55,162 nucleotides of DNA from Fibrobacter sp. UWH6 (GTDB lineage: Bacteria > Fibrobacterota > Fibrobacteria > Fibrobacterales > Fibrobacteraceae), in contig NZ_FRAX01000020.1 of the NCBI RefSeq assembly GCF_900142465.1, positions 1 through 55,162 of the forward strand, in the 5' to 3' direction. Positions within the stretch are counted from its first letter, which is position 1. Each line of letters begins with the position of its first letter. The notes beneath the pieces are model-generated. The model saw nothing but the letters and a program-made list of their open reading frames with translations. It was not told where the DNA came from and made no database searches. Both the position numbers and the translations under genes were made by a program. Below are positions 1 through 55,162 of the stretch, in pieces.

Positions 1-112
1 GATTGTCTCGGGTGTACACGTACTTGAAGGCGCAATCCGCCAATAGAGACGCGATTTCCGTTTTGGGGGATTCGTTGTTGCCGATGATGTTTGTTTTTTT
101 TTGTGTGGGCAT
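1..112 (-). CDS. Partial CDS, unknown product, runs off the left edge
   Basis: A minus-strand reading frame begins at an ATG (complement of 110-112) and stays open to the window edge, giving only 37 residues starting MPTQKKTNIIGNNE. A good ribosome binding site (AGGAGA) sits 5-6 bases upstream of this ATG, which is the main support for it being a gene. The visible N-terminus is polar and has no signal peptide or membrane segment. Too little is present to name a family. Confidence 0.6.
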   Translation of the reverse strand, partial: MPTQKKTNIIGNNESPKTEIASLLADCAFKYVYTRDN

Positions 113-417
113 ATTATCTCCTATAAGAAAAAACACTTGATTAACTCAAGTGTTCAGGAGACTGTTCGTAACGCTCGGGAGGAATAATAGTTTATGTGTA
201 TTTTTTGTAAAGGGTAAAAATGTAAAAGAACTGTAAATTCAGTTGCCAAGACTATCGTGGGTGGAAGTGGTTGTATCAAAATTTGCACATACCACTCCAG
301 GCCCGAAGAAAAGGAAATTATGGTGGATGTTATCGTGAATTGTTTGTAAGGAGTTTTTTATTTACTTATATTTCCCTCATATAAACAATCAAGGTACGCA
401 TATCGTTCATACGAGCA
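113..417. other. Intergenic region between two divergent genes
   Basis: About 300 bases separate the left-edge minus-strand gene from the Fic gene. Apart from the hairpin at 131-154 I see no convincing gene. A short open frame ends near 349 but has no start signal. The strip before the Fic gene (roughly 350-400) is AT-rich and probably holds its promoter, although no clear -35/-10 pair stands out. Confidence 0.4.
131..154 (-). terminator. Hairpin with T-run in the leader of the left-edge gene
   Basis: A perfect 9-bp inverted repeat (AACACTTGA, loop of 5, TCAAGTGTT) reads on the minus strand as a stem followed by a run of six T. It lies about 20 bases upstream of the start codon of the left-edge gene rather than after a gene. 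It could be an attenuator, a repressor site or a terminator for something upstream. Confidence 0.5.
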
Positions 418-1554
418 ATGGAAAAGAAAAAGTTTGAACTAGACTTTGACGAATACATTCGTCATACGGAACCAAGTCGGCATGAAATGTCTTCTGCCTG
501 GTCCACGGCAATTGGCTTGCAGCAGGTCGATGGGCTAACTCCTTCCAAGTACCTTTTTGAGACTGCCCGCCGTAACATCGATGGCGACATTACCATTGAC
601 GAAGCTCAGAAACTGATCAACAGTTATTACGAGTCAAAGACAGAACGGAATGACGACGAAGATGACGCCGAAGAGGCGGACAAGGTTTCTGCGCGCATCG
701 CAAAAATTCTCAGCGAAAAGTCATTCAATTTCTCGCCCTCGTACCTGATTGCGATTCACGGGAAACTGTTCCAGGGAATTTATAAGTTTGCCGGAAAAAT
801 CCGAGACTACGACATTTCTAAAAAGGAATGGGTTCTGAACGGGGCATCCGTAATGTACGGGGCCGCCTTTGAACTGAAGATGGCCCTGGATTACGACTTT
901 GAGCAGGAACGCAATTTTATCTATGGAGGCTTATCCATGGACCAAATTGTGGAACACCTGGCCTACTTTGTTTCGAGACTGTGGCAAATCCATGCCTTTG
1001 GCGAAGGCAATACGAGAACGACCGCCGTGTTTACCATCAAGTACTTGCGTTCCATGGGCTTTAAGGTTTCTAACGACATTTTTGCGAAGAACTCCTGGTA
1101 TTTCAGAAACGCTCTGGTCCGCGCCAACTACAAGAATCTGCAGAAGGGTATCGATAAAAATCCAGAATTCTTGGAAAAGTTCTTCCGTAACATGCTCATG
1201 GGCGAACATAATGAACTGAAAAATCGGTTTATGCATGTGGACTTTAAAGGTCAAAAACCAACGATTAACACTCAAAAACCAACGATTGGTAATGAAAAGC
1301 CAACGATTGAAACGAAAAAAGCAAAGATTGAACTAGCTGTGGAAGAATCCTCGTTTAATAAGACCGCTAAGGAAAATTTGCTGAAATTTGTTCGGGGCGT
1401 AGAGCTAGACGAAATTTTTGGTGTTTCTAGAGTAAGGGAAATCGTCGTCTGCGGAGCCTCATCGGCGTCGGCTGCCTTGAAAAAATTGCAAGCCCTCAAT
1501 TTGATAGAACCTGTTGTGGGCCACGGCAAGGGAAAGTTCCGTTTTAAGGAATGA
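418..1554 (+). CDS. Fic family protein with N-terminal VbhA-like segment and C-terminal winged helix
   Basis: The 378-aa protein carries a Fic core with the motif HAFGEGNTRT at residues 192-201, matching the HxFx(D/E)GNxR signature of Fic AMP transferases. Residues about 26-70 resemble the VbhA antitoxin helix pair that blocks Fic active sites, but the inhibitory (S/T)xxxE(G/N) motif reads GLQQVDG here, with Gly for Ser and Asp for Glu. Residues about 280-300 hold three tandem KPTI-type repeats that link to a C-terminal segment resembling a winged helix (about 310-378). The start at 418 has only a weak ribosome binding site. The DUF3791 gene follows 25 bases downstream. The family usually adenylylates target proteins at Ser/Thr/Tyr; the target here is unknown. 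Confidence 0.88.
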   Translation: MEKKKFELDFDEYIRHTEPSRHEMSSAWSTAIGLQQVDGLTPSKYLFETARRNIDGDITIDEAQKLINSYYESKTERNDDEDDAEEADKVSARIAKILSEKSFNFSPSYLIAIHGKLFQGIYKFAGKIRDYDISKKEWVLNGASVMYGAAFELKMALDYDFEQERNFIYGGLSMDQIVEHLAYFVSRLWQIHAFGEGNTRTTAVFTIKYLRSMGFKVSNDIFAKNSWYFRNALVRANYKNLQKGIDKNPEFLEKFFRNMLMGEHNELKNRFMHVDFKGQKPTINTQKPTIGNEKPTIETKKAKIELAVEESSFNKTAKENLLKFVRGVELDEIFGVSRVREIVVCGASSASAALKKLQALNLIEPVVGHGKGKFRFKE

Positions 1555-1579
1555 AAACGAAATAGTCGGATAGAATAGT

Positions 1580-1804
1580 ATGAAAGAAAAGCCGTCAAAC
1601 ATTTCTTATTTTATTTCGTTTTGCATTGAGCAATATAAGAATGCGAAGCAAATTTCTGGAGCCGAAGCTATGCAGCATTTAGACAAGTATGGCGTTTTGG
1701 AATATTTGCAGGAACACTTTGAAGTTTTGCATACACAAAGTGCTACATGGCTTGTGGAAGAAATCGATGAGTTTATTGCAGTTCGCCAGGGAGGGGTAAA
1801 ATGA
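1580..1804 (+). CDS. DUF3791 domain protein
   Basis: This 74-aa protein matches my memory of the DUF3791 pattern: an aromatic N-terminal helix (ISYFISFCIEQYKNAK), then ISGAEAMQHLDKYGVLEYL and a terminal acidic helix with VEEIDEFI. The family is small and usually sits next to a toxin-like gene such as DUF3990, so it is thought to belong to toxin-antitoxin pairs. Here the neighbours are a Fic gene upstream and a 72-aa gene downstream that overlaps it by four bases (ATGA), implying coupled translation. No DUF3990 gene is visible. The molecular role is not known. Confidence 0.75.
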   Translation: MKEKPSNISYFISFCIEQYKNAKQISGAEAMQHLDKYGVLEYLQEHFEVLHTQSATWLVEEIDEFIAVRQGGVK

Positions 1805-2019
1805 ATTTGGAAGTAAACCAGGAAAATCTTTATTTGCTCCTGCCTTCCAAACTCTCCTGGATGGCTGAAATGCTTGCGGAAGATTCAAACATTGAACCTG
1901 TAGAAGCTCTCAAAAAACTCTATCTTTCGAAAACCTACAGCGAGCTGGAACAAGAAAACACCAAGATGTGGCACCTCGGCCCGGTGGCACTTTATCAGGA
2001 ATATATTGAAAATCAGTGA
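1801..2019 (+). CDS. Small conserved-looking protein coupled to DUF3791
   Basis: The 72-aa protein starts in a 4-base overlap with the DUF3791 gene, which supports translation as a pair. It is helical. Its C-terminal half has a pattern, YSELEQENTKMWHLGPVALY, that I have seen in other short proteins encoded beside DUF3791 genes. There is no signal peptide or membrane segment. A toxin-antitoxin role is inferred from context only; which partner would be toxic cannot be told from sequence. Confidence 0.65.
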   Translation: MNLEVNQENLYLLLPSKLSWMAEMLAEDSNIEPVEALKKLYLSKTYSELEQENTKMWHLGPVALYQEYIENQ

Positions 2020-2117
2020 CTCTAGGAACGTTTATTTTCCTTCCTTCAAGCCTCTGCGTTGAACGCCGTTTTTTTGACAATCTCCACCGCGAGGTTCTGG
2101 GGTTCTTTTTTCGTTTC

Positions 2118-2156
2118 TGACACTAATTTGTCAAAATTTTAGGATAAATTTATCCT
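2118..2156. promoter_or_regulatory. Two adjacent dyads before the GIY-YIG gene
   Basis: TGACA, 6 bases, TGTCA (2118-2133) is followed by a perfect 16-bp palindrome AGGATAAATTTATCCT (2141-2156), which ends 11 bases before the start codon at 2168. A TTGACA hexamer lies about 40 bases further upstream (near 2074). The palindrome overlaps the position expected for the ribosome binding region, so these look like repressor operators or an RNA switch controlling the next gene. Confidence 0.5.
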
Positions 2157-2167
2157 GAGGTTTATGT

Positions 2168-3346
2168 ATGGATCAAGTATGCGGGATTTACAAGATTACT
2201 AATCTGGTCAACAACAAGTGCTATATCGGCCAGTCTATTAATATTTCCAGCCGTTGGAAACAGCATACCCAGTCTCTGGACAAGATTGAAAATCCCGATG
2301 GAGAGAATCCCCTTCGAAGGGCTTTCTTGAAATATGGCCTCACGCAGCAGGTTTCTCAGCCAGGCGTTTACGGAAACTTCAAATTTGAAGTGCTTTTGGA
2401 GTGCGACAGGGATGACCTTACCAAAAATGAGTATGCCAAGATTGAAGAACTGCAACCGGAATACAATCGAATGATGTGTCCGCCCAGTGCAGACAGAATG
2501 TGGCCCCGCAAGCAGAATCTTGAAAAATGTTGCTACGTGCAGTATCACAACTTCAATGCGTTAGGATATTTGCCTTTTGAAGGTGCTTTTTACGAGAATA
2601 AAGTCTGTGGCGAAGGCTATACAACATCAAAGAAAAGAGATTGCCTTAAGTTAAAGGGCGAAAAAGTTTATCTGATTGTTGGCATCAAGCAAAAGGGGCG
2701 TAAACAAAAGGATTTCTTCCTATGGAGCTATACTCAGGTAGAAGAAATTGAAATGTTTGACGAAACTCAATACGGAGTTCGAGGAACGGATTTCATTTGC
2801 AAGAAGCCTGTTCGATTAAACGACTTGCCCGGCTTTGAGCATTTTGCCAAACATACTATGGGCTCGTTTGCGTATGGGATGCAAAATGCAATAAACGATC
2901 CATTTTCCAAAGTTTTGATGAATGAGAAACTTTATGCTCCTGCAGAAAAGTTTGATGGCAAAGCTCTGCGATGGCTTGCCGATTTTGAGGATAATTTAGA
3001 TGATGAATTTTTGCAATTAACGGCCAGAGATGAAAAGAATAAGCCTCATTGGTGTATTTTCCTTAGAGAAAAGTCTAATTTGTCATCCTCTTTTTTAAGG
3101 TATAGAGCTGATTTTACTCTATGCTGGGGCAAAGATTTATTTATTGAGCAATATAAGCTCTTCTGTAAGAGATTTCCTGCAATTGATTCGCTACTTATCC
3201 CTATATCGGTAAACACATGCGAAGTTGCCAAGGTTTTCCCAAACAAAAAAATACGTGTTTTTTACCCACCTAATGAAAAAGAGTGGGCAAAGGTAATAAG
3301 ATTGTTAAAGAAGCTTCCAAATGTTGCGCTTGAAAAGCCGGACTAG
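2168..3346 (+). CDS. GIY-YIG nuclease domain protein with long unknown C-terminus
   Basis: Residues 1-105 hold a GIY-YIG nuclease domain: GIYKITN at 6-12, CYIGQS at 18-23 and the conserved Arg in RWKQH near 30. The remaining 290 residues do not match a family I recognise; they are mixed alpha/beta without a membrane segment. GIY-YIG domains cut DNA in homing endonucleases, restriction enzymes and repair proteins. The large extra domain and the location next to a type I restriction system suggest a restriction-like or stand-alone mobile nuclease role, which is inference. Two palindromes lie just upstream of the start. Confidence 0.75.
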   Translation: MDQVCGIYKITNLVNNKCYIGQSINISSRWKQHTQSLDKIENPDGENPLRRAFLKYGLTQQVSQPGVYGNFKFEVLLECDRDDLTKNEYAKIEELQPEYNRMMCPPSADRMWPRKQNLEKCCYVQYHNFNALGYLPFEGAFYENKVCGEGYTTSKKRDCLKLKGEKVYLIVGIKQKGRKQKDFFLWSYTQVEEIEMFDETQYGVRGTDFICKKPVRLNDLPGFEHFAKHTMGSFAYGMQNAINDPFSKVLMNEKLYAPAEKFDGKALRWLADFEDNLDDEFLQLTARDEKNKPHWCIFLREKSNLSSSFLRYRADFTLCWGKDLFIEQYKLFCKRFPAIDSLLIPISVNTCEVAKVFPNKKIRVFYPPNEKEWAKVIRLLKKLPNVALEKPD

Positions 3347-3398
3347 GCATAATTTATCTTATATTTCTATTGAAAAGTCATCCTTTCGTTCCCTTGTG

Positions 3399-3423
3399 TC
3401 ATCCTGAGCGGAGCGAAGGATCT
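3399..3423. repeat. Interspersed TCATCCTGAGCG...AAGGATCT repeat, copy 1
   Basis: The sequence TCATCCTGAGCGGAGCGAAG followed by GATCT contains ATCCT/AGGAT arms. Related copies occur at 37217-37245 and 52446-52479, always between genes. This is a recurrent short palindromic intergenic repeat, here immediately upstream of hsdM. Confidence 0.7.
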
Positions 3424-3446
3424 AGCATTTATAATTAGGTACATAC

Positions 3447-5015
3447 ATGGCAAAAGTGGCGAAAACAACCAAGAAAGCTGTTGTAGAAAAGTCTGTAGAG
3501 GCATCCCTCTGGGAATCGGCTAACAAGTTGCGCGGAAGCGTTGAACCAGCTGAATACAAGCATGTGGTTCTTTCTCTGATCTTCTTGAAGTTTGCAAGCG
3601 ACAAGTTCGAGGAACAGCGCGAAAAACTTAAGGCCGCTGGCCGCGAAAAGTACCTTGAAATGCCCGAGTTCTACAACAAGGACAATGTGTTCTACCTGGA
3701 AGAAACTTCCCGCTGGAGTTTTATTGTAGAACATGCCCGCCAAGCCGACATCGCCCTGCTTATCGACACGGCTCTCTCCAATATCGAAAAGAAGAACAAG
3801 AGCCTCCGAGGCGCACTCCCTGACAACTATTTCTCCCGCCTCCAGCTGGATGTGGCAAAGCTTGCCGCCCTGATTAGCGACATCGATGGCATCGACACCA
3901 TCAAGGACAAGGAACAGGATGTCGTTGGCCGTGTGTATGAATACTTCCTTGGAAAGTTCGCCATTGCCGAAGGCAAGGGAAAGGGCGAATTCTATACCCC
4001 GAAAACAATCGTTGGCCTTATCGCCGAGATGATCGAACCTTACCGTGGCAAGATTTATGACCCCTGCTGCGGTTCGGGCGGTATGTTCGTGCAGAGTATG
4101 AAGTTTATCGAGGCCCATAACGGCAACAAGCGCGAGGTTTCTGTGTACGGTCAGGAATACACCGGCACAACCTATAAACTTGCCAAGATGAACCTTGCCA
4201 TCCGTGGCATTACCGGCAACCTGGGCGAAAAACCTGCCGACACCTTTGCCGAAGACCAGCACAAGGATTTGAAGGCCGACTTCATCATGGCAAATCCGCC
4301 ATTCAATCAGAAGTCCTGGCGAGCCGAAAACGAACTCCTCGATGACCCACGCTGGAAGGGCTACACCGTGCCGCCCACCAGCAACGCAAACTACGGTTGG
4401 ATCCTGAACATTCTCTCCAAGCTCTCCGACAATGGCGTGGCCGGGTTCCTGCTTTCTAACGGAGCCCTCAGTGGGGAAGGTGACGAACTCCAGATCCGTA
4501 AGGAACTTTTGCAGAACGACAAGGTGGAAGCAATCCTTATTTTGCCCCGCAACATGTTCTATTCTACGGACATCAGCGTAACACTCTGGATCTTGAACAA
4601 CAACAAGACTGCCCACGAAGTAAAGGTGGGCGAGGAATTGCGCAAGTACCGCAGCCGAAAAGGCGAAGTGCTCTTTATGGACCTGCGCCAGATGGGCGAA
4701 CCCTTCGAAAAGAAATACACCCAGTTCAGTGCTGCTGACATCGAAAAAATCAGCGGAACCTATCACAAGTGGCAAGTCCAGAAAATCAAGGACGAACCGG
4801 AATACTGCGCAACCGCAACCCTCAAGGAAATCGAATCCAAGAACTGGTCCCTTGTACCCAGCAAGTACATCGAATTCAAGAACCGCGATGAACAGGTGGA
4901 TTTTGATGAGAAAATGCGCGGTCTCCAGGCCGAAATGCGCGAACTCTTGAAAAAGGAAAAAGAATCCGAAAAGGAACTGGCAAAGGTATTTAAGAACCTG
5001 GGATTTGAACTGTAA
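3447..5015 (+). CDS. hsdM: Type I restriction-modification system methyltransferase subunit
   Basis: The 522-aa protein is a typical HsdM: an N-terminal helical domain (about 15-165), the AdoMet-binding motif DPCCGSGGMF at 205-214 and the N6-adenine methylase motif NPPF at 283-286, followed by a C-terminal coiled-coil tail (about 485-520) that normally contacts HsdS. It methylates adenine in the DNA recognition sequence set by HsdS and forms M2S or R2M2S complexes. A hairpin terminator-like structure and an AAA ATPase gene separate it from hsdS. Base composition is more GC-rich than in the cargo genes downstream and similar to hsdR. Confidence 0.96.
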   Translation: MAKVAKTTKKAVVEKSVEASLWESANKLRGSVEPAEYKHVVLSLIFLKFASDKFEEQREKLKAAGREKYLEMPEFYNKDNVFYLEETSRWSFIVEHARQADIALLIDTALSNIEKKNKSLRGALPDNYFSRLQLDVAKLAALISDIDGIDTIKDKEQDVVGRVYEYFLGKFAIAEGKGKGEFYTPKTIVGLIAEMIEPYRGKIYDPCCGSGGMFVQSMKFIEAHNGNKREVSVYGQEYTGTTYKLAKMNLAIRGITGNLGEKPADTFAEDQHKDLKADFIMANPPFNQKSWRAENELLDDPRWKGYTVPPTSNANYGWILNILSKLSDNGVAGFLLSNGALSGEGDELQIRKELLQNDKVEAILILPRNMFYSTDISVTLWILNNNKTAHEVKVGEELRKYRSRKGEVLFMDLRQMGEPFEKKYTQFSAADIEKISGTYHKWQVQKIKDEPEYCATATLKEIESKNWSLVPSKYIEFKNRDEQVDFDEKMRGLQAEMRELLKKEKESEKELAKVFKNLGFEL

Positions 5016-5024
5016 AAATGCTGA

Positions 5025-5082
5025 AAAAAGGGAGTGGTACTACCGATTTTAACAGAATTTCGGGAGTAGTACTTCCTTTTTT
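5025..5082 (+). terminator. Hairpin terminator after hsdM
   Basis: GTACTAC and GTAGTAC form a 7-bp stem extended by A-rich and T-rich flanks, and the right arm ends in CCTTTTTT. It begins about 10 bases after the hsdM stop codon. It would reduce read-through into the ATPase and hsdS genes, implying that those have their own promoter. Confidence 0.6.
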
Positions 5083-5140
5083 ATGTGATTTATTGGCTAT
5101 TTTTACTTAAATTTGCTATTTTTGATGAAAAAGGAGTTTT

Positions 5141-6301
5141 ATGCTAGAACGAATTTTAAAAATATCGGAAATAGAAGAAGATAGCCTTTTTTTATGGGGA
5201 AGCCGTCAGACAGGAAAAAGCACCCTGTTGAAAACGTTGTTCCCCAAAGCTCGTTTTTACGACCTGCTCAAGACTGATTTGCAGATGGCATTCAGGCTTC
5301 GCCCCGCACGATTGAGGGAAGAGTGCGAAATGCTCGAAGATGGAGAACTTGTTATCATTGACGAGGTTCAGAAAGTCCCCGCCCTTTTGGATGAAGTTCA
5401 CTGGCTTATCGAGAACAAGGGAATAAAGTTTATCTTGAGCGGTTCCAGCGCCCGTAAACTGCGCAGAAGCGGAGCAAACCTGTTGGGAGGTCGCGCTTTG
5501 CGCCGGACGCTTTTCCCGTTGGTCAGTGCCGAAATCCCAGATTTCGATATAGATCATGCCTTGAACAACGGAATGCTACCTCGTCATTATCTTGCTAAAA
5601 ATGCTACGCGGCGAATACAATCCTATATTGGCGATTATCTACAACAAGAAATTGTGGAAGAATCTGTGGTGCGTAGGCTAGATTCCTTTACTCGCTTTTT
5701 GCAGGTAGCCGCTCTCAGCAACGCAGAAATTGTCAATTACGCAAACATTGCTCGGGATTGCGGAGTGTCGGCAAAGACTGTGAAGGAATATTTTTCAATT
5801 TTGGAAGAAACCCTGCTGGGGTTCAATCTGCCTGCCTATACAAAAGAAATCAAGCGCAAAGTACAGCAATCGCCCAAGTTCTATTATTTTGACGTGGCAA
5901 TACCAAACCACTTGTTGCAAAGAATTCCGTTGGTGCAGGGGACCGAAACTTACGGACATGCCCTGGAACACTTGATAATTCAGGAACTGCGAGCATATCT
6001 TTCGTATTGCAAGGGTGGCGATAAGCCACTCAGTTACTGGCACACTTTGGATAACCACTACGAAGTTGATGCCGTTATTGGCGATGCCGAGGTGGCGATT
6101 GAGATAAAGTCTGCAAAAAACGTAGAGTCTCACGACACCAAGGGGCTGAAAGCCTTTGGCGAAGAACATCCCGAAGCAAAGCTCATTCTTGTTTCGATGG
6201 AAGAAACTCCTCGAAAGTTGAATGGAATTGAAGTATGGCCAGCAACCCAGTTCCTGAAAAGACTTTGGTCTGGAAAAATTTTGGGAGAAGTTTCTTGTTA
6301 G
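5141..6301 (+). CDS. AAA ATPase with DUF4143-type nuclease-like C-terminus
   Basis: The 386-aa protein has a Walker A motif GSRQTGKS at 20-27, Walker B LVIIDEVQKV at about 70-79 and a sensor-like SGSSARKLRR, the usual layout of the AAA_14 plus DUF4143 family. The C-terminal domain (about 270-365) has EVDAVIGD followed by AIEIKSA, a PD-(D/E)xK-like pattern. The family is common in bacteria and its function is poorly known; members are often mobile or defence-linked. It is inserted between hsdM and hsdS, with terminator-like hairpins on both sides, so it is probably an independent cargo gene rather than a restriction subunit. Confidence 0.88.
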   Translation: MLERILKISEIEEDSLFLWGSRQTGKSTLLKTLFPKARFYDLLKTDLQMAFRLRPARLREECEMLEDGELVIIDEVQKVPALLDEVHWLIENKGIKFILSGSSARKLRRSGANLLGGRALRRTLFPLVSAEIPDFDIDHALNNGMLPRHYLAKNATRRIQSYIGDYLQQEIVEESVVRRLDSFTRFLQVAALSNAEIVNYANIARDCGVSAKTVKEYFSILEETLLGFNLPAYTKEIKRKVQQSPKFYYFDVAIPNHLLQRIPLVQGTETYGHALEHLIIQELRAYLSYCKGGDKPLSYWHTLDNHYEVDAVIGDAEVAIEIKSAKNVESHDTKGLKAFGEEHPEAKLILVSMEETPRKLNGIEVWPATQFLKRLWSGKILGEVSC

Positions 6302-6312
6302 AAAAAATGTTG

Positions 6313-6349
6313 CTATTTCCCAATTTTTTTTTTCGTTTTTGGGAAATAG
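6313..6349. terminator. 11-bp perfect hairpin between the ATPase gene and hsdS
   Basis: CTATTTCCCAA and TTGGGAAATAG are perfect inverted repeats around a T-rich 15-base loop, starting 12 bases after the ATPase stop codon. The hairpin could end the ATPase transcript. There is no T-run after the stem on the + strand, so a regulatory or boundary role is equally possible. Confidence 0.45.
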
Positions 6350-6387
6350 AGTCGAGCCGGAATGCAGAAATTTAAGGGATCTATTTG

Positions 6388-7533
6388 ATGTCTGAAAATG
6401 ATTTGAAACGCCTAGGTGATTACATTCGCCCTGTGGATGTAAGGAACAGGGATTTGAAAGTGACGAGATTGTTGGGTGTAAGCATAACAAAAGCGTTTAT
6501 GCCTTCTATAGCCAACATCGTTGGAACAGATTTATCCACTTATAAGGTTGTAACCAAAGGTCAATTTGCCTATGGTCCTGTAACCTCTCGTAACGGCGAT
6601 AAAATTTCAGTTGCTTTATTGGATGAATTTGATGACGCAATTATTTCTCAAGCGTATTCTGTATTTGAAGTCATCGACAAAAATGCTTTGGAGCCAGAAT
6701 ATCTAATGATGTGGTTCCGTCGTCCAGAATTTGACCGCTACGCTCGTTTCAAAAGTCATGGAAGCGCCCGCGAAGTATTTGATTGGGACGAAATGTGCGA
6801 AGTTCTCGTACCCATCCCCTCAATAGAAAAACAGCGCGAAATCGTAGCCGAGTACAATACCCTCCAAAACCGCATAGAAACCAACAAGAAACTCATCGCC
6901 ACCCTCGAACAAACCGCTTGTACAATTTATCAAAAGATGTTCCAAGAAGATTCTTCTATTGTCAAAGGTAGAATCGGGGATCTGTGTAAAAGTTATTCGG
7001 GATACCCTTTTGACGGCGAACGGTATTCTGAAACGGAAGGAGTTGTTGCTTTGCGAGGTGAAAATGTGACTGAGCAAAGTCTCCGCTGGGATACTGTAAA
7101 GAGATTTAATGATGAAATAACAGAACGCATTGCAAAATGCTATTTGCAAGAATGGGATGTTGTCATCGGAATGGATGGATCAAAAGTTGGAAAGAACTGG
7201 TCTTTAGTTACAGAATATGATTTGCCTTTACTTTTAGCTCAACGAGTGACAAGATTGCGTGCGAATTCCATTGAAATTCAGTTGTATATCTACATGTCAC
7301 TGAAAATGGAAAAGTTTTCTGAGTATGTATCGCGAGTAAATACTGGCTCTACCATTTTGCATATTAGCGGCCCCCAAATAGAAGATTTTCCAATAGTCAT
7401 TCCATCAGATGTTCAATTGAAAATTTTAAAACAAGAATATGTGCCTCTATTTGAATCTATAAAAGAGCGTAGAAGAGAAAATCAATTATTAACTCAAATG
7501 CAAACCCTTCTCCTCTCCAAAATTGGTGGATAA
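6388..7533 (+). CDS. hsdS: Type I restriction-modification system specificity subunit
   Basis: The 381-aa protein has the HsdS layout: a first target recognition domain (about 1-145), a conserved helical spacer with IEKQREIVAEYNTLQNRIET, then a second recognition domain (about 185-345) and a final helix. It chooses the DNA sequence for HsdM and HsdR. I chose the ATG at 6388 because AAGGGA lies 8 bases upstream; a TTG one codon earlier is in frame but less likely. The Abi-alpha gene begins 5 bases after its stop, so the two are probably co-transcribed. hsdS genes often vary by recombination, and the recognition domains are more AT-rich than hsdM. Confidence 0.92.
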   Translation: MSENDLKRLGDYIRPVDVRNRDLKVTRLLGVSITKAFMPSIANIVGTDLSTYKVVTKGQFAYGPVTSRNGDKISVALLDEFDDAIISQAYSVFEVIDKNALEPEYLMMWFRRPEFDRYARFKSHGSAREVFDWDEMCEVLVPIPSIEKQREIVAEYNTLQNRIETNKKLIATLEQTACTIYQKMFQEDSSIVKGRIGDLCKSYSGYPFDGERYSETEGVVALRGENVTEQSLRWDTVKRFNDEITERIAKCYLQEWDVVIGMDGSKVGKNWSLVTEYDLPLLLAQRVTRLRANSIEIQLYIYMSLKMEKFSEYVSRVNTGSTILHISGPQIEDFPIVIPSDVQLKILKQEYVPLFESIKERRRENQLLTQMQTLLLSKIGG

Positions 7534-7538
7534 AAGAC

Positions 7539-8330
7539 ATGAGTGAAATTCCTTCTGAACTGCAAAATGTTTTAGTTGATTGTGCCAAAACTATTCTACC
7601 ACAAGTATATTCTGATTTAGCACAACCTGGTGTAAAAGCTGTTGGTCAAGCCCTTGGCACAGTATTGGAATTTTCATCAACAGTTCTACTTCCGTTAAAA
7701 CTAGTTAACGAAAAGGCGAAGTTACTTTTTGTAAAGCGCTTAAATGAATATAAGGAGAAGCTAGAATCAATTCCCGAAGGAAAGCGAATAGAGGTTGCTC
7801 CTGAATTGGGGGCTCCTGTTTTAGATAAGTTAACGTATACAACAAATGATGAAATTGCAGAATTATTTACAAATTTATTGACTAATGCGTCAAATGAAAA
7901 TCGAGTAAATGTAGCTCATCCATCTTTTGTGTCTATGATAGAACGTTTATCTCCGGACGAAGCTCGAATACTAAAATATCTTCAAAATGTAGATGAAATA
8001 CTTTATTGTGATTTTAACGGTAATGTGGAAAAAGGCTATCAAGTGATATGCAAGCATGTTACGAATATACAAAAGAAGGTTTCTTTACTATATCCTAGTA
8101 ATGAACTTGCTTATTTATCAAATTTAGAAAGTATGGGAATTCTAAAAGATAATTTTGGAGTTCATAAAGTTAATGAGAGCCTTTATGATGAAATTGCTTC
8201 TTTTCATGCGATAGAAACTTTAAGAAAAATGCTTGTGCCGAACCAATATAAAAGTATAACGTTGAATAAATGCTATTATAGCGTCACTGCATTTGGTAAA
8301 ATGTTTATTGAAGCTTGTATTCGTACCTAA
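7539..8330 (+). CDS. Abi-alpha (DUF4393) family protein
   Basis: The 263-aa protein matches the DUF4393/Abi-alpha pattern: an N-terminal amphipathic region with GVKAVGQALGTVLEFSSTVL, a charged helix, and the central signature ELFTNLLTNASNENRVNVAH followed by HPSFVSMIERLSPDEARIL. The family is linked to abortive infection and often sits inside restriction loci. It starts 5 bases after hsdS, so it is probably read from the same transcript. The DNA is strongly AT-rich compared with hsdM and hsdR, a sign of separate acquisition. The mechanism of the family is not established. Confidence 0.82.
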   Translation: MSEIPSELQNVLVDCAKTILPQVYSDLAQPGVKAVGQALGTVLEFSSTVLLPLKLVNEKAKLLFVKRLNEYKEKLESIPEGKRIEVAPELGAPVLDKLTYTTNDEIAELFTNLLTNASNENRVNVAHPSFVSMIERLSPDEARILKYLQNVDEILYCDFNGNVEKGYQVICKHVTNIQKKVSLLYPSNELAYLSNLESMGILKDNFGVHKVNESLYDEIASFHAIETLRKMLVPNQYKSITLNKCYYSVTAFGKMFIEACIRT

Positions 8331-8353
8331 TTTTTATCAAAAGGTTTATGTAA

Positions 8354-9529
8354 TTGGAAGAAGAAAGAACTTTTAAACCATCTGAGATTTTAGAGTATTG
8401 TTCAAAGAAATGGTTTGATAATCCAGTTGGTATTTCAGCCTTGGATTTGGCAGAACATTTGCAAATAACAAATGAAGCTGCCATGAGAATATTTGAAAGT
8501 TTTCAGAACTTGGGCTATGGAAGTTTAAATAGAAATGTTAAACTATGTACGATGAGTTTTGATCCGAGGAATATTCAAGAATCTCCAGAATTTAAAGATC
8601 AAATAACACACATGTTCTTTCCTTCCCAAAGAATTCTAGCCTGTTATTATGAAAAGTTAGGATTACTTCGCCAAAATATTCCTGAATATAAGAAACGACT
8701 AAAGCTTGGTGCTGGCCAGATTGCTCAAGCCTATTTTGATGAAGAAGTCTTACGTCGTTATTTTGGCCATCCTGAAAAATATGAGACTGAAGATTCTGAA
8801 TCAGGAGGTTCTGTACTCTCTTTAGGTGAAAATACTCCATACATCTGGGTTCGTTATTCAAAAAGAAAACTTGAAAATGGTCAAATAGTCGTGGGGGCTA
8901 TTTACAAGGATCTTGCAGCAATGTCTGAACAAAATCAGAAACATTGGGAATCCTATGAACTAAAGGAAGCCAAGTTCCTTGATTACGAAAAAGACGAGGC
9001 GTATCAAAAATTTGTCCATAGTCAGTTTTATGGAGAATTTGCTGATTATATTGATCCTATTTCAGGCGTCTTTGAGTCTTTGAAAAAAATAAATGAATCA
9101 TTTGGAGTAGATATCTTTAGGAATACAGAGAATCCTTTGCTAAAGGCTCCTGTTGAGAATACATTGAAATCCTTTTGTGATTCCTGCTCTGAATTGGATA
9201 AACTCTTTGCAAATGGAAACATTGATGAAAAGTTGATAAAGAAATGGATCCTTGAAAAGAATGTTGCCGAAGAATCTGATTTGTACAATCCAGGAAAGGA
9301 ACATCGCCCGTTATCAAGTGCTCAAATGCTGAAATTGGTTGAACAGAAAATATGCGGTTCAACTCAATTATCGAAATTGTTAAAAGAAGTCAGAGACTAT
9401 AGAACTATGGCGGATCATCACATTGAATTGGCCAAAGAAGAATGTGTTTCGTACAGTCAACGATTCTATGATATGTGCAAAATGTTGTTGGAATCTTTAA
9501 AAAATTTGAATAGAAACTTGATGATGTAA
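8354..9529 (+). CDS. Unrecognised 391-aa protein with winged-helix-like N-terminus
   Basis: Translation most likely starts at the TTG at 8354: AAAAGG lies about 9 bases upstream, and no ATG is available until well inside the frame. An ATG six bases earlier is followed directly by a stop codon. Residues 9-60 look like a small winged-helix fold (ALDLAEHLQITNEAAMRIFE). The middle contains GAGQIAQAYFDEEVLRRYF and VRYSKRKLENGQIVVGAIYKDL, and the last 140 residues are helical. I do not recognise a named family. It lies between an Abi-alpha gene and a membrane cassette inside a split type I restriction locus, so a defence role is a reasonable guess but is not shown. Confidence 0.75.
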   Translation: MEEERTFKPSEILEYCSKKWFDNPVGISALDLAEHLQITNEAAMRIFESFQNLGYGSLNRNVKLCTMSFDPRNIQESPEFKDQITHMFFPSQRILACYYEKLGLLRQNIPEYKKRLKLGAGQIAQAYFDEEVLRRYFGHPEKYETEDSESGGSVLSLGENTPYIWVRYSKRKLENGQIVVGAIYKDLAAMSEQNQKHWESYELKEAKFLDYEKDEAYQKFVHSQFYGEFADYIDPISGVFESLKKINESFGVDIFRNTENPLLKAPVENTLKSFCDSCSELDKLFANGNIDEKLIKKWILEKNVAEESDLYNPGKEHRPLSSAQMLKLVEQKICGSTQLSKLLKEVRDYRTMADHHIELAKEECVSYSQRFYDMCKMLLESLKNLNRNLMM

Positions 9530-9549
9530 AATCTCGGAGAAGGTTGTTC

Positions 9550-9621
9550 TTGAAATTTAACAAGGAAGAATGTTTGAAACAAAAAATCGCAGATGCAGAG
9601 TCAAAATTAAGTAAAGAATAA
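9550..9621 (+). CDS. Possible 23-aa lysine-rich peptide
   Basis: A TTG at 9550 lies about 6 bases after GGAGAAGG and opens a 23-codon frame whose product (KFNKEECLKQKIADAESKL and a short tail) is a charged helix. It fills the 118-base gap between two cargo genes. It may instead be a remnant of a longer gene or chance. Confidence 0.25.
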   Translation: MKFNKEECLKQKIADAESKLSKE

Positions 9622-9647
9622 TTTGTCAGAAAAATATTGGAAGCAAT

Positions 9648-10301
9648 ATGGAATTTGTGGATGTAGTTTTTAAATTGTTGCCGGGCTTTATCTCTGCCGG
9701 TATATTTTATCTTTTGACATCGTATGAAAAATCAACTCCCTTTGAAAGGGTTGTTCAAGCCCTTGTTATGACGGCATTTGTAAAAACCGGGGTGATAGTT
9801 TTAAATTATATAATGTTATGCTATAATTGTATAGAGAACGCGTCTGATGATTTGAATTATGTTCTTTCTATAATTCTCGCAGTATTACTTGGTTTATTAT
9901 TGTCTTGGTGCGTGAATAATGATATTCCAAATTTATGGTTTAGGGAGGATTCATCTCGTTCTAAACTATTTCGTTATACCATTGGATTGCTGTCAAAGTT
10001 GCATCTTACAAATAAAACTTTGCATCCATCAGAGTGGTTTTCTTTTTTTAGAGATTCTTCAGGATTAGCAATATTGCACTTGGATGGAGAGAGACGTTTA
10101 ATTGGCTTTATATTGCAATATCCAGATAGCCCTGAAAAAGGTCATTTTATTCTTATTAATGCTGGTTGGATTGATGATGATAATAAGATTATACCGTTAG
10201 ATAATGTTGAAAAAATGCTAATTTCTTCAAAAGAAGTGATAAGGGTTGAATTTATAAAAAAAGAGGTGAAAAATGACAACCAACGCTCCGATAAAGATTA
10301 A
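9648..10301 (+). CDS. DUF6338-like membrane protein
   Basis: The 217-aa protein starts with a hydrophobic segment LLPGFISAGIFYLLTSY (about 8-24), then the signature STPFERVVQALVMTAFV, and a second and third hydrophobic stretch (about 45-60 and 70-90). The rest is soluble, with GLAILHLDGERRLIGFILQY and a pattern like a small beta barrel. This fits the DUF6338 family, whose function is unknown. A 45-aa gene overlaps its 3' end in another frame, and a third gene overlaps that one, so the three form a coupled cassette. The region is AT-rich like the neighbouring cargo. Confidence 0.72.
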   Translation: MEFVDVVFKLLPGFISAGIFYLLTSYEKSTPFERVVQALVMTAFVKTGVIVLNYIMLCYNCIENASDDLNYVLSIILAVLLGLLLSWCVNNDIPNLWFREDSSRSKLFRYTIGLLSKLHLTNKTLHPSEWFSFFRDSSGLAILHLDGERRLIGFILQYPDSPEKGHFILINAGWIDDDNKIIPLDNVEKMLISSKEVIRVEFIKKEVKNDNQRSDKD

Positions 10302-10410
10302 TGTTGTTCATCAAGATGGTGCTAATACTCGTGCATCAGTAAATACGTCTCCGGTTCAGACACTTCCGACCACATCTCCGTCGCCCAAGCCTCCTGCAAA
10401 AAGCAAATGA
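10273..10410 (+). CDS. Small 45-aa companion of the DUF6338-like gene
   Basis: The frame from ATG 10273 to TGA 10410 has a strong ribosome binding site (AAGAGGTG, 5 bases upstream) inside the end of the DUF6338-like gene, and its stop overlaps the next start as ATGA. This double coupling is good evidence of a real gene. The product begins MTTNAPIKINVVHQDG, is Thr/Ser-rich and ends with a proline-lysine tail (SPSPKPPAKSK). It has no membrane segment. From memory, short Pro-rich proteins are often encoded next to DUF6338 genes; the function is unknown. Confidence 0.7.
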   Translation: MTTNAPIKINVVHQDGANTRASVNTSPVQTLPTTSPSPKPPAKSK

Positions 10411-10943
10411 TTCAACAACAATTCTCTAAAATTTTCTGGAAGCAGTATCTTCTCCTTGAAAAGGATTTCTTGGAGACCGATGAATATGTTACTATTGACA
10501 AGAGTAACTACAGTACGTTTTCTAGCCGCTACACTTATTTATTCCTGAATATCTGTAGTGAGATTGATTCCCTTGCGGAGGAATACTGCAAGGTGGTTGA
10601 TCCGGCTTCAAAGCCGAAGAACATTCTTCAGAAGATGTCTGTCATTGTTACAAATGATTCTAGGATTAAGGATCAGACGATTTCTACGAAATATCCCTAC
10701 GAGAAAATTAACGTTGTTCCTTTTGCCAACTTCGGCGCCGAAGCTGCCGGCTGGTGGAAGGACTATAACCAGGTTAAACATTTCCGTGCCGATAAACCAG
10801 AGAATGGCATCCCCAATTACCAGCTTGCCAATTTGAAAAACGTCATTCACGCATTAGCTGCTCTCAACATTCTTTGCACAAATCTATACAAGAAACTTGA
10901 AGATTCTCAAGTGGAACTAGAACCGTCAAAGTTATTTGAGTGA
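10407..10943 (+). CDS. HEPN-like all-helical protein
   Basis: The 178-aa protein overlaps the 45-aa gene by four bases (ATGA). It is predicted to be helical throughout, with FLNICSEIDSLAEEYCKVV in the first half and WWKDYNQVKHFRADKP near residues 115-130. The N-x-x-K-H pattern is seen in several HEPN-type helical domains, many of which are RNases in toxin and defence systems. The canonical R-x4-6-H motif is not clearly present, so the HEPN call is tentative. A diverged copy of its last 16 codons lies at 11665-11715, after the next gene. Confidence 0.7.
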   Translation: MIQQQFSKIFWKQYLLLEKDFLETDEYVTIDKSNYSTFSSRYTYLFLNICSEIDSLAEEYCKVVDPASKPKNILQKMSVIVTNDSRIKDQTISTKYPYEKINVVPFANFGAEAAGWWKDYNQVKHFRADKPENGIPNYQLANLKNVIHALAALNILCTNLYKKLEDSQVELEPSKLFE

Positions 10944-10952
10944 GTTGTCCGT

Positions 10953-11672
10953 ATGATGGAAAGAATAGATGAATTAAAGCCGCTATATGATAGTCTTCTC
11001 TCTAAGTTCACAAATGAAGAGTGGAACTGTTATTGTACTTTTTTTATTCAGAAAGGAAAGGAGTTTGATTCCTCAAAAAACAGAATTCTTTTCATAGGAA
11101 AATCTGTAAATGGCTGGATTAGTTCTAGCAAGAATGTTGACGAATTGTTCTCTCAATCTAATCTGAGTAGGATTGTAAACCGAGATGACGAAATTGAGTG
11201 GGTTCAGAATTGCGCCGGCAGTGCCAAAGGTTATAATTCAAGGAAATCTGCTTTTTGGCGCATTATTATCGGTGTCATAAATAGAATTGAAAAGAAAAAA
11301 GAATGGTTTAAGTATGTGTCGTGGTCAAACCTTTATAAGGTCAGTCCTGATAGCGGAAACCCGAATTCTAATATGAAAAGGAAACAACAGGAAATATGTT
11401 GCTCAATCCTGGATAAGGAAATTGAAATCTTAAATCCTCGAACAATTGTTTTCCTAACATCTGGTTGGGAGAATTTTTATGTGCGACATATTGGCTTGGA
11501 TCCACAAAAGAATAAAAAGGTAAAATGGGGACGTCATACAGCATCTTTCCAAGAGTTCAATGGTGTAAAGTATATTTTCTCTCAGCATCCTCAGGGAAAA
11601 AGAGAAGATTGCCATATTGATGCTATTTGTTCAATTATTGAAGGAATTTCAGAATCTTTACTAGAAACTTGA
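10953..11672 (+). CDS. Uracil-DNA-glycosylase-like fold protein, function unknown
   Basis: The 239-aa protein has features of the UDG-like superfamily: an N-terminal strand RILFIGKSVNGW, a middle strand ILNPRTIVFLTSGW, and near the C-terminus YIFSQHPQGK, similar in position to the histidine motif of that fold. I do not see the full active-site set, so enzymatic activity is uncertain. It starts 9 bases after the HEPN-like gene, at tandem ATG codons. The gene is bracketed by two related copies of the 3' end of the HEPN-like gene, which suggests that it arrived by recombination. Confidence 0.65.
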   Translation: MMERIDELKPLYDSLLSKFTNEEWNCYCTFFIQKGKEFDSSKNRILFIGKSVNGWISSSKNVDELFSQSNLSRIVNRDDEIEWVQNCAGSAKGYNSRKSAFWRIIIGVINRIEKKKEWFKYVSWSNLYKVSPDSGNPNSNMKRKQQEICCSILDKEIEILNPRTIVFLTSGWENFYVRHIGLDPQKNKKVKWGRHTASFQEFNGVKYIFSQHPQGKREDCHIDAICSIIEGISESLLET

Positions 11673-11715
11673 AGATTCCCAAATAGAATTGGAACCGTCA
11701 AAGTTGTTTGAATAG
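11665..11715 (+). pseudogene. Remnant 3' end of a homologue of the HEPN-like gene
   Basis: This stretch encodes KLEDSQIELEPSKLFE and a stop, nearly identical to the last 16 residues of the protein at 10407-10943 (KLEDSQVELEPSKLFE). The DNA differs at several positions, mostly third bases, so it comes from a diverged allele rather than a fresh duplication. It overlaps the last codons of the UDG-like gene in another frame. Confidence 0.75.
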
Positions 11716-11742
11716 GCAAATAGGATTAATGATTGAAAATGG

Positions 11743-11773
11743 CTCAAAAACGGAAGTTTTTGAGTCTTTTTTT
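11743..11773 (+). terminator. Rho-independent terminator of the cargo operon
   Basis: A perfect 9-bp stem (CTCAAAAAC, loop GGAA, GTTTTTGAG) is followed by a run of seven T. It ends the run of cargo genes and precedes the toxin-antitoxin operon. Confidence 0.88.
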
Positions 11774-11800
11774 ATAAAAATTATTCCATCTATTGCTTTT

Positions 11801-11818
11801 TATAGCATATATGCTATA
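11801..11818. promoter_or_regulatory. 18-bp palindromic operator of the toxin-antitoxin operon
   Basis: TATAGCATATATGCTATA is a perfect palindrome ending 8 bases before the toxin start codon at 11827. It overlaps the likely -10 region, the usual place for autoregulation by an HTH antitoxin such as the one encoded at 12240. Confidence 0.7.
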
Positions 11819-11826
11819 TTTTAAAC

Positions 11827-12243
11827 ATGAATTTTAAGTTTTTCCCTGACGATGAGCTGCATAGTCCCGATAAAGACTATAAGGACGAGGTTGGTGATGT
11901 CGGGCGAGAAATAAAAGATTTGTCCAGATATAGACCCGATTTGTACTTGCGCGTTAAGACTTTTTTGACAAATCTTGCTAAGGTTGACGATATATCACCA
12001 TACCTGCAGAACCAGCAGATTTACAAGTTCCCAGATAAAGGAGGACTTTATGAAATGCGAATTCCCAAACAGGCTGGTGGAGGTGTTTTTCGAATCTATT
12101 TTTGCTTTGCGGAATTATTGAAAAACACGCTGATTCTTTTGTGCGCTGAGTTGAAGCACAAAACAAAACCGATGAAGCTAAACAACGCAGAAGATAAGTT
12201 AAAACAGTATAAGGAAATGGTCAAGCAAGGAGACATGCAATGA
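11827..12243 (+). CDS. RelE/HigB-like toxin
   Basis: The 138-aa protein resembles the phage-derived Gp49/HigB branch of the RelE superfamily: VKTFLTNLAKVDDISPYL, then YKFPDKGGLYEMRIPKQAGGG and FRIYFCF, LILLCAELKHKTKP. Such toxins cut mRNA at the ribosome. The gene comes before its antitoxin, as in higBA operons, and the two overlap by four bases. A perfect palindrome just upstream is a likely operator. The third gene of the operon is SecB-like, so this is probably the toxin of a three-part system. Confidence 0.85.
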   Translation: MNFKFFPDDELHSPDKDYKDEVGDVGREIKDLSRYRPDLYLRVKTFLTNLAKVDDISPYLQNQQIYKFPDKGGLYEMRIPKQAGGGVFRIYFCFAELLKNTLILLCAELKHKTKPMKLNNAEDKLKQYKEMVKQGDMQ

Positions 12244-12779
12244 AGAACGATGAAGTTTTGAATTTCATGGAATCGTTGGAAAGCGAAGATGAAAAACTCG
12301 CTTCCTTTGTAAAGATGTACGAGGCTTTGTCTGCCTTTCTTGCTGATTACGAGTTCCTGAAGGATTCGAAGGATCTTACTCAGAAAGATATTGCAGAGAA
12401 AATGGGCACAACCCAGAGCGCAATTTCCCGCATTGAGTCCTTGAAGACAAATCCTTCTTACAAGCAGTTGTTGAAAATGGCTGAAGCTGTTGGTGGTGAA
12501 TTGCTCGTCACCCCTATGAAGGATATGACTGTTCAGGTTCCTTATGACCTGCAAAATACGGTTCGCAAACTCGCATCCGGTGAAAACAAGACCACGAACG
12601 AGTATTTGGATGAAGTCCTTCGTGATGCTATTGAATCTGAATTTCAATGCTTTGCAAAAAAGACTTTCAAGGTTGGTATGGCTTGTGAATCGATGGCTAC
12701 GTACAATACGACTGCCGGATTGTCCTGGAGTGCCACTACACTGAAATTGATTAATGGTAAGAATGTGTATGCCGCATAA
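12240..12779 (+). CDS. HTH antitoxin with long C-terminal extension
   Basis: The 179-aa protein has a Cro/C1-type HTH at about 46-70 (LTQKDIAEKMGTTQSAISRI), then a segment with ribbon-helix-helix-like character (MTVQVPYDLQNTVRKL, about 96-111) and a 40-residue tail (140-179) rich in hydrophobic and aromatic residues. Antitoxins of toxin-antitoxin-chaperone systems carry such a tail as a chaperone-addiction segment that makes them unstable without the SecB-like partner. That role for the tail is inferred from the next gene. It overlaps the toxin gene by four bases and should repress the operon. Confidence 0.85.
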   Translation: MKNDEVLNFMESLESEDEKLASFVKMYEALSAFLADYEFLKDSKDLTQKDIAEKMGTTQSAISRIESLKTNPSYKQLLKMAEAVGGELLVTPMKDMTVQVPYDLQNTVRKLASGENKTTNEYLDEVLRDAIESEFQCFAKKTFKVGMACESMATYNTTAGLSWSATTLKLINGKNVYAA

Positions 12780-12793
12780 CAGCGAGGTTTCTT

Positions 12794-13225
12794 ATGAAAG
12801 AAAAGTTTAAAGAGTTGTTAGGTTTGCTTCAGCTTGCTGATATTCGATTCATGGAATCTCATGAGGCTGTAGTCTTTTATCCGGAGGAATTGGAAAAAGG
12901 CGAGCAAGCTGAAGTAAAGACCGGTCAGGCATTTGCCAATGAGGATCCTGCAGTAAATAATGGAAACTTGTTGTTTAGAATCAAGTACGAAATAAATTTC
13001 GCCGTTAGAGGCAAGGATTATTTCAAAACGCAATATGTTATTGCTGTTATATTCACAACGTCTGATTTAGAAAAGTCTCTTGAGTTGTTGAAAGATGAAA
13101 AACTGAAGGAAGTTTTCATCCGTCAGCAGCTTAATCGAACGTTGTGGACCGTCCTTCGTGGGACTGTGCTGGATGCTTTTAATCGCCATTCCCTAAAGCC
13201 ACTCCCTTTGCCGTGGTTGATGTAA
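12794..13225 (+). CDS. SecB-like protein, candidate toxin-antitoxin chaperone
   Basis: The 143-aa protein begins 14 bases after the antitoxin gene. It shows a SecB-like order: an N-terminal strand LADIRFMESHEAVVF, paired strands RIKYEINFAVRGKDYF and TQYVIAVIFTTSD, then a helix with FIRQQLNRTLWTVLRGTVLD and the ending RHSLKPLPLPWLM. SecB has the same terminal plan, a helix with a conserved Arg followed by a Pro/Leu-rich strand. In toxin-antitoxin-chaperone operons such as the mycobacterial one, a SecB-like protein protects the antitoxin. The fold call is by eye and moderate; the three-gene layout supports it. Confidence 0.6.
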   Translation: MKEKFKELLGLLQLADIRFMESHEAVVFYPEELEKGEQAEVKTGQAFANEDPAVNNGNLLFRIKYEINFAVRGKDYFKTQYVIAVIFTTSDLEKSLELLKDEKLKEVFIRQQLNRTLWTVLRGTVLDAFNRHSLKPLPLPWLM

Positions 13226-13246
13226 ATAGGGTGTATGTGAACTTTT

Positions 13247-13275
13247 AAGGTCAAAATTTGTGACCTTATATTTTT
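13247..13275 (+). terminator. Hairpin with T-run between the chaperone-like gene and hsdR
   Basis: AAGGTCA and TGACCTT form a 7-bp stem with a 7-base loop, followed by ATATTTTT. It can end the toxin-antitoxin transcript, and hsdR would then need its own promoter in the next 30 bases. Confidence 0.6.
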
Positions 13276-13305
13276 GTATTGCAAAAACTAAGTTATCTTT
13301 AAATC

Positions 13306-16300
13306 ATGGCCTTCAAAGAAGCTGATTTAGAGATTGCGATCAAGGATCTCCTTGTTCAGGAGGGGTATTCTTATGTTCCTGGGGAGCAGATTGCCCGTTC
13401 CGAAGAAGATGTCCTGATTGAATCGGACTTGCGGGAATATCTGCATCGCAGGTATGATGCCGAGGGCATTACCGACAATGAAATCCAGCTTCTTGTGATG
13501 GAGTTGCGTTCTTTGGCCGCAAGCGACCTTTACGAGAGTAACAAGAAGTTCTGTACATGGCTTTCTGACGGTTACATGCTCAAGCGCGAAGACCCGAAGC
13601 AGAAGGATATTCTTATTGAACTGGTGGATTATTCTGCATTAGGGGATCATCGAAAGGTGGGCTTTGGCTTGGATTCCGAAGATTCCGGTGTCGCCTTGGC
13701 TGCCGATGTTCAGGCAAAGTACAGCGCAGACCATAACATTATCAAGTTTGTAAACCAGCTGGAAATTGTTGGCCTAGGGAACGAAAAGCGTATTCCCGAT
13801 GGAATTCTTTACGTAAACGGCTTGCCTCTGGTTGTTTTTGAGTTCAAGAGCGCTGTTCGTGAAGATGCCACAGTGTTCAATGCCTTTGAACAGTTGACCG
13901 TTCGTTACCGCCGTGATATTCCCCAGCTGTTTGTCTATAACGCCTTCTGTGTCATTAGCGATGGCGTTAATAACAAGGCCGGTAGTTTCTTTGCCAAGTA
14001 CGATTACTATTACGCCTGGCGTCGTATTGGTTTTAAGGATAAGCGTGTTGATGCCGAGGGTATTGAAAGCCTGTATTCCATGATCCAGGGAATGTTTGGC
14101 CGTAAGCGCCTGCTGGATATTTTCAAGAATTTCCAGTATTTCCCGGATAGCAGCAAAAAGGAATTGAAGGTTCTTTGCCGTTACCCGCAATATTACGCTG
14201 CACGATCTTTGTACGAGAATATTTGCAAGGCTCGCAAGCCTGCTGGCAATGGCAAGGGTGGCACCTATTTTGGAGCGACTGGCTGCGGAAAGAGCTATAC
14301 CATGCTCTTCTTGACACGCTTGCTGATGCGTTCCCAGGAATTCAAGAGCCCGACCATAATCTTGATAACAGACCGCACCGATTTGGATGACCAGCTTTCT
14401 GGTTTGTTTGTTGGATCCAAGAAGTACATCGGCGATGAACGTGTCGAAAGTGTTGAAAGCCGAGCAGACCTTCGCGAAAAGTTGAAAGGCCGTAAGAGTG
14501 GGGGAGTGTTCCTTACCACAATCCAGAAATTCAGCGAAGATATTGAACTCTTGACGGACCGCAACAATGTGGTTTGCATTTCTGACGAAGCGCATCGAAC
14601 TCAGACCAACCTGGATCAAAAAGTTACCGTGACCGATAAAGGCGTAAAGACCAGCTATGGCTTTGCTCGCTATCTGCACGATTCCTTGCCTAATGCAACT
14701 TACGTGGGCTTTACAGGAACGCCTGTAGATGCCACGCTGGAAGTATTCGGTGATGAAGTGGATATCTACACTATGGTGGAATCCGTGAAGGATGGCATTA
14801 CGGTGCCTATCGTTTACGAAGGTCGTGCCGCTAAGGTGGTGCTGAACAATTCCGTTCTAGAAGATATTGAAAAGTATTATGATGAAGCTGCGGAACAAGG
14901 TGCCAACGAATACCAGGTGGGCCAAAGTAAACGTGAAATGGCCCAGATGGGTGTTATCCTTGGCGATCCGGACCGTTTGAAAGCCGTTGCCGCAGACTTC
15001 GTTGCCCATTACGAGGCCCGCATCGAGGAAAAGTCTTCGGTCCGTGGCAAGGCCATGTTCGTTTGCTACAATCGCAAGATCGCTTATCAGCTTTATAAGA
15101 ACATCTTGGAACTTCGCCCTGATTGGGGTACGGCAAAGGCCTTTGATGAATCTCTGGTTGTCCCGGGAGAGGAACTGAGCGACAAGGAAAAGCGAGAGCT
15201 GAAGCCAGTTGAACGCATCAAGATGGTCATGACCCGCAACAAGGACGATGAAAAGGACTTGTGGGATTTGCTTGGTGACAAGGATGACCGCAAGGAACTG
15301 GACCGCTTGTTCAAACAGGAACGCTCCAATTTCAAGATTGCCATTGTGGTGGATATGTGGCTGACCGGCTTTGATGTGCCTTGCCTTGACGCCATTTACA
15401 TCGATAAGCCCATTCAGCAACATTCCTTGATCCAGACTATTTCTCGAGTGAACCGCACCTTTGCCGGCAAGGACAAGGGCATTGTTGTGGATTACATCGG
15501 TATCAAGCGCAGAATGAACCTTGCCTTAAAGCAATATGGTGCCGGTTCTGAACAGAACGTAGAAGATATTTCTGCTGCCATTACGGAATTCCGCAATCAC
15601 CTAGATTTACTTGACCGCCTGATGCATGGCTTTGATGCTTCCGCCTACTTTAAATCTGTGGGCGAGGGGGCTGAACTCAAGAAACTAGAATGCCTGCGCC
15701 AGGCTCAGGAATATGTTCAGAAGACGAAAGAGAATGAAGCTCGCTTTATGGGGTTGTCTCAGCGCCTGAAGGCATCCTACGACATTTGCGTGGGTAACGA
15801 AAAAATCGAGCAGGCAGAACGCAATAAGGCTCATTTCTATTTCGCAATCCGTTCTATCATTCATAAGCTGACAAAGGGCGATGCTCCCGATACAGCCCAG
15901 ATGAATGCCCACGTTCGTGAGATGATTGCCGCCGCCCTCCAGAGTGATGGCGTTGAAGAAGTCTTGAAGTTGAATGATGAAAATGCCGAAAATTCTGTTC
16001 AGAACATCTTTGACAAGGAATACCTGGAGCACATTAACCGCATCAAACTTCCGAATACAAAAATCAAGCTTCTTCAGATGCTTTTGAAAAAAGCTATTGG
16101 CCAAATTCGCAAAGTCAATAAGATCAAGGGTGTCGATTTCACCAAGAAAATGCAGGCGCTGGTCGAAACATACAACGACCGCACCGAACAAGACATCTTG
16201 AAGAGCGAAGTCTACGAAGAAATGGCCGAGACCCTGACCAACATGATCATGGAAGTCCGAGCCGCCTTCGATGCCGGTGACGACAAGGGCTTAAGCTTCG

Positions 16301-16575
16301 AAGAAAACGCCTTCTATGACATTTTGAAGATGCTTTGCGATAAGTACCACTTTACTTATCCCGAAGACAAGCTGATTGCTTTGTCCAAGGAAGTAAAGAA
16401 TATCGTAGATGATGTTGCCGCATACCCAGACTGGAATAAGAAAGACGACATCAAGTCTATGCTCAAGGTGGATCTAATCATCAAGCTAGACGAATTCGGC
16501 TACCCACCCGTAGAACGCGACGAAGTCTACGGCGAAATCTTCGAACAGGCCGAAAACTTTAAGAAGAATAGATAG
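13306..16575 (+). CDS. hsdR: Type I restriction system endonuclease/translocase subunit
   Basis: The 1089-aa protein has the HsdR order: an N-terminal nuclease with D165 (RIPDGILYV) and FEFKSA with E179 and K181, then a superfamily 2 motor with Walker A GATGCGKSYT (about 322-331) and SDEAHRTQ (about 426-433), a GFTGTP motif and the helicase C half with QTISRVNRTFAGKDKGIVVDYIG, and a helical C-terminus. It translocates and cuts unmodified DNA with HsdM and HsdS. Its mates lie about 5.8 kb upstream, separated by other defence-type genes. Codon use is closer to hsdM than to that cargo. Confidence 0.96.
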   Translation: MAFKEADLEIAIKDLLVQEGYSYVPGEQIARSEEDVLIESDLREYLHRRYDAEGITDNEIQLLVMELRSLAASDLYESNKKFCTWLSDGYMLKREDPKQKDILIELVDYSALGDHRKVGFGLDSEDSGVALAADVQAKYSADHNIIKFVNQLEIVGLGNEKRIPDGILYVNGLPLVVFEFKSAVREDATVFNAFEQLTVRYRRDIPQLFVYNAFCVISDGVNNKAGSFFAKYDYYYAWRRIGFKDKRVDAEGIESLYSMIQGMFGRKRLLDIFKNFQYFPDSSKKELKVLCRYPQYYAARSLYENICKARKPAGNGKGGTYFGATGCGKSYTMLFLTRLLMRSQEFKSPTIILITDRTDLDDQLSGLFVGSKKYIGDERVESVESRADLREKLKGRKSGGVFLTTIQKFSEDIELLTDRNNVVCISDEAHRTQTNLDQKVTVTDKGVKTSYGFARYLHDSLPNATYVGFTGTPVDATLEVFGDEVDIYTMVESVKDGITVPIVYEGRAAKVVLNNSVLEDIEKYYDEAAEQGANEYQVGQSKREMAQMGVILGDPDRLKAVAADFVAHYEARIEEKSSVRGKAMFVCYNRKIAYQLYKNILELRPDWGTAKAFDESLVVPGEELSDKEKRELKPVERIKMVMTRNKDDEKDLWDLLGDKDDRKELDRLFKQERSNFKIAIVVDMWLTGFDVPCLDAIYIDKPIQQHSLIQTISRVNRTFAGKDKGIVVDYIGIKRRMNLALKQYGAGSEQNVEDISAAITEFRNHLDLLDRLMHGFDASAYFKSVGEGAELKKLECLRQAQEYVQKTKENEARFMGLSQRLKASYDICVGNEKIEQAERNKAHFYFAIRSIIHKLTKGDAPDTAQMNAHVREMIAAALQSDGVEEVLKLNDENAENSVQNIFDKEYLEHINRIKLPNTKIKLLQMLLKKAIGQIRKVNKIKGVDFTKKMQALVETYNDRTEQDILKSEVYEEMAETLTNMIMEVRAAFDAGDDKGLSFEENAFYDILKMLCDKYHFTYPEDKLIALSKEVKNIVDDVAAYPDWNKKDDIKSMLKVDLIIKLDEFGYPPVERDEVYGEIFEQAENFKKNR

Positions 16576-16603
16576 AAATGATTTGAACCCAATTATGTGG
16601 AAT

Positions 16604-16629
16604 AAGTCGCCCCTTTGGCGACTTTTTCT
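16604..16629 (+). terminator. Terminator after hsdR
   Basis: AAGTCGCC and GGCGACTT form an 8-bp perfect stem with a 5-base loop, followed by TTTCTC. It starts about 28 bases after the hsdR stop codon. Confidence 0.8.
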
Positions 16630-16668
16630 CATTTTATAAGGTTATATTTAACATAAAATAGAGGTTTT

Positions 16669-19035
16669 ATGTCAGAATCAGCTAAACTCACCTGGATTCC
16701 ATTCTATCAGGAATTTGCGCAGAAACTGTTGCCGTATAAAAATAATCGAAAAGACCTTTTGGCGATAGTCTATTCCCTTGACAGCAAATTTACTGACTAC
16801 ATTCATAATGATGATGGATCCAAGGTTGGCGACATAGACCCTTTTTCTGTGTTTGCAATTTTCAACCGTGGGATTTCGGTGGCAAACCGAATAAAAGTGA
16901 TATCTTACTTTAAGGATTGTTTTAATATCGAAGCTCCGGTTCCTGAAGATTTTAGTGGCATTCCCATCTTAAATAATCAGCAGTCAACACTCTATTGGCG
17001 AGAAACTGCATCTGAACAAATTCCAATATTGTGGGATTTATTTGAAGCTGCGTTGACTGATGACGAATCTACATTAGCTGAAAAATTTGACAAAATAATG
17101 GAATATAAGGGCATAAAATGGAATATGTCCATAGTCCTTTTTTGGGCGCATCCTCAAAAATTTATTCCATTGGATAGTGTAACTCGAAACTTGTTGAAGG
17201 CTAAACATAATCTAACCATAAATGATGAAATGCTTTCTTCTGCCAAATATCTCGGGATTATTGGCCAAGTAAAAACATTGTTTGAACAGCCCAATTCGCC
17301 GTACAAATCTTTTGCAGAAATGTCGGACAACGCTTTTACTTATGCGTCCGAGCAACAAAGATTTTGGATTGCAGGAACAAGTTTCGGGGAACCTCGCAAA
17401 AACCAAATAGACAAGTTCGTAAAAGAAGGATATTGGGAAGGTGGCGAGTGTGACACTGAAAAGTATATAAAGCTGGTTAAAAGCGGAGACATCTTAATTG
17501 CCTCAACATGTGCAACAAAGGGCCCAGGAAATAAGCTTCCTTTTTTGAGAGTATATGGCGTTGGAATTGTAACATCCGATATGCAGGTTCCTGATCCGGC
17601 TAGACCTCGCTGGTTTAAATGCGATGTTGACTGGATTCGAATTTCTCCCGAAGTTGATTTTGATGGAAATAAATACGGGAAATATCGTAAGACCCTGCAA
17701 GAGTGTGCAGAAAATCTATTGGATTTAAAAAACTTTGCGCTTGAAAAATTAGAAATGGGACAAATTGAACCAAGGATGGATGAAATGGATAAGTGTCAAG
17801 AATATGTTAAACTCCTTGAAGCAAATCACAACATCATTCTTCATGGTGCTCCGGGTACTGGAAAGACATACTTGGCGAAAAAGATTGCTGAGGAAATGAA
17901 CGCTGAATATGAAATGGTTCAGTTCCATCAGTCCTATGATTATACCGATTTCGTTGAAGGATTGAGACCTGTAGATAAAAACGGGTCCGTAGTTTTTGAA
18001 CGTAAAAATGGCGTGTTTAAGGATTTTTGTAAGAAAGCTTTGTTGGCATCTCAAAATAAAGATTCAAATGAAATTTCTTTTGCACAAGCTTACGAAGATA
18101 TTTTGAAAAAAATTGAACAAGAAGAAATTCAATCTTTTTCTCAAAAATCAGGTGTTGAAGTCTATGTTAAGGAAATTTCTTCTCAACGAAATATTGTTTT
18201 ACAGAGTTTTGATACTATTTCTAAAGATGTTAACGATCAAGCAAGAAAACACACAGTTTCCTTTAATCGCTTGAGTAAATTATTTGAAAAATTCTCTACA
18301 TGTGAATCATTAAAGAATATTGTAAATATTGATAAAGAAATCTCTAATGTTATTGGTGGTTGTAATGCATCGGCCTATTGGGCTGTACTTTATTCCATTT
18401 TGAATTATAAGGAATCTTACAAGAATTCCATTGAATCCGTTAATAAAAAATTCATTTTTATCATTGATGAGATAAACCGTGGTGAAATGTCCAAAATTTT
18501 TGGAGAACTGTTCTTTTCTGTTGATCCGGGATATAGAGGCTTAAATGGTAAGGTGAAAACTCAATATCACGCCTTAGTGCCTAGCAGCGATGTATTCGTA
18601 GACGGCTTCTTCGTTCCCGAAAATGTCTATATCATAGGTACTATGAATGATATCGACCGCAGTGTAGAATGTATGGACTTCGCCATGCGTCGTCGTTTTG
18701 CATTCAAGGAAATCAAGGCAAGCGATCGAATTGAAATGCTGGATGATTTAAAGTGCTGTAAGAAGGATGAAGCTGTTGCACGAATGACTTCTATCAACAC
18801 TGCAATAGAAAAGGTTCCGGGGCTGTCTTCGGCCTATCACATTGGCCCAGCATATTTCCTGAAATTGGATAATTACGAAGGTGATTTTGATCTTCTTTGG
18901 GAATACCATATCGAAGGTATTATCAAGGAATATCTCCGCGGCATCGATCCTGATGGAACTCACTTTGGTGCTCTGAAAAAAGCATACGAAGGAAAGGTTC
19001 AAACCGAAAATTTAACAGAAAACGCTGAAGTCTAG
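16669..19035 (+). CDS. mcrB: McrB-like GTPase subunit of a modification-dependent restriction system
   Basis: The 788-aa protein has a C-terminal McrB-type AAA+ GTPase: Walker A HGAPGTGKTYLAKKI (about 392-406), the McrB pattern FHQSYDYTDFVEGLRP, Walker B FIIDEINRGEMSKIFGELF, and the GTP-specific motif region IGTMNDIDRS followed by MDFAMRRRF. The first 380 residues form a sensor part; residues about 240-330 (FWIAGTSFGE, IASTCATKGPGNKLPFLRVYG) look like an EVE/PUA-type base-reading domain. An unusual insertion of about 110 residues follows the Walker A block. It works with the McrC encoded directly downstream to cut modified DNA. Confidence 0.9.
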   Translation: MSESAKLTWIPFYQEFAQKLLPYKNNRKDLLAIVYSLDSKFTDYIHNDDGSKVGDIDPFSVFAIFNRGISVANRIKVISYFKDCFNIEAPVPEDFSGIPILNNQQSTLYWRETASEQIPILWDLFEAALTDDESTLAEKFDKIMEYKGIKWNMSIVLFWAHPQKFIPLDSVTRNLLKAKHNLTINDEMLSSAKYLGIIGQVKTLFEQPNSPYKSFAEMSDNAFTYASEQQRFWIAGTSFGEPRKNQIDKFVKEGYWEGGECDTEKYIKLVKSGDILIASTCATKGPGNKLPFLRVYGVGIVTSDMQVPDPARPRWFKCDVDWIRISPEVDFDGNKYGKYRKTLQECAENLLDLKNFALEKLEMGQIEPRMDEMDKCQEYVKLLEANHNIILHGAPGTGKTYLAKKIAEEMNAEYEMVQFHQSYDYTDFVEGLRPVDKNGSVVFERKNGVFKDFCKKALLASQNKDSNEISFAQAYEDILKKIEQEEIQSFSQKSGVEVYVKEISSQRNIVLQSFDTISKDVNDQARKHTVSFNRLSKLFEKFSTCESLKNIVNIDKEISNVIGGCNASAYWAVLYSILNYKESYKNSIESVNKKFIFIIDEINRGEMSKIFGELFFSVDPGYRGLNGKVKTQYHALVPSSDVFVDGFFVPENVYIIGTMNDIDRSVECMDFAMRRRFAFKEIKASDRIEMLDDLKCCKKDEAVARMTSINTAIEKVPGLSSAYHIGPAYFLKLDNYEGDFDLLWEYHIEGIIKEYLRGIDPDGTHFGALKKAYEGKVQTENLTENAEV

Positions 19036-19037
19036 TT

Positions 19038-20420
19038 TTGAAGCCGATAATTCTTAAAGACAATACTCTCAATCAGCCTCTTGATGGCTTTAAGGGCTCT
19101 TGCGATTCTCTTCGTAAGTCTCTTGACAGTATTGCCGGAAAGACGTTTTCTCAATTGAGTGAATCAAACTTCATTGTATTCCCTCCAATTGCCAAAGAAG
19201 CCGATTTAAAGAATGATGACGTAGTCTTGAATTATCGCGTCGATGGCGAAAATCTTCGTTTTACAACAGGCAATGTGATGGGATTCTTTGCTGCGGGCAA
19301 AGACAATCATTTCCAAATACAGTCTCGATTTGATTCTGGAAACAAGAATTATTTTTTGCATTACATGCTTCAAAAAGTGTGCAATGTGGCGTTTACTCCT
19401 CGTACCAGCGTGGGGGAGGATTCGTTCTACGATTTCATTTATTTCTTATTCCCGGCCTATTTGCGAAAGGCGATCAATCAAGGCGTTTACCGAGCCTATG
19501 TGACCAGGGAATATAACGACGCCAATGTTCGCGGTCCCATAGATGTAGCCCGTCATATTCGTAAGAATGTTCCTTTCAATGGTAAAATTGCCTATCACAC
19601 GCGAGAATACACAACGGACAATTGCGTAACACAGCTGATTCGCCATACCATAGAGCATATTCGCTCTTTGAGCATGGGGGATGCAGTTCTGAATGGTTCG
19701 GACGGCAAGAATCGTGATGATGTATCAGAAATCGTTGCAGCGACACCGACATATTCAAGACACGATCGTATGTCCGTTATTGCCAAGAATCTTCGTCCTG
19801 TTACGCATCCCTATTACACTGCATACGAACCCTTGCGTAAACTCTGCCTGGCCATTTTACGCCATCAAAAGTTGAGCTATGGCGAAAGCAACTCGGATTC
19901 CATCAATGGAATTCTTTTTGACGGAGCCGCCCTTTGGGAAGAATATCTAAACGTAATCATGCGAGATTCGGAAATTGGCGAAAAACTTGTCCATCCGAAT
20001 AACAGAACGGGTTTTAGACGACAGCATCTGTTTGAACTAGACGATGGCACCAAGAATCGCTGCATTTATCCGGATTTCTTGATGGATGTAGATTCCAAGC
20101 AAGGAAAAATATTTACAGCAGAAAAAGTACTTGATGCAAAATACCGCCGTTTAGATGGCGGCTTGGACAGAGATGCTTCTTTCCAGATATTGTCTTATCT
20201 GCTACGATTCTCTTCAAAGAAAGGATATTTACTGTATCCTTCTGGAGAAACAAGTGTAAAGGAAAAATCATACACGCTAATTCAACCCAAAGATTCATCT
20301 GCTATTGTAATCAAGGCAATTCCGTTCCATGTGCCGGAATATAATGAGACTATTTCTTTTCAAAAATTTTCAGAGGAAATGCAGACGGAAGAAGGGGATT
20401 TTGTAAAGAAATTATGTTGA
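19038..20420 (+). CDS. mcrC: McrC-like nuclease subunit
   Basis: The 460-aa protein starts at a TTG two bases after the mcrB stop codon, so the two genes are coupled. The second half carries the McrC PD-(D/E)xK nuclease: IYPDFLMDVD (about 341-350) and EKVLDAKYRRL (about 362-372), giving the Asp and the D-x-K pair. The N-terminal half includes VRGPIDVARHIRKN, typical of McrC. McrC is the cutting subunit that joins a GTP-driven McrB ring. TTG is preferred because no in-frame ATG lies near the N-terminus. Confidence 0.9.
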   Translation: MKPIILKDNTLNQPLDGFKGSCDSLRKSLDSIAGKTFSQLSESNFIVFPPIAKEADLKNDDVVLNYRVDGENLRFTTGNVMGFFAAGKDNHFQIQSRFDSGNKNYFLHYMLQKVCNVAFTPRTSVGEDSFYDFIYFLFPAYLRKAINQGVYRAYVTREYNDANVRGPIDVARHIRKNVPFNGKIAYHTREYTTDNCVTQLIRHTIEHIRSLSMGDAVLNGSDGKNRDDVSEIVAATPTYSRHDRMSVIAKNLRPVTHPYYTAYEPLRKLCLAILRHQKLSYGESNSDSINGILFDGAALWEEYLNVIMRDSEIGEKLVHPNNRTGFRRQHLFELDDGTKNRCIYPDFLMDVDSKQGKIFTAEKVLDAKYRRLDGGLDRDASFQILSYLLRFSSKKGYLLYPSGETSVKEKSYTLIQPKDSSAIVIKAIPFHVPEYNETISFQKFSEEMQTEEGDFVKKLC

Positions 20421-20481
20421 TTTCGCTTTAAAAGAGTCCTTCTACCGCTTTTTTCCCGTATTTTCAGTATATATTCCTGGT

Positions 20482-23400
20482 ATGAGCGTCGCAAGAAACA
20501 TATTCAGAGCAATTCATGAGGGCCGTTGGCTCTCTATTGAGTATGTCAATGCCGAAAAAAAGACAACGCATTATTGGATTAGCATAAACAATATCGAAAT
20601 CAAGAATAAAGATGGGGTGGAGAGGGCACGGTTAGATACAATGGGTCTTCATTTAATGACCCACGAATGTAGCCAGCGTTATCTTTATTTTGATGGAATC
20701 CAATATGCTGAAATTATCGAGGGAACATTTGCGCTTCGCAATACGACTTTGTTGCATGATTTAAATGCGAATCCATCTCGATATGCCTGCATTTTTAGCA
20801 ATGTTCACAATGTCAAGATACTGAATTATCTCCAGGAATGCCAAAAACTTTCATGTGATAACCGAGAAAAGAAATTTCGGTTGCTAGAACATCTTGATGA
20901 ATCTCAATTTGTTAAGGGATGCTATAAGCTTACTCAGGAAGAATGTGATTCTCTCATTGAATATTTCCAAAAGAAACAATCAAAAAAATCAAATTCTGAA
21001 TTTATTGCATTAGAACAACTTGGGTTGAATAAGCTGAGCATTAAGACCGATAAAGGTCTTTATGTGTTGGCCTATAATGAATTGTTGTTTGATATCGAAA
21101 ATAAAGCACTGAGAAAGTCTCCAGAACCAAAGATTTTGACAAGATTTGTTCTGAGAAATGATGTTGCAACCGAAGTCATTAGAATCTCCCGCTATTTGCA
21201 TGAAGATGAATTCCTTTTGCTTGAAAACTTTGATGCAAATGAAAAACAAATCAAGGATTTGATTATAAAGAATGGACGGCTTTCCCGTGGTGAATTGTTA
21301 GATGACATGCCTCATATCGTCGCCTTGGAAACAACTTCTAATGATTTGACGAACGAATATGATTCAATTGCATTATCATTGCAGTCAGGAAGTGTGACTA
21401 CGCCCCTCCGTGCGTTCTTTGGCGAATTTTTAAGCAGATCTCGCAAACGTAAGAACTATCCCATTGCGCTGCTAGATAATAATGTTAATCTAGATCAGTT
21501 GTTGGCAATTCATAAAACGCTTAAATATCCGATGGCTTATATTCAGGGACCACCGGGAACTGGAAAAACAAGAACCATTGTCAATACCATCATAAGCGCA
21601 TTTTTCAATGATTGTACCGTTTTATTTTCGTCACAAAATAATCAACCGGTAGATGGGGCTTTTAAACAACTGATATCAATTACAGTAGATGGAAAAGATG
21701 TTCCTTTCCCAATTTTACGTCTTGGCAATAATGAAGAAGTCAAGAAGTCCATAGGATATATTAAGGGACTCTTTGAACGTACAAAAAATTGGACAGTAAA
21801 AGACGAAGCATTGACTATATTCTCAAACGAGAAAACAGAAAATACGTCAAAACTAGCTGAATATCTTGAAACTTACGAAGATAAGCTTGATTTACTTGAA
21901 CGAGAAGATGCTGTAAATGATTTTCTGGAAAAGAATACCGCTTTTGATATCGGCATAAATTTACAGAGCAAGCAGTTAACTCGCATTAGATCAAAATTGG
22001 CAGATATCGGTGAAGTTAATACGGAAAAAGCATTGAGCTATTTGCCCAATGACTATGAAAAATTCCTGTTTTTCATTCGTTTTAAGTCAGCAAAATGTAT
22101 TCAGCGACTGAAGGAACCCAAATATAGGGAACTTTGGAAAATTATTGATTGTGAAAATGCAGATGATGCAGTTGCTAAATTCAATCGCTATCTGAAAGAA
22201 GATGCGAATCTGGAAAATTTATTGAAGGTTTTTCCTGTTGTAGCAACGACTAATCAATCCGCAAAAAAGTTGGGTTCAGCCAAAGTTCATTTTGACATTA
22301 CAATATTAGATGAAGCTAGCCAATGTGATATGGCAATGGCGTTGTTACCAATTTTACGCAGCGAAAGTTTAATGCTTGTAGGCGATCCTCAGCAATTAAA
22401 TCCGGTCATTACATTAGACGATTTGGACAACAAGCGACTAATAAAAAAGTACGGAATAGCCGATGAGTATGACTATAAAAAGAATTCCATATACAAGTCA
22501 TATTTGGCTGCCGATTCCATTAGTGATGAAGTTTTGTTGAGTCATCACTATCGTTCTGCAAAGGAAATTATCAGTTTCAATAACAAGAAGTATTACAACA
22601 ATAAACTTCAAGTAATGACAGCTAAAAAAGAGTTGCCACCTCTGATATTCCAGGAAACGGCGAATGAAAAGCCATTTACTCGTAATACTTCTGCAAATGA
22701 GGCGGATGCCATAGCTGAATTTGTAGCCAATCATCCGGAAAAGTCAATTGGAATTATTACACCTTTTGTAGCTCAAAAGGAAATGATTGATGAAGCCTTA
22801 AAAAATCGTGGTGTGTCGGCAACCTGTGGTACGGTTCACACGTTCCAAGGCGATGAAAAGGATATTATCCTGTTTTCTTTGGCATTGACGCAGAGAACTG
22901 CACAAGGAACTTATAATTGGTTTGCTGATAATAAGGAACTGATTAATGTTGCGGTGTCTAGAGCTAAGGAAGAACTGGTTCTTTTCTCTAACACACCGAC
23001 GATAGAGCGCTTGCACAAGGATAATGATGATCTTTATGAACTTGTGCAATATGTCAAGACAAAAGGCGAGTACAAAGTTACGCCAAAACATTCTCATTCA
23101 AGAGCTTTGGGATTAAAAACATATAGCACAAAGATGGAAGACGACTTCTTTGAAAATATAAATCATGCTTTGAGCATTGTTGATCCCCATAAACGTTATT
23201 CTGTAAAAACACAAGTTCCTGTCTCACAAGTTTTTCAACAGAATACCTGTGGAGAAAGCATTTTCTTTACAGGCAGTTTTGACTTTGTTCTTTATGAAAA
23301 AGATGGTCGTTCAGAAGTTCCTTTACTCGCTATTGAGTTAGATGGGGAAGAGCATCGCACCAATGAAAACCGAAAAAGATGTGATGCTGCAAAAGAACGT

Positions 23401-23502
23401 ATATGCAAATCACACTATTTTAAGCTTCTTCGCATCCCTAATTCTTATGCAAGACGTTACAATCACATCAAGGAAATCTTGATTGATTATTTTAAACGAT
23501 AA
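20482..23502 (+). CDS. UPF1-like superfamily 1 helicase with C-terminal PD-(D/E)xK-like domain
   Basis: The 1006-aa protein has a helicase core with Walker A IQGPPGTGKTRTIVNTI (about 353-369), LDEASQCDMAMAL (about 609-621), VGDPQQLNPVI and C-terminal motifs CGTVHTFQGDEKDII and INVAVSRAKEELVLFSN. The last 90 residues hold LLAIELDGEEHRTNENR and KERICKSHYFKLLRIPN, a DUF2726/Vsr-type nuclease-like domain. The first 80 residues (AIHEGRWLSIEYVNAEKKT) resemble a WYL ligand-sensing domain. Proteins of this plan are common in defence islands. It follows mcrC by 61 bases and may work with McrBC or alone; neither is proven. Confidence 0.88.
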   Translation: MSVARNIFRAIHEGRWLSIEYVNAEKKTTHYWISINNIEIKNKDGVERARLDTMGLHLMTHECSQRYLYFDGIQYAEIIEGTFALRNTTLLHDLNANPSRYACIFSNVHNVKILNYLQECQKLSCDNREKKFRLLEHLDESQFVKGCYKLTQEECDSLIEYFQKKQSKKSNSEFIALEQLGLNKLSIKTDKGLYVLAYNELLFDIENKALRKSPEPKILTRFVLRNDVATEVIRISRYLHEDEFLLLENFDANEKQIKDLIIKNGRLSRGELLDDMPHIVALETTSNDLTNEYDSIALSLQSGSVTTPLRAFFGEFLSRSRKRKNYPIALLDNNVNLDQLLAIHKTLKYPMAYIQGPPGTGKTRTIVNTIISAFFNDCTVLFSSQNNQPVDGAFKQLISITVDGKDVPFPILRLGNNEEVKKSIGYIKGLFERTKNWTVKDEALTIFSNEKTENTSKLAEYLETYEDKLDLLEREDAVNDFLEKNTAFDIGINLQSKQLTRIRSKLADIGEVNTEKALSYLPNDYEKFLFFIRFKSAKCIQRLKEPKYRELWKIIDCENADDAVAKFNRYLKEDANLENLLKVFPVVATTNQSAKKLGSAKVHFDITILDEASQCDMAMALLPILRSESLMLVGDPQQLNPVITLDDLDNKRLIKKYGIADEYDYKKNSIYKSYLAADSISDEVLLSHHYRSAKEIISFNNKKYYNNKLQVMTAKKELPPLIFQETANEKPFTRNTSANEADAIAEFVANHPEKSIGIITPFVAQKEMIDEALKNRGVSATCGTVHTFQGDEKDIILFSLALTQRTAQGTYNWFADNKELINVAVSRAKEELVLFSNTPTIERLHKDNDDLYELVQYVKTKGEYKVTPKHSHSRALGLKTYSTKMEDDFFENINHALSIVDPHKRYSVKTQVPVSQVFQQNTCGESIFFTGSFDFVLYEKDGRSEVPLLAIELDGEEHRTNENRKRCDAAKERICKSHYFKLLRIPNSYARRYNHIKEILIDYFKR

Positions 23503-23532
23503 TTTTTAGAGTGCAAATTTTTCCCAATTTTA

Positions 23533-23551
23533 GTGCAATTCAAAATTGCAC
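23533..23551. terminator. 8-bp hairpin after the helicase gene
   Basis: GTGCAATT, loop CAA, AATTGCAC is a perfect hairpin about 30 bases after the helicase stop codon. It lacks a clear T-run, so it is only a candidate terminator between two convergent genes. Confidence 0.4.
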
Positions 23552-23595
23552 AATTAATTGCGGTTGAAATTTTCGTCCACAAAAACTTTTCATAC

Positions 23596-23623
23596 AACCA
23601 TTTTTCCGGCGTGGGGAAAATAG
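23596..23623. repeat. CATTTT-type palindrome, copy 1
   Basis: The arms ACCATTTTTCC and GGGAAAATAGT surround GGCGTG. It belongs to a family of about 28-bp palindromes also found at 24193, 25501, 26112 (inside dinD) and 27748. Here it overlaps the 3' end of the small minus-strand gene. Confidence 0.55.
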
Positions 23624-23626
23624 TCT

Positions 23627-23884
23627 CTAGAAATATGTTCTATTCATCGATTCAAGTAATTCCTCGTTAAGAGTATTATCTAAATCGGGAATCACGCTGT
23701 CAATGGAACAATAGGGGCAAAGCGCAGTGTCTTCGCCATCATCTGTCCACTTTGTGATTTCAGACGGAGCGAACAATCGTTTGCAATAGAAACATCCACA
23801 TTGAGTTGCTGTGGACAAAACGTCCCTGTTCCTAAAGCTGAGCTTATGAAGTTCATCGAAATTCATGTAAAGTAATATAGTCAT
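23627..23884 (-). CDS. Small zinc-ribbon-like cytoplasmic protein
   Basis: The 85-aa product contains CGCFYCKRLF and ALCPYCSIDSVI, two CxxC-type knuckles that should bind zinc, and the lead-in NFDELHKLSFRNRDVL that I associate with a small conserved bacterial family usually annotated only as cytoplasmic protein. Translation may start at the second Met (complement of 23864-23866), since the first six residues (MTILLY) do not fit the family; neither start has a strong ribosome binding site. It is convergent with the helicase gene. Function unknown. Confidence 0.72.
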   Translation of the reverse strand: MTILLYMNFDELHKLSFRNRDVLSTATQCGCFYCKRLFAPSEITKWTDDGEDTALCPYCSIDSVIPDLDNTLNEELLESMNRTYF

Positions 23885-23944
23885 TTTGACATCTTTTAAG
23901 TGGATTATTTTTTGACAATCAAAGTACTTGAAATTTCTCTTGCA

Positions 23945-24165
23945 TTTGCATATATTTCATTCTGTAATTCATCAATCCTTGTGACAGTCGACATAGACTT
24001 ACAAAAGTCCGTACGTGCATTCGCGGCAAGGTTCATTAACCATCTGGTTGATGTTGTTGGATAGCTGGCAGGAGACGCAGCCTGCTCAAGAGCGTAAGTT
24101 CGCCGCAAGGTGAAATTGCGCCAGGTAACGCCGGAGAATACCTCCGCCAACAACAAAACTAGAAC
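23945..24165 (+). repeat. Structured direct repeat, copy 1, upstream of the YhcG-like gene
   Basis: About 220 bases are shared with 25553-25826. Blocks are near identical (GTGACAGTCGACATAGACTT, GTCCGTACGTGCATTCGCG, GTTCATTAACCATCTGGTTG) while loops vary. Visible stems are GACTT/AAGTC, AACCA/TGGTT, GCAGG/CCTGC (24068-24085), GCGTAA/TTGCGC (24092-24121) and GGAG/CTCC (24133-24145). Two of these stems show paired base changes between the copies, so the element is likely to act as folded RNA or single-stranded DNA. Short open frames across it on both strands look accidental. Confidence 0.8.
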
Positions 24166-24363
24166 ATCTTCATAATCAAAAGCATGTTATTGATCATCTT
24201 CCCGGCATGGGGGAAATGATGTTCTTTGCCGTTGTGGTTCTGCGGAATCACGACATAGGAGATTTTTATGGTAAAAAAGGTTGTTGGCGTGAGCCGCGCT
24301 GTTTTCCAAAATGTGAAACGCTGTCTCACAAATTGACTTGGAGTCATTAGCGAGGAGGGCAAG
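24166..24363. other. Spacer between the structured repeat and the YhcG-like gene
   Basis: The stretch contains a CATTTT-type palindrome (24193-24220) and a 22-codon frame at 24268-24336 (MVKKVVGVSRAVFQNVKRCL and two more residues) preceded by AGGAGA. The short frame has no recognisable product and may be a leader peptide or chance. AGGAGG lies 7-12 bases before the nuclease gene start. Confidence 0.35.
24193..24220. repeat. CATTTT-type palindrome, copy 2
   Basis: The arms ATCATCTTCCC and GGGAAATGAT flank GGCATGG. It is a diverged member of the family described at 23596 and lies in the leader of the YhcG-like gene. Confidence 0.5.
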
Positions 24364-25500
24364 ATGGATAAGGTCAGTCCGATTTACAATAATATTGTTC
24401 AGCAGATCAAGTCTGCTATTCTTGAGAGTCAGCTGGAGTCCGCCCGAGCAGTCAATCAGCAAATGCTTTCTCTGTATTACGCCATTGGTCAGTTTGTTTC
24501 GGCGAATTCACGGGAAGGTACCTGGGGAACCGGCGCAATCGAGACAATCAGTGCGCAGCTTAGACGCGAAATGCCCGGACTGAGGGGATTTTCAGCGACA
24601 AGCATTAAGAAAATGCGTCAATTTTACGAGAAATGGGAAGAGTTTTTAAATCGCCCGCCAATGGCGGGCGAATTGGAAAAGGCTGAATTTGACATAAAAA
24701 CGCCAATTATACCCATTCACGCTCTAATAAACTTAAATCGTTCGCCAATGGCGGAAGTTTTGAACTTCTCCGATTTCCTTGCACTCAGTTTTTCACATCA
24801 TATGGAGATTTTAGAGAAAACGGATTCTGTAGAGGAACGAGCGTTTTACATCCACCAGGCCGTTTTGAATCATTGGGACAAGTACACCCTGCGGGAATAC
24901 CTTAAGGCAGACCTGTTTCATCACCAGGGGCAGATATCCAACAATTTCGCGTTGACACTCCCGAAAACGCTCCATACGCAAAAGGCCATTTCGATGTTCA
25001 AGGACGAGTACCTCCTGGATTTTATCAATGTGGAGGAATTGGGGGAGCGCAACCCGCAGGATATTGACGAACGCGTGGTTGAAAAAGCCATTGTCCAGAA
25101 TGTCAAGAATTTCATTTTGACCTTCGGCAAGGATTTTACGTATGTGGGCCATCAGGTTCATATCGAAAAATTTGAACACGACATGTGGGTGGACCTGCTC
25201 TTTTTCAATCGAGAATTGCGCAGCCTTGTCGTTGTCGAACTTAAGACGGGCGAGTTTAAGCCATCTTATTTAGGCCAGCTGGCTGCTTACATGCGGGTGT
25301 TGAATGATGACGAACGCAAGTCTACTGAGAATCCTGTAATTGGCATAATACTTTGTCAAAATGCCGACAAAACCTTTGTGGAATACTTGCTTCAGGATTA
25401 TAACCAGCCCATGGGTGTAGCCACCTACAAGGCGATGCCTGAAAAACTTAAATCAGTCCTACCCGACGAAAAACTGCTCCTGGAGGCAATGCGCAAGTAA
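24364..25500 (+). CDS. YhcG/DUF1016 family PD-(D/E)xK nuclease-like protein
   Basis: The 378-aa protein has the DUF1016 N-terminal helical domain (LYYAIGQFVSANSREGTWG, then FSATSIKKMRQFYEKWEEF) and the YhcG-type C-terminal nuclease with WVDLLFFNRE (Asp near 276) and VVVELKTGEF (Glu near 292, Lys near 294). HHMEILEKT and YIHQAVLNHWDKYTLREYL are family signatures. The variable linker at about 96-130 contains two related palindromes that read in frame as NRPPMAGEL and NRSPMAEVL, suggesting insertion of short repeats into coding DNA. A structured repeat lies upstream and another copy downstream. The family is linked to DNA processing and defence. Confidence 0.9.
   Translation: MDKVSPIYNNIVQQIKSAILESQLESARAVNQQMLSLYYAIGQFVSANSREGTWGTGAIETISAQLRREMPGLRGFSATSIKKMRQFYEKWEEFLNRPPMAGELEKAEFDIKTPIIPIHALINLNRSPMAEVLNFSDFLALSFSHHMEILEKTDSVEERAFYIHQAVLNHWDKYTLREYLKADLFHHQGQISNNFALTLPKTLHTQKAISMFKDEYLLDFINVEELGERNPQDIDERVVEKAIVQNVKNFILTFGKDFTYVGHQVHIEKFEHDMWVDLLFFNRELRSLVVVELKTGEFKPSYLGQLAAYMRVLNDDERKSTENPVIGIILCQNADKTFVEYLLQDYNQPMGVATYKAMPEKLKSVLPDEKLLLEAMRK
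24645..24757 (+). repeat. Two in-frame palindromic insertions in the YhcG-like gene
   Basis: TCGCCCGCCAATGGCGGGCG (24651-24670, extended by one A) is a perfect palindrome, and a relative with the core TTCGCCAATGGCGGAA lies about 85 bases on. Both are preceded by TTAAATCG. They encode NR(P/S)PMA in a part of the protein that varies within the family. Confidence 0.6.
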
Positions 25501-25528
25501 ATCATTTTGCCGATGTTGGCAAAATGGT
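25501..25528. repeat. CATTTT-type palindrome, copy 3
   Basis: The arms ATCATTTTGCC and GGCAAAATGGT flank GATGTT directly after the stop codon of the YhcG-like gene. It is almost identical to the copy inside dinD at 26112-26139. Confidence 0.7.
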
Positions 25529-25552
25529 TACTATATTGACATTCTTTACTCT

Positions 25553-25826
25553 TTTGCATATATCTATCCATGTAATTCATCACTCCTTGTGACAGTCGAC
25601 ATAGACTTACAAAAGTCCGTACGTGCATTCGCGACAGCGGACAGCACTAAGGAACTTGTTCCTTAGTGCGCATGGCCACCAAGGTGGAGGTTCATTAACC
25701 ATCTGGTTGATGTTGTTGGATAGCAGGCAGGAACACGACCTGCTCGAACGCGCGGCATTTCGCCTTGATCGTTTGCCGCGCCAAGTAACGCCGGGGAATG
25801 CCCCCGCCAACAGCAAAAGCTAGAAC
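25553..25826 (+). repeat. Structured direct repeat, copy 2, upstream of dinD
   Basis: This is the second copy of the element at 23945-24165, longer by an insert that contains a perfect 12-bp hairpin (arms GCACTAAGGAAC and GTTCCTTAGTGC at 25644-25669) and CCACC/GGTGG. Its stems are GCAGG/CCTGC (25727-25743), GCGCGGCA/TGCCGCGC (25750-25781) and GGGG/CCCC (25793-25804). The second and third stems keep pairing although their bases differ from copy 1. It ends about 90 bases before dinD. Confidence 0.8.
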
Positions 25827-25918
25827 CTCCAATCTCTACGCAACGTAGGGAACATCTCTCAAAACAAGTAAAACTAGAAGTCGCTTTCCCTGCGAAAGGG
25901 AAGGCTTATGGAGGCTCT
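25827..25918 (+). other. dinD leader with two small hairpins
   Basis: CTACGCAACGTAG (near 25840) and the arms TTTCCC/GGGAAA (about 25885-25902) are small inverted repeats between the structured repeat and dinD. TGGAGG, 4 bases before the ATG at 25919, is a strong ribosome binding site. Confidence 0.45.
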
Positions 25919-26740
25919 ATGGCTAAAAAAGAAATCTCAACTTATTCTCAGCAAACTTTTGAAAGCATCAAGCATGTAGACGAAAACGGTGTCGAATTCT
26001 GGTACGCGAGGGAACTGCAGACAGCGTTGGAATACACACAATGGCGTCGTTTCGAAGATGCTGTTGATAGAGCAAAAGTGGCGTGTGAAGCTAGTGGAAT
26101 TGAAGTTACAGACCATTTTGCCGACGTTGGCAAAATGGTATCCCTTGGCTCCGGATCTGAACGTGAAATCAGCGATGTCAAGCTTTCTCGCTATGCATGT
26201 TACCTTATCGTAATGAACGGAGACCCTCGTAAAGAGGTAATTGCACTTGGACAGACGTACTTTGCGGTAAAGACTCGTCAGCAGGAGATTGTAGAAAACA
26301 TTGAACAGTTGTCTGAAGATGAAAAACGCTTGGCGATTCGTGATGAAGTTACTATCCGCAATAAGTTCCTGGCTAGCGCAGCAAAGGCTGCCGGAGTCGA
26401 AACTCCTGTGGACTATGCTGTGTTTCAGAATCGCGGATATCAGGGCTTGTATAACGGCTTGAGCATGCAGGATATTCATAAGCGCAAAGGGCTGAAGAAA
26501 AGTCAACAGATTCTGGATCACATGGGCGCAACAGAACTTGCCGCAAATCTTTTCCGCATCACACAAACAGATGATAAGCTGCGCCGCGAGAATATCAAGG
26601 GCAAGGAGAACGCGAACGAAACGCACTTTGCCGTTGGGCAAAAAGTCCGTCAAACAATCAAGGAACTTGGCGGAGTTATGCCCGAAAACCTGCCCACACC
26701 AGAGAAAAGTGCAAAACAATTGAAAAGATTAAAGAAATAA
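25919..26740 (+). CDS. dinD: DNA damage-inducible protein D
   Basis: The 273-aa protein aligns by eye along its whole length with E. coli DinD: an N-terminal BRO-type domain with GVEFWYARELQTALEYTQWR, LSRYACYLIVMNGDPRKEVI and ALGQTYFAVKTRQQEI, then NRGYQGLYNGLSMQDIHKRK, ILDHMGATELAANLFRITQT and VGQKVRQTIKELGGVMPE. In E. coli DinD is an SOS gene that interferes with RecA. No E. coli-type LexA box is visible. Codons for DHFADVGKMV (about 64-73) lie in a perfect 28-bp palindrome of a family that also occurs between genes here. Confidence 0.93.
   Translation: MAKKEISTYSQQTFESIKHVDENGVEFWYARELQTALEYTQWRRFEDAVDRAKVACEASGIEVTDHFADVGKMVSLGSGSEREISDVKLSRYACYLIVMNGDPRKEVIALGQTYFAVKTRQQEIVENIEQLSEDEKRLAIRDEVTIRNKFLASAAKAAGVETPVDYAVFQNRGYQGLYNGLSMQDIHKRKGLKKSQQILDHMGATELAANLFRITQTDDKLRRENIKGKENANETHFAVGQKVRQTIKELGGVMPENLPTPEKSAKQLKRLKK
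26112..26139 (+). repeat. CATTTT-type palindrome, copy 4, inside dinD
   Basis: This is a perfect palindrome: ACCATTTTGCC, the self-complementary hexamer GACGTT/AACGTC, then GGCAAAATGGT. It is read in frame as part of DHFADVGKMV. Confidence 0.75.
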
Positions 26741-26764
26741 GGTCGTATTTTTATGCGTTTTACC

Positions 26765-26793
26765 CAATTGTGAACACAGTGTGTTCACAATTG
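26765..26793. repeat. 13-bp-arm palindrome after dinD
   Basis: The arms CAATTGTGAACAC and GTGTTCACAATTG are perfect inverted repeats around AGT. A diverged copy with the same upstream flank lies at 27785-27812. It may be a terminator for dinD, an operator for the next gene or a mobile palindrome. Confidence 0.65.
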
Positions 26794-26850
26794 AATCGGA
26801 CTAAGTATTTGTGCAAAACAAAACCTATAGTAGTCAGTTATGGAGGAAAA

Positions 26851-27198
26851 ATGAAAATTGCACCAGCTACAGATCAGTATGACTTGCCAGAATATCTTTC
26901 GCTGCAGTTCGTGTATCTTCACGGAATGTTGGAGGAAAAATTTGGAACAGACCTTTGCCTTGTTCAGGCGGGGATTGTTCCGCCTATGGGAATAAGTATT
27001 GTTGAGGTTGAAGGCGTTGAAGAGCCGTGTATCGCATTCCTTTGGCGCTATGAAACGGCAAAAGTCGAATGTATTAAAGATGGGCAAGGTCGTGATGCAT
27101 TGTGGAATGGATATCGAGGATTGATTGTTGCCCAAAGCGACCGAAAGTATATGCATGAGGCTTTGGACAAGTTTATTGATAAGGCGTTGGTTATATGA
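26851..27198 (+). CDS. Hypothetical 115-aa protein
   Basis: I chose ATG 26851 because GGAGG lies 5 bases upstream; the open frame extends further upstream from a GTG but that part overlaps a palindrome. The product starts MKIAPATDQYDLPEYLSLQF, contains VQAGIVPPMGISIVEVEG and a helical end, with no membrane or signal sequence. I do not recognise a family. It sits between dinD and a toxin-antitoxin remnant in a repeat-rich area. Confidence 0.6.
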   Translation: MKIAPATDQYDLPEYLSLQFVYLHGMLEEKFGTDLCLVQAGIVPPMGISIVEVEGVEEPCIAFLWRYETAKVECIKDGQGRDALWNGYRGLIVAQSDRKYMHEALDKFIDKALVI

Positions 27199-27275
27199 TT
27201 TACGTTGCCCTAAATGCGGCAGTAAACTAAGAATTCCGGGATGATGATATGAAAATAAGGAAATATCTTGAAATG

Positions 27276-27292
27276 TACCCCAAAAAAGGGTA
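27276..27292. promoter_or_regulatory. Small inverted repeat before the truncated toxin
   Basis: TACCC and GGGTA flank seven bases immediately before the ATG of the toxin remnant. Its position fits an operator bound by the HTH antitoxin encoded downstream. Confidence 0.4.
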
Positions 27293-27297
27293 TATTT

Positions 27298-27399
27298 ATG
27301 TATGAAGTTCGAATAACAAAAAATGCGCAAAAAGGAGTAGCAAAGGTCTTGTCAGGAAAATGTTTTAACGATAGAGGTCTATTATGTTGGCAGTCGTGA
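27298..27399 (+). pseudogene. Truncated RelE/HigB-like toxin remnant
   Basis: The 33-codon frame begins MYEVRITKNAQKGVAKVLSG, which looks like the first 20 residues of a RelE/HigB toxin (compare YEVRxTKxAQKxLxKx), but then ends at a stop inside the next gene. The catalytic C-terminal two thirds are missing. An internal deletion that left the antitoxin gene intact is the simplest explanation. Confidence 0.6.
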
Positions 27400-27746
27400 A
27401 AAAGCCCCATATTGAAGTTCGAGCTCGTCGAATTCCTAAGGCTATCATTGTTTTCTTGCAAGATATGTATAAGCCAGAAAATGTTGTAATTAAGGACGAT
27501 GAGTCTGATTCCTGGGAAGATACGGACTTGTTTAAAAAACGTTTCACGGAATCAACTCCCGGTGAAATGATTTTCGCCAGTCGTGATATGCGCGGCTGGT
27601 CTCAAGCTGCACTGGCAGAGAAACTTGGCAAGTCTCCACACTATGTTTCGGATCTTGAAAACGGGCGTCGAGCGGTGTCCAAGAAAATGGCTGTTGCGCT
27701 TGGCAAGGTTTTTGAATGCGACCCGTCAATATTCTTTGAATTTTGA
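27384..27746 (+). CDS. HTH antitoxin (HigA-like), apparently without a functional toxin
   Basis: The 120-aa protein has an HTH of the Cro/C1 type in its second half (WSQAALAEKLGKSPHYVSDL, about 72-91), followed by NGRRAVSKKMAVALGKVFEC. The N-terminal part is acidic and may once have contacted a toxin. AGAGG lies 7 bases before the ATG. The frame overlaps the end of a truncated toxin gene, so this could be a solitary antitoxin or a free regulator. A palindrome begins one base after its stop codon. Confidence 0.8.
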   Translation: MLAVVKKPHIEVRARRIPKAIIVFLQDMYKPENVVIKDDESDSWEDTDLFKKRFTESTPGEMIFASRDMRGWSQAALAEKLGKSPHYVSDLENGRRAVSKKMAVALGKVFECDPSIFFEF

Positions 27747-27747
27747 T

Positions 27748-27812
27748 CATTTTGTTGGCGTCGACAAAATGAATCGCTTTACCTAATTGTGAACGCAGTG
27801 CATTCATAATTG
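27748..27812. repeat. Two adjacent palindromes after the antitoxin gene
   Basis: CATTTTGT/ACAAAATG (27748-27771) is the fifth member of the CATTTT family. It is followed directly by a diverged copy (27785-27812) of the palindrome at 26765-26793, with two mismatches between arms and the related flank CGCTTTACC. Confidence 0.6.
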
Positions 27813-27864
27813 CCTCGTTGATGATTTTTCATTTATTTACTATAAATGAAAGCAAGAGGTGTTT

Positions 27865-29538
27865 ATGGACAAGAAGTTCTTTTTTTCGTTAGGGTTTGCC
27901 CTGTTGGCGGCCCAGGCCTTTGGCGCAACCTATTATGTGGCTGTTGGCGGAAACGATAATGCCGTCGGTTCCAAGGAAAAGCCTTTCGCTTCCCTCAACA
28001 AGGCGAACGACGTTGTGAAGGCGGGCGATACGGTCTGGGTTCGTGGGGGAGTCTACGACCTGAACGACACGGTTTACTACAAGCGCTACGAGATGACGGC
28101 GGGCATTCTTTTGACCGCCAGCGGCGAAAGCGACGACAAGCGCATTTATTATTTCGCGTACCCTGGGGAGCGCCCGATTTTTGACGGCACAAATCTCCCT
28201 ATCGGTCAAGCCTGCAGGAACAAGGGAAACATCGACAGCGTCATGACAACGTCTCCCATTGTGGTGGCGGCAAAATACTTGCATCTAAAGGGTTTTGAAG
28301 TCCGCAACACTCCCATGAAATGCAATTCCAATTCCGGAATTTTCCTTTACGCCAGTAAGCATATCATTCTTGAACAAATCGACAGCCATCATAATGCGGG
28401 CCCGGGAATTTTCATTCATGACGGAGCCTCTGGAGGCGGTGGCCATCTTGTGTTGAACTGCGACGCCCACGACAATTACGACCCCACGGGCTGGCAGGGC
28501 GATGGCGAAAATGCCGATGGCTTTGGCGTACATTATCAGTACGATGGCGATACTACAAGATTTGTGGGATGCCGTTCCTGGTGGAACAGCGACGACGGCT
28601 ATGACGTTCTTGCGCAGGAATTCCCTGTCATTGTAGAAAACAGTTATGCCATGGGCAATGGTTATATCAAGTATGGAACCGCAACGCCTCCGGGAGTAAA
28701 TGGTCACGGATTCAAGATGGGTTACAGTCGTACAGGTGCCGGCCATCATATCATCAGGAATTGTGTGGCCTGGAATAACGTAGCTAACGGTTTTTATTCC
28801 AATTATACCAATGCTGGCAGCACTTGGATCAACAACACCGCTTATAAAAATGGAGACCGCTCATTCGGCATGGCCTCCACTACTTATGATGCGGATTTGA
28901 ATCGCACGGCAGATGTGATGCCCTTGTTTGGCGACAACGCCCACGTGCTGAAGAACAACATTGCCATCCCGAATAAGAATTCCCAGATTGGATCTTGCTG
29001 GATGAAGGATGCAACTCACGATGTGTATGTGGATTGTCCTACTGGCGAAAACAACACCTGGAACTTGAAACTGGATTTGACAGAAGATGACTTCATGAGT
29101 CTCGACGATCCCAGCTTGACGGTAACGGGCGAGGACCTTTCCAAGATTCCTGGAATTTTGGGCCCGCGAAATCCTGATGGTAGTGTTCCCGATTTGGACT
29201 TCTTGAAATTGAAGGAGGGGAGCCGCGCCATCGACAAGGGCGAAAACATTGGCCAGTCTTTTGTAGGGGAGGCTCCGGACCTGGGCGCTTATGAATTCGG
29301 AATAATCAAGTCCAGCAGTTCTGTTGCATCTAGTAATTCCGTCGCGGAATCCAGCAGCTCCGACGGCACGACTTCCATCAACACGAACGTCGCAACATTC
29401 AAGGTGATCTCTGGCGAAGCAACCGTATTCGACTTGCAAGGCCGCTACCTGGGAAAAATGCAATTGGAAAAAATCAAAACTCCCGGCATCTACCTCATCC
29501 GCCAGGGAAACCTCCTGCAGAAAGTCCACGTGAAGTAG
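27865..29538 (+). CDS. Secreted PL9-type pectate lyase
   Basis: The 557-aa protein has a signal peptide (KKFFFSLGFALLAAQAFG), then a right-handed beta-helix. Residues match the PL9 active site: ADGFG (about 215-219), SDDGYD (about 241-246) for calcium, and GHGFKMGYS, whose Lys near 283 is the expected catalytic base. A serine-rich linker (about 480-500) leads to a C-terminal domain ending VFDLQGRYLGKM and PGIYLIRQG, like the sorting or anchoring tails of Fibrobacter secreted enzymes. It cleaves polygalacturonate. ATG 27865 is preferred over the GTG two codons upstream because AAGAGG is well placed. Its last 44 bases overlap the convergent esterase gene. Confidence 0.88.
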   Translation: MDKKFFFSLGFALLAAQAFGATYYVAVGGNDNAVGSKEKPFASLNKANDVVKAGDTVWVRGGVYDLNDTVYYKRYEMTAGILLTASGESDDKRIYYFAYPGERPIFDGTNLPIGQACRNKGNIDSVMTTSPIVVAAKYLHLKGFEVRNTPMKCNSNSGIFLYASKHIILEQIDSHHNAGPGIFIHDGASGGGGHLVLNCDAHDNYDPTGWQGDGENADGFGVHYQYDGDTTRFVGCRSWWNSDDGYDVLAQEFPVIVENSYAMGNGYIKYGTATPPGVNGHGFKMGYSRTGAGHHIIRNCVAWNNVANGFYSNYTNAGSTWINNTAYKNGDRSFGMASTTYDADLNRTADVMPLFGDNAHVLKNNIAIPNKNSQIGSCWMKDATHDVYVDCPTGENNTWNLKLDLTEDDFMSLDDPSLTVTGEDLSKIPGILGPRNPDGSVPDLDFLKLKEGSRAIDKGENIGQSFVGEAPDLGAYEFGIIKSSSSVASSNSVAESSSSDGTTSINTNVATFKVISGEATVFDLQGRYLGKMQLEKIKTPGIYLIRQGNLLQKVHVK

Positions 29539-30454
29539 ATGCGAAGATAGTATTTTCTTTAAAGAATTCGCACTCCTCGTCATTGCATAAATGGGCGAGG
29601 GGGAGTTTCATGTTCACGTGAAAAACGTGGGAGATTTCCTTAGTTTCGGCGTTACCGTAGGACTTAAAGACGTGGGGGAGGTTCAGCCTTGAAAGAGCCT
29701 TGTCCATTTGGTGGTTCTGCAATTTCAGGAAGTCGTACTCGCCCGTCATTACGAAGGCTGGCGGAAAATTGACTGTCAGATAGTCCATCACGTTCATGTA
29801 TTCGCAACATTCTTCCAGATGTTCACCGAATAGGTCCAGCATGATGTCGGCGTGATTGTCGCGGTCTTCCGTCAAGTCGTATACGCCGCAGTTCAAGGCA
29901 ACAGCCCGCGGAACAAAACCTGCTGGTGGGTTGATTGCCGCTGGCTTCCCGAACCATTCCTTGGAAGCGTCCTGGACTTTCTTGGCGTATTCCGGATTCA
30001 CGCAATAAATTGAATAAAGTGCCGCGTAGTTTGCTCCGGCGGAATCTCCCACCATAAAGATGTTCTCGGTATCCAGATTGTACTTGTCGGCATTTTCCAG
30101 GACCCAGTGCAACACGGCGTCTGTATCTTCCAGGGCTGCCGGGAACTTGTATTCGGGAGCAAGCCTGTAGTTGAAATTCACGCAGGCAAATCCGCGCTGG
30201 GCAAGGCTCATCAGGTAGTACTTATAGGATTCCTTCTGGCCGTACACGAAGGCTCCGCCATGAACGCTGATGATTACCGGTAGCTTCTGCGCGGCATCCT
30301 TGGGAATGTATAGATCCAGCAGATTCCAGTCCCCGAATTTCCCGTACGGAATATCCTTGAACGCAATCACGTCTGCAGGCTCCACGAGCCCGGCATCACG
30401 GGACTGGTCGGCTGCAAGCCATTCAACACGATATTTTTCACTGGTCTGGGACAT
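29495..30454 (-). CDS. Alpha/beta hydrolase, HSL-type carboxylesterase
   Basis: The 319-aa protein shows the hormone-sensitive-lipase family pattern: oxyanion motif VHGGAFVYGQ (about 80-89), nucleophile elbow GDSAGANYA (about 150-158), MTGEYDFL for the catalytic Asp and SHVFHVN for the His. No signal peptide is evident, so it is probably cytoplasmic. The ATG at the complement of 30452-30454 follows AGGTGG closely and is preferred over an upstream GTG. Placed next to a pectate lyase, it could remove ester groups from pectin or xylan fragments, which is inference. Confidence 0.88.
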   Translation of the reverse strand: MSQTSEKYRVEWLAADQSRDAGLVEPADVIAFKDIPYGKFGDWNLLDLYIPKDAAQKLPVIISVHGGAFVYGQKESYKYYLMSLAQRGFACVNFNYRLAPEYKFPAALEDTDAVLHWVLENADKYNLDTENIFMVGDSAGANYAALYSIYCVNPEYAKKVQDASKEWFGKPAAINPPAGFVPRAVALNCGVYDLTEDRDNHADIMLDLFGEHLEECCEYMNVMDYLTVNFPPAFVMTGEYDFLKLQNHQMDKALSRLNLPHVFKSYGNAETKEISHVFHVNMKLPLAHLCNDEECEFFKENTIFASTSRGLSAGGFPGG

Positions 30455-30702
30455 AAGAACCACCTATATTTTAAAATGAATTTAGAATGATTTCTTTAAT
30501 AAAATAGGCTGTTTTAACCAAATAACCGCCTCCCCCGTACCTAGAAATATTTGTTCTATAATGCGGATTATGTAAACTAAATAATCTAAAACAAAACAAG
30601 GCTTTTGAATTTTTTGCAAAAGGGATTGCATTCTGGAGAGTTTTATACACCTGTAAAGGAAATATCTTTGTCTCGTGGTGATAACGATGTTTGGAGATAA
30701 AG
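30455..30702. other. Divergent intergenic region, esterase and GH43-CBM6 genes
   Basis: The region is AT-rich and should hold promoters for both directions. The 10-mer GATGTTTGGA occurs twice just before and at the GH43 start. I see no gene or strong dyad here. Confidence 0.4.
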
Positions 30703-32781
30703 ATGTTTGGAAAACTCTTGTCGGTTTCTTCCCTGTTGGTTTTGGCTGGGACGGCGTTGGCTCAGCAACCAATAATCACGACTAACTACACGGCGGACCC
30801 GGCTCCCTATGTCCATGGCGATACAGTCTATTTGTATACGACCCACGACGAAGACGATGCCGACGGGTTCTTGATGTACGATTGGCTTCTGCATACTTCC
30901 ACGGACATGGTCAACTGGACAAGCCACGGGGCTGTGGCATCCTTGAACGACATCAAGTGGAGTACCAGGACCAATGGAGCTTGGGCAGAGCAGGTTGTGT
31001 TCCGCAATAACAAATGGTTCATGTATGTTCCTATTCACGGCAACGGAATTTCTGTCCTGGTGGCAGATAATCCCTACGGCCCCTTTAAGGAACCTCTGAA
31101 CAAGGCCTTGGTTTGGCAGCGCGAGCATTGGAACGACATCGATCCCACCGTATGGGTTGACGATGACGGCCAGGCCTACATGTACTGGGGCAATCCGGAT
31201 CTCTACATGATCAAGCTTAACAAGGATATGATCAGCACCTCCGGCAATATTGTTACCCACCCCAAGGTCAAAGATTACCAGGAAGGCCCTTGGTTCTACA
31301 AGCACGACAGCCATTATTACATGGCCTTTGCTTCCACTTGTTGTGCCGAAGGTATCGGTTATGCCATGAGCGACTCCCCCACGGGTCCCTGGACTTACAA
31401 GGGCGACATTATGCCCCACTCCTCCCGCAGCAACGGAAACCATCCGGGTATTATTGATTATAAGGGAAAATCCTACGTCTTTGGCCATCATTATCAACTT
31501 TGGCATCAAAAATCCGACAAAATGGGCCTAAAATTCCAGCATAAGGAACGCCGTTCTGTTGGCGTTGCCGAAATGAAGTATAATGCCGACGGTACTATCC
31601 AGAAGATCGACTGGTGGCCGGATAATGGCGTGGCCCAGCTGGAAGATTTCAATCCCTATAAGCGTGTAGAGGCCGAAACCATGTCCTGGGGCGAAGAAGT
31701 GAAGGTCCGCAAGAGCGGTGCCGCCGGCAATACGGTTCTCACCAATCTTACCGACGGCAAGTACACCAAGATCAGCGGCGTGGAATTCGGTGACGCCGGT
31801 GCAGAATCTTTCTCAGCCTCTGTCTTGACGGTAAAGAAGGCGTCCTCCGTTACGGTTCGCCTGGACAAGGTGGATGGCCCCGTGGTTGCCAAGGCTGAAT
31901 TTTCCAAGGACGGCCTTGTGACTGTGCCTGCCGAAGGAGCTGTTGGCAAGCATGACGTATTCTTCATGTTCGCTGGAGATTTCGAGGCTGATTACTGGGA
32001 ATTTGAAGACAGCAAGGCTGCGGTTCCCCAGGGCCCATTCTGCGAAGCTTTGCTGAAGGATCCCGAAGCCGAGTGCGAATTGCCGGTTATCGGGGCTACG
32101 GTCGAAGGCAAGAAGAACATCATCGAATTCGAAAACTACGATGTGGGCGGCGCCGGCAAGGCCTACTACGACATGGATACAGAAAACAAGGGTGGAAAGT
32201 ACCGCGAAGACCGGGTTGACGTGGTTGCCATCAAGAGCGAAAATGGCGATGGTTATGCCATCGGTTACACCCAGAAGGGCGAATGGCTGGAATACACCGT
32301 GAATGTGGAAGTTGACGAAGCCCTCCCCTACGAGATTTCCTACGCGACCGGCATGGAGCGCGCCGGTATCCAGCTCTTCATGGATGACGAACCTATCACC
32401 GATGAACTGGAACTGGTGGGAACCGGAGATTTCGACGTGTACACCACATTCAAGGGCAAGACTACCAAGGAACTGGCCAAGGGCGAGCATGTGCTCAAGG
32501 TTCTAATGACGACCGACTATGTCAATCTTGACAAGATTGCTTTTGGCACTGCGGAACTCCATACAGACTTTTTGATGGAATCCCCTAGACTGGCAAAGAG
32601 GGGATTGCATGAATTCAAGGTCTTTGACCTGATGGGACATCAGCTTGGAAAGTTCAAGCTGAACGATGCATCCCTGGTTGTTGATTTTAAGACGGAACTG
32701 AGAAACGCCGGATTCAATAATGGAGTTTACATAGTCCGATACGCCTCGGGACGGGCTTTAAGAATCAACTTGGAACGATAA
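30703..32781 (+). CDS. Secreted GH43 glycosidase with CBM6-type modules
   Basis: The 692-aa protein has a signal peptide (FGKLLSVSSLLVLAGTALA) and a five-bladed GH43 domain (about 25-310) with the three expected acids: D32 in ADPAPY, D147 in DIDPTVW and E194 in YQEGPWF. Two CBM6-like modules follow: about 320-430 (RVEAETMSWGEEVKV) and about 465-620 (IIEFENYDVGGAGKAYYD). The C-terminus (FKVFDLMGHQLGKF, NGVYIVRYASGR) is the Fibrobacter-type tail. The likely substrate is arabinoxylan or an arabinose- or xylose-containing side chain. ATG 30703 follows GGAGATAA; an upstream TTG in frame is less likely. Confidence 0.9.
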   Translation: MFGKLLSVSSLLVLAGTALAQQPIITTNYTADPAPYVHGDTVYLYTTHDEDDADGFLMYDWLLHTSTDMVNWTSHGAVASLNDIKWSTRTNGAWAEQVVFRNNKWFMYVPIHGNGISVLVADNPYGPFKEPLNKALVWQREHWNDIDPTVWVDDDGQAYMYWGNPDLYMIKLNKDMISTSGNIVTHPKVKDYQEGPWFYKHDSHYYMAFASTCCAEGIGYAMSDSPTGPWTYKGDIMPHSSRSNGNHPGIIDYKGKSYVFGHHYQLWHQKSDKMGLKFQHKERRSVGVAEMKYNADGTIQKIDWWPDNGVAQLEDFNPYKRVEAETMSWGEEVKVRKSGAAGNTVLTNLTDGKYTKISGVEFGDAGAESFSASVLTVKKASSVTVRLDKVDGPVVAKAEFSKDGLVTVPAEGAVGKHDVFFMFAGDFEADYWEFEDSKAAVPQGPFCEALLKDPEAECELPVIGATVEGKKNIIEFENYDVGGAGKAYYDMDTENKGGKYREDRVDVVAIKSENGDGYAIGYTQKGEWLEYTVNVEVDEALPYEISYATGMERAGIQLFMDDEPITDELELVGTGDFDVYTTFKGKTTKELAKGEHVLKVLMTTDYVNLDKIAFGTAELHTDFLMESPRLAKRGLHEFKVFDLMGHQLGKFKLNDASLVVDFKTELRNAGFNNGVYIVRYASGRALRINLER

Positions 32782-32801
32782 TTTAACCTTTCCGTTATTT
32801 A

Positions 32802-32841
32802 TCCCACTGGGGCTGCGCACTTCCCCGGTGGGACTTTTTTT
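32802..32841 (+). terminator. Terminator after the GH43-CBM6 gene
   Basis: CCCAC-T-GGGG and CCCC-G-GTGGG form a strong stem followed by ACTTTTTTT, about 20 bases after the stop codon. Confidence 0.85.
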
Positions 32842-32950
32842 ACTGAAAACACTACTATCATGTTTGATTGTAATGTGCCGGATTTTCCGGCGGCATGAAT
32901 TTAGCAAGGTTGACGTCTTTTGAGGGCGTTTTTGGGGGTTGGACGTTCAC

Positions 32951-32972
32951 TTTGCAAACAGTTGTTTGCAAA
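32951..32972. promoter_or_regulatory. Candidate activator site upstream of the grpE promoter
   Basis: TTTGCAAACA-GT-TGTTTGCAAA is a perfect 10-bp inverted repeat centred about 120 bases before the predicted start of transcription. That is the usual distance for a binding site of a sigma-54 enhancer-binding protein. Confidence 0.5.
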
Positions 32973-33057
32973 ATTCTTCATTTTTTTATAAAAAATCCCA
33001 TTCCTAGCTTGATTTCGTCATTGTTTCAAATAGAAACACTTGGTGTTGCGTTGGGGT

Positions 33058-33073
33058 TGGCACGGTTTTTGCA
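33058..33073 (+). promoter_or_regulatory. Sigma-54 type promoter of grpE
   Basis: TGGCACGGTTTTTGCA matches the -24/-12 consensus TGGCACG-N4-TTGCA exactly, with the correct 10 bases between the GG and GC pairs. It lies 35 bases before the grpE start codon. An inverted repeat GTTTC-N5-GAAAC lies 20 bases upstream. Confidence 0.8.
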
Positions 33074-33108
33074 AAATAAAGGGCGAAATTTAAACACAAG
33101 GAATTAAT

Positions 33109-33768
33109 ATGGCCGACGAAAATTTGCAGGAACCCTCCGCTGAAGAACGCGCAAAGTTTGAAGAAGATGTACTTAAGGCAGCCCAGGACGCCATGAAAAT
33201 GGAAGCCGAGGCCAATGCCGAAGCCAGTTCCGAAGAAGCATCCGCAACCCAGGATTCCCCTGCCGACGCCCAGGCTTCTGAAACGGCGGAACCTGCCGCA
33301 GAACAGGCTCCCTCCGCCGAGGATTCCCTGAAGGCTGAACTTGCTGCCGCCAACGACCGCAACCTGCGTCTGATGGCCGAATTTGACAACTTCCGCCGCC
33401 GCAGCGCACGCGAACAGCTTGAAATCATTGAAACCGCCAACGGAAAGCTCCTGGAAAAGCTTTCTGAAGTGCTGGATAACTTCGAACGCGCCTTCGCCGC
33501 CGAAAACAAGGCCAAGGACCTGGATACCTTCGAAAAGGGCATGCAGATGATCCACGACCAGTTTGCCAAGGTTCTCACCGACGCAGGTCTCGAACAGCTG
33601 GACCCCACCGGCCAGGAATTCGACCCCAACTGCCACGAAGCCCTGATGCAGCAGCCTTCCGAAGAAATCCCCGAAAATCACGTGGTGACGGTCTTTATGA
33701 AGGGTTACAAACTGAAAAATAAGATCCTGAAGCCCGCCAAGGTGATTGTTTCATCTGGCAAGGCATAA
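33109..33768 (+). CDS. grpE: GrpE nucleotide exchange factor
   Basis: The 219-aa protein has a long acidic, Ala/Glu-rich N-terminal region (1-75), a coiled coil, and the GrpE core with MAEFDNFRRRSAREQLE (about 88-104), LLEKLSEVLDNFERAF and the C-terminal beta part with GQEFDPNCHEALMQQPSEE and NHVVTVFMKGYKLKNKIL. It releases ADP from DnaK. AAGGA lies 8-12 bases before the ATG. A sigma-54-type promoter lies just upstream, and dnaK follows with its own promoter in the 117-base gap. Confidence 0.97.
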   Translation: MADENLQEPSAEERAKFEEDVLKAAQDAMKMEAEANAEASSEEASATQDSPADAQASETAEPAAEQAPSAEDSLKAELAAANDRNLRLMAEFDNFRRRSAREQLEIIETANGKLLEKLSEVLDNFERAFAAENKAKDLDTFEKGMQMIHDQFAKVLTDAGLEQLDPTGQEFDPNCHEALMQQPSEEIPENHVVTVFMKGYKLKNKILKPAKVIVSSGKA

Positions 33769-33803
33769 TAAGGAATTGTTTCAAATTAAAACGTTTTGCT
33801 GTT

Positions 33804-33820
33804 TGGCACGGAATTTGCAT
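33804..33820 (+). promoter_or_regulatory. Sigma-54 type promoter of dnaK
   Basis: TGGCACGGAATTTGCAT matches the -24/-12 consensus with exact spacing and lies 65 bases before the dnaK start codon. A GTTTC-containing dyad (33778-33792) lies 11 bases upstream, the same motif as before grpE but about one helical turn closer. Confidence 0.8.
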
Positions 33821-33885
33821 TTAGTTCGGCGAAACAGATTGGTTCGCAAAATGAACCACAAGAGATTTAAATAGGAGACTCAAAA

Positions 33886-35787
33886 ATGAGCAAGATTATT
33901 GGTATCGACCTTGGTACAACCAACAGCTGCGTTTCCGTTATGGAAGGTGGCAAGCCCGTAGTGATCGCAAACGCAGAAGGTTTCCGCACTACCCCGTCTA
34001 TCGTCGCATTCGGCAAGACTGGCGAACGTCTCGTTGGCCACGTTGCTAAGCGTCAGGCAATCACCAACCCCGAAAAGACCATTTACTCCATCAAGCGCTT
34101 CATGGGCCGCTCTGCTGGCGAATGCTCCGCTGTGGAAAAGAACATGCCCTACAAGCTCGTCGGTTCCGGTTCCGATCCCATTCGCGTGCAGATCGACGAC
34201 AAGCAGTTCGCTCCTCCCGAAATTTCTGCTGCAGTTCTTCAGACCATGAAGAAGATTGCTGAAGACTACCTGGGCGAAACCGTTTCCCAGGCTGTGATCA
34301 CCGTTCCGGCATACTTCAACGACGCTCAGCGCCAGGCTACCAAGGACGCTGGTAAGATTGCTGGCCTCGAAGTTCTCCGTATCGTGAACGAACCGACCGC
34401 TGCTGCTCTCGCCTACGGCCTCGACTCCAAGAAGAGCGAAAAGGTTGCCGTGTATGACCTCGGTGGTGGTACCTTCGATATCTCCATTTTGGAAATCGAC
34501 GACGGTATGTTCTCTGTGAAGTCCACCAATGGTGACACCATGCTGGGCGGTGACAACTTCGACGAAGTCATTATCGACTGGATCAACGACGAATTCAAGA
34601 AGGAAAATCCCTCTATCGACCTGAAGAAGGACAAGATGGCTCTCCAGCGTTTGAAGGACGCTGCTGAAAAGGCCAAGATCGACCTTTCTGCAACCACTTC
34701 TACCAACATCAATCTCCCCTTCATCACTGCTGACGCTACTGGCCCGAAGCACTTGGACCTTACCCTCAGCCGTGCAAAGTTTGATCAGCTGACCGCTCAC
34801 CTTGTTGAACGTTCCATGGAACCCTGCCGCAAGGCTATCGCCGACTCTGGCCTGTCTCTGTCTGAAATCGACGAAGTGATCCTGGTTGGTGGTTCTACCC
34901 GTATTCCGGCCGTCCAGGAAGCTGTGAAGAAGTACTTCGGCAAGGAACCCAACAAGACTGTGAACCCCGACGAAGTTGTGGCCATCGGTGCTGCAGTTCA
35001 GGGCGCAGTTCTTAGCGGCGACTCCGCTGTGAAGGACGTTTTGCTCCTCGACGTGACCCCGCTTTCTCTGGGTATCGAAACTCTCGGTGGCGTCATGACC
35101 AAGCTCATCGACCGTAACACCACCATTCCTACCAAGAAGAGCCAGGTGTTCTCTACCGCAGAAGACAACCAGCCGGCAGTGACCATCCATGTTCTCCAGG
35201 GTGAACGTGAATTTGCTCGCGACAACCGTACCCTCGGTAAGTTCGACCTCACCGACCTCCCGAAGAAGCCCCGCGGCGTTCCTCAGATCGAAGTGACCTT
35301 CGACATCGACGCCAACGGTATCGTACACGTTTCCGCTAAGGACAAGGAAACCGGTAAGGAACAGTCCATCAAGATTACTTCCTCCAGTGGCCTCTCCGAA
35401 GACGAAATCAACAAGATGGTGAAGGACGCCGAAGCCAACGCTGCCAAGGATAAGGAACAGCGCGAACTGGTAGACGTCAAGAACCAGGCTGAACAGATGG
35501 CTTACCAGGTCGAAGCACAGCTCAAGGAAGTTGGCGACAAGCTGCCGGCCGATACCAAGGCTCAGATTGAAGCTGCTATCCAGGAAATCAAGGACAAGAA
35601 GGACAACGGCACCAAGGAAGAAATCAAGGCCGCTATGGACAAGCTCCAGAACATGATGAGCTCCATGGCTCAGGCTGCTGGCGCTGCCGGTGCACAGCCG
35701 GGTCCTCAGCCGGGTGCTTCTGAACAGCCGAAGTCCGACAAGAAGAACGACGGTCCGGAAGTTGTCGACGCTGAAGTTGTTGACTAA
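33886..35787 (+). CDS. dnaK: Chaperone DnaK (Hsp70)
   Basis: The 633-aa protein is a full-length DnaK: the ATPase domain with [18 protein letters not shown] (4-21), [14 protein letters not shown] and [14 protein letters not shown], the linker [18 protein letters not shown], the substrate domain and a Gly/Gln-rich tail ending EVVDAEVVD. It folds proteins together with DnaJ and GrpE encoded beside it. GGAG precedes the ATG by 9 bases. Codon use is strongly biased, as expected for a highly expressed gene. Upstream is a sigma-54-type promoter, unusual for this gene; a hairpin terminator follows. Confidence 0.99.
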
Positions 35788-35790
35788 TTA

Positions 35791-36058
35791 ACAGGTACGA
35801 GGTCGCTCGCAAGCTCGCTTTCAGGGCGCTACGCTTTGAGGTATGAGGCTTGAGAGCGGATCTCTCAAAAGGTGTTTTCCTGTCTTTTGAACGGGAACAC
35901 CTTTTTGCATATAAAAAGGCTGCAGGTTCGAGGAAAGAGGTTCACTCTGATCTGTGATTTGCGCGTAGCGCCTTGATTCAACTCAAAGGGCGAAGCCCGG
36001 CCTCAAAGCACCGTAAGGTGCGACCTCAAACCTCAAAGCTCCGAAGGAGCGAGCTCAA
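35791..36058. repeat. Array of CCTCAAA-linked short hairpins between dnaK and dnaJ
   Basis: Units of CCTCAAA plus a 5-bp hairpin occur: GCACC-GTAA-GGTGC (36008-36021), GCTCC-GAA-GGAGC (36038-36050), GGGC-GAA-GCCC (35988-35998) and GCGC-GTA-GCGC (35961-35971). The opposite orientation (CTTTGAGG, GGCGCTACGC) lies at 35791-35850 on the other side of the dnaK terminator. The last hairpin contains the only ribosome binding site of dnaJ. Confidence 0.7.
35867..35906 (+). terminator. Terminator after dnaK
   Basis: AAAAGGTGTTTTCC and GGGAACACCTTTTT form a long stem with a 12-base loop and a T-rich 3' arm, about 80 bases after the dnaK stop codon. dnaJ would then need a promoter in the following 150 bases. 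Confidence 0.8.
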
Positions 36059-36059
36059 T

Positions 36060-37205
36060 ATGGCAGATAAAAGAGATTATTACGAAGTTCTAGGCGTCGG
36101 TAAGGACGCAAGTGCTGACGAAATCAAGCACGCTTATAAGAAGCTTGCCATTAAGTACCATCCGGATAAGAACCCGGGTGACAAGGAAGCTGAAGAAAAG
36201 TTCAAGGAAGCTGCAGAAGCTTACGACGTGCTCTCTAATCCGGAAAAGCGCAAGAACTACGACCAGTTTGGCTTTAACGCTCCTGGTGGCGGTTTCGGCG
36301 GTGGCGGATTTGGCGGCGGTGGCTTCGGAAGTTTCGAAGACATCTTCAGCCAGTTTGGCGATATCTTTGGCGGTGGCTTTGGTTTTGGCGGCGGTGGCCG
36401 TGGTCGTAGCCGTAAGGCAGGCCCTCCCCGCGGAAACGATTTGCAGATCAAGGTGGCCCTGAGCTACAAGGAAATCTTCGAAGGTTGCACCAAGAAGGTT
36501 CGCCTGAAGCGTTATACTCCCTGTACCGAATGTAACGGCAAGGGTGGCGAAAATGTTACTGAATGTAGCACTTGCCACGGCACCGGCCGAGTACGTCGTG
36601 CAACGGGCGGTTTCTTCCAGATGATTTCTGAAAGTGCCTGCCCCACTTGTAATGGTATGGGCGAAGTCATTGCAAAGCCTTGTTCCAACTGCCGTGGCGA
36701 AGGCCGTGTGCAGGAAACCGAAGAAATCTCCATCAAGATTCCGGCAGGTGTTTCTGAAGGCCAGTACCTGAATCTCCGTGGCGAAGGTAACTGCGGTCCT
36801 CGTGGCGGTGCTTGCGGCGACTTGCTTGCCGTAGTGACGGAAAAGCCCGATGACTTCTACACCCGCGAAGGCGATGACCTGCACTGTGAAGTGAAGGTTC
36901 CCGTACATCGCCTGGTTCTTGGCGGTACCCAGCGCATTCCTACTCTGGAAGGCGACGAAGTGCAGATCAAGATTGCAGCCGGCACTCAGGCTGGCAGCAT
37001 CCTACGTCTCCGTGAACAGGGACTGTACCCGCTGAACAAGCGTGGAGACCGCGGAAGCCTCTACGTCGAAATCGGCGTTGAAATTCCCAAGGATCTTTCC
37101 AAAGAAGAAAAGGAACTCTACCAGAAGCTGGCCGAACTCCGCAAGGACAAGGAAACCGCCCAGGAAGAGAGCTTCCTTGAGAAGATGAAGAATCTGTTCA
37201 AGTAA
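36060..37205 (+). CDS. dnaJ: Co-chaperone DnaJ (Hsp40)
   Basis: The 381-aa protein has a J domain with [20 protein letters not shown] and the HPD motif in [10 protein letters not shown], a Gly/Phe-rich region (about 78-125), four zinc-binding CxxCxGxG repeats ([32 protein letters not shown]) and the C-terminal substrate domain. It delivers clients to DnaK. The start at 36060 is set by the J domain; an in-frame upstream extension lies in repeat DNA. AAGGAG, 10 bases before the ATG, lies inside a small hairpin, so folding could limit translation. Confidence 0.98.
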
Positions 37206-37216
37206 CACTTTTAGGT

Positions 37217-37245
37217 GTCTTCCTGAGCGAAGTCGAAGGATCTAG
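37217..37245. repeat. Interspersed TCATCCTGAGCG-type repeat, copy 2
   Basis: TCTTCCTGAGCGAAGTCGAA followed by GGATCTAG is a variant of the repeat at 3399-3423, placed just after dnaJ. Confidence 0.65.
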
Positions 37246-37253
37246 TTATAGAG

Positions 37254-37286
37254 TCCCCGAGGCAATAAAAGCCCCGGGGATTTTTT
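37254..37286 (+). terminator. Terminator after dnaJ
   Basis: TCCCCGAGGC and GCCCCGGGGA form a GC-rich stem (one mismatch) with a 7-base loop followed by six T. Confidence 0.88.
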
Positions 37287-37320
37287 ATGGTTAGATTTTA
37301 TTTTTATGAGTAACACATCT

Positions 37321-37349
37321 CTTACCTATTGGTGTTTAATAGAGGTAAG
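37321..37349. promoter_or_regulatory. Inverted repeat before the flavodoxin-like gene
   Basis: CTTACCTATT and AATAGAGGTAAG form an inverted repeat with one bulged base, ending 14 bases before the start codon. It could be an operator or a leader hairpin near the ribosome binding site. Confidence 0.5.
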
Positions 37350-37363
37350 TGAGCAGGATTGTT

Positions 37364-37939
37364 ATGAAAATTTTGATTTTAAATGCCAGCCCACGCCCTA
37401 AGGGTAACATCAGCTCCATGCTTCGCGTCATGGAAGACATGCTTGTCGCCAGCGGTGCAGAAGTGGAATTTATTGATGTCTGCAAGTTGCAGGTTCGCCC
37501 CTGCATCGGTTGCATGAAATGCCGCAGTGAACGCAAATGCGTTCTGGCAGAAGATGATTCCCAAAAAGTTCTATGCAAGATTCAGGAATGCGATGGACTG
37601 ATTGTGGGCTCTCCTTGCTATTGGGGGAATATGACGGGGCAGCTGAAGGTGTTGTTTGACCGAATGGCCTACGGCATGTTGGATGACAGCGGGCATGGAT
37701 TCCCCAAACCTTTATTGAAAGGTAAGAAGGCTGTTATTGTAAGCACCAGTACTACCCCGTGGCCCTTTAACGTTTTGTTTAAGCAGACCTCTGGCGCGGT
37801 GCGGGCCATCAAGGAAGTGATCGGCTGGTGCGGTTTCAAGATTGTGGGCTCCGTGCAGAAAGGCGGCACCCATATGCGCCAGGGCTTGACTGATAGCGAG
37901 ATTATGAAATGCCGGAAGGCGGCAAGAAAACTACTTTGA
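37364..37939 (+). CDS. Flavodoxin-fold NAD(P)H-dependent oxidoreductase
   Basis: The 191-aa protein begins MKILILNASPRPKGNISSML, the FMN-phosphate loop of the NADPH-dependent FMN reductase family, and continues with VRPCIGCMKC (paired cysteines), CDGLIVGSPCYWGNMTGQLK and LFDRMAYGML. Members reduce quinones, nitro compounds or act in iron-sulfur flavoproteins. I start at ATG 37364 because AGGA lies 6-7 bases upstream and the first strand begins there; a GTG five codons earlier is in frame. A dyad lies just upstream, so the gene may be repressor-controlled. Confidence 0.88.
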   Translation: MKILILNASPRPKGNISSMLRVMEDMLVASGAEVEFIDVCKLQVRPCIGCMKCRSERKCVLAEDDSQKVLCKIQECDGLIVGSPCYWGNMTGQLKVLFDRMAYGMLDDSGHGFPKPLLKGKKAVIVSTSTTPWPFNVLFKQTSGAVRAIKEVIGWCGFKIVGSVQKGGTHMRQGLTDSEIMKCRKAARKLL

Positions 37940-38321
37940 TTGAAGATGCCATCCTACCCCCTGTATTGGGGGGATGGTGCTAGAATGTTGATGGCGGTCT
38001 AAATGTGCGAAAGTTCTATTTGGACCGCCGTTTTTTTTCACTTTTTAAACTTGTTGGCTGTCTAAAAACGAAATTTAAGGGGTTAGACCGCCATTTTCCC
38101 TTCTGAAGTATTTCTGTAAAGTGTAAAATGATGTTTTTTCTGGTTTGTAAGTGAGTAAATGGCGGTCCATATTTCATTTTTTTTGATTTGGACCGCCACC
38201 CTTCAAAATTTTAGCTGAAAAATTGGCGGTCTAAATGGGCAAAACGTATTGTTTGGACCGCCAGAATCAGCGTTTGAACGAATTAGAAGTAACGATTTAA
38301 AATAGAAATGTGTGAATTAAA
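37940..38321. other. Gene-free region holding the hairpin array
   Basis: The gap between two convergent genes contains only the four-hairpin array described separately and AT-rich spacers. I see no gene. Confidence 0.6.
37993..38262. repeat. Array of four 37-38 bp hairpins with GGCGGTCTA arms
   Basis: The hairpins lie at 37993-38029, 38056-38092, 38161-38197 and 38225-38262. Each has an arm of the form GGCGGTC(T/C)A and its complement, T(T/G)(G/A)GACCGCC, around a different 15-19 base core. Spacers are 26, 68 and 27 bases. The first is followed by eight T on the + strand and the last by a T-run on the - strand, so the outer ones can end transcription of both convergent genes. The two inner hairpins have no such need. 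Confidence 0.85.
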
Positions 38322-40361
38322 TTAGCGAACAACCTTCAAGTACATGCTGCGGCCGGATTGGTTCCGGAGTTGTATGATATAGCCTTTGCGAGGGGCGTTG
38401 CCCAAGGGTATAGTGGCAGGGCCGTTAATCTGGCGACGGGTCAGCAGAACACCTTGCAGGTCATGGATTGTCAATTGCATGGGCTGAACTGGAGCAGTGA
38501 TATGCAGGTCTCCCCCGCTTCTCGATACATGAATGAATTGCGGTGTAGCTTGCAGAACGATGATTGAATTCGTGGTGTCGCGACCAGTCGTATCGACAAC
38601 GGAGGTGTCGGCGGTACTTGTATCCACCACATTTGTATCCGGTTCCACAAACGGGTGTTCCGGATCGTTCACCACCAGCTTGAAGGTCATCTTGCTTTCG
38701 CAACCGGAGCCATTGACGAATGTGGTCTTGTAGTAACCGCTGTTCTGCCACTGTAAATTCTTGAAGCGGACTTCGCGACCCAAGTAATAGAAGTTATCAG
38801 GGCCACTCCAAGTCCAGCGGCCACCATCCCAAGGATGAGGGCCAATAACCAGAGAATCACCGGGATTGACTGTAATTTCTGTAGTTTCGTTCCAGCTGCC
38901 ATCGTGAATCTTGACGTAAGGAATAATGGTATCTGCAGCACATTTTCCTTCGCCCTTGACATCGTCGATGATCAGGGTGACCAGAGACTGGGCGGCGACA
39001 GTAACATTCAGCGAACCACCCGAGATAGCGATGTCAGCATCTGCCTTCAATGCGGCAGGCAAGGTAAAGCGATTGACTTTTGCCTTGGTTCCTACGGCGT
39101 CAAACTTGCTCAAATCAAAGGTGTATTTCGCATCGGTGCTGCCAGTATTCAATACCACCAGCACCAAGGAACCGTCTTCGCGGATAGCTGCCAGGGTGTT
39201 GCTGTTGTCGCTATCGATAAAGCGGGAGCCTGGGCGAATGGCGCGGCTAAAGGCGGCGTGCATGTAATAACGGGGTGCATAGCTAAAAGTCTGGCTCTTG
39301 TGATTTGCTGTAATGGTGCGCCAGTTCTCCGCCGGGTCAGAAAGCTGCCAATCCACCCAAGCGCTGGCGTGCATGTCTCGCAAGTCGTGGAGAATCACGT
39401 CCGCCATCCAGAGGGTAATATCCAAGTCGCCGCTACGATGGAGTGGGCCGGATTCAGACTGCCAAATACGCTTGTCGTTGGCAAAGGCGGCGTTATACAG
39501 CTTGCCGCGGGAATCGTAGCCGGAATAGCTGTGAGTGTTCACCTGGAACATATAGGATTTTGCTTCGTCGCTATAGCTGTTGAAGCGGGCCAAGGCGTCA
39601 CCGATGTTGGATTCGTCGGCGGCACTGACGGAAGTTTCCGGGAAGAGTCCCTTTTTCTTGAGGGCCTTCCCCAGTTCCACAATCATTTCGGACTGTTTGT
39701 TCTTGAAGCCACAGCCTTCCTGGTCGCCGTTGGCCTTCCACCAGCCAGCACTAGGTTCGTTGAAAGGTTCCACAGTGCGGAAGGTGATGCCCCATTCTTC
39801 CTTGAAATGCTTTGCCACTTCGGAAAGGTAGTCGGCGAAATCGTCAAAGTAGTCGGACTTCAGGTTGTCTGCGCCGTTGACGCCACCAGAAACGCAGCCG
39901 CTGTTGGTCATCCACCAGGGAGGGGAATTGGAGAAAGCTTCGAAAATGGGATTCTTTACCTTCTTGGCTAGGCCGAAAAGGATGTTTCGTTGGGTGGGGT
40001 CTGCGGTCCAGTCGAAATCGCCTTTTTCAGTGGGCTTGTACCCGGGAATTGCGGCTCCCCCGTCGCCCTTGGTCAGGTGATTATGTCCCGGCTGGTCTCC
40101 CCCGCCGATATTGTAACGGAAAATGTTATAGCCCAGGCCCGAATCCGGGTCTGCAATGGCTCCCAAAAGTTTGGTGTAATTGGCTTCGCTCCAGCCGCCG
40201 GCCAGTTCCGCCCACCAGCAAAGACTGGTGCCCCAGCCTTCGAAATGCTGGTACTTTTTGCCAGGATCCACCACAACCTTGGTCTGTGCGTTTGCCCCGC
40301 CAAAAGCGAGAGCCGTAAACACAGCCGCCCCAATAAACTTTTTACCCAATCTCATGAACAT
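38322..40361 (-). CDS. Secreted GH30 glycosidase, endo-beta-1,6-galactanase-like
   Basis: The 679-aa protein has a signal peptide (GAAVFTALAFGGANA) and a GH30 barrel starting HFEGWGTSLCWWAELAGGW, a pattern I associate with the subfamily of beta-1,6-galactanases. The acid/base is E202 in VEPFNEPSAG and the nucleophile E303 in WQSESGP. A beta domain closes the GH30 unit, then an Ig-like module (about 480-580, with PHPWDGGRWTWSG and LQWQNSGYY) shared with the divergent GH43 gene, a Thr/Asp-rich linker and a Fibrobacter-type tail (MQLTIHDLQGVLL). Two Met codons near the start (complement of 40361 and 40355) are both possible. Its probable target is galactan side chains of arabinogalactan or pectin. 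Confidence 0.88.
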   Translation of the reverse strand: MFMRLGKKFIGAAVFTALAFGGANAQTKVVVDPGKKYQHFEGWGTSLCWWAELAGGWSEANYTKLLGAIADPDSGLGYNIFRYNIGGGDQPGHNHLTKGDGGAAIPGYKPTEKGDFDWTADPTQRNILFGLAKKVKNPIFEAFSNSPPWWMTNSGCVSGGVNGADNLKSDYFDDFADYLSEVAKHFKEEWGITFRTVEPFNEPSAGWWKANGDQEGCGFKNKQSEMIVELGKALKKKGLFPETSVSAADESNIGDALARFNSYSDEAKSYMFQVNTHSYSGYDSRGKLYNAAFANDKRIWQSESGPLHRSGDLDITLWMADVILHDLRDMHASAWVDWQLSDPAENWRTITANHKSQTFSYAPRYYMHAAFSRAIRPGSRFIDSDNSNTLAAIREDGSLVLVVLNTGSTDAKYTFDLSKFDAVGTKAKVNRFTLPAALKADADIAISGGSLNVTVAAQSLVTLIIDDVKGEGKCAADTIIPYVKIHDGSWNETTEITVNPGDSLVIGPHPWDGGRWTWSGPDNFYYLGREVRFKNLQWQNSGYYKTTFVNGSGCESKMTFKLVVNDPEHPFVEPDTNVVDTSTADTSVVDTTGRDTTNSIIVLQATPQFIHVSRSGGDLHITAPVQPMQLTIHDLQGVLLTRRQINGPATIPLGNAPRKGYIIQLRNQSGRSMYLKVVR

Positions 40362-40516
40362 AAAAATCTATTATTTTCTTCTAAAACGGATAAAAAATAT
40401 GCCTCCCCCATGGACAAATTATCCTATCAAAATGTTCTTTTGGTTTACTAGAGCGCCTTATAAAACATATATTCCCACTAAGCAAGGCATTTGCCGCGCA
40501 GATAGGTTGGGTTTTT
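40362..40516. other. Divergent promoter region of the GH30 and GH43 genes
   Basis: The 155-base AT-rich gap must drive both enzyme genes. No clear dyad or sigma-54 element is seen, and neither start codon has a strong ribosome binding site. Confidence 0.45.
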
Positions 40517-42373
40517 ATGAATTTTAAGAGGTTTTTGATTGGTTTTGGCGTGTGTGCCTCGGTTTTTGGAGTTGCTAGCGCTGCCAGCGTCTCGGATTGT
40601 GCGTCCAATTTGAAAATTGACGGTGTTCTGACCAATCTTTATAAGGATTTGAAGTTGCCGGCCAACGGTTCGGGGATTTCTGGCTGCGAGAACATGCGTT
40701 TTTACTGGACCTCCAGCGATACCACCTTTTTGAAGAACGACGGAACCATTGCAGCCCGCCTCGTCAACCAGAATAAGACGGTGCAGCTGTCCGTGAACAT
40801 CACCGACGGAACCCAGTTCGAAACCAAGAAGTTCGACGTTTCCATTCACGGTTACGAACCCTATTCCAACTATCTTTTCATTTATTTCCCGGCCAACGAC
40901 AACGAGAATATCTATTACGCCATCAGTAACGACGGTTACAATTTTGCTGCCATGAATGGTGGCAAGCGAGTGGTGGCCGCCGATACGGTCGCCCTGAAGA
41001 AGGGACTTCGTGATCCCCATATTTTGCGCGCACCCGACGGCTATTTCTACATGGTAAATACCGACATGAAGAGTGCCGAAGGTTGGGCAAGTAATCGCGG
41101 CATGGTGCTGATGCGCTCCAAGGATCTGGTCAGCTGGACTCACAGTACGGTTCATTTCCCGGACAAGTACAAGGGTACTAATTTTGCCAACGTGACTCGC
41201 GTGTGGGCTCCCGAAACTATCTGGGACAAGGATTATCAAAATGCCGACGGCAGCAAGGGTCGCCTGATGATTTACTTCTCCTTGCTGACCAACGACGGGA
41301 CCATTCCCTACGACAAGGTTTATTACCTGTACGCCAACGACGACTTTACCGATGTGCTGGGCAAGCCCACCTATTTCTTTGACCGCGGTTCCGCCACCAT
41401 CGATATGGACATCGTCTACAACGATAACGACGGACTTTACCATGCCTTCTTCAAGAACGAGGGCGACGGCGGCATTTGCAAGACTACAGCCAAGACTTTG
41501 ACAGCGCCTGCCGGCAAGGAAGGCTCCCAGTGGAGCAAGCCCAGCGGCACTCTGCAGCAGACCAAGGAAGCGGTGGAAGGCGCAGGCGTCTTTAAGCTGA
41601 TCAATCAGGATTCCTGGATTCTCATGTACGACTGCTACATGAACGGTCATTACCAGTTTACCAGCAGCCCGGACCTGACCAACTTTACCTTTGTGCAAGA
41701 CACCAAGATGGCGGGGGCATTCACTCCACGCCACGGCACCGTGCTGCCCATTACCGCCAAAGAAACGGCTGCCCTGATGAAGGCCTTCCCCACTGCGGAT
41801 TTCGAGCCCAAGGTGTTTGATATTCCTGAAACTGTTGCCAAGTTGGATGACGGCCAGGTGGCTGTGAAGCCTTGTTCTGGAACAAAGATTGTGCCTTATG
41901 TAAAGGTTGGGGATAGTTGGACAGAGACTACAGACCTTTTGGTAGAACCGGGTAGCAGCATTACCTTTGGCCCCCATCCTTGGGACGGGAAGATTTGGAG
42001 TTGGAGCGGTCCTGCGGAATTTGGTGCAACCACCCGCGAAGTCGCCCTGAATGATTTGCAGTGGCAGAACAGCGGCATTTACACCGTGGAATATACCAAT
42101 GAAACGGGCTGCAAGAGCTACGAGAAAATCAAGGTGGTGGTAAACGATCCGGAACACCCCTATGTGGAACCGGAGGAACCTGACACAACGCTCGCCGATA
42201 CAACGGAAAGTATTGGCCGCTGGAACGTAGAGTTCTCCGCAGTTCCTGTTCGTGTCCAATATTTCAACATGAACGGAAAACTGCTGCCCGGAAAGCCCAG
42301 GCAGCCTGGTATGTACCTCCGCAGGGAATTCTTGAATAACGGACAAGTTCATACTCAAAGAATCCGTCAATAA
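40517..42373 (+). CDS. Secreted GH43-like glycosidase with Ig-like modules
   Basis: The 618-aa protein has a signal peptide (FKRFLIGFGVCASVFGVASA), an N-terminal atrophied bacterial Ig-like domain (about 25-110, WTSSDTTFLKNDGTI), and a five-bladed propeller of GH43 type (about 115-440): GLRDPHILRAPDGYFY gives the base Asp, VWAPETIWDKDY a conserved acid, and SATIDMDIVYND another. The module at about 455-555 (GPHPWDGKIWSWSG, LQWQNSGIY, VVNDPEHPYVEPE) is the same as in the divergent GH30 enzyme. The exact substrate cannot be read; arabinan, arabinogalactan or galactan is likely from context. Confidence 0.85.
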   Translation: MNFKRFLIGFGVCASVFGVASAASVSDCASNLKIDGVLTNLYKDLKLPANGSGISGCENMRFYWTSSDTTFLKNDGTIAARLVNQNKTVQLSVNITDGTQFETKKFDVSIHGYEPYSNYLFIYFPANDNENIYYAISNDGYNFAAMNGGKRVVAADTVALKKGLRDPHILRAPDGYFYMVNTDMKSAEGWASNRGMVLMRSKDLVSWTHSTVHFPDKYKGTNFANVTRVWAPETIWDKDYQNADGSKGRLMIYFSLLTNDGTIPYDKVYYLYANDDFTDVLGKPTYFFDRGSATIDMDIVYNDNDGLYHAFFKNEGDGGICKTTAKTLTAPAGKEGSQWSKPSGTLQQTKEAVEGAGVFKLINQDSWILMYDCYMNGHYQFTSSPDLTNFTFVQDTKMAGAFTPRHGTVLPITAKETAALMKAFPTADFEPKVFDIPETVAKLDDGQVAVKPCSGTKIVPYVKVGDSWTETTDLLVEPGSSITFGPHPWDGKIWSWSGPAEFGATTREVALNDLQWQNSGIYTVEYTNETGCKSYEKIKVVVNDPEHPYVEPEEPDTTLADTTESIGRWNVEFSAVPVRVQYFNMNGKLLPGKPRQPGMYLRREFLNNGQVHTQRIRQ

Positions 42374-42397
42374 GGTACATTTAGAAAACGCAATAAA

Positions 42398-42434
42398 ACC
42401 GCTCGCGAGTTCAGCTGAATTCGCGGGCTTTTTG
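42398..42434 (+). terminator. Terminator after the GH43 gene
   Basis: GCTCGCGA and TTCGCGGGC form a stem with small mismatches, followed by TTTTTG, about 25 bases after the stop codon. Confidence 0.75.
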
Positions 42435-42474
42435 TTGCCTCGTGGGAGGCGTCAAAAACGAATCGTTTTACGAT

Positions 42475-42675
42475 CTACTTTTCTTCTGCGGCGTCCTTAG
42501 ACTTTGCTACAGACGCTGATGCTACATGCTTTCGCCTGGGAACGAGGTGCCGCTTGACGGGACCATTCCCTGCATGGGTTGGCATCGCTTTCGCCTTTGC
42601 CGAGAGAGTGTTCGTGACGTGGGTTTCACCCACGGATTCGCATTGACCGGTAAATAGGTGATGGTTCATTGCCAT
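42475..42675 (-). CDS. Possible small basic protein, 66 aa
   Basis: A minus-strand frame encodes MAMNHHLFTGQCESVGETH and a basic middle (VKRHLVPRRKH) with an Ala/Lys/Glu tail. There is no good ribosome binding site, but TTGACA lies about 40 bases upstream on the minus strand. A GTGGGT/ACCCAC hairpin lies inside. The frame may be real or a chance product of a repeat; no family was recognised. Confidence 0.3.
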   Translation of the reverse strand: MAMNHHLFTGQCESVGETHVTNTLSAKAKAMPTHAGNGPVKRHLVPRRKHVASASVAKSKDAAEEK

Positions 42676-42791
42676 ATGTATTTAAAAGATACTACACATT
42701 TTCCAGATGTCAACTTTTGAAGGACATTTTTTTGCCGCAATAGCACGAAGAATTCAAAAAACACCTTTTTTCGGACATATCCCTTGTGTGG

Positions 42792-42830
42792 CTAACGAAC
42801 GTTAGTTAGATTTTAGCTAACGTTCGTTAG
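42792..42830. promoter_or_regulatory. Tandem palindromic operators of the tetR gene
   Basis: CTAACGAACGTTAG (42792-42805) and CTAACGTTCGTTAG (42817-42830) are each palindromic (CTAACG/CGTTAG) and are reverse complements of each other, 25 bases centre to centre. They lie directly before an AAGGAGG ribosome binding site, so the TetR protein probably represses its own operon here. Confidence 0.85.
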
Positions 42831-42846
42831 TCAAAAGGAGGATAGA

Positions 42847-42918
42847 ATGTTTATTTACTGTTTTTTTTATATATCTTTCGGTAAAAATCTTCAATGGAGT
42901 TTGAACATTCATGAGTGA
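42847..42918 (+). CDS. Leader peptide overlapping the tetR start
   Basis: A 23-codon frame (MFIYCFFYISFGKNLQWSLN and three more residues) starts 7 bases after the strongest ribosome binding site in the region, AAGGAGG, and its stop codon lies 8 bases inside tetR. The tetR start itself has no such site. This geometry suggests that translation of the hydrophobic leader delivers ribosomes to tetR. Confidence 0.6.
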   Translation: MFIYCFFYISFGKNLQWSLNIHE

Positions 42919-43531
42919 AACGCTTTCTACGAAGGAAAAGATTCTTGCCACGTCTCTGGATTTATTTGCAGAGAAGGGTTTTGAAGGTACGTCGGTGGAT
43001 ATGATTGCTGCCGCCATAGGGATTAAAGGTCCTTCGTTGTATAAGCATTTCAAGGGCAAGGCCGAAATTTTAGACGCCCTCATTACAAAGGTGAGTGGCT
43101 ATTACACGACAAAGTTTGAAGACTCCGGTCATTTGGCACACCATGATCATAGAACAGATGATCTCCCCCGCTCCATAGAAGAATTGATCCATTCCACATT
43201 CGCAAGGATCAACTTTACTATGCACGATGAGACCGTCCAGAAAATGAGAAGGTTTCTGACTATTGAGCAATTTCGAAATTCAAGAATTGCAGAACTTGCA
43301 AACTTCCACAGCTATGAAGGATTGCACCAGAGATTCTCAAAGCTGTTTACGGCACTGATGAAGACAGGGCTGCTTGTGGAAGGTGACGCTAACATTATGG
43401 CTTTGGAATTTATCGCTCCAGTTTCCTTGATGATCCAGTCATACGACCGCGACCCGTCCAAGGAAAAAGAAATCGTAAAGAAAATCAAGGCTCATTTAAA
43501 GCACTTTGGCGATACTTACGGGAAGCAGTAA
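42911..43531 (+). CDS. TetR/AcrR family transcriptional regulator
   Basis: The 206-aa protein has an N-terminal TetR HTH (ILATSLDLFAEKGFEGTSVD, AAIGIKGPSLYKHFKGKAEI, about 12-60) and a helical ligand-binding half. Such proteins repress genes until a small ligand binds. Two palindromic sites lie just upstream, fitting self-control. A TfoX-N gene starts 3 bases after its stop codon, and zinc-ribbon, DUF3795 and LiaF-like genes follow, so these are probably the regulated operon. An 8-base overlap with a leader frame controls its translation start. Confidence 0.93.
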   Translation: MSETLSTKEKILATSLDLFAEKGFEGTSVDMIAAAIGIKGPSLYKHFKGKAEILDALITKVSGYYTTKFEDSGHLAHHDHRTDDLPRSIEELIHSTFARINFTMHDETVQKMRRFLTIEQFRNSRIAELANFHSYEGLHQRFSKLFTALMKTGLLVEGDANIMALEFIAPVSLMIQSYDRDPSKEKEIVKKIKAHLKHFGDTYGKQ

Positions 43532-43533
43532 TT

Positions 43534-43848
43534 ATGTCCTGCAGCAATGAATTTATCGATTTCATTCAAGATGTCTTAAGTGATGTTGGCGATGTTCGTG
43601 CAAAGAAAATGTTCGGCGACTGGATGATTTATGTAGACGAAAAGCCTGTGGTTCTTGCATGCGATGACATGGCCTACGTGAAAAAATTGCCGGAAATTAC
43701 AGACCTTATGGAAGAAGCGGAATGCGGAGTCCCTTATGAGGGAGCCAGGGAACATTACATCCTGGAAATGGAACAGCAGTCCCATGTTCGAGATGTAGTT
43801 CAAAAACTGGTGGAAGTCATACCAACACCGAAGAAAAAGAGGAAGTAA
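43534..43848 (+). CDS. TfoX N-terminal domain protein
   Basis: The 104-aa protein matches the TfoX/Sxy N-terminal family: FIDFIQDVLSDVGDVRAKKM, then FGDWMIYVDEKPVVLACDD and AYVKKLPEI, ending in a short Lys-rich tail. It lacks the C-terminal TfoX domain found in competence regulators. It starts 3 bases after tetR, so the two are co-transcribed. Stand-alone N-terminal domains are common and of unknown role. Confidence 0.82.
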   Translation: MSCSNEFIDFIQDVLSDVGDVRAKKMFGDWMIYVDEKPVVLACDDMAYVKKLPEITDLMEEAECGVPYEGAREHYILEMEQQSHVRDVVQKLVEVIPTPKKKRK

Positions 43849-43887
43849 CGAATTTCCGTTTAATAAGTGTTTAAAAGGAGAATTACA

Positions 43888-44163
43888 ATGGATCAGAATC
43901 AGAAATTTTGTCAGAGCTGCGGCATGCCTCTCACTGCAGAAGTGATGGGTTCCAACGCTGATGGCAGCATGAACGAAGACTACTGCGTTTACTGCTACAA
44001 GGATGGCGCATTCCTTCAGAATTGCACCATGGAAGAAATGGTAGAACATTGCGCCCAGTTTGTGGACGAAGTGAACAAGCACATGCCCAAGCCCATGACC
44101 AAGGAAGAATACAAGCAGATGATGATGAATTACTTCCCCATGCTGAAGCGCTGGAAGAAATAA
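43888..44163 (+). CDS. Putative zinc-ribbon domain protein
   Basis: The 91-aa protein starts MDQNQKFCQSCGMPL and has a second pair in DYCVYCYKDGAFLQ, giving a zinc ribbon of the small family that also contains MEEMVEHCAQFVDEVNKHMP and a terminal YFPMLKRWKK. AAGGAG 8 bases upstream supports ATG 43888; the GTG seven codons earlier is less likely. It is the third gene of the tetR operon. Function unknown. Confidence 0.85.
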   Translation: MDQNQKFCQSCGMPLTAEVMGSNADGSMNEDYCVYCYKDGAFLQNCTMEEMVEHCAQFVDEVNKHMPKPMTKEEYKQMMMNYFPMLKRWKK

Positions 44164-44172
44164 GGATTCTTT

Positions 44173-44529
44173 ATGTGCAACTGTTCCAAAATGATTGCAA
44201 TTTGCGGTTTAAACTGCGAAACTTGTGACGCCTATATCGCCACCAAAAACAACGACAATGAACTTCGCGCCCAGACCGCAAAGAAGTGGGCCGAGATGAA
44301 CAACGCTCCGGAAATCACGCCGGAAACAATCAACTGCGCTGGATGCCGCGGCAATGGTGTCAAGTTCTATTTCTGTAGTCACCTCTGCCCCATCCGAAAA
44401 TGCTGTACCGAAAAGGGCTTGGAACATTGTGGCCAATGTGCTGAAATGGACCGCTGTGAAACGGTCCAGATGATTCACGGCAACAATGCCGATGCAAAAA
44501 GCAATCTTTGCGGATTGAAAAAAATCTAA
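44173..44529 (+). CDS. DUF3795 domain protein
   Basis: The 118-aa protein is cysteine-rich with IAICGLNCETCDAYIATKNN, INCAGCRGNG, CSHLCPIRKCC and GLEHCGQCAEMDRC, the pattern of the DUF3795 family. The cysteines probably bind zinc or a metal cluster. It starts 10 bases after the zinc-ribbon gene. No function is established for the family; the operon context suggests a stress or metal response, which is inference. Confidence 0.85.
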   Translation: MCNCSKMIAICGLNCETCDAYIATKNNDNELRAQTAKKWAEMNNAPEITPETINCAGCRGNGVKFYFCSHLCPIRKCCTEKGLEHCGQCAEMDRCETVQMIHGNNADAKSNLCGLKKI

Positions 44530-44598
44530 AATGAGGTGGCATTTTTTCTTTGGTCAGGTGTTTCAACAGTAAAAAGAAACATCCTCTCAGGAGAAAAA

Positions 44599-45153
44599 AT
44601 GAAACGAGTATTTTTTGGATTGTTGGTTCTAGCTATTGGCGTAATGATGTTATTGCGAGCCATGGGAATTGAATCTTTTGACTGGTTCTTTAACATGGAA
44701 TGGAAACCCTATATTTGGCCCATTGCTGTAATCCTTATCGGCATTGGCATCATTTTCCATAAGGCCCGCCATAAGCATTGCGACCACATGCGCGTTAAGG
44801 ATTCTTCAGACGCCATGGACGAAAAAGGCTTCATGAAGATTGAAGCAACTCTTTCTGGTCATAAGTACAACTTGAAGGGTGAAGATTTTTCTGGAGCAAA
44901 GATTAATGCATTCCTGGGAGGAGTGTCCCTTGACCTTCGCAATGCAAACTTTGCAGACGAATCTGAAATTAAGATTGACGCCTTTATGGGTGGTGCAGAA
45001 ATTTTCGTTCCCCAAGACATTCAAGTAAAGATTTACTCTTCCTGCATTTGCGGCGGCGTAAAGAATGATAAACCTGCTACCGTCACAGATTCAAGCAAGA
45101 CCTTGCATGTTCATGCCGAATGCCTCTTCGGCGGCGTAGACATCAAGCGTTAA
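44599..45153 (+). CDS. LiaF/LiaI-like membrane protein
   Basis: The 184-aa protein has two membrane helices (FFGLLVLAIGVMMLLRAMG and IWPIAVILIGIGIIF, about 4-55) and a C-terminal repeat beta domain (GAKINAFLGGVSLDLRNANF, KIDAFMGGAEIFVP, CICGGVKND, ECLFGGVDIK), the fold of LiaF and related cell-envelope stress proteins. In Firmicutes LiaF controls the LiaRS two-component system; no such genes are seen here. CAGGAG upstream supports ATG 44599 over an earlier in-frame start. Confidence 0.85.
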   Translation: MKRVFFGLLVLAIGVMMLLRAMGIESFDWFFNMEWKPYIWPIAVILIGIGIIFHKARHKHCDHMRVKDSSDAMDEKGFMKIEATLSGHKYNLKGEDFSGAKINAFLGGVSLDLRNANFADESEIKIDAFMGGAEIFVPQDIQVKIYSSCICGGVKNDKPATVTDSSKTLHVHAECLFGGVDIKR

Positions 45154-45176
45154 CGCTCTGCGGTAAAGCTGTCAAA

Positions 45177-47289
<2,113 letters not shown>

Positions 47290-47290
<1 letters not shown>

Positions 47291-48252
47291 TAGGACCCCA
47301 GTGAGAGAATTTTGACTTTGCAGGCGTAATCGATCTTTACCTGATTTCCCAATTTACCGGTTAGATCTTCTCCGTCCAGCTGTAAAAATTCATCTTCCGC
47401 AAAATCAAGTGTCAGAGACTTCGCTTTCTTTGAAACGAGGAAAAACTTCTTGACGAAATTTCCTAAAAGCGGGACGGACCCAATGGCGATTGCTGCGAGG
47501 AACATGAACATGTTCGGCACGCAGACGACTTCTAATAGGCCGTCAGCCATGTCCGACTTGTAGAACGGTTGGGACCCGCCTGCAAAACTGGGAATGTTTC
47601 CTACGATGACTGTCCGATGCCCTGAAACATCCTGAGAATGTTCGACGTTTTCGGCGTCTATAAAACTGATTTTTCCCTGTTTTAGAGTGTAGTTCCTGTC
47701 GGCAAAGAAACGGTCTACGTAATGAATTCTGTTGGCGATAACGGAATTGGAATTGAATGCGCCCTGGGAGCGGTCTCTGTTAAAGTCGTGGGCGATTCGT
47801 GCGTCGATGCCGCCCGAAAAATAGTTGGCGAAGGCAATCTTCCCGTTCACCTTCCAGATGTCGAAAGGGCGAGCCTTGGATTGGAGAAGACGGCGGACCA
47901 GGAACAGCAAACCTTTATCGACGTACGGCTTGTAAAGGTTCAGAACTCGGGCAAGGTCGTTTCCGGTTCCCAGGGGAATCAAACCGATTTTTACGGTTTT
48001 TGCATATTCCGAAGACACCAGCACAGACAGCACCGAAGAAACGGTTCCGTCACCGCCTACGGCAATCAAGGTCTCTGTATTTTCAAGAGCATCTGTAATC
48101 TGCTTTTCCATACCCTCGTGAACGGTGAATTCAGCCTTCCACTGGTCATCCTTGTAATTCATGGATGCCATGATTTCGGGCAGGAACTTATAGATTTCCT
48201 TGCCCTGGCCACCGCCGCTAATTGGGTTTATAAGAAAAACAAACTTGTACAC
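47290..48252 (-). CDS. Diacylglycerol kinase-like lipid kinase (YegS family)
   Basis: The 320-aa protein has the DAGK catalytic signature: FLINPISGGGQGKEIYKFLP, LIAVGGDGTVSSVLSVL (GGDGT loop) and GLIPLGTGNDLARVL, then the C-terminal beta sandwich with DFAEDEFLQLDGEDLTGKLG. It would phosphorylate diacylglycerol or a similar lipid using ATP. It sits between the gamma carbonic anhydrase gene (15 bases) and lpxD (overlap), so lipid and envelope genes are grouped. Confidence 0.9.
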
Positions 48253-48267
48253 TAAAAATCCTCAGAA

Positions 48268-48786
48268 TTAATACTGGTCTTGACGGAGTGCTTCCTTGAT
48301 TTCGATGTAATGTTCTACGCCTTCGTTAAATTTACGAATTTCGTCATCGGTTAGTTGGCGGGCCACTCGCGCGGGGGATCCGACAATAAGACTTCCCTCG
48401 GGATATTCCTTGTTTTGAGGGACCAGGGACCCGGCGGCCACCACGGAATTCTTGCGGATGCGAGAACCATCCATCACGATGGCTCCCATTCCCACCAGCA
48501 CATTGTCTTCGATGGTGCAGGCGTGGAGAACCGCATTGTGGCCCACGGTTACATTGTTGCCGACATGAACGCCCACATCTGTAGAAAGGTGGATGGTCAC
48601 GTTATCCTGGATGTTGGTTCGCTTGCCAATTCGGATCTCGGCCAGGTCGGCTCGTATGACGGAGTTGTAAAATACAGAGGAATCATCCCCGATTTCCACA
48701 TCACCAATTAGACGCGCTCCTTCTGCCAGGAATACGCGCTCTCCAATGACGGGCTTCTTGCCCTTGTACTCGATAATATTTGCCAT
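48268..48786 (-). CDS. Gamma carbonic anhydrase-like hexapeptide protein
   Basis: The 172-aa protein is a left-handed beta-helix with the family pattern FYNSVIRADLAEIRIGKRTN, NVTIHLSTD and NVTVGHNAVLHACTIEDN; the three histidines in these segments are placed to bind zinc between subunits, as in Cam-type enzymes and YrdA. GMGAIVMDG and VVAAGSLVP complete it. Many members lack proven activity. It begins one base after the thioesterase gene ends. Confidence 0.92.
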   Translation of the reverse strand: MANIIEYKGKKPVIGERVFLAEGARLIGDVEIGDDSSVFYNSVIRADLAEIRIGKRTNIQDNVTIHLSTDVGVHVGNNVTVGHNAVLHACTIEDNVLVGMGAIVMDGSRIRKNSVVAAGSLVPQNKEYPEGSLIVGSPARVARQLTDDEIRKFNEGVEHYIEIKEALRQDQY

Positions 48787-48787
48787 A

Positions 48788-49219
48788 CTATTTCAAGGTC
48801 CCGTAATGTGCCACCATTTCTGGTGAGATTGCCTTGGGGCGTCCGCGGTTCAAGTCCACCAACACCCATTGGGTCTCAGATTCAAAAATAATCTTACCGT
48901 CGCTGATTCGTTCAAAGCGACACTTTCGTTTGCTAACTACCGTTGTAAAAGAATCAACCCAGGTGGTTCCCTTGATTTCGTCGCCAAGGAAGGCCTGGTT
49001 CCTGTATTCGATATGCTGTACGCGAATCATCCAGCCGCAGTTCATTTCGCGCATGAGGGCTGTGCCGCCGCATTGCTCGGAGTGATTCTTCGAAATGTCC
49101 TGGATCCACTGGACAGACCATACATTGTTAAAATGATGGTTGTCGTCGATCATCTCGGGAGTGACCTTGAAAGTTTCAGTATGAACCAGAGGTTCCCAGT
49201 TGCTATTTTCTTCGGCCAT
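48788..49219 (-). CDS. Acyl-CoA thioesterase-like hotdog protein
   Basis: The 143-aa protein resembles the 4-hydroxybenzoyl-CoA thioesterase family: VTPEMIDDNHHFNNVWSVQW with the active-site Asp/His/Asn region, the central helix, then strands VQHIEYRNQAFLGDEI, TTWVDSFTTVVSKRKC and ETQWVLVDLNRGRPK. The substrate is unknown; hydrolysis of short or medium acyl-CoA is likely. It lies 14 bases after the pyridoxal kinase gene in the same run. Confidence 0.88.
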   Translation of the reverse strand: MAEENSNWEPLVHTETFKVTPEMIDDNHHFNNVWSVQWIQDISKNHSEQCGGTALMREMNCGWMIRVQHIEYRNQAFLGDEIKGTTWVDSFTTVVSKRKCRFERISDGKIIFESETQWVLVDLNRGRPKAISPEMVAHYGTLK

Positions 49220-49233
49220 CTTTTCCTCGACTG

Positions 49234-50064
49234 CTATTCGAATGATTTTACCAGGGTGGGTATCGCTAATTCAAATTTAACACCATACCAGTGATTTTCT
49301 GCGTCGTCAACCGTATTTTCTATGGCTTTTAGGGTAAAGTCTGCCGCAATTTTTACGGCTTCCATGGTGCTCTTGCCTCGCATCTTGGCTCCGGTAAAGG
49401 CCGAGGCATAGATGTCGCCGGTTCCATGGCACCACATTGAGACTTTTTTGTGCTCGTAATGGTTCAGCTCACCGTTTTCGTAAACGGCAATACCGGTGTA
49501 GCCTTCCCTGAAGCCGATGCCGGTCATGATGACGCTCTTTGTACCCAGGTCGCAGAGGCGCTTGCATAGTTCCGTAATGTAGGGGCGGTCATACTCTTCG
49601 GTATATTCCATGCCGGTCAGGTAGCTTGCCTCTGAAATGTTAGGGAGCAGTACGTCCGCTTCGGCGCAAAGGCGCTTCATGGCTTCAACGAAGTTCATGT
49701 CGAAACCGGCATAAAGCTTGCCTGCGTCGGCGAGAACCGGGTCTACAATGCGGAGAGCGCCCTGGCTGCCGGTGGTCTCCATGATTTCACGGACGATATC
49801 TACCTGGCGTACGCTTCCCAGGTAGCCTGTATAAAAAGCGTCAAACTTAATGCCTTCCTTCACCCAGTGATCTCGAATGGGCAGTAAATCGTCGGTCAGG
49901 TCCCTGAAGGTGTACCCCTTGAAACGTCCTGTATGGGTGCTAAGTACGGCCGACGGAAGCACGGCACACTCGATACCGCAGGCGGAAACGATAGGCAGGG
50001 CCACCGTAGAGGAACACTGGCCAAAGCAGGAAATATCCTGGATCGTAAGGACTCGCTTATACAT
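49234..50064 (-). CDS. pdxY: Pyridoxal/pyridoxamine kinase
   Basis: From the Met at the complement of 50062-50064 the protein has 276 residues and starts MYKRVLTIQDISCFGQCSST, the usual beginning of the family. RIVDPVLADAGKLYAG, LLPNISEASYLTG and SMWCHGTGDIYASAFTGA (anion hole GTGD with catalytic Asp) are ribokinase-type motifs. It phosphorylates vitamin B6 vitamers to make pyridoxal phosphate. The open frame extends 36 codons further upstream, but that part has no family match. It is the first gene of the minus-strand run; the symbol is by family resemblance. Confidence 0.87.
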   Translation of the reverse strand: MYKRVLTIQDISCFGQCSSTVALPIVSACGIECAVLPSAVLSTHTGRFKGYTFRDLTDDLLPIRDHWVKEGIKFDAFYTGYLGSVRQVDIVREIMETTGSQGALRIVDPVLADAGKLYAGFDMNFVEAMKRLCAEADVLLPNISEASYLTGMEYTEEYDRPYITELCKRLCDLGTKSVIMTGIGFREGYTGIAVYENGELNHYEHKKVSMWCHGTGDIYASAFTGAKMRGKSTMEAVKIAADFTLKAIENTVDDAENHWYGVKFELAIPTLVKSFE

Positions 50065-50221
50065 GCGTCCAAATGTAGTAATTAAAGAGGCGAAGACGGA
50101 TTTTCCAAGCGAATCCATAGGTTTAACGTGATAGGGCAAATATTTTTCAAAATATTTAAACCGTAATCTCATTGTAAAGAAAGTTTAAGTTATATTTCTC
50201 CTAAAAATATGGAGTATTTGT

Positions 50222-52438
50222 ATGGATTGGAATCAGTTTACTAGCCTCACTTCCGATGATATGCAGGCTATTTGGAATTTCGGTACCAAGGATCCGTTCT
50301 CGATCCTCGGTATCCATCCGCTGAATACCGATAAGGGTGTTAAGACTGTTATCCGCACTTACCAGCCCCAGGCCAGCTACATCCGTGGCGAATCCTGCGA
50401 CGGCGAGTTCGAGTTTGATTTTGTAAAGCTGGGCGATACCGGTTTCTTCGAAGCAGTCCTCGACAAGGATTACGAACCGTTCTTCTACAACCTGATTATC
50501 CGTCAGGGCGACGGTATTGAATATACCCTTACCGACCCTTACGCATTCCTCCCTGTGCTGTCTGACTTTGACCGCCACCTGATTGCCAGCGGAACCCATT
50601 ACGAACTGTATCGTAAGCTGGGTGCCAATATTGTTGAACATCAGGGCTTCAAGGGCATCCATTTTGCAGTGTGGGCTCCCAATGCCCGCGCCGTTTCCGT
50701 CATCGGCAACTTCAACAGTTGGGATGGCCGCCGCCACCAGATGCGCATGCTTGGCGGATCCGGCATTTGGGAAATCTTCATCCCGAACCTGGGCGAAGGC
50801 GAACTGTACCGTTTCGAAATCCATGGTGCCGACGGCAACATCCACGTGAAGGTAGACCCTCTGGCAAAGCTTTCCGAAGTGCGTCCGGCAACCGCTTCCA
50901 TTACCACCCATCTGGATGGTTACGAATGGGGCGACGACCTGTACATGTACACCCATTACGCTACCAAGGTCTTTGGTAGCCCCATGAACATCTACGAAGT
51001 CCACGCCGGTTCCTGGCGTCGCGACCCCGCAGATCCGGATCGTTTCCTGAACTGGGAAGAGTTGGCTGAAACCCTTATTCCTTACCTGAAGGAAATGGGT
51101 TATACTCATGTGGAATTCCTGCCCCTGGCAGAACACCCGCTGGATGAATCCTGGGGTTACCAGGTCACCGGTTACTACTCCCCCACCAGCCGCTACGGTA
51201 CTCCCGACCAGTTCCGTAAGTTCGTGGACCTTTGCCACCAGAACGAAATCGGCGTGATTATCGACTGGGTCCCCGCCCACTTCCCCAAGGACGCTCATGC
51301 ACTGGGCCGCTTCGACGGTACCGCCTGCTATGAACACGCTGACCCCCGCCAGGGCGAACACCCCCACTGGGGCACCTATATCTTTAACCTGGGCCGCAAC
51401 GAAGTCAAGAACTTCCTCATTGCAAACGCAATGTACTGGCTCAAGGAATTCCACTGCGACGGCCTGCGCGTAGACGCCGTTGCAAGTATGCTGTACCTTG
51501 ACTACGGTAAGGGCCCGGGCGAATGGGTTCCCAACAAGGACGGCGGAAACATCAACTACGATACTCTTGAATTCCTGAAGCACCTGAATAGCATCATGGG
51601 CCGCTTGACTCCCCATGCCATTCTCATTGCCGAAGAATCCACCAGCTTCCCCAGCATCACCCGTCCGCCAGAACAGGGCGGCCTGGGCTTCCACTACAAG
51701 TGGAACATGGGTTGGATGAACGACTTCCTCAGCTACATCCAGCACGAGCCCATCCATCGTAAGTATCACCACAACAGCCTCACCTTCAGCATGGTGTACG
51801 CCTACTCCGAAAACTTCATCCAGGTATTCAGCCACGACGAAGTTGTACACGGCAAGGGTTCCATGCTGGGCAAGATGCCTGGCGACAACTGGCAGAAGTT
51901 CGCAAACCTCCGTTTGACCTACGCCTTCCAGTACGCACATCCGGGCAAGAAGCTGAACTTCATGGGCAACGAATTCGGTCAGTTCCGTGAATGGTGCGAA
52001 AAGCGCTCCCTGGACTGGCACCTTGTCAGCTGGGATAGCCACGGCAAGATTCTCGCCATGATGAAGGACTTGAACCACGTCTATAAGGAAAACGCACCGT
52101 TCTGGGAAATCGACCATTACCATACCGGTTTCGAATGGATCTGGTGCGACGACGCCGACAACTCCATCGTCAGCTTCGTCCGTAAGGATGACCACGGCAA
52201 CGAAATCCTCTGCGTATTCAACTTCACTCCGGTGGTCCGCAACGACTACCGCCTGGGTGCACCTACCGCCGGCAAGTGGAAGGAAATCTTCAACACCGAC
52301 GCTAGTATCTATGGCGGCTCCAACGTGGGCAACATGGGCGAAGTCTGGACCGAACAGATTCCTTGGCAGAATCGCGCACAGAGCATGAACGTACAGGTCC
52401 CGCCCCTGGGCGCCGTATTCTTCAAGCTGGAAAAGTAA
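50222..52438 (+). CDS. glgB: 1,4-alpha-glucan branching enzyme
   Basis: The 738-aa protein has the N-terminal glycan-binding repeats (NFGTKDPFSILGIHPL, GIHFAVWAPNARAVSVIGNF), a GH13 barrel with EVHAGSWRR, FHCDGLRVDAVASMLYLDYG (nucleophile Asp near 418), LIAEESTSFP (acid/base Glu near 470) and FSHDEVVHGKGSMLGKMPGD (third acid near 538), and a C-terminal beta domain. It forms alpha-1,6 branches in glycogen, a main reserve in Fibrobacter. GGAGTATTTG precedes the ATG. Codon bias is strong. A repeat and a terminator follow. Confidence 0.98.
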   Translation: MDWNQFTSLTSDDMQAIWNFGTKDPFSILGIHPLNTDKGVKTVIRTYQPQASYIRGESCDGEFEFDFVKLGDTGFFEAVLDKDYEPFFYNLIIRQGDGIEYTLTDPYAFLPVLSDFDRHLIASGTHYELYRKLGANIVEHQGFKGIHFAVWAPNARAVSVIGNFNSWDGRRHQMRMLGGSGIWEIFIPNLGEGELYRFEIHGADGNIHVKVDPLAKLSEVRPATASITTHLDGYEWGDDLYMYTHYATKVFGSPMNIYEVHAGSWRRDPADPDRFLNWEELAETLIPYLKEMGYTHVEFLPLAEHPLDESWGYQVTGYYSPTSRYGTPDQFRKFVDLCHQNEIGVIIDWVPAHFPKDAHALGRFDGTACYEHADPRQGEHPHWGTYIFNLGRNEVKNFLIANAMYWLKEFHCDGLRVDAVASMLYLDYGKGPGEWVPNKDGGNINYDTLEFLKHLNSIMGRLTPHAILIAEESTSFPSITRPPEQGGLGFHYKWNMGWMNDFLSYIQHEPIHRKYHHNSLTFSMVYAYSENFIQVFSHDEVVHGKGSMLGKMPGDNWQKFANLRLTYAFQYAHPGKKLNFMGNEFGQFREWCEKRSLDWHLVSWDSHGKILAMMKDLNHVYKENAPFWEIDHYHTGFEWIWCDDADNSIVSFVRKDDHGNEILCVFNFTPVVRNDYRLGAPTAGKWKEIFNTDASIYGGSNVGNMGEVWTEQIPWQNRAQSMNVQVPPLGAVFFKLEK

Positions 52439-52445
52439 TTGCAAT

Positions 52446-52479
52446 CGTCATCCTGAGCGCCGTAGGCGCGAAGGATCCA
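52446..52479. repeat. Interspersed TCATCCTGAGCG-type repeat, copy 3
   Basis: CGTCATCCTGAGCG, then an inserted GCGCC/GGCGC-type hairpin, then AAGGATCC: a longer variant of the repeats at 3399 and 37217. It lies directly after the glgB stop codon. Confidence 0.65.
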
Positions 52480-52487
52480 AGCATTTA

Positions 52488-52518
52488 AAAAGACCTCTCG
52501 CATGTGAGGTCTTTTCTT
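52488..52518 (+). terminator. Terminator after glgB
   Basis: AAAAGACCTC and GAGGTCTTTT form a perfect 10-bp stem with an 8-base loop and a T-rich end. Confidence 0.88.
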
Positions 52519-52587
52519 TATGAAATAAAAATTCACCTGATCTCAAAAGTTCCACCACCACATTCCAGATTTCCTGACCAACACTAA

Positions 52588-52788
52588 CAGTGGACCACGC
52601 TGGCCAAACTTTTCCTTGCCGCAAGCAAGGATCACGGCAACATGAAAGGCCGCCACGAACGCTACGCCTACACATTCCTGGGCATCATCAACGCCAGCAT
52701 CCAGGCCTATTTCATGGGCCTCATAAAGCTAAATGACAGGGACGTCTACGACACCTGCCATCAGTTCATGCACGGAATTTTCTCATAG
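52588..52788 (+). pseudogene. C-terminal fragment resembling a TetR-type regulator
   Basis: A 66-codon open frame without a plausible start encodes WTTLAKLFLAASKDHGN, HERYAYTFLGIINASIQAYF and DRDVYDTCHQFMHGIFS. The helical pattern and ending look like the ligand-binding half of TetR proteins. The DNA-binding half is absent, and a stop codon precedes the fragment in frame, so it appears to be a decayed gene. It does not match the intact TetR protein encoded at 42911. Confidence 0.45.
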
Positions 52789-52841
52789 CCTTGCAGTTTT
52801 CCCTGAAAATTCATATTTTTCCATTGAATCAAGGAGTCAAT

Positions 52842-53456
52842 ATGAAGAAAGGTTTTACTCTAATTGAAATTATGGTGGTTGTAGTTGTTATGGGAATCCT
52901 TGCCGCCGTGGGAGTGCCAAAGATTTTCGGTCAGATCGAAAATGCCAAAATCGCTGTTGATATTCAATCATTGAGCGCCGTCAATACCGCAGTCGTTCAC
53001 GCAACCCTTGACGATGGTTTTCAACAAGCATTTGACAAAACCATAAGCAACGACGAACGTGTCATGCGCATGAGAATTTCCTGGGCTATAGCAAACCAAA
53101 ACAGCGACAAAGCTCAACTTCATAAACTTGTCGTTGAAGCAATTAAAGCAAATGCAGGCAGCAACTACATCGAATTAGGGAGCAAGACATCCTATTCCGA
53201 CGGCAACGTTGCAGCCGTTTATCAAAGTAACTCGCTGAGAAAGAAGCAATTAGACATGATGGTCCTCATTGTAGAAAATAGCGGACACTTCAATATTGTC
53301 ACGTTCCCCACAACTAGCGCAGGTAAAGATCCCATCGTCTATATGTATACTTATAGAGGTAGGCCTGTTGCCGCCGGGGACGTTCCCAAAGATGGCGAAG
53401 CCTGGGGAAACCAGAAAAAGAAGGTTACCTTCAAATACATCCCTCTAGAAGACTAA
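52842..53456 (+). CDS. Type IV pilin-like / pseudopilin protein
   Basis: The 204-aa protein begins MKKGFTLIEIMVVVVVMGIL, the class III signal of type IV pilins and type II secretion pseudopilins, with cleavage expected after Gly4 and Glu at mature position 5. The rest is a globular alpha/beta domain with no close family visible. AAGGAG lies 6 bases before the ATG; the open frame extends upstream but the signal fixes the start. It stands alone with its own terminator, so its assembly machinery is elsewhere. In Fibrobacter, pilins are connected with attachment to cellulose. Confidence 0.9.
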   Translation: MKKGFTLIEIMVVVVVMGILAAVGVPKIFGQIENAKIAVDIQSLSAVNTAVVHATLDDGFQQAFDKTISNDERVMRMRISWAIANQNSDKAQLHKLVVEAIKANAGSNYIELGSKTSYSDGNVAAVYQSNSLRKKQLDMMVLIVENSGHFNIVTFPTTSAGKDPIVYMYTYRGRPVAAGDVPKDGEAWGNQKKKVTFKYIPLED

Positions 53457-53477
53457 GTCACGCCCAAAACACTTTAC

Positions 53478-53518
53478 AAAAAAGAGACGTCTTGAAAATC
53501 AAGACGCCTCTTTTTTTT
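53478..53518 (+). terminator. Terminator after the pilin-like gene
   Basis: AAAGAG-A-CGTCTT and AAGACG-C-CTCTTT form a stem with one mismatch, followed by a T-run. It also has an A-run upstream, so it may serve the convergent lipoprotein gene on the minus strand. Confidence 0.88.
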
Positions 53519-53537
53519 ACTAATTTATTTAATTACT

Positions 53538-54665
53538 TTATTCATCCTTCACGCAGCGAACGTAGCGACGACGCTTCTTGGGGAAATCATTACGGTCAAT
53601 TTCCTTCGGCTGAATGTAACGTGTATAGACATTGGTCGATGCGGTATCGGCGCTTTCTGTCGCACTCCAAACATGCATACTAGCACCCAAATCCTTCCAA
53701 CCAACATTGTTGTTGCCCTCAATGGCATAATGATACTTTCCGCCAGGAATTGCCGAGAACCCATAGTCATCTGTCATAGGATAATCGTCATACCCCTTCC
53801 AAGCACCATTAGGATCGCAAAGGCTTTGGCCTGCTGTAGCAACACCGTTGCTGGCATCTACAAAGTCGAACAAAGTTTGCCATTCTGCATCGGAAGGAAT
53901 ATGCCAACCCTTGGGGCAAATTCCACGATTGTAGCTCGTATCACTAATAACACCATCCTTCAGCGCAGATTGCGTCTGATACTTCTCATCAATCCCCATT
54001 GCCGTTGCCCATGTATACAAACGGCCATAGGTTTCACAGTTTTCAGGTTCATCGTTAAAGCACCAGCTAGAATCAATTCCAGTTGTTGCACGAAGATTTT
54101 CAGCCATCCACATCTGAGTGCCGATACCTACAGTCTTGTATGTATATCCATCATACTTTACAGTACCTTCGACACGATGCACTTCCGCAGACGAACTTGA
54201 TTTCGGCTTGCTGCTTGAAGTCGATGATTTGGCAGTCGTGTTCTTGTCACTTGAACTACTCGACGATTTAAGACGAGACGCCTCTACTTCGCTATCTACC
54301 ACCCACTTCCAAGTATGGGAGGTATCCTGAATGCAAACCATAGTGCTGTAACCGTATTCAAGAGTTGCATTTTCGTTACCCTTGTCGCAGCCCCGTTCAA
54401 AATAGACCTCGTTTTTACTGGCCTCAGTCCAGGAACTATCTCCTCGGCAGGCATAGGCCACATCCTTGGAATGGATAATGGAATAAAGATTCTTGTCATT
54501 ACAGGCATCAACAAGGGAGCCGGCGACACAGTCCTGTTCATCGACATCATATTCTTCGCCCCTACACATTCCCGTGTTGATGTACTCCGAATTCGTGGAA
54601 TGGCATCCCCAAAGAGAAAATAATGCCATTGAAGAAATTGAAAACTTTAAAAGATGATTTATCAT
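53538..54665 (-). CDS. Lipoprotein with Fibrobacter succinogenes major paralogous domain
   Basis: The 375-aa protein has a lipoprotein signal (FSISSMALFSLWGC, lipobox Cys near 21), an unknown domain, a Ser/Lys linker (about 155-180, SSSSSDKN and SSSKPKSSSS) and a paralogous domain of about 190 residues: YKTVGIGTQMWMAENLRATT, YGRLYTWATAMG, GICPKGWHIPSDAEWQTLFD, YGFSAIPGGKY, and the end RRRYVRCVKDE. This domain is expanded in Fibrobacter and related to formylglycine-generating-enzyme and C-type lectin folds; its role is unknown. AAGGAG supports the ATG at the complement of 54663-54665 over an earlier one. Confidence 0.92.
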   Translation of the reverse strand: MINHLLKFSISSMALFSLWGCHSTNSEYINTGMCRGEEYDVDEQDCVAGSLVDACNDKNLYSIIHSKDVAYACRGDSSWTEASKNEVYFERGCDKGNENATLEYGYSTMVCIQDTSHTWKWVVDSEVEASRLKSSSSSSDKNTTAKSSTSSSKPKSSSSAEVHRVEGTVKYDGYTYKTVGIGTQMWMAENLRATTGIDSSWCFNDEPENCETYGRLYTWATAMGIDEKYQTQSALKDGVISDTSYNRGICPKGWHIPSDAEWQTLFDFVDASNGVATAGQSLCDPNGAWKGYDDYPMTDDYGFSAIPGGKYHYAIEGNNNVGWKDLGASMHVWSATESADTASTNVYTRYIQPKEIDRNDFPKKRRRYVRCVKDE

Positions 54666-55139
54666 AAAAAATCTCCTTTCTGCAAGAAACCTATAAAAAG
54701 CCACACCCCTTAAAAGTACAAAAATTTTTTATAAAAAAGAAGCATCCCATATTACAACATGGAATGCTCTTGTTTTATATGAGGTTACTACGGGTTTTAA
54801 AATTCGTTCTGTTTCTGCTGCTTGGCGTCTGCCTTGCCCGCCGTCTTCAGATGGCGGTAAACAGCGGGGTGTCCAGCAATGCTATGGACGGAGAGAAGGT
54901 TGGATGTTTCGGATACGGACACGCCGCTAGTTTCCGATTGGACTTGTTGATTTTTTAATAGAGGGTTTCTCATAAACCATATTCATTAGCTGATGGAATA
55001 AATATACGCTTTTTTTTGGCTCTTCATCAACATGTGTGGGTGGCTTCGCCACCCTTTTTTGTTGACATTCGCCTAAATTAAACAAAAAATGGGCTATTTT
55101 CTAAAATTTAATCGCCAAAAAAAACAGAAGAAAAAGCCC
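54666..55139. other. Intergenic region with two hairpins at the right end
   Basis: AGCATCCCAT/ATGGAATGCT (54741-54768, one mismatch) and a strong terminator GGGTGGC-TTC-GCCACCC plus six T (55038-55060) lie here. A 64-codon frame at 54764-54958 with a hydrophobic start (LRVLKFVLFLLLGVCLA) lacks a ribosome binding site and a family match, so I do not call it. TTGACA at 55062-55067 may be a -35 element for the edge gene. Confidence 0.5.
55038..55060 (+). terminator. Strong terminator before the right-edge gene
   Basis: A 7-bp GC-rich perfect stem (GGGTGGC/GCCACCC) with a TTC loop is followed by six T. No gene ending just upstream is evident, so it may belong to a decayed gene or insulate the edge gene. 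Confidence 0.8.
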
Positions 55140-55162
55140 ATGTCAAAATTATACAAATCCAT
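55140..55162 (+). CDS. Partial CDS at the right edge, possibly a transposase
   Basis: A frame starts MSKLYKS and is cut by the window after 7 codons. The same opening is seen in some IS4-type transposases, and an inverted repeat ATGGGCT/AGCCCAT (55089-55095 and 55135-55141) spans the start codon, as might occur near an insertion-sequence end. Both points are weak; the gene could be something else. Confidence 0.3.

Follow-up and report, generated by a model that had tools for sequence, protein, structure and literature searches.

Accounts of the core heat-shock response in bacteria usually centre on alternative sigma-70 factors or repressors. Sigma-54 depends on ATP and stays silent unless a dedicated activator is present. 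In Fibrobacter, which plays a central part in the breakdown of cellulose in the guts of herbivores, the core heat-shock response appears to be run wholly by sigma-54. Sigma-54 control of chaperones has already been predicted in Bacteroidota and Planctomycetota, where one study (PMC12316311, 2025) predicts sites before groES/groEL, grpE, dnaK, dnaJ and ibpA, and before htpG in Bacteroidia. As in that cluster, several core chaperone genes of a single Fibrobacter genome are preceded by sigma-54 sites. The text of the study does not mention Fibrobacter, and the study is not known to name an activator, an upstream site or an HrcA/CIRCE exchange. Escherichia coli ibpB is likewise a heat-shock gene with a sigma-54 promoter (Kuczynska-Wisnik 2001, as cited in PMC4316790), but it is one small chaperone beside a dominant sigma-32 system and not a whole core regulon. 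At Chlamydia hrcA-grpE a sigma-54 promoter serves the grpE-dnaK operon as in Fibrobacter, whereas HrcA is present there and controls a sigma-66 promoter, and heat down-regulates rpoN (PMC8762339). The HrcA/CIRCE system shares the targets groES, grpE and dnaK with the sigma-54 arrangement of Fibrobacter, but it acts by negative control through an inverted repeat near the gene start and has been lost in Fibrobacter. We found no account of sigma-54 chaperone control in Fibrobacter in the open-access literature, most subscription papers being outside the scope of the search. New here are the phylum, the wholesale replacement of HrcA/CIRCE, a phased palindrome upstream of the promoters and a candidate activator.

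The window, the whole stretch of 55,162 nucleotides analyzed here, is contig C20 of a 3.92-Mb Fibrobacter genome and contains the following features around its chaperone genes.

33023..33037, forward strand: palindrome GTTTC-AAATA-GAAAC upstream of grpE, a proposed activator site (UAS, no binding data) centred 27 bp ahead of the T in the -24 box
33058..33073, forward strand: predicted sigma-54 promoter of grpE, TGGCACGGTTTTTGCA (TGGCACG-GTTT-TTGCA), 0 mismatches, predicted transcription start at about 33084
33109..33768, forward strand: grpE, 219 aa
33778..33792, forward strand: palindrome GTTTC-AAATT-AAAAC upstream of dnaK, centred 18 bp ahead of the -24 box, with 1 mismatch
33804..33819, forward strand: predicted sigma-54 promoter of dnaK, TGGCACGGAATTTGCA (TGGCACG-GAAT-TTGCA), 0 mismatches, predicted transcription start at about 33830
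33886..35787, forward strand: dnaK, 633 aa
36060..37205, forward strand: dnaJ, with an ATG start at 36060

We interpret the two sites as working sigma-54 promoters within a heat-shock regulon that has replaced HrcA/CIRCE in Fibrobacter, with an NtrC-type protein encoded on contig C3 as the best activator candidate. We hold this reading with high confidence, on comparative evidence only, as there are no transcript 5' ends, binding data or heat-induction data. The original prediction, that both sites fit the sigma-54 -24/-12 consensus with exact spacing, is borne out: 33058-33073 and 33804-33819 match TGGCACG-N4-TTGCW perfectly and keep the GG-N10-GC spacing. Of the distances to the start codons that it gave, the 35 bases to the grpE ATG at 33109 are correct, while the 65 bases to the dnaK ATG at 33886 have to be corrected to 66. 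A pattern scan of the window found no other match without mismatch. At 2 mismatches the sigma-54 pattern is no commoner in the window than in shuffles, and the weight is therefore carried by the perfect matches only. From base composition, 0.010 perfect sites are expected in the window and 0.73 in the genome, against 2 and 13 observed, which agrees with the earlier judgement that two such matches by chance are unlikely. The same window scan recognized no sigma-54 site before dnaJ, which is probably served by the dnaK promoter or by another promoter. A conserved GGGCGAAA-like stretch is found at the predicted transcription start of the sigma-54 sites.

At least 12 of the 13 perfect sites in the genome stand in front of a gene, and they can be sorted into a heat-shock group, a nitrogen group and a small remainder. 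Five belong to chaperone genes, namely grpE, dnaK, htpG, clpB and an Hsp20. Others precede glutamine synthetase III (glnN), gltB, the urea-transporter binding protein (urtA) and acetolactate synthase (als), and further ones a sigma-70-family factor, a porin-like protein and an ATP-grasp protein; the thirteenth (L007) has no convincing target and may be due to chance. The groES gene of this genome has a sigma-54 site with 1 mismatch. Note that this genome-wide annotation covers only the perfect sites and some listed sites with 1 mismatch.

Absence of rpoN, or of the motif in relatives, would have told against the original prediction. However, rpoN was found in 21/21 genomes tested (PF04552; E=7.7e-46 in the genome of the window), and across the genus Fibrobacter a sigma-54 site with 0-2 mismatches precedes grpE in 29/29 loci and groES in 34/34, while the site before dnaK is perfect in 20/20. 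All lie within about 105 bases of the start codon. The loci of one genus are not independent, and accepting sites with up to 2 mismatches inflates the conservation at consensus positions. Of the loci read, only those of the window's genome and of a near relative have grpE next to dnaK. An automatic match in families f3 and f5, TGGTACAyTTsTTGCG, some 200-280 bp ahead of a wrongly placed grpE start, was rejected as a promoter as it lies inside the upstream coding gene, which by its position is hrcA.

The chaperone promoters share a second element. The palindrome GTTTC-N5-GAAAC occurs with at most 1 mismatch in 45 of 64 non-redundant chaperone promoters (filtered at 60% identity over 80 bp), compared with a mean of 0.21 in mononucleotide shuffles, and GTTTCAGAACGAAAC or a similar copy precedes dnaK in most relatives. 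The distances from its centre to the -24 box cluster near 27, 38, 48, 60, 69, 81, 90, 99, 111 and 124 bp, with a phase concentration of R=0.60 at 10.5 bp. When only the 33 unique distances are used, the period that fits best is 10.6 bp (scan-corrected p=0.0013). Such spacing in steps of about 10.5 bp suits an activator that binds on one face of the DNA. In the genome of the window the palindrome lies upstream of the promoter at grpE, dnaK, groES and hsp20 and downstream of it at htpG. At 1 mismatch it is absent from the six non-chaperone sigma-54 promoters (glnN, gltB, urtA, als, porin-like and ATP-grasp); the perfect sites of clpB and of the sigma-70-family gene have no copy within 1 mismatch either, and several groES and grpE promoters are without a clear one.

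Palindrome and sigma-54 site are paired in 53 of 61 genus genomes, well over the reversed control. The palindrome alone is not enriched genome-wide (168 compared with 221 for the reversed control) and is therefore meaningful only together with a sigma-54 site. In a stringent pattern scan of 84,980 GTDB species, the chaperone-linked matches were Fibrobacter dnaK and a single dnaK of Victivallis (Lentisphaerota), and no record from Bacteroidota was obtained. The remaining matches, isolated unrelated ones and a series from Bradyrhizobium with no chaperone genes, were set aside as about the chance level plus one unrelated conserved locus. In the uncultured Victivallis (L359:2732-2779), outside Fibrobacterota, GTTTC-N5-GAAAC and a sigma-54 site stand before dnaK. 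A further repeated element, TTTGCAAAC/GTTTGCAAA, is located farther upstream of grpE (32952-32974 in the window; L036, L037, L038, L040) in near relatives only and is possibly another binding site.

The presence of these promoters mirrors the loss of the common repressor system. HrcA was detected in none of 37 genus Fibrobacter genomes and in neither of 2 sister-family genomes, with control genomes positive; the remaining families of the class mostly have it, as do several families of the phylum. In all 14 HrcA-bearing genomes in which groES was read, CIRCE precedes this gene with 0-2 mismatches, and none of these 14 has a credible sigma-54 site there. Conversely, genomes without HrcA (genus Fibrobacter, f2, f7 and f10) have no CIRCE at groES (at least 6 mismatches) and show a sigma-54 site before groES, grpE or dnaK in nearly all readable cases; two second groES copies in f10 have neither CIRCE nor a sigma-54 site. 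RpoH did not exceed the TIGR02392 cut-off in any of 61 genomes, while 2 of 14 controls did. The chaperone controls that the original prediction had named as usual, HrcA/CIRCE and sigma-32, are thus not found in the genus, which lacks HrcA, CIRCE at groES and an RpoH over the cut-off. Family f4 looks like an intermediate state between HrcA/CIRCE and sigma-54 control, as HrcA is encoded, groES (read in G018) has CIRCE, and grpE has a sigma-54 site and palindromes. The sister lineages that keep HrcA/CIRCE make a switch between two unrelated control systems visible, and with a named candidate activator, a likely binding site (no binding data) and the intermediate f4 this switch is directly testable. 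The HrcA-bearing relative G051 carries groES at least twice; a perfect CIRCE goes with one copy (L267) and a perfect sigma-54 site with another (L298, G051:C222:59300-60300).

The candidate activator is an NtrC-type protein of 508 aa encoded at C3:265278-266801 (the C3 protein). All of the genus genomes (37/37) have a single match to it. In 14 genomes of the class and phylum outside the genus, the best match is no more than a few kb away from dnaK or comes immediately after dnaJ, the gene order where read being (hrcA)-grpE-dnaK-dnaJ-activator. Within the genus the gene has been relocated and now stands behind the genes of a membrane histidine kinase and a stand-alone receiver. Like NtrC-family proteins, the C3 protein combines a receiver-like domain, an AAA+ sigma-54 domain and a Fis-type HTH in one chain. 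The AAA+ sigma-54 interaction domain (PF00158, 235 bits; PF25601 lid) and the Fis-type HTH (PF02954, 47.9 bits) are normal, and the recognition helix hardly varies within the phylum. By sequence, its closest solved relative is NtrC1 of Aquifex (1ny5/4l4u), from which the genus sequences differ in the loop and the receiver. In nearly all of the genus, GAYTGS or GSYTGS takes the place of GAFTGA in the loop that contacts sigma-54; the Thr is kept, and GAFTGA is found in some distant relatives. The receiver, which scores just under the PF00072 cut-off, has Glu51 in 30 aligned genus sequences at the position of the phospho-acceptor Asp51 of 1ny5, and Ser is found at this position in f3, f5 and one f2 protein. 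The lack of the phospho-Asp makes it improbable that phosphorylation of its own receiver switches the protein.

We consider the C3 protein likely to be the activator of the chaperone promoters. That it binds the palindrome is an inference from gene neighbourhood and distribution, without binding data. Of the steps proposed here, the identity of the activator is the least secure, and the heat signal that reaches it is less secure still. Control of the chaperone genes by sigma-54 and an enhancer-binding protein, as originally suggested, hence finds support at the comparative level in the conserved sites, the phased palindrome and the candidate activator encoded beside dnaJ in relatives. A copy of GTTTCTTAAAGAAAC near the C3 activator gene was discarded as a site because it lies inside the coding sequence of that gene. 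Another enhancer-binding protein, of the GAF type (L122; C8:47342-47842 in this genome, reverse strand), reads GALVGV in place of the GAFTGA loop and may no longer activate sigma-54.

Sigma-54 polymerase is held at its promoter as a closed complex, as is established for the sigma-54 class. Such a complex would wait at the -24/-12 promoters of a regulon comprising grpE, dnaK, groES, htpG, clpB and hsp20, with secA added in some relatives. An activator hexamer bound at the palindrome is inferred to touch the polymerase from the same DNA face, and would then open the promoter with ATP. In E. coli, sigma-32 is restrained by DnaK/DnaJ. The descent of the C3 activator from a gene beside dnaJ suggests a comparable restraint by chaperones, in which DnaK/DnaJ might hold the activator directly and release it once they are occupied by misfolded protein; this is speculation, to which we give less than even chances. 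Alternatively, the neighbouring histidine kinase/receiver pair could pass the heat signal to the activator. Taken as a whole, an enhancer-dependent heat-shock circuit, in which a dnaJ-linked NtrC-type activator with a dead receiver, held by DnaK/DnaJ, took over after the loss of HrcA in Fibrobacterales, with a similar arrangement in at least one other phylum lineage, remains a tentative proposal.

The promoters could be real and still depend on another protein, as the genome encodes 7 strong Sigma54_activat (enhancer-binding) proteins, the C3 protein included. A short protein on C27 without a sensor domain or a protein with a degenerate receiver on C5 might be the activator, and the C3 protein might control something else. 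This would fit the occurrence of the dnaK-linked C3 family in HrcA-keeping lineages that have no sigma-54 site at groES or grpE, and the failure to find it at E 1e-90 in family f7 and in G057, both of which have sigma-54 sites at chaperone genes. Nevertheless, the C3 family alone was seen next to dnaK-dnaJ in relatives, its single match in every genus genome and its conserved recognition helix speak for it, and two of the remaining proteins sit near nitrogen genes, so that we regard another activator as unlikely without setting it aside. The palindrome could also be the operator of a repressor standing in for HrcA, in which case a looping or soluble activator bound at some other place would drive the sigma-54 polymerase. 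Short perfect palindromes with centres down to 18-28 bp from the -24 box are indeed unusual for enhancers, and the htpG copy lies downstream of its promoter. Copies from 18 to 124 bp upstream in steps of about 10.5 bp, however, suit an activator facing the polymerase, a simple blocking repressor would cover the promoter, and no repressor gene is known to accompany the palindrome; we find this reading distinctly improbable.

It is also conceivable that sigma-54 is only auxiliary and that a sigma-70-type promoter accounts for most chaperone transcription and for its induction by heat. Cells require DnaK and GrpE at every temperature. The tandem sigma-66/sigma-54 promoters at Chlamydia hrcA-grpE provide a precedent (PMC8762339), but no second strongly conserved promoter-like block was recognized by eye in the aligned upstream regions, and HrcA, CIRCE and RpoH are missing, which makes a merely auxiliary role improbable. 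The frequency of the 2-mismatch pattern in the window, which does not exceed that in shuffles, is all that favours a chance origin or an unrelated conserved element, to which we assign a negligible likelihood. The excess of perfect sites over the 0.7 expected, the conservation at dnaK and the anticorrelation of the sites with HrcA/CIRCE make it very unlikely. We therefore retain sigma-54 promoters of a heat-shock regulon, with the C3 protein as the candidate activator, as the preferred reading.

Outside the chaperone set, the nitrogen-set promoters (glutamine synthetase III, gltB and urea transporter; L005, L006, L010, L123) form a separate group, and on contig C2 an enhancer-binding protein gene adjoins a second glutamine-synthetase-like gene. 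The sigma-70-family factor, a protein of 270 aa, has its perfect sigma-54 promoter 36 bp before the start (L001; C1:141236-141251 in this genome, reverse strand), making a sigma cascade possible. Its identification as RpoH or RpoS was rejected, as it scores below both curated cut-offs.

Several leaders and spacers near the chaperone genes have structure of their own. Fibrobacter groES 5' leaders (L268, in this genome on C1 near 321100-321193; L251-L317) form two successive short hairpins, for instance GGTCCA-TTTGGACC followed by GGGC-GCCC, whose sequence varies while the pairing is kept (mean z -1.9 compared with shuffles). A role in stabilizing the mRNA or in thermosensing is possible. The hairpins of the dnaK and grpE leaders are on average hardly better than shuffles, with mean z of -0.6 and -0.3, respectively. 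The gap between dnaK and dnaJ (35795-36055 in the window) is full of short palindromic repeats, GCTCGCAAGCTCGC and CTCAAAGC...GCGACCTC, and a stretch similar to these repeats is found in the htpG leader (L002). Finally, in several Fibrobacter genomes (L137, L143, L144, L363) secA carries a GTTTCA motif and a sigma-54 site shortly before its start, and the translocase motor may therefore join the chaperone regulon.
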